From: a bacterium
GTDB taxonomy: Bacteria; BMS3Abin14
DNA length: 13,914 nt
Direction of reading: 5' to 3'
Assembly: GCA_029210545.1 (NCBI GenBank)
Contig: JARGFV010000068.1
Location: 1 to 13,914 of the forward strand
Position numbers and translations under genes: made by a program
The notes under the pieces: model-generated
The model's database searches: none
What the model was told of the DNA's origin: nothing
Seen by the model: the letters and a program-made list of their open reading frames with translations, nothing else
Part shown: positions 1-13,914 of the stretch, piece after piece
How the letters are laid out: each line of letters begins with the position of its first letter
How positions within the stretch are numbered: the first letter of the stretch is position 1

Positions 1-77
1 ATCAATGACTTACGGAGTGAGTCATTGATTTGGGCGCCCCGCGCGGGGCGCGTTGATGACTTTTTGCGAAGTCATCA
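1..77. repeat. 77-bp triple-hairpin dispersed repeat, copy 1
   Basis: This segment holds three successive palindromes. The first has arms at 1-9 and 21-29 (ATCAATGAC / GTCATTGAT). The second is a perfect 18-bp palindrome at 34-51 (GCGCCCCGCGCGGGGCGC). The third has 9-bp arms at 54-62 and 69-77 (TGATGACTT / AAGTCATCA). The same 77 bases occur in reverse orientation at 10724-10800 with only two differences, at positions 13 and 52. The copy starts at the window edge and may continue leftward. It looks like a REP/BIME-type intergenic element; no transposase is visible. Confidence 0.85.
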
Positions 78-219
78 TCGGTTGATATGAAGAAAAAATT
101 TTATAAGCGTTTTTCCGACAAACTTTTACGCAGCGTGTCAGGGTTTCCCGACACGCTGCTAGCATGTCGGCAATAAGGCCGGGCCCTTCATCAAGGACGT
201 GCTTTAAGATAATGACCAT
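22..219 (-). pseudogene. 5' remnant of a probable type 1 glutamine amidotransferase, cut by a repeat
   Basis: The minus-strand frame starting at 219 begins MVIILKHV then DEGPGLIADML. This resembles the N-terminus of class I glutamine amidotransferases of the GMP-synthase-like type, which often read 'xxILxHVxxEGPGxI'. After about 20 codons the resemblance stops, at the CTAG that opens a strong hairpin (near 162). The rest of the 65-codon frame runs through AT-rich and repeat DNA to a TGA at 22-24 and has no protein-like character. The start lies 17 nt after the fprA stop, so the intact gene would have been the third gene of the rubredoxin-fprA operon. The family assignment rests on about 20 residues and is tentative; that the frame is not an intact gene is more certain. 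Confidence 0.45.
130..159. repeat. Hairpin at the break in the amidotransferase remnant
   Basis: Arms GCAGCGTGTC (130-139) and GACACGCTGC (150-159) pair perfectly. Inside them GGG (141-143) and CCC (147-149) extend the stem past a single bulged A, leaving a TTT loop. Neither strand has a T-run right after the stem, so I do not call it a rho-independent terminator, although it could still end fprA transcripts. Read on the minus strand, the 22 nt from 162 down to 141 match the hairpin inside ald at 13808-13829 at 18 of 22 positions. Confidence 0.7.
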
Positions 220-236
220 TGACCGCCCCGGGCTGA

Positions 237-1430
237 CTACCCCCGGCCAGGAAGGGATCCAACCAGTTTTTCACCCAGTTCCCTGCACTGGGCCAGGTCC
301 TTCCCGGTGGGCACCAGCTGCACCTTGATACCTTCCACCGGGATCTTGAACTTGAGGGCCTTGAGCCGATCCTCCATGAACCCGACCGCCTCCCCGCTCC
401 ACCCGAAGGAACCGAAGGCACATGCCAACTTGCCGCGGACCTTGATTGTGGCAAGGGATGTCAGGAGATCCCAGACAGGCTTTACAGCATCGCCGTTGAT
501 GGTCAGAGAGCCGACCGCAAGGGCGTCTGCCCGCTCCACCTCATCCAGGATGGAACCGGGCACTGTCGCTTCCAGGTCATAAACAGCCACCTCCGCCCCG
601 GCCTCCCGGCACCCTTCAGCCACCTTTTCCGCCATTCGCCGCGTGTTTCCGTAACTGCTGGCGTAAAAAACAAGGACGTACGGCTGCTCACCCTTTTCGG
701 GAGCCTCACTCCACTGCCGGTAGGCCTCGAGGTAACGGGACACACCGGTCCTCAGGATCGGGCCGTGACTGGGAGCGATCATGTCGATGGGCAGGTCCTG
801 TATGCTGTCGAGGGCCCGGTTGGCAAACTCCTTGAACGGACGGATGATGACATCGAAGTAGTACCGGCGGGCGTGGGAGAAATCGTCCACCAGGTCGTCG
901 AACATCCGCTCGTCGGCAAAGTGGCTTCCCAGGAAATCGCAGGGGAACAGGATCTTCCTCTCCGGGATGTAGGTAAACATGGTGTCCGGCCAGTGCAGGA
1001 AGGGGGCCTGGATGAACTGGAGGGTCAGCCCTCCCAGGTCAATGGAATCGCCGTCGCCCACCGTACGGATCCCCGGGTCCCTGTTGAGGAGTCCCTTGAT
1101 GAAGGCGGCCGCGTTCCGGGACGAAACCACGGTGGCCGAAGGGGCCTCGCCGAGAAGGTTACCCAGCGATCCGGAGTGATCGGGTTCCGTGTGGTTCATG
1201 ACAATGTAATCGATCCGGGACGGTTCCACGAGGGTGCTGATCCCGCCGAGATAAGGGTCGAAGAATTTCGCCTTGACCGTTTCGATGACGGCGCACCCCT
1301 TTTCACCCTTCACGAGGTAGGAGTTGTAGGTGGTGCCGTGTTCCGCCTTCATGATGACGTCGAAGGTCCTCAATTCGGGGTCCAGTGCCCCGATCCAGTA
1401 GACCCCGGGAGCCAGTTTGACGGGACTCAA
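237..1430 (-). CDS. fprA: FprA family A-type flavoprotein (flavodiiron protein)
   Basis: Flavodiiron protein, 397 aa. Family members reduce O2 to water and/or NO to N2O in the cytoplasm of anaerobes, taking electrons from rubredoxin. The N-terminal metallo-beta-lactamase-like domain (about residues 1-245) shows the full diiron ligand set: H80-x-E82-x-D84-H85, H146, D165 and H222. The C-terminal flavodoxin domain starts near 251 with an FMN phosphate-loop motif (FYASSYGNTRRMA). A longer reading frame exists upstream, but the extra 36 residues are rubredoxin DNA in another frame. I place the start at the TTG at 1430-1428. It lies one base after the rubredoxin stop, with GAGGAGG 6 nt upstream, and it gives the usual length and N-terminus for the family. 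The gene is translationally linked to rubredoxin. Family assignment is near certain; whether O2 or NO is the main substrate cannot be told. Confidence 0.95.
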   Translation of the reverse strand: MSPVKLAPGVYWIGALDPELRTFDVIMKAEHGTTYNSYLVKGEKGCAVIETVKAKFFDPYLGGISTLVEPSRIDYIVMNHTEPDHSGSLGNLLGEAPSATVVSSRNAAAFIKGLLNRDPGIRTVGDGDSIDLGGLTLQFIQAPFLHWPDTMFTYIPERKILFPCDFLGSHFADERMFDDLVDDFSHARRYYFDVIIRPFKEFANRALDSIQDLPIDMIAPSHGPILRTGVSRYLEAYRQWSEAPEKGEQPYVLVFYASSYGNTRRMAEKVAEGCREAGAEVAVYDLEATVPGSILDEVERADALAVGSLTINGDAVKPVWDLLTSLATIKVRGKLACAFGSFGWSGEAVGFMEDRLKALKFKIPVEGIKVQLVPTGKDLAQCRELGEKLVGSLPGRG

Positions 1431-1431
1431 A

Positions 1432-1590
1432 TCAGGCCTCCTCGAAGAAGCTCTTGTCGGCTCCGCACTCGGGGCAGACCCAGTCGTCAGGAACGTCGTT
1501 AAAATCGGTCCCGGCATCGATCCCCTCGTCGGGATCACCCTGGGCGGGATCGTAGATGTAACCGCATACCGTACAGCGATACTTGCTCAT
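1432..1590 (-). CDS. Rubredoxin
   Basis: A 52-residue protein beginning [19 protein letters not shown]. It has the two CxxC pairs of rubredoxin: C6-T-V-C9-G-Y near the start and C39-P-E-C42-G-A near the end, with the conserved [11 protein letters not shown] and VPDDWVCP segments between. These four cysteines bind a single iron, making a small cytoplasmic electron carrier. A clear AGGAGG lies about 6 nt before the ATG. The stop codon falls one base before the TTG start of fprA, so the pair is co-translated. In this family pairing, rubredoxin is the direct electron donor to the flavodiiron protein. Length and motifs are standard; the call is secure despite the small size. Confidence 0.97.
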
Positions 1591-1655
1591 GGTCTTCCTC
1601 CTTTTCGCTTTTTTCAGGTAAGGGCCGAAGAATTTCCAGCCCTGTAACGAGAAAC

Positions 1656-1684
1656 ATTTTTGACTACCGGCAGCGGGGTGTCAA
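1656..1684 (-). promoter_or_regulatory. Putative sigma70-type promoter for rubredoxin-fprA
   Basis: On the minus strand a perfect -35 hexamer TTGACA (1684-1679) is followed after 17 nt by AAAAAT (1661-1656), a 4/6 match to the -10 consensus. A start near 1649 would leave a leader of about 60 nt before rubredoxin. The -35 box overlaps the end of the inverted repeat at 1684-1724. No promoter activity can be shown from sequence alone. Confidence 0.4.
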
Positions 1685-1724
1685 GCTTCAAACGGCGCCA
1701 TGAAACAGGACGACGTTTGAAGCT
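1684..1724. other. Inverted repeat between the Gate-protein gene and the rubredoxin promoter
   Basis: Arms AGCTTCAAACG (1684-1694) and CGTTTGAAGCT (1714-1724) pair perfectly over 11 bp with a 19-nt loop. The right arm directly abuts the stop codon of the gene at 1725-2642. No T-run follows on either strand, so a terminator is possible but not typical; an operator next to the -35 box is the alternative. Confidence 0.45.
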
Positions 1725-2642
1725 CTATTCCTCACCTTCCACCTTCCACAAAGCCATCACTACGGGCATGGACAGCTTCAGGAAGACAACACTGAAAATC
1801 AGCCGCCCGATCACCACCCACCCCAGGCCGGCTCCCACGGCGGCGAATATAAGGGAGTCCTCGATAAGCGCGTGGCTCGTACCCAGAAAAATGTTGGTGG
1901 CAAGGATCTCCCTTCCTCCGATATCGGACTTTCTGGTTTCCTCGATAATGAGACCGGCCCCGTAAGCAAGCCCGAGAAGGAGCCCTACTGCAGCCACGAA
2001 TGAGGTCCTCCGGTCCATGCCAAGCAGCTTCATGGGCGGCCCCAGCGCCCTGGTGATCCGGTCCAGGATACCGAACTCCCTGGCCGACTCAACAAGGATC
2101 ATGAGGCTGACGATGATCACCACGATCTTGGCAAGGGAGAGAATGTTTCCGGCCAGGATGTCGGTCCAGCGGCCGCCGTCTGTCGGTAGCCCGGCCTGGA
2201 CGAGAAGGCCCCCCTTCTCCGGCACAAGCCTGGAAAAGATGAGGCCGGCCAGGAGGGCGGCGGTGATCCTGGCGGGAAGGATGATCCTGGCCGGGGTCCC
2301 TGCCTTCCTCTGGACCGCGGTCTCCACGATAAGGTTGTGGGCAATGAGGACCATGACAGCCAGGACGGTCATCCCCCTGGCCGTCAGGGGTATGTTGACC
2401 GCGACGGCAATGGCGGCGTAGATGTTGACCATCCCGCCGGTGATGAGGACCAGGGCAGCCTCGCCAGGCAGTTTGAAAATGCCCATCAGGGGCTCTGCCG
2501 CCGACGCCAGGAGACCCAGGAGACCGGTGACCTTGAGCACCTGGACAAGAATGATGGTGGGAACCATGACCTTCAGGAGGGTCCAGGAGGTGGAAAGACC
2601 CGTAAGGGTCCCTGCCCTGATGGCGCCGACGGCCCGGTTCAT
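1725..2642 (-). CDS. Nucleoside recognition (Gate) domain membrane protein
   Basis: A 305-residue, strongly hydrophobic inner-membrane protein with about seven to eight predicted helices. It looks like two Gate/nucleoside-recognition repeats (roughly residues 15-125 and 165-290). Recognisable patterns are the hydrophobic run with LITGGMVNIYAA and the NLIVETAV segment in the first half, and GLLLGLAYGAGLIIEE plus the GTSHALIEDSLIF stretch in the second. Proteins of this family occur as stand-alone membrane proteins in many anaerobes and are related to nucleoside-transporter gates and the SpmA/SpmB sporulation proteins. The substrate, if any, is not established. The ATG at 2642 is the only in-frame start after an upstream stop, but its ribosome site is weak. 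A gap of 134 bp and a putative promoter separate it from rubredoxin, so it is probably its own transcript. Family confident, function not. Confidence 0.85.
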   Translation of the reverse strand: MNRAVGAIRAGTLTGLSTSWTLLKVMVPTIILVQVLKVTGLLGLLASAAEPLMGIFKLPGEAALVLITGGMVNIYAAIAVAVNIPLTARGMTVLAVMVLIAHNLIVETAVQRKAGTPARIILPARITAALLAGLIFSRLVPEKGGLLVQAGLPTDGGRWTDILAGNILSLAKIVVIIVSLMILVESAREFGILDRITRALGPPMKLLGMDRRTSFVAAVGLLLGLAYGAGLIIEETRKSDIGGREILATNIFLGTSHALIEDSLIFAAVGAGLGWVVIGRLIFSVVFLKLSMPVVMALWKVEGEE

Positions 2643-2767
2643 GAAGTCACTTTCGTGTTTGCCATGAGCGGGAGATTACCATCAGGGAGGGCAGGTGGGA
2701 AGAGACTGAGCGGACACGGAGACGCGGGGAGGGAGAGTGAAAGCACATGGGAGCATGGAAAGAAAGG

Positions 2768-3072
2768 TGTCACTGCGAGCTGTTTCTGAGCGAAGCAGTC
2801 CCATACCCACCGACGCCAGGGTGTGAATTTCCACCACAAGGACGCAGCGATCTTATCCCAGTCATTCCGGAAATCACGCAGGGCGTGATTATCCGGAATC
2901 CATGGACCTCGGACCCGCGCCCGGGGTGACGGCAAGTGGAGACGCAAAGACGCCCTTTCAATTTTGACATGGAAAGGCAAGGATTGGGACAAGAAGTGAG
3001 ATTCAGACCCAGACACCTAAAGGACGGGCGGGGGGCTGAGACTGCTTCGCTCAGAAACAGCTCGCAGTGACA
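2768..3072. repeat. 305-bp unit bounded by perfect 33-bp inverted repeats
   Basis: The left arm at 2768-2800 begins TGTCACTGCGAGCTGTTTC and the right arm at 3040-3072 is its exact reverse complement over 33 bp. The arms hold the TGCGAG...GAAGCAGTC pattern of common intergenic repeats in anaerobic bacteria. The interior encodes no transposase and no credible protein. No target-site duplication is visible just outside the arms. It may be a MITE-like unit, or simply two dispersed repeats landed in opposite orientation. Confidence 0.75.
2864..2899. repeat. Strong 16-bp hairpin inside the inverted-repeat unit
   Basis: ATTCCGGA-AATCACGC (2864-2879) pairs with GCGTGATT-A-TCCGGAAT (2883-2899), leaving a three-base loop and one bulged A. 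Outside it, GTCA at 2861 and GTGAC at 2926-2930 give the 'GTCATTCC...GGGGTGAC' form of a frequent dispersed bacterial repeat. Confidence 0.75.
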
Positions 3073-3100
3073 ACCGTTTTCCCTCAATGAACAACACCGC

Positions 3101-3133
3101 AAAAACTGATCGGCGCGTCACCGCCGATCAGTT
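3101..3133 (-). terminator. Rho-independent terminator of the cytochrome/chemoreceptor operon
   Basis: Read on the minus strand, AACTGATCGGCG (3133-3122) and CGCCGATCAGTT (3115-3104) form a perfect 12-bp stem with a 6-nt loop, followed by more T residues down to 3101. It lies about 48 nt after the stop of the 81-residue gene, the last gene of the run, and is a textbook intrinsic terminator. Confidence 0.85.
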
Positions 3134-3160
3134 GAAACCTGAAATTTGAAACCTGGAACC
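3133..3160. repeat. Heptanucleotide tandem tract (4 units)
   Basis: Four consecutive 7-mers of the form TGAAACC / TGAAATT / TGAAACC / TGGAACC fill the gap between the terminator stem and the end of the 81-residue gene. They share the 7-nt period with the tracts at 12109-12183 and 12682-12765 but not the exact unit. Confidence 0.6.
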
Positions 3161-3180
3161 CGTTTAACCGGTCCCCCCGG

Positions 3181-3426
3181 TTAAACAGCTTCTACTCCCC
3201 CCCCCATCTCCAGCTCCCGAAGTTTGTCCTCCAGGTCCCGGACCTTGTTCTTGAGGTTTTCTTTCTCGCCCCCCTGTTCCATAAGGTAGATCCGGTAGGA
3301 CATACCCAGGACCAGGAGAAAAAGGAGCACGGTCCGAAGTTCCGTAAAGGGGATCGTGAAGTCAAGGAACAGCTCCACCGTCCCGAACAGGGCCAGCGCG
3401 ATGGCGATCATCAGCCAGAACAACAT
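3181..3426 (-). CDS. Small membrane protein with coiled-coil tail, unknown function
   Basis: An 81-residue protein I do not recognise. It has two hydrophobic segments (about residues 2-22 and 32-48). A charged, heptad-like C-terminal tail (about 52-74, ENLKNKVRDLEDKLRELEM) is very likely a coiled coil and presumably faces the cytoplasm. A G-rich ribosome site (AAAGGGGGG) precedes the ATG. It lies 56 nt after the big cytochrome gene and just before a strong terminator, so it is the last gene of that operon. It could be an assembly or scaffolding subunit, or a partner of the neighbouring chemoreceptor coiled coil. That is inference from position and shape only. That it is a real gene is likely, given the ribosome site, the terminator and membrane-protein composition. 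Confidence 0.7.
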   Translation of the reverse strand: MLFWLMIAIALALFGTVELFLDFTIPFTELRTVLLFLLVLGMSYRIYLMEQGGEKENLKNKVRDLEDKLRELEMGGGVEAV

Positions 3427-3482
3427 GTTTTCCCCCCTTTGAGCATATTATCAGCTCGGTTGACTATCCCGGATCCCCTGCC

Positions 3483-5537
3483 CTAAGGCCGTGTTACACT
3501 CGCCGCCAGCGCCGGTATCGAGCCGTCGTTGAACTGGAGGTCCTTGTAGGAGTCGTGGAGGAGCTGCACGGCGTACTTCCAGTTGTGGGCGTAAGCCCCG
3601 GGGTCCTTCTTGATGAATTGCCAGTTAAAGGCCGCTTCAGCCAGGGGGGGGTCCCACCCCTGGGACGTATTTCCCCCTGCCGATTCGTTGAGGATAAAGT
3701 ATGGATACGATTCGGTGAAGTAAACCTGAGCGGTCGTGTCCGCATCGTCCGGGGAATCGTAGGCCTCGATGGCGTCGTTCAGGAGCACGGTGAGCATGTA
3801 GGCCACGTCGTTGGCGGCGTCAGTCCCCGTTCCCCAAGGGTTGTCGATGGCCGCCATGGACGGGTGGCAAGGTGTGCAGTAAGTTGTGGCCTCGGTGGAA
3901 CCGTGGGCCATGTGGAAGGTGTGGCCGCCAACCTCCTCCGTGCCCGGCTCCTCGGCCATGTGGCACCGCACGCACCCCAGGGCTGCATGGATATGCTCCC
4001 CTGAATATTCCGATCCCGCGTATTCGTACCCCTTTTCGGCGTAGAGGACAGCGGCCGAAGCCAGGTAGTGCATGTTGCGGAACACGACCGGGTTGGATCT
4101 TGTGGAGGTCATGTAAGACGGGTAAGTGGACGTCTCCATCATGGCCGGATCGTACTTTGAGGCGTCCAGCGCCACGTGGCTGCCGTCCTGACGGCCCTGG
4201 TGGCAATAGACGCAAACGGCGCTGTTGCCGGCTTCCACGTAGGCGAGCGGCTTGCCCCGGTAGTCGAACAGGACCACGGAACCGCTGAACCTCATGTGCT
4301 TATTGCCCGCGGTCGGGTAGTCGACGCCGTCGTGACAGGCGTTGCAGGTGATGAACCCGTCAGAGTCAGGCGGGGTCAGTACCGCGCTGCCGTAGCCCGG
4401 AGCCACCTCGGCGAAACCCATGGAGTTATGACATCTCAGGCAGGATGACCTGAAGCCGTGGTCCACGGCCCCCCAGTTGTCGGGACCGGCAACCGTGATC
4501 TCGTCCCCGTCGGTGCCCAGGGGCCCGGCGATGTTGGGGTGATGGGCCCCCTCGAACCACTGTTCGTTGATGGTCAGGTCAAACTCGTGGGCCCCGTGGC
4601 AGCTGGCCGTGCAGGCGTCCTCCGAGTCGGCGCGCGTCATCCCTGTGTTAGGCGAGGTGTTGGTCAGGTCCACGTACCCGAACATTGCGGTGGGCACAGT
4701 GTAAAAGGTCACTTCGTTGCCGACGTTGGTGACCCATATCTCATTGAAATGGGTGTCGTTGATGGTCCTGTCGCCGTTGAAATAATAGGGGCCGGCATAG
4801 GGGCCGGTTGTGTCAAAGCCGCCCTCACCGTCGGGGCAGCTCAGACTCCATCCGGAGACGTCGGGCGCCGTCCAGACCTCCATTACGGATCCGGCCAGAT
4901 TGATCGTGGAAGCGGTCGGAGCGTTGCATTCGTGGCCCAAGCTGTCCCCGCTCGTGTTCAGCCAGTACCGGTAGGATTCAATGTTATGGTGATCCTCTTT
5001 CCCTGGCCCCCCGTGGCACTCCCCGCACTCATCAAGCGCCGGGATCGCAGCGTAGGGCGGGGAGTTGCCCCCCCAGTGCCCGGCGCCGCTGACATGGCAG
5101 CTTTCGCAGTCGATGAGGGGACGGTTGACCTGCCCCAGGTTGGGGTTGGTAAAGAAGGTTCCGGCGGCGTTGAGGGCCGAAAGAATGACCGTGCCCGTAT
5201 TTCCCTGGTCAATGGGTCCCAGGTGGCAGGGATCGCACCGGTTGAGGTAGTGGGGGTCCCCGACGATGGTCGCGTAATTGTCACCGAAAGTTGAGGAATC
5301 CAGGGGGTTCGGGCGTCCGTCTTCGGCATCGTAATAATCGAAGTTCGAATGCCGGCTCACCAGCCACTCCTCGAAGAACGTTGGCGCATGACACTCGTAG
5401 CACAGGTCCATCCCCAGGGGAGCGGGCACTAAACTTGTCCCGTCCGTACTGCTGCTGTCAAGGGGGTTGCCGCACCCATAAGAAGCGGCAAGAAGGGCCA
5501 GACTGAGGACGACTAGTATTTTCACTGAACCGGTCAT
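3483..5537 (-). CDS. Large multiheme c-type cytochrome lipoprotein (ten haem motifs)
   Basis: A 684-residue secreted cytochrome. The signal sequence (1-21) ends in a lipobox-like ASYGC with C22 as the likely lipidated residue. Nine CXXCH motifs start at C46, C101, C144, C171, C366, C398, C442, C522 and C554, and one CX3CH (C309-T-A-S-C-H314) makes ten haem sites. The first motif is followed by FFEEWLVSRHSNF, reminiscent of cytochrome c554-like proteins. A haem-free segment of about 130 residues separates motifs 4 and 5, and there is a haem-free C-terminus of about 125 residues. An AGGGAG site precedes the ATG. The gene follows the chemoreceptor by 52 nt in the same operon. By context with a DmsE-type decaheme and a beta-barrel, it is the probable outer-surface electron exit protein of a conduit. 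The multiheme nature is certain; surface location is inferred. Confidence 0.93.
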   Translation of the reverse strand: MTGSVKILVVLSLALLAASYGCGNPLDSSSTDGTSLVPAPLGMDLCYECHAPTFFEEWLVSRHSNFDYYDAEDGRPNPLDSSTFGDNYATIVGDPHYLNRCDPCHLGPIDQGNTGTVILSALNAAGTFFTNPNLGQVNRPLIDCESCHVSGAGHWGGNSPPYAAIPALDECGECHGGPGKEDHHNIESYRYWLNTSGDSLGHECNAPTASTINLAGSVMEVWTAPDVSGWSLSCPDGEGGFDTTGPYAGPYYFNGDRTINDTHFNEIWVTNVGNEVTFYTVPTAMFGYVDLTNTSPNTGMTRADSEDACTASCHGAHEFDLTINEQWFEGAHHPNIAGPLGTDGDEITVAGPDNWGAVDHGFRSSCLRCHNSMGFAEVAPGYGSAVLTPPDSDGFITCNACHDGVDYPTAGNKHMRFSGSVVLFDYRGKPLAYVEAGNSAVCVYCHQGRQDGSHVALDASKYDPAMMETSTYPSYMTSTRSNPVVFRNMHYLASAAVLYAEKGYEYAGSEYSGEHIHAALGCVRCHMAEEPGTEEVGGHTFHMAHGSTEATTYCTPCHPSMAAIDNPWGTGTDAANDVAYMLTVLLNDAIEAYDSPDDADTTAQVYFTESYPYFILNESAGGNTSQGWDPPLAEAAFNWQFIKKDPGAYAHNWKYAVQLLHDSYKDLQFNDGSIPALAASVTRP

Positions 5538-5589
5538 GGGCGATCACTCCCTTGCGTTTTTCGGTTAGAAATGTTTTCCATATGTTCCC

Positions 5590-7722
5590 TTATTCCCCGG
5601 CCTTCCGGGGCTTGACTTTCCTGTCACTGTCCACCTTGAACCGTCCGAGCTCCTTGTTGAGGGAGGCCGAAAGGCCGGTAAGCATCTCCGACGAGGAGTC
5701 CACGTTTTTCACGAGGCCGAAGTTCTCCTGGCCCATTTCCTGGAGCGACTCCACCGAAGAGGCGAGGTGGGCCGAAAGGTCCTTCTCCCTGTCGGTAGCC
5801 TGCTGCAGTTTCCCGGCGATCTCCTCGGCCTTGATGACCATGTCGTTGATCATCTGGCTGGTCTTGTTCTGTTCCTCCGTGGACTTGTAGACCTTCTCGA
5901 CCATGGTCTTGGCCTTTTCGATGGACTCCCGGATGAATTTGGCGGTCTGGGCCTCCTCGGAAGTCGCACGGCGGATCACATCGGCACGCTTGGTAAAGTG
6001 CTCGATGCTCGAAGACACCATTTCGCTGGCCGCCGCCTGTTCCCGGGTCACCTGGGATATCTCGCCGGACATCCTGGCTGACTCGCTGGCCGATCCCACG
6101 ATCTTTTCCAGGGCTTCGGTGGCCTGGAGCCCCCGTGTGTGGCCTTCTTCCACGCTCTTGCTGACCCGCTTGACGTAGCCGGTGTAGCTCTTGGCCTCCT
6201 CCTGGACAGAACGGATAAGCCCGGAGATCTTCTTGGTGGAGTCGGTGGTGCTGGCGGAAAGCTCCCGGATCTCGGAGGCGATGACGGCAAAGCTCTTGCC
6301 CTCCTCACCGGCCTGGGCCGAAATGATGGCCGCGTTGAGCGCCAGCAGGTTAGTCTGGTCGGCGATCCCCTCGATGACGGTGACGATCTCACCGATGCTG
6401 TCCACCTTCTCGTTGAGCAGCCTCATGGCCTGCTCCGAGCTCTGCACATCCTCCTTGATGGAAAGGATGCCCTGCAGGGTCTGACTCACCGCCTTGGAGC
6501 CGATATCCTGGGCGTTGATCCGAAGATCCTCGGCGAGTCCCTTGGACTTGTCCACCATCTTCTCCATGTTCTTGACGCCCTCGTTGATCCGGGAGACCGC
6601 GTCCATGGACTCCTCACCCAGTTTGGCCGTCTCGTCAGCCCCCTCGGCCAACTCCCCGAAGGTGGCGGACATCTGCAGGATGGAGGAGGTGATGTTCTCG
6701 ATGGCCTCGTTGATCTCGGCCATGTTCAGGTTGATCTCGCCGATGGCGGAGGTCGATTCCGTGATGGCCGCCGACGACTCGTTGGCCGTGTCGCTGAGTG
6801 TCCCTGCCTGGCGGGACAGGTCCTGGGCAAGGCCGTCCATCTCCTGGATAGCCGTCACGACACCGCCCAACGTCTCCATCTGCTTCCCGAAGGAGGCGGT
6901 GAGGCTTTTGACCACCGAGGTGAGTTCCACCGAGGAGTTCTGCAGGCTCGAAGAGGTTTCCGAAAACCTGCCGATCATCCCGGTGAGTTCCCTGGCCATG
7001 ACCGTGAAGGCCCCGGAAAGCTCCCCGATCTCGTCGCCGCGCTCCGACACTTCCGGTTCGATGATGTTTCCGGCGGATATCTGCCTCGCCGTTCCGGCGA
7101 GGCTGGCCAGGGGCTGGCTTATGATCCGGTTGAAAAAGATGATGATGACAGTCGTGGCCACGAGGAAACCAAGGAGCCCGATGAGAATCAGTCGCCGGTT
7201 GATCTGCCGGAGCTGCTCACTGATGACGTTCTCTTTCAGCCCTACGGCCAGGTACCCCTGCAGGGCGCCCCCGGATTCGATGGCCATGGACAGCTGGTAG
7301 AACCCCAGTCCGCCTGAATTCACCTTGTCCACAACCGGTGTCCTGGTGTCCTGGGCAAAGGCCTCTGGTATCCTGGCGCGCTCACGGACCCAATCCGGCA
7401 TCCCGTCACTGATGTAGAGCACCGATGCCTTCTCGTCGGCCACGTAGATGTACCCGAGGTTGGTATTCCGTTCCACATGCATGGTGAGCTGGCCGCCAAG
7501 ACCCTCCAGTTCGGACAGGTAGATCCCCATGTCCACCGTTTTCTTGATCTCGGCGACCAGGTTCTCTCCCACCAGTGCCGTGGAGGCCATAAGGGCGCTC
7601 TCGAGCTTCCTGTTCACCTCGGAGGAGAAGATGAAGGTGGTCGACCCGATGACCAGGACGAGGACGACAGCGATGAGGCTCGTAGCCTTGGTCTTGAGGG
7701 TAAGGTTGCTGATACGGGTCAT
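5590..7722 (-). CDS. Methyl-accepting chemotaxis protein
   Basis: A 710-residue chemoreceptor. It has TM1 at about 13-33, a periplasmic sensor of about 140 residues that looks like a single Cache-type domain (GYIYVADEKASVLYIS, LQGYLAVGLKE), TM2 at about 177-199, HAMP at about 198-250 and a long cytoplasmic coiled coil. The signalling tip at about 452-490 contains DQTNLLALNAAIISAQAGEE followed by GKSFAVIASEIREL, which contacts CheA/CheW. The 'AAIISAQ' variant in place of AAIEAAR is common in deltaproteobacterial receptors. No CheR-docking pentapeptide is seen at the C-terminus (ends KPRKAGE). The gene starts 14 nt after the stop of the substrate-binding protein gene and is followed by the big cytochrome gene, so it lies within a respiratory operon. 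It may sense the ligand-loaded binding protein or a redox-related signal; the ligand is unknown. Confidence 0.96.
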   Translation of the reverse strand: MTRISNLTLKTKATSLIAVVLVLVIGSTTFIFSSEVNRKLESALMASTALVGENLVAEIKKTVDMGIYLSELEGLGGQLTMHVERNTNLGYIYVADEKASVLYISDGMPDWVRERARIPEAFAQDTRTPVVDKVNSGGLGFYQLSMAIESGGALQGYLAVGLKENVISEQLRQINRRLILIGLLGFLVATTVIIIFFNRIISQPLASLAGTARQISAGNIIEPEVSERGDEIGELSGAFTVMARELTGMIGRFSETSSSLQNSSVELTSVVKSLTASFGKQMETLGGVVTAIQEMDGLAQDLSRQAGTLSDTANESSAAITESTSAIGEINLNMAEINEAIENITSSILQMSATFGELAEGADETAKLGEESMDAVSRINEGVKNMEKMVDKSKGLAEDLRINAQDIGSKAVSQTLQGILSIKEDVQSSEQAMRLLNEKVDSIGEIVTVIEGIADQTNLLALNAAIISAQAGEEGKSFAVIASEIRELSASTTDSTKKISGLIRSVQEEAKSYTGYVKRVSKSVEEGHTRGLQATEALEKIVGSASESARMSGEISQVTREQAAASEMVSSSIEHFTKRADVIRRATSEEAQTAKFIRESIEKAKTMVEKVYKSTEEQNKTSQMINDMVIKAEEIAGKLQQATDREKDLSAHLASSVESLQEMGQENFGLVKNVDSSSEMLTGLSASLNKELGRFKVDSDRKVKPRKAGE

Positions 7723-7736
7723 TTAATCCCAAGCCC

Positions 7737-8696
7737 CTATCTTATGACCTCGGTGGCCCTGTTGAGAACTGGGAAGGGGACCTTGACATCCAGTTTCCTG
7801 GCCTCCCCCATATTGATAATGAAACTGATCCTCGTGATCCTGGCTACCGGGATATCTCCCGGCTTTTTCCCGTTGAGGATGCTCCCGGTGATCTCGGCCG
7901 CCGTCTTGATCGTCTCGTCCATGTCGGGGGCAAGGGTGAACACCACCCCGCCGCCGGTGATACCGGGGTTCTGGGTGGCCGCCGGCTTGTTAAGGCTCGC
8001 CAGGGCCTCATAAACACCGCCCTCCACATCGCACCCCTGGGCCAGGTACAGGAACGGGGCCGGTCCCAGGACCAGGGCGGCCTTCTCCTTGGGAGCTGTC
8101 TGAAGATCAACCTCCAGGAGTTGCAGGCCCTTGCCCGGTGCCATTTTCTTGACGTCATCGTATTGCGCCAGGCTGTCGACGAGGCCCGAATGGTACATAA
8201 GTCCGAGGACCTTGATCCCCGTGGATTCCACGATATTATCCAGAAGGTAATCCGTAGAGGTTCTTCCCGCGATGCCGGTGATGTATTTGCCCGGCTTTTT
8301 CAGGTCCGTAACGATGCCGCTCGCCACAGGATCCCACACGCCGACGAACACAATGGGTGTTTTGCCAGATTCAGAGGCGATCTCCTTTATAGAGGTCCCT
8401 CCCCAAACGACAATGACGTCGGCGCCGATGGCAAGGAACTTCCGGATACCGTTGAGCCGTGACACTTTGTCCGAGCCCGGACGCTGCATGAAGATCTCGA
8501 GGTCCTGGCTGGAAAAGCCCTGGCTCCTCAGGGCAGCCCCGAACTTCTCCTTGGTACTGTCGGAAAAGGCGCAGTCCTTGGGGAGGATCAGCCCCACCGT
8601 CCTGGCGTCAACGGCCGCGGGCGCGGCAGTCAGCGCCAGGGCGGCCAGGAGCGCCGCGGAAACGGCCTTGCGGATGGAAAACATCGATGCTCTCAC
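7737..8696 (-). CDS. ABC transporter substrate-binding protein (ABC_sub_bind/TrpX-like), orphan
   Basis: A 319-residue periplasmic protein with a signal peptide (about 1-31, cleavage after VDA). The mature part fits the ABC_sub_bind family: an N-terminal VGLILPKD strand, the DVIVVWGG strand, and the signature IVFVGVWDPVASGIV leading into GKYITGI. Family members bind small ligands such as amino acids for import. No permease or ATPase gene is near, so this copy may serve as a ligand presenter to the chemoreceptor 14 nt downstream. The start is a GTG at 8696, one base after the stop of the barrel gene, with GAGGTGG just upstream. An ATG four codons later (8684) is an alternative and would also keep the signal peptide. 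This tight junction implies translational coupling with the barrel. Family call strong; sensory role inferred. Confidence 0.9.
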   Translation of the reverse strand: MRASMFSIRKAVSAALLAALALTAAPAAVDARTVGLILPKDCAFSDSTKEKFGAALRSQGFSSQDLEIFMQRPGSDKVSRLNGIRKFLAIGADVIVVWGGTSIKEIASESGKTPIVFVGVWDPVASGIVTDLKKPGKYITGIAGRTSTDYLLDNIVESTGIKVLGLMYHSGLVDSLAQYDDVKKMAPGKGLQLLEVDLQTAPKEKAALVLGPAPFLYLAQGCDVEGGVYEALASLNKPAATQNPGITGGGVVFTLAPDMDETIKTAAEITGSILNGKKPGDIPVARITRISFIINMGEARKLDVKVPFPVLNRATEVIR

Positions 8697-8697
8697 C

Positions 8698-10572
8698 TTA
8701 CCACCTCTTGGTCACCGAAGCGGAAACCTGGTTGACCTTCTCGTCCTCCAGGCCGCTTTCCTTGTCCTCGTAGGAAAGGTTGGCCAGGCGGGCGGAAATA
8801 CCCCACCCTCCATCCATGGTGTAAAGCAGGTCCACAGCCGATTCCTGCTGGACAGCGTCCAGGCCGGAATAATCGCTCACATCGGTGAAGCCGGCCGTGC
8901 TCACATCGTAATCCCCCTCCGCCATAAGATAGGTATATTGTCCGGCAACCTGGAGTTTCTTGCCGGCGCGCCAGACAGCCTGGAGCATGTACTGGGTACC
9001 CTCGGCAGTGTAGGGTACGTCGTCGTCAGAGATGGCCGGAACCGAATCGGCAAGTGTTACGTCGGTGGTGATGTCGTTGGTGAACTGGTAGACCCTGAAC
9101 ACCAGGGAAACAGGGAGCTCAGACGTGTAGGAGACACCCGCTCCGAGGATCTGCCTCTCGTTGACAAGTCCGCTGTCGGAGTTCTCGTCGGAAAACCCCT
9201 TGACATCCGCCGTCAGGCAGACACCGGCCGCCGGGATCCACTGACCCGAAACCATCAGCTTCTGACTGTCGGTAGGGGTCGTCCGGTAGGAAGGGTCTTC
9301 AGTTGTTATGCCGGACCATGTGGCCCTGACCTTTACAGCGGACGACGGCTTCAGCCTGGCGGTCATGCGCACCTCGCTGGATGTCGTCTCGTCGGGCAGC
9401 CCCCACAGTTCGTTGTCCTCCCTCTCGATGGCAGTCATCGTCAGGACGCCCTGGAGATCCACACCGTCGGCGGGATAGTAGTTGACCGTAGCCCGATTGC
9501 AGTTCCGTACGGTGCCGTACCGCAGGGGAGCGCCGTCGGCGAGACGCTGGGCCTGGAGGGCGGCGTCGGGAGAGTCATCCTGGCGATAGGTCTGCCTCGA
9601 ATCCAGAAGGAGGGAAAACCGCGTGTTGGGGCGCCACAGGAACCTGCCGATGGCGTTCTGATACTGTTCCGTAAGAGAGGACTCCGTGTTCTCCCGTTCT
9701 CCGAGGATAACGCCGAGAAACCCGGCAAAACGTCCCGTGTGGTTGGTGCTGACATTCACGGTGTGTTCCGCTACCTTTGTCTCGGGATAGATATTGTGGG
9801 CCTGGGTGCCGGTAAAACCGAAGACGGAATCGTAGTTGAAAACCGGGTCAGGTTGATCATCCTTAAACTGTGTCCCCCTGTACTGGTAGGAAACATCCAC
9901 AAAGCCCGCGTGGCCGCTGCCGCCTAAAGAGATCTGGTCTGTGGTGGTCCGGATCTTCCTCGTTTCCGACACGTGGTGGCACTGGGTGGCGCAGTTCTCG
10001 TTGAGGATGAACTGCTGCTTTTCTCCTTCCACCTGGAACCGGCGGACCGAAAGGGAGGCGTTGGCAGGATAGGCGTGCCATTTGTATTTGATGGAGGCAA
10101 ACTGCTGGGAAAGATCCAACGAGTATTCATCGGCGGGGTCGGTATCATCAGACCAGTACAGGGGTGAGGTGGAGGTATCGTAAGGCCCCGGAAGGTTCAG
10201 GTGTTCGAGGTTCCTGACGAACCTTTCCGACCGGATCACCGCACTAGCGGATGTCCCGTAGTAATCCCCTGTCAGGTTGTAGTAGCCGTCCCCCCCGTAA
10301 TCCAGCGAGAGGTCCAGGAGCCCCAACCCCACAGGTTCGTGGTAGTGGGCCTTGAGCACCGGGTGGGACTCGAGATACCCGTAGGGCATCACCGTTTCCC
10401 CGCCCCCGTCGATGGAGAGCCCGTTGAACCCCACACACCCGCCATAACCCCGCGCAGCCTCGGTACCGCACCCTTCGGCGAGTGTCAACTCCTCGGCAAG
10501 GGCAGGGCCTGCCGGTAAGAGGCACATGCTGACAGACAGGATAGTTAAAGCCGTTTTTCGTTTGATTGTCAT
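8698..10572 (-). CDS. Outer-membrane beta-barrel protein, putative porin of an MtrB/PioB-like electron conduit
   Basis: A 624-residue secreted protein with a signal peptide (about 1-26, ending in GPALA|EE). A long run of alternating amphipathic strands and short polar turns ends in ...SVTKRW, the terminal aromatic typical of outer-membrane barrels. It has a CX3CH at C194-A-T-Q-C198-H199, unexpected in a porin. I start it at the ATG at 10572, which has GGAGGA 6 nt upstream and a proper signal peptide; a further in-frame ATG at 10653 would add 27 residues and bury the signal. The DmsE-type decaheme gene lies upstream, as in MtrA/MtrB and PioA/PioB pairs, so it probably houses the decaheme across the outer membrane. 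It lacks the N-terminal CXXC of Shewanella MtrB. Barrel nature is confident; MtrB/PioB assignment rests mainly on context. Confidence 0.8.
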   Translation of the reverse strand: MTIKRKTALTILSVSMCLLPAGPALAEELTLAEGCGTEAARGYGGCVGFNGLSIDGGGETVMPYGYLESHPVLKAHYHEPVGLGLLDLSLDYGGDGYYNLTGDYYGTSASAVIRSERFVRNLEHLNLPGPYDTSTSPLYWSDDTDPADEYSLDLSQQFASIKYKWHAYPANASLSVRRFQVEGEKQQFILNENCATQCHHVSETRKIRTTTDQISLGGSGHAGFVDVSYQYRGTQFKDDQPDPVFNYDSVFGFTGTQAHNIYPETKVAEHTVNVSTNHTGRFAGFLGVILGERENTESSLTEQYQNAIGRFLWRPNTRFSLLLDSRQTYRQDDSPDAALQAQRLADGAPLRYGTVRNCNRATVNYYPADGVDLQGVLTMTAIEREDNELWGLPDETTSSEVRMTARLKPSSAVKVRATWSGITTEDPSYRTTPTDSQKLMVSGQWIPAAGVCLTADVKGFSDENSDSGLVNERQILGAGVSYTSELPVSLVFRVYQFTNDITTDVTLADSVPAISDDDVPYTAEGTQYMLQAVWRAGKKLQVAGQYTYLMAEGDYDVSTAGFTDVSDYSGLDAVQQESAVDLLYTMDGGWGISARLANLSYEDKESGLEDEKVNQVSASVTKRW

Positions 10573-10588
10573 GCCGATCCTCCAGCCA

Positions 10589-10621
10589 ATATAACACCCT
10601 GGCTTCACCAGGGGGTTATAT
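10589..10621 (-). promoter_or_regulatory. Inverted repeat just upstream of the barrel-gene ribosome site
   Basis: Arms ATATAACACCCTGG (10589-10602) and CCAGGGGGTTATAT (10608-10621) pair over 14 positions with a single mismatch and a 5-nt loop. The structure ends about 5 nt before the Shine-Dalgarno sequence (10576-10584, TGGAGGATC). It has no T-run, so it is more likely a repressor operator or a leader stem affecting translation or mRNA stability than a terminator. A TAGAAT (-10-like) at 10642-10637 would place the transcript start just before it, but no convincing -35 is seen. Confidence 0.5.
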
Positions 10622-10723
10622 CCATCAACCTTCGCCATTCTAAAACCCGGCAATCGGGATGAAGCATAAACCTTGTACCTGCATCCTGCGGCTGTTGGAT
10701 TCCCGCTAAAAAATCACGAAGGT

Positions 10724-10800
10724 TGATGACTTCGCAAAAAGTCATCAATGCGCCCCGCGCGGGGCGCCCAAATCAATGACTCACTCCATAAGTCATTGAT
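10724..10800. repeat. 77-bp triple-hairpin dispersed repeat, copy 2 (inverted)
   Basis: This is the reverse complement of positions 1-77 with 75 of 77 identical bases. It retains all three palindromes, including GCGCCCCGCGCGGGGCGC at 10750-10767. It sits in the spacer between the decaheme and barrel genes, where it could affect transcript processing. Confidence 0.88.
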
Positions 10801-10806
10801 TTGTAG

Positions 10807-10836
10807 GGAAAGGGAAAACGACCATTTTCCCTTTCC
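10807..10836. other. Perfect 12-bp hairpin
   Basis: GGAAAGGGAAAA (10807-10818) pairs with TTTTCCCTTTCC (10825-10836) around a 6-nt loop. It lies about 70-100 nt after the decaheme stop and next to the 77-bp repeat. It may act as a 3'-end stabiliser or weak terminator. Confidence 0.6.
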
Positions 10837-10844
10837 GTGGAGCG

Positions 10845-10866
10845 AAAAGTCCCGGATTGGGCTTTT
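10845..10866 (-). terminator. Possible terminator after the decaheme gene
   Basis: On the minus strand AAAAGCCC, a five-base loop, then GGG-A-CTTTT can pair with one bulged A, ending in a T-rich arm. It is 39 nt after the stop of the decaheme gene. The stem is short and AT-rich, so termination may be partial, which would allow read-through into the barrel operon. Confidence 0.35.
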
Positions 10867-10904
10867 TGCGACCCTATCAAGGTTGAGAAATGCCATATGG
10901 TTAT

Positions 10905-11906
10905 CTACTGGGTCAGGCCGCTTCCCGGGTGCGGCCCTCTCGTGTCGCTTCCATGGATCTGGGTGTGGCAGTTGCTGCATCGTGTGTACATCGCGGCTTT
11001 GACCCCGGCCGAGGGGGACGACGGAGAGGTGAAATCGGTGTGGCCGGCGTGGCACTGAAGACAAAGGAACGGTTCCTGGACGTTCAGCATATCCGCGAAC
11101 ACGGATCCGTGGGGCGAATGACAGGTGGTGCACTCATCGGTCACGTCCGCATGCTCCCACGCGAAGGGACCGATGAGCTGCCCGTGGCAGCTGATGCACA
11201 GCCCTCGCTGGTCCATGGCTTTAAGGCCCCGCTGGTTCTGGGTCCCGTGAGGGTTGTGGCAATCGACACACAGCATTTTGCCTTCAGGAACGGGGTGGCG
11301 GGACACGTGGGAAAAGGCCGCCCGGACATCGTCATGACACCCCATGCACTGCCTGTTGATCTCCACCCCCGCGAGCTTCTGGCGGGAACTCTTGTGCAGC
11401 TTGTGGCAGTCCGAGCAGCTGATCTCGTTGCGGGCGTGATCGCCGAAAGGCCAGTGCTGCATGTTGGCCATGGAGTAGGAACTGTGGCACTTGAGGCAGA
11501 GCATGGAAAGGGCCGCCGCGGGCAGTTCCTTGAGCTGGACGAACTTCGAGGTGTCACACTTGTTGTTTTCGGCGATAAAGTCGGGGTCGATGGCCTCGCT
11601 GGCAGGGCCGTGACAGGTCTCGCAGTTGACGAGGGGCATATCGGTCCCCTCCGCCTTCTGGTGACCGTGAACGCTGTCGGCGAGAAACGCCGCCGCCTGG
11701 TCGTGGTTATGGCAGGCCGCGAGGCAGGTCTCGTTGCCCACGTAATCGGCGAAGAGAGAACCGACGAGTAGCTTCTCGTACTCCCTCATGGGGACGACAG
11801 GCCGGCTGTTCTTCAGATCGGCGCACGAATAGGTCATCAAGGCTGCCACCAAGATGACCCCCAGGGCGGTCGCCCCGTTCGGGATCCTTTTCATCAGCCG
11901 CGGCAT
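10905..11906 (-). CDS. DmsE/MtrA-family decaheme c-type cytochrome
   Basis: A 333-residue secreted decaheme cytochrome. The N-terminus has a hydrophobic signal and a lipobox-like TYSC at C28, so it may be a lipoprotein. Haem motifs start at C61 (CX3CH, CLAACH), C95, C137, C164, C187, C213, C237, C259, C282 and C310: nine CXXCH plus one CX3CH. The second half closely follows the DmsE family pattern: CMGCHDDVRAAFSHVSRHPV, then EGKMLCVDCHNPHG, GPFAWEH and CSNCHTQIHGS. Length and haem count match MtrA-type proteins, which carry electrons inside an outer-membrane barrel. A GAGGAGAGAGGG site precedes the ATG at 11906; an ATG four codons on lacks one. The barrel gene follows after a 332-bp structured spacer. 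Family assignment is secure; which respiratory chain feeds it is not visible here. Confidence 0.95.
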   Translation of the reverse strand: MPRLMKRIPNGATALGVILVAALMTYSCADLKNSRPVVPMREYEKLLVGSLFADYVGNETCLAACHNHDQAAAFLADSVHGHQKAEGTDMPLVNCETCHGPASEAIDPDFIAENNKCDTSKFVQLKELPAAALSMLCLKCHSSYSMANMQHWPFGDHARNEISCSDCHKLHKSSRQKLAGVEINRQCMGCHDDVRAAFSHVSRHPVPEGKMLCVDCHNPHGTQNQRGLKAMDQRGLCISCHGQLIGPFAWEHADVTDECTTCHSPHGSVFADMLNVQEPFLCLQCHAGHTDFTSPSSPSAGVKAAMYTRCSNCHTQIHGSDTRGPHPGSGLTQ

Positions 11907-12064
11907 GGTCCCTCTCTCCTCTCTGGGTAAGCCCGGAACCGGAAATGGAAGGATGGTACGGTGGAAGGCTCCTTTCCACTTCTGATTTCCAGAAAACGGA
12001 AGACGTAAACTATCTGGTCATCAAAGCCTTTTACCACATAACGAGGGGGATGTTCAAGTTTTCA

Positions 12065-12682
12065 CTAAATCCCCGGAATCGCGACAGAATTGCTTTTCAA
12101 GGGGATTTGGACTTTGGACTTTGGACTTTGGGCTTTGGACTTTGGGCTTTGGACTTTGGACTTTGGGCTTTGGGCTTTGGACTGCTCCCCTGTCTCCGTT
12201 CCTGCCACGCCGTAGCCACCCTCCTGGCGTGACGAAGGCGGGTCGGTTCTTCGCCGCGTGTTGTAAACAGCCCTGCCATCGGCCACAGGCTCATCGGGAG
12301 AATCCGCAGCGTAAACCACCGTGTTGACCACACTGACGCGGTTTCCCATGCGAACTACCCTGGATTCCGCAACGATGTCACGGTCAGGGCCCGGCCTGAG
12401 GTAGTCCACCCGCATGTCCACGGTGGAGATGAGGTCGGTCAGGGCGAACTGCGTCCAGACGGCCAGCCCCCCGGCGGCGTCGATCACCGCAGAGAGAATC
12501 CCTCCGTGGAGAGCCGGACGCCTGGGGTCTCCGATGAACTCTTTCCGGAAAGGCACGCGGACCTTCACATATCCTTCCCTGGCCTCCACCACGGTGAACC
12601 CGATGTGCCGGTTGAAGGGGATGGACTGCTCCATGTGTTCGATGTGTTTTGATAGATCCTTGGACAAAGCGCTCCCCCGCAT
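12065..12682 (-). CDS. PaaI-type (hotdog-fold) thioesterase with a repeat-encoded C-terminal tail
   Basis: A 205-residue frame. Residues about 15-145 are a hotdog-fold acyl-CoA thioesterase of the PaaI/YdiI type: HIGFTVVEAREGYVKV, the active-site region ALHGGILSAVIDAAGG with the conserved HGG and following Asp, then VDMRVDYLRPGP. From about 165 on, the protein is a low-complexity tail (SPKSKVQ / SPKSKAQ repeats) encoded by a 7-nt tandem repeat. It is probably read-through into intergenic repeats rather than a functional domain. The ATG at 12682 touches the edge of another heptamer tract and has no good ribosome site. A TTG at 12667 preceded by GGGGGAG is a likely alternative, and either start leaves the domain intact. 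Substrate unknown. It lies downstream of the cupin gene on the same strand. Confidence 0.85.
   Translation of the reverse strand: MRGSALSKDLSKHIEHMEQSIPFNRHIGFTVVEAREGYVKVRVPFRKEFIGDPRRPALHGGILSAVIDAAGGLAVWTQFALTDLISTVDMRVDYLRPGPDRDIVAESRVVRMGNRVSVVNTVVYAADSPDEPVADGRAVYNTRRRTDPPSSRQEGGYGVAGTETGEQSKAQSPKSKVQSPKSKAQSPKSKVQIPLKSNSVAIPGI
12109..12183. repeat. Heptanucleotide tandem tract (GGACTTT/GGGCTTT)
   Basis: Ten consecutive 7-mers, each GGACTTT or GGGCTTT, occupy 12109-12178, followed by a partial unit. Because three 7-mers equal seven codons, the minus-strand thioesterase frame reads them as repeating SPKSKVQ/SPKSKAQ. Gain or loss of a single unit would shift the frame and change the protein end. 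Confidence 0.92.
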
Positions 12683-12765
12683 CAGTTTTCAGTTCACGGT
12701 ATACGGCTATCAGTTCCCTTTTCTTCACAGTAAACAGTAAACTGTATACTGTAAACTGGCTACTG
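12682..12765. repeat. Degenerate heptanucleotide tract (12 units)
   Basis: Twelve back-to-back 7-mers can be read without a gap from 12682 to 12765. Examples are TCAGTTT and TCAGTTC at the left, and TAAACAG, TAAACTG, TATACTG, TAAACTG at the right. The left edge touches the thioesterase ATG and the right edge contains the cupin stop codon (12760-12762), so the tract fills the whole space between the two genes. Confidence 0.75.
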
Positions 12766-13107
12766 TTTCTTCTCCCTTATCATGGTCAGCAGCATCTTGT
12801 AGCGCTCGGGGGCGTCCAGGGCGTGGGGGATGTCGGCCGGCATGAGCAGCGATTCGCCCGCCGAGACCTCGACAGGTTTCCCGCCGATGGTGATGACAGC
12901 CTTCCCCGCCAGGACCTGTACCAGGGCATCGAAGGGGGCGGAGTGTTCACTCAGTCCCTGTCCCTGGTCGAAAGCGAAAACGGTAACCGTACCTACGCCC
13001 GTCTGCACCAGGGTCCTGCTGACCACCGCCCCGTCGCCGTATTGGACAAGCTCGTCCAGCCGCAGCGCTTCACTTACCGGCATTGAACCTTCCTTTTTCA
13101 CTACCAT
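12760..13107 (-). CDS. Small cupin-domain protein
   Basis: A 115-residue single-domain cupin. Motif 1 is seen as GLSEHSAPFDALVQVLAG, in which only one His of the usual HxH is present (EHSA). Motif 2 is seen as GESLLMPADIPHAL with its conserved His. Between them VITIGGKPVEV forms the typical beta-turn. The reduced ligand set is common in a subgroup of small anaerobe cupins whose function is unassigned, so metal binding and catalysis are uncertain. The start at 13107 has GGGAGG 5 nt upstream; the ATG at 13083 (GGAAGG upstream) is a weaker alternative. It precedes the thioesterase on the same strand, 77 nt away, and is divergent from ald. The last codons lie in the heptamer tract, so the natural C-terminus may be slightly shorter. 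Confidence 0.88.
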   Translation of the reverse strand: MVVKKEGSMPVSEALRLDELVQYGDGAVVSRTLVQTGVGTVTVFAFDQGQGLSEHSAPFDALVQVLAGKAVITIGGKPVEVSAGESLLMPADIPHALDAPERYKMLLTMIREKKQ

Positions 13108-13172
13108 TTCAACCTCCCGTGAAAATTCCAGTTATCGCTGGCAACAGCCGAAGCGGACTGGATATAATGGTC

Positions 13173-13201
13173 AGTATAGCCCGTCCACCGGGGGATATCA
13201 T
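13173..13201 (-). promoter_or_regulatory. Putative promoter for the cupin gene
   Basis: On the minus strand ATGATA (13201-13196) and TATACT (13178-13173) are separated by 17 nt, a 4/6 and 5/6 match to sigma70 hexamers. The leader to the cupin start would be about 60 nt. On the opposite strand a perfect TATAAT (13163-13168) lies next to it and could serve ald, but it lacks a recognisable -35. Confidence 0.3.
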
Positions 13202-13288
13202 TGACCAGGGTCAAGGAGCAGACACGGAGACACAGAGATTATTCCATATCCGGGGCTTGCCAAACTTGATGAATGTGAGGTTGCTGCC

Positions 13289-13914
13289 ATGAAGATCGGT
13301 GTTCCGAAAGAGATCAAGGACAACGAGTACCGTGTCGGGATCGTTCCCGCCGGGGTCGAGGAACTGGTCAGTCTTGGTCACGAAGTGATCATCCAGGCGG
13401 GTGCGGGAGAGGGAAGCGCCATCCCGGACGAACAGTTCGCCTCGGCAGGAGCGGTCATCGTACCCGACGACGCCTCGGTCTGGGGCAGGGCCGGCATGAT
13501 CATGAAGGTGAAAGAGCCCCTGCCCTCCGAATACGACTTCATGACGGACGGCCAGCTCCTGTTTACCTTCCTTCATCTGGCACCCCTTCCCGGTCTGGTG
13601 GAAACCCTGCTGAATAAAAAGGTCCGTGCCGTCGCCTACGAGACGATACAGGACGCCGACGGGTCCCTCCCCCTCCTGGCCCCCATGAGCCAGGTGGCGG
13701 GGAAGATGGCCGTTCAGGTAGGGGCAACCTTCCTGCAGAAGGAAAAGGGAGGGATCGGCCGCCTCCTCGGGGGTGTTCCGGGGACCAGACACGGGCGTAT
13801 CGTCATCCTAGGAGCCTGTCGGAGAACCCCATGCAGGCTCCTAGCCCGGACTATTCACGAGGTTCTTTTCCGTTCCGGCGGCGTTGCTGAGTCGTTCGCT
13901 TGTGCGGAATACTA
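13289..13914 (+). pseudogene. ald: Alanine dehydrogenase, N-terminal half only, interrupted at a hairpin
   Basis: The frame starts MKIGVPKEIKDNEYRVGI, the classic start of alanine dehydrogenase, which interconverts L-alanine and pyruvate plus ammonia with NAD. Substrate-site residues expected in the family are in place: R15, K75 and H96 (in FTFLHLAP). It continues normally through YETIQDADGSLPLLAPMSQV and GGVPG to GRIVILGA (residue 176, base 13816). There the family continues with the GxGxxG nucleotide-binding loop, but this sequence reads CRRTPCRLLARTIHEV. That marks a break: the second half (about 195 residues) is absent, and the frame only stays open by chance to the window end. The break coincides with the hairpin at 13808-13844, so an inserted element or an assembly join in a repeat is likely. 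GAGG lies 8 nt before the ATG. Confidence 0.85.
13808..13844. repeat. Hairpin at the point where ald is interrupted
   Basis: CTAGGAGCCTG (13808-13818) pairs perfectly with CAGGCTCCTAG (13834-13844) around a 15-nt loop. Its first 22 nt match the minus-strand sequence at 162-141 at 18 positions. DNA beyond it to 13914 encodes nothing I recognise and may be the start of an insertion element or dispersed repeat that runs past the window. Confidence 0.75.

Follow-up and report, generated by a model that had tools for sequence, protein, structure and literature searches.

A solute-binding protein accompanies one class of MtrAB-like electron conduits across five phyla and usually precedes a signalling gene

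Introduction

The electron conduits closest to the one described here are MtrAB/DmsEF of Shewanella (PDB 6r2q), in which a decaheme cytochrome of the MtrA/DmsE family is followed by an MtrB-like β-barrel, and the sister conduit class OmcKL of Geobacter sulfurreducens (GSU2203/GSU2204), which also occurs in sulfate reducers partnering ANME (PMC10553843, PMC4070692). A separate question is how solid-respiring bacteria locate an external acceptor, recognise it, and become committed to it, and the sensing genes known so far lie outside conduit loci. Chemotaxis-type signalling through the Esn network and extABCD of G. sulfurreducens matters for the use of solid acceptors; the esn genes (GSU1704, GSU2220-2222, GSU3376) are located outside the conduit operon, and EsnA is without a periplasmic domain, with no solute-binding protein (SBP) described as its partner (PMC5585712). 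In Shewanella, the Cache-domain methyl-accepting chemoreceptor (MCP) SO_2240 and Mtr genes function in energy taxis and in congregation or accumulation at insoluble acceptors, but the receptor and the conduit (SO_1776-1779) form separate loci, and the available text of the source describes no SBP (PMC5789149). It is well established that SBPs carrying their ligand can activate receptors, as in MBP-Tar, RBP-Trg, and other SBP-receptor pairs (PMC9602780).

Here, a binding protein is tied to one conduit class in five phyla, usually right before a signalling gene. We found no conduit operon containing both an SBP and an MCP in the open-access literature, which is no proof of absence, and the words chemotaxis, sensor, and binding protein are all missing from the 2014 survey of porin-cytochrome clusters.

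Results

The window, a 13,914-nucleotide contig from the BMS3Abin14 lineage, carries six consecutive genes on the minus strand, encoding an MtrA/DmsE-type decaheme lipoprotein, a barrel closest to MtrB, an SBP of family PF04392, an MCP with an sCache-like domain, a multiheme lipoprotein, and a small membrane protein. All six genes named in the first-pass annotation were recovered at the claimed coordinates, as were the gaps of 1, 14, 52, and 56 nt after the barrel gene and the strong terminator closing the run, an intrinsic terminator (3103..3134, minus strand) with a 12-bp stem and a U-run (−21.6 kcal/mol, z −5.0). The last gene (3181..3426) encodes 81 aa and is conserved, with orthologues 56-79% identical in the same place in four related loci (L034, L035, L037, and L038). 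The multiheme lipoprotein (3483..5537; Cytochrome_C7, 41 bits) is conserved after the MCP in L034, L035, and L036 and divergent in L037; it is probably the terminal cytochrome of the outer surface. The "ten" heme motifs assigned earlier to both cytochromes hold only if CX3CH is counted, since each protein has 9 CX2CH motifs and 1 CX3CH.

The first cytochrome (10905..11906) belongs to the MtrA/DmsE family (TIGR03508, 246.1 bits, cut-off 192.2), and its nearest solved chain is 6r2q_A, the MtrA cytochrome chain of the Mtr complex (E 2e-61). Unlike its counterparts in MtrAB/DmsEF, it is a predicted lipoprotein (Cys28) whose first motif is CX3CH, at Cys61; both Cys28 and the CX3CH are invariant across all 10 aligned relatives. 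The adjoining barrel gene (8698..10572) starts at the ATG at 10572, behind a GGAGG ribosome-binding site, and its product, which carries one CX3CH, is predicted to form about 26 long strands (AlphaFold pLDDT 81.6). The best solved match is 6r2q_B, MtrB (E 2e-20, TM 0.72), far ahead of the runner-up (E 1e-8, TM 0.36), whereas the TIGR03509 model, in a further departure from MtrAB/DmsEF, gave no match to the barrel at E 0.01. The OmcKL models NF041028 and NF041027 were among the best-matching ones; nevertheless, identification of the cluster as OmcKL was ruled out by the curated cut-offs and the motif count. The cytochrome scored 226 bits against NF041028 (cut-off 325; a true OmcK homologue, L137, reached 404.6) and the barrel 81.6 bits against NF041027, the GSU2204 family (cut-off 350), and OmcK-class cytochromes have 10 CX2CH motifs.

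A cytochrome profile separates this "class A" (9 CX2CH plus 1 CX3CH) from the OmcK class. Loci of class A were picked by the cytochrome alone, yielding 21 intact loci in 20 genomes from five GTDB phyla, and all intact cytochromes had the 9 + 1 motif composition. Cytochrome, barrel, and SBP genes followed each other in that order in 21/21 of these loci versus 0/18 readable OmcK-class loci, none of which contains an SBP gene. In most class-A loci, the barrel and SBP genes overlap or are immediately contiguous; in the window, 1 nt separates them. Distances among the three proteins are strongly correlated (Mantel r 0.87-0.91; 0/2000 permutations). The core order was found in 19 genomes besides that of the window, including several single-contig assemblies (G001, G008, and G650), and collapsed versions of the cluster were present in two assemblies (G011 and G158). 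The gene order is likewise kept in independent genomes of the same family and recurs in other phyla, and is thus not unique to this assembly.

The SBP (7737..8696; PF04392, 85.1 bits, cut-off 25.9) has an apparent Sec signal peptide and a full periplasmic-binding-protein (PBP) type I fold, matching 3lkv with a Z score of 33.5 and 3lft, a structure of TrpX bound to L-Trp, with one of 32.6. In fold and family it thus resembles SBPs of TrpX-type importers, but it scores 78.3 bits against the TrpX equivalog model, which requires 390. The conduit SBPs form a single clade (support 100/100) with a diagnostic motif, P73-x2-D-x2-S79-x2-N82 in the window, present in 21/21 conduit SBPs and 0/23 other PF04392 proteins; one motif-bearing SBP lies outside any conduit (G764:C32). 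In a reverse search of 395 genomes, the nine best matches were exactly the nine conduit-linked SBPs (310-450 bits), followed by a match at 244 bits.

Importer-type PF04392 genes elsewhere adjoin genes for a PF02653 permease and an ATPase. As the first-pass annotation had stated, the run contains neither a permease nor an ATPase gene, and none is encoded in the window; with the importer permease of L251 as a query, no PF02653 match was obtained in the window or in any conduit locus. A search of the window's genome for PF06541 permeases returned 0 matches, which says little, because the permease family that accompanies importer-type PF04392 proteins proved to be PF02653. The same genome contains no second PF04392 gene, and the closest relatives of the SBP, examined for association with full importers, sit in the same conduit clusters instead.

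The MCP gene (5590..7722), 14 nt after the SBP gene, encodes a periplasmic sCache-like domain, a HAMP domain (PF00672, 39 bits), and a signalling domain (PF00015, 134 bits); the sCache_3_2 match is weak in the window (E 0.002) and above the cut-off in homologues. Two CheA genes and further CheW genes are present in the genome. Among the class-A loci, an MCP gene directly follows the SBP gene in 11, from several phyla, a CheY-like regulator takes its place in 5, and a histidine kinase follows a second SBP gene in 1. Overall, a signalling gene is found within the next few genes in 18/20 loci readable past the SBP, with no evident one in the remaining two (G370 and G627), and receptor input domains vary by lineage (sCache versus CHASE4-like) while the SBP stays. 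Of the sensory pair proposed initially inside the conduit, only the SBP is constant. Because the SBP is found in 21/21 loci while the MCP, though common, can be swapped or missing, the constant unit, as judged from gene content, is the conduit plus the SBP, and the receptor is frequent but exchangeable. Genes for unrelated PF04392 proteins likewise lie immediately beside one for an MCP in G116 and beside histidine kinase genes in G182, G113, G525, and G319, so that a sensor role of PF04392 proteins is general.

Discussion

We lean, with a little more confidence than doubt, toward an MtrAB-type conduit with a sensory branch of its own, in which the SBP, as a dedicated sensor in the periplasm, signals through MCP/CheA in most lineages. 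The lipoprotein cytochrome would sit inside the predicted 26-strand barrel and carry electrons to the cell surface, where the second cytochrome lipoprotein is the probable recipient. For the SBP, we envisage a soluble protein of the periplasm that has parted with any importer and whose small-molecule ligand matters for use of the conduit; plausible candidates are a soluble electron acceptor, a shuttle, or a cue from the surface of the acceptor. Once loaded, the window's SBP may dock on the MCP through the receptor's sCache domain, and the MCP could then bias movement or attachment through CheA/CheW; the output in other lineages would be the CheY-like regulator or the histidine kinase. The arrangement would parallel SBP-dependent chemoreception in pairing a periplasmic SBP with a transmembrane MCP. 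It would differ from MBP-Tar and RBP-Trg in that no importer, as far as seen, shares the SBP, that the receptor is of the sCache type, and that the putative pair is linked to a conduit operon. We infer that the SBP feeds the chemoreceptor from their adjacency, and an external electron acceptor as the stimulus is our working hypothesis. Co-expression of the genes, the ligand class, and the behavioural output are likewise presumed. Some observations speak against this reading, namely the change of receptor input domains between lineages under a conserved SBP, the motif-bearing SBP outside any conduit, and, in the window's genome, the possible uncoupling of the first cytochrome by a hairpin repeat.

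The main competing explanation, which is possible but which we regard as appreciably less than an even bet, casts the SBP as contributing to the structure or assembly of the conduit itself (an adaptor or chaperone in the periplasm acting on the barrel or the cytochrome, or a module delivering a soluble electron carrier), with receptors recruited secondarily. Its presence in all class-A loci, even where no receptor comes after, its strong co-inheritance with barrel and cytochrome, and the abutting or overlapping genes would all be expected of such a part, and the two receptor-less loci fit a conduit accessory as well as a sensor. However, the PBP type I fold of the protein is complete and most resembles those of importer proteins with bound ligand, a signalling gene soon follows it in nearly all readable loci, and OmcK-class conduits manage without it. 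A bolder proposal, for which we hold out limited hope, makes the SBP the obligate third member of a separate class of MtrAB-like conduits. It would tell whichever signalling protein follows what state the conduit is in, such as whether an acceptor is available at the barrel or an electron carrier is bound in the periplasm.

It is improbable that the MCP alone senses the redox or energy state through its sCache domain, with an unrelated SBP as neighbour merely through shared regulation with the conduit. Cache-domain MCPs of Shewanella do act in energy taxis with no SBP partner mentioned in the available text (SO_2240, PMC5789149), yet in 11 loci from several phyla no other gene lies between those for the SBP and the MCP, and PF04392-receptor pairs recur outside conduits. 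Quite improbable, too, is service to an ABC importer encoded elsewhere, for instance for aromatic amino acids as with TrpX, the position in the operon then reflecting nutritional co-regulation. The nearest solved proteins are indeed importer-type SBPs, including TrpX with tryptophan, but the TrpX score, the absence of another PF04392 gene from the genome, and the lack of an importer permease at any conduit locus ruled this out as the main explanation, and the conduit SBPs form a clade apart from other PF04392 proteins. Chance neighbourhood or an assembly artefact, conceivable for a contig of a fragmented assembly with collapsed clusters in G011 and G158, is refuted by recurrence of the core order in 19 more genomes, some of them single-contig, and has a negligible likelihood.

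A dedicated SBP without an importer, usually followed by a signalling protein, suggests that sensing and movement or attachment are coupled to the breathing of external acceptors; if the SBP does report the conduit's state, extracellular respiration would be sensed directly at the conduit. The SBP is a defined protein for purification and ligand screening, and the class-A cytochrome together with the SBP motif provides a marker for such systems in uncultured genomes.

One feature of the locus is specific to the window's genome at that site. The cytochrome and barrel genes are separated by ~330 nt, against ~30-40 nt in relatives, and the spacer contains a dispersed hairpin repeat of 164 bp (10723..10886, minus strand; fold z −7.9). 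Because this strongly folding repeat sits between them, it is less certain here than in relatives that the first gene is co-transcribed with the others, and expression of the first cytochrome may be uncoupled from that of the remaining genes. The repeat also occurs at positions 1-77 of the window and on four further contigs of this genome.

Gene content and predicted structures of the conduit cluster

All six genes recognized in the first-pass annotation are present where it had placed them, all on the minus strand, as is the strong terminator that it had seen at the end of the run. Gene 1 codes for a decaheme cytochrome of the DmsE family (TIGR03508, 246 bits against a cut-off of 192), and gene 2, at 8698-10572 with its start at 10572, for a barrel weakly matching the GSU2204 family (81.6 bits against a cut-off of 350). 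Domain matches identify the third product as a PF04392 solute-binding protein (SBP) and the fourth as a chemoreceptor (MCP) with a HAMP domain; a multiheme cytochrome and a small membrane protein follow. Each of the two cytochromes carries 9 CX2CH motifs and 1 CX3CH motif. Among solved structures, the barrel model (pLDDT 81.6, about 26 long strands) best matches the MtrB chain of the Mtr complex (6r2q_B, E 2e-20, TM 0.72), and the runner-up trails by a wide margin (E 1e-8, TM 0.36); the cytochrome profile search led to the cytochrome chain of that complex (6r2q_A, E 2e-61). The SBP model (pLDDT 90) reached Z scores of 31-33 to 3lkv, 3lft (TrpX with tryptophan), and 6hni, compared with at most 20 to other entries.

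Among relatives within the family, G003 and G001 possess all six genes in the order seen in the window, and G008 the first five, with gene 5 broken by a stretch reading X. In the single-contig assembly of G002, the cluster is split into two halves at separate places, and searches of six other family members for the SBP orthologue and the barrel gave no match. The cluster of the family member G011 (locus L038, G011:C285) is collapsed, with a cytochrome fragment fused to an SBP fragment. A second collapsed version, L136 (G158:C177), has a cytochrome fused to sequence resembling an MCP C-terminus; both probably stem from assembly errors or deletions. The spacing between cytochrome and barrel genes in relatives is only 30-40 nt, whereas the window holds there a dispersed repeat of approximately 164 bp with several strong hairpins (10723-10886); a further copy lies at 1-77, and copies 73-98% identical occur on at least 4 other contigs of the same genome. 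Downstream of the cluster is a 36-bp inverted repeat (2768-2803 and 3037-3072, 97% identical).

The SBP is a constant companion of one cytochrome class

The profile of the first cytochrome (A1), run against 395 genomes of one large phylum, separates its matches cleanly into two classes, with nine at 415-509 bits and the remainder at 264 bits or below; sampling was of one genome per species and covered part of the known diversity. The 9 CX2CH plus 1 CX3CH pattern holds throughout the high-scoring class (class A), which also occurs in the window's own phylum and in those represented by G296, G370, and G286. Low-scoring cytochromes (the OmcK class) have 10 CX2CH motifs, and one tested member exceeds the cut-off of the curated OmcK model (404.6 bits). 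The window's barrel has a CX3CH motif of its own (CATQCH, at about codon 194), which is kept in family barrels and possibly holds a haem; OmcK-class barrels have one CX2CH in its place.

The barrel and then a PF04392 SBP directly follow the cytochrome in 21 of 21 intact class-A loci from 20 genomes (G000, G001, G003, G008, G296, G149, G286, G783, G319, G509, G764, G726, G585, G409, G650, G684, G627, G370, G778, and G779, the last with two loci), a count that includes G778, where the SBP runs into the contig end, and G149, where the barrel is split into several frames. A PF04392 SBP is missing from all 18 OmcK-class loci whose downstream sequence could be read. Loci were picked by their cytochrome, so that the presence of the SBP is an independent observation, within the limit that the SBP profile was itself built from the first ten class-A loci.

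In a tree that also included 23 other PF04392 proteins, all 21 conduit SBPs fall on one side of a 100/100 branch, and the motif P-x2-[DNG]-x2-S-x2-N is present in all 21 and in 0 of the 23. A reverse search of the same 395 genomes returned exactly the nine conduit-linked SBPs as its top nine (310-450 bits; tenth-ranked match, 244 bits). One motif-bearing SBP, L245:7250-8278 (G764:C32), has no adjoining conduit and lies beside an aminotransferase gene. The pairwise distances obtained for cytochrome, for barrel, and for SBP show correlations of 0.87-0.91 with one another (0 of 2000 permutations), as would be expected of jointly inherited genes, a pattern that alone cannot tell co-function from shared descent.

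Signaling genes after the SBP and the proposed role

An MCP directly follows the SBP in 11 loci: those of the window, G001, G003, G008, G296, G286, G783, G764, and G585, the first G779 locus, and G149, counted by an MCP start at the contig end. In the second class-A cluster of G779 (L203, G779:C33), an MtrC/MtrF-like cytochrome and then MCPs come after the SBP. A CheY-like response regulator takes this position in G319, G509, G726, G409, and G650, and a phosphonate-type SBP with a histidine kinase in G684 (L184, G684:C54). No signaling gene is evident after the SBP in G370 and G627, and the G778 locus is cut at the contig end. Given this variety, the SBP is the constant part and the signaling protein the variable one.

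Published work shows that SBPs, once loaded, can switch on chemoreceptors and kinases (PMC9602780), Shewanella congregation at solid acceptors has been linked to both a Cache MCP and Mtr genes (PMC5789149), and Geobacter growth on electrodes requires a chemotaxis-like network (PMC5585712). The evidence, all of it comparative, shows the conduit families, their gene order, the SBP clade, a lack of importer genes nearby, and the presence of CheA/CheW partners. From it we infer that the conduit SBP would bind some cue associated with the electron acceptor and would dock on the receptor. The main rival reading makes the SBP a physical component of the conduit itself, since it is retained even in loci where no receptor comes after it. 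A role as importer component was rejected as the main explanation: permease and ATPase genes follow PF04392 genes at G679, G754 (PF02653 permease and ABC ATPase), G570, and G421, but none of the conduit loci matches the G754 permease, and the genome of the window contains no PF04392 gene besides this one.

In the CheY-type loci (L134, L178, L180, L182, and L183), the gene immediately upstream of the cytochrome encodes an ABC-type ATPase; these ATPases are of low identity, and no matching permease was found nearby. At L121/L244 (G116:C143), only 4 nt separate a PF04392 SBP gene from the MCP gene downstream of it, and approximately 5 kb away, on the opposite strand, is a gene for a multiheme cytochrome. 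Several conduit MCPs, including that of the window (residue 456 onward), have the hairpin tip AAII(S/A)AQAG where AAIEAARAG is usual, which may reflect a special CheA partner.
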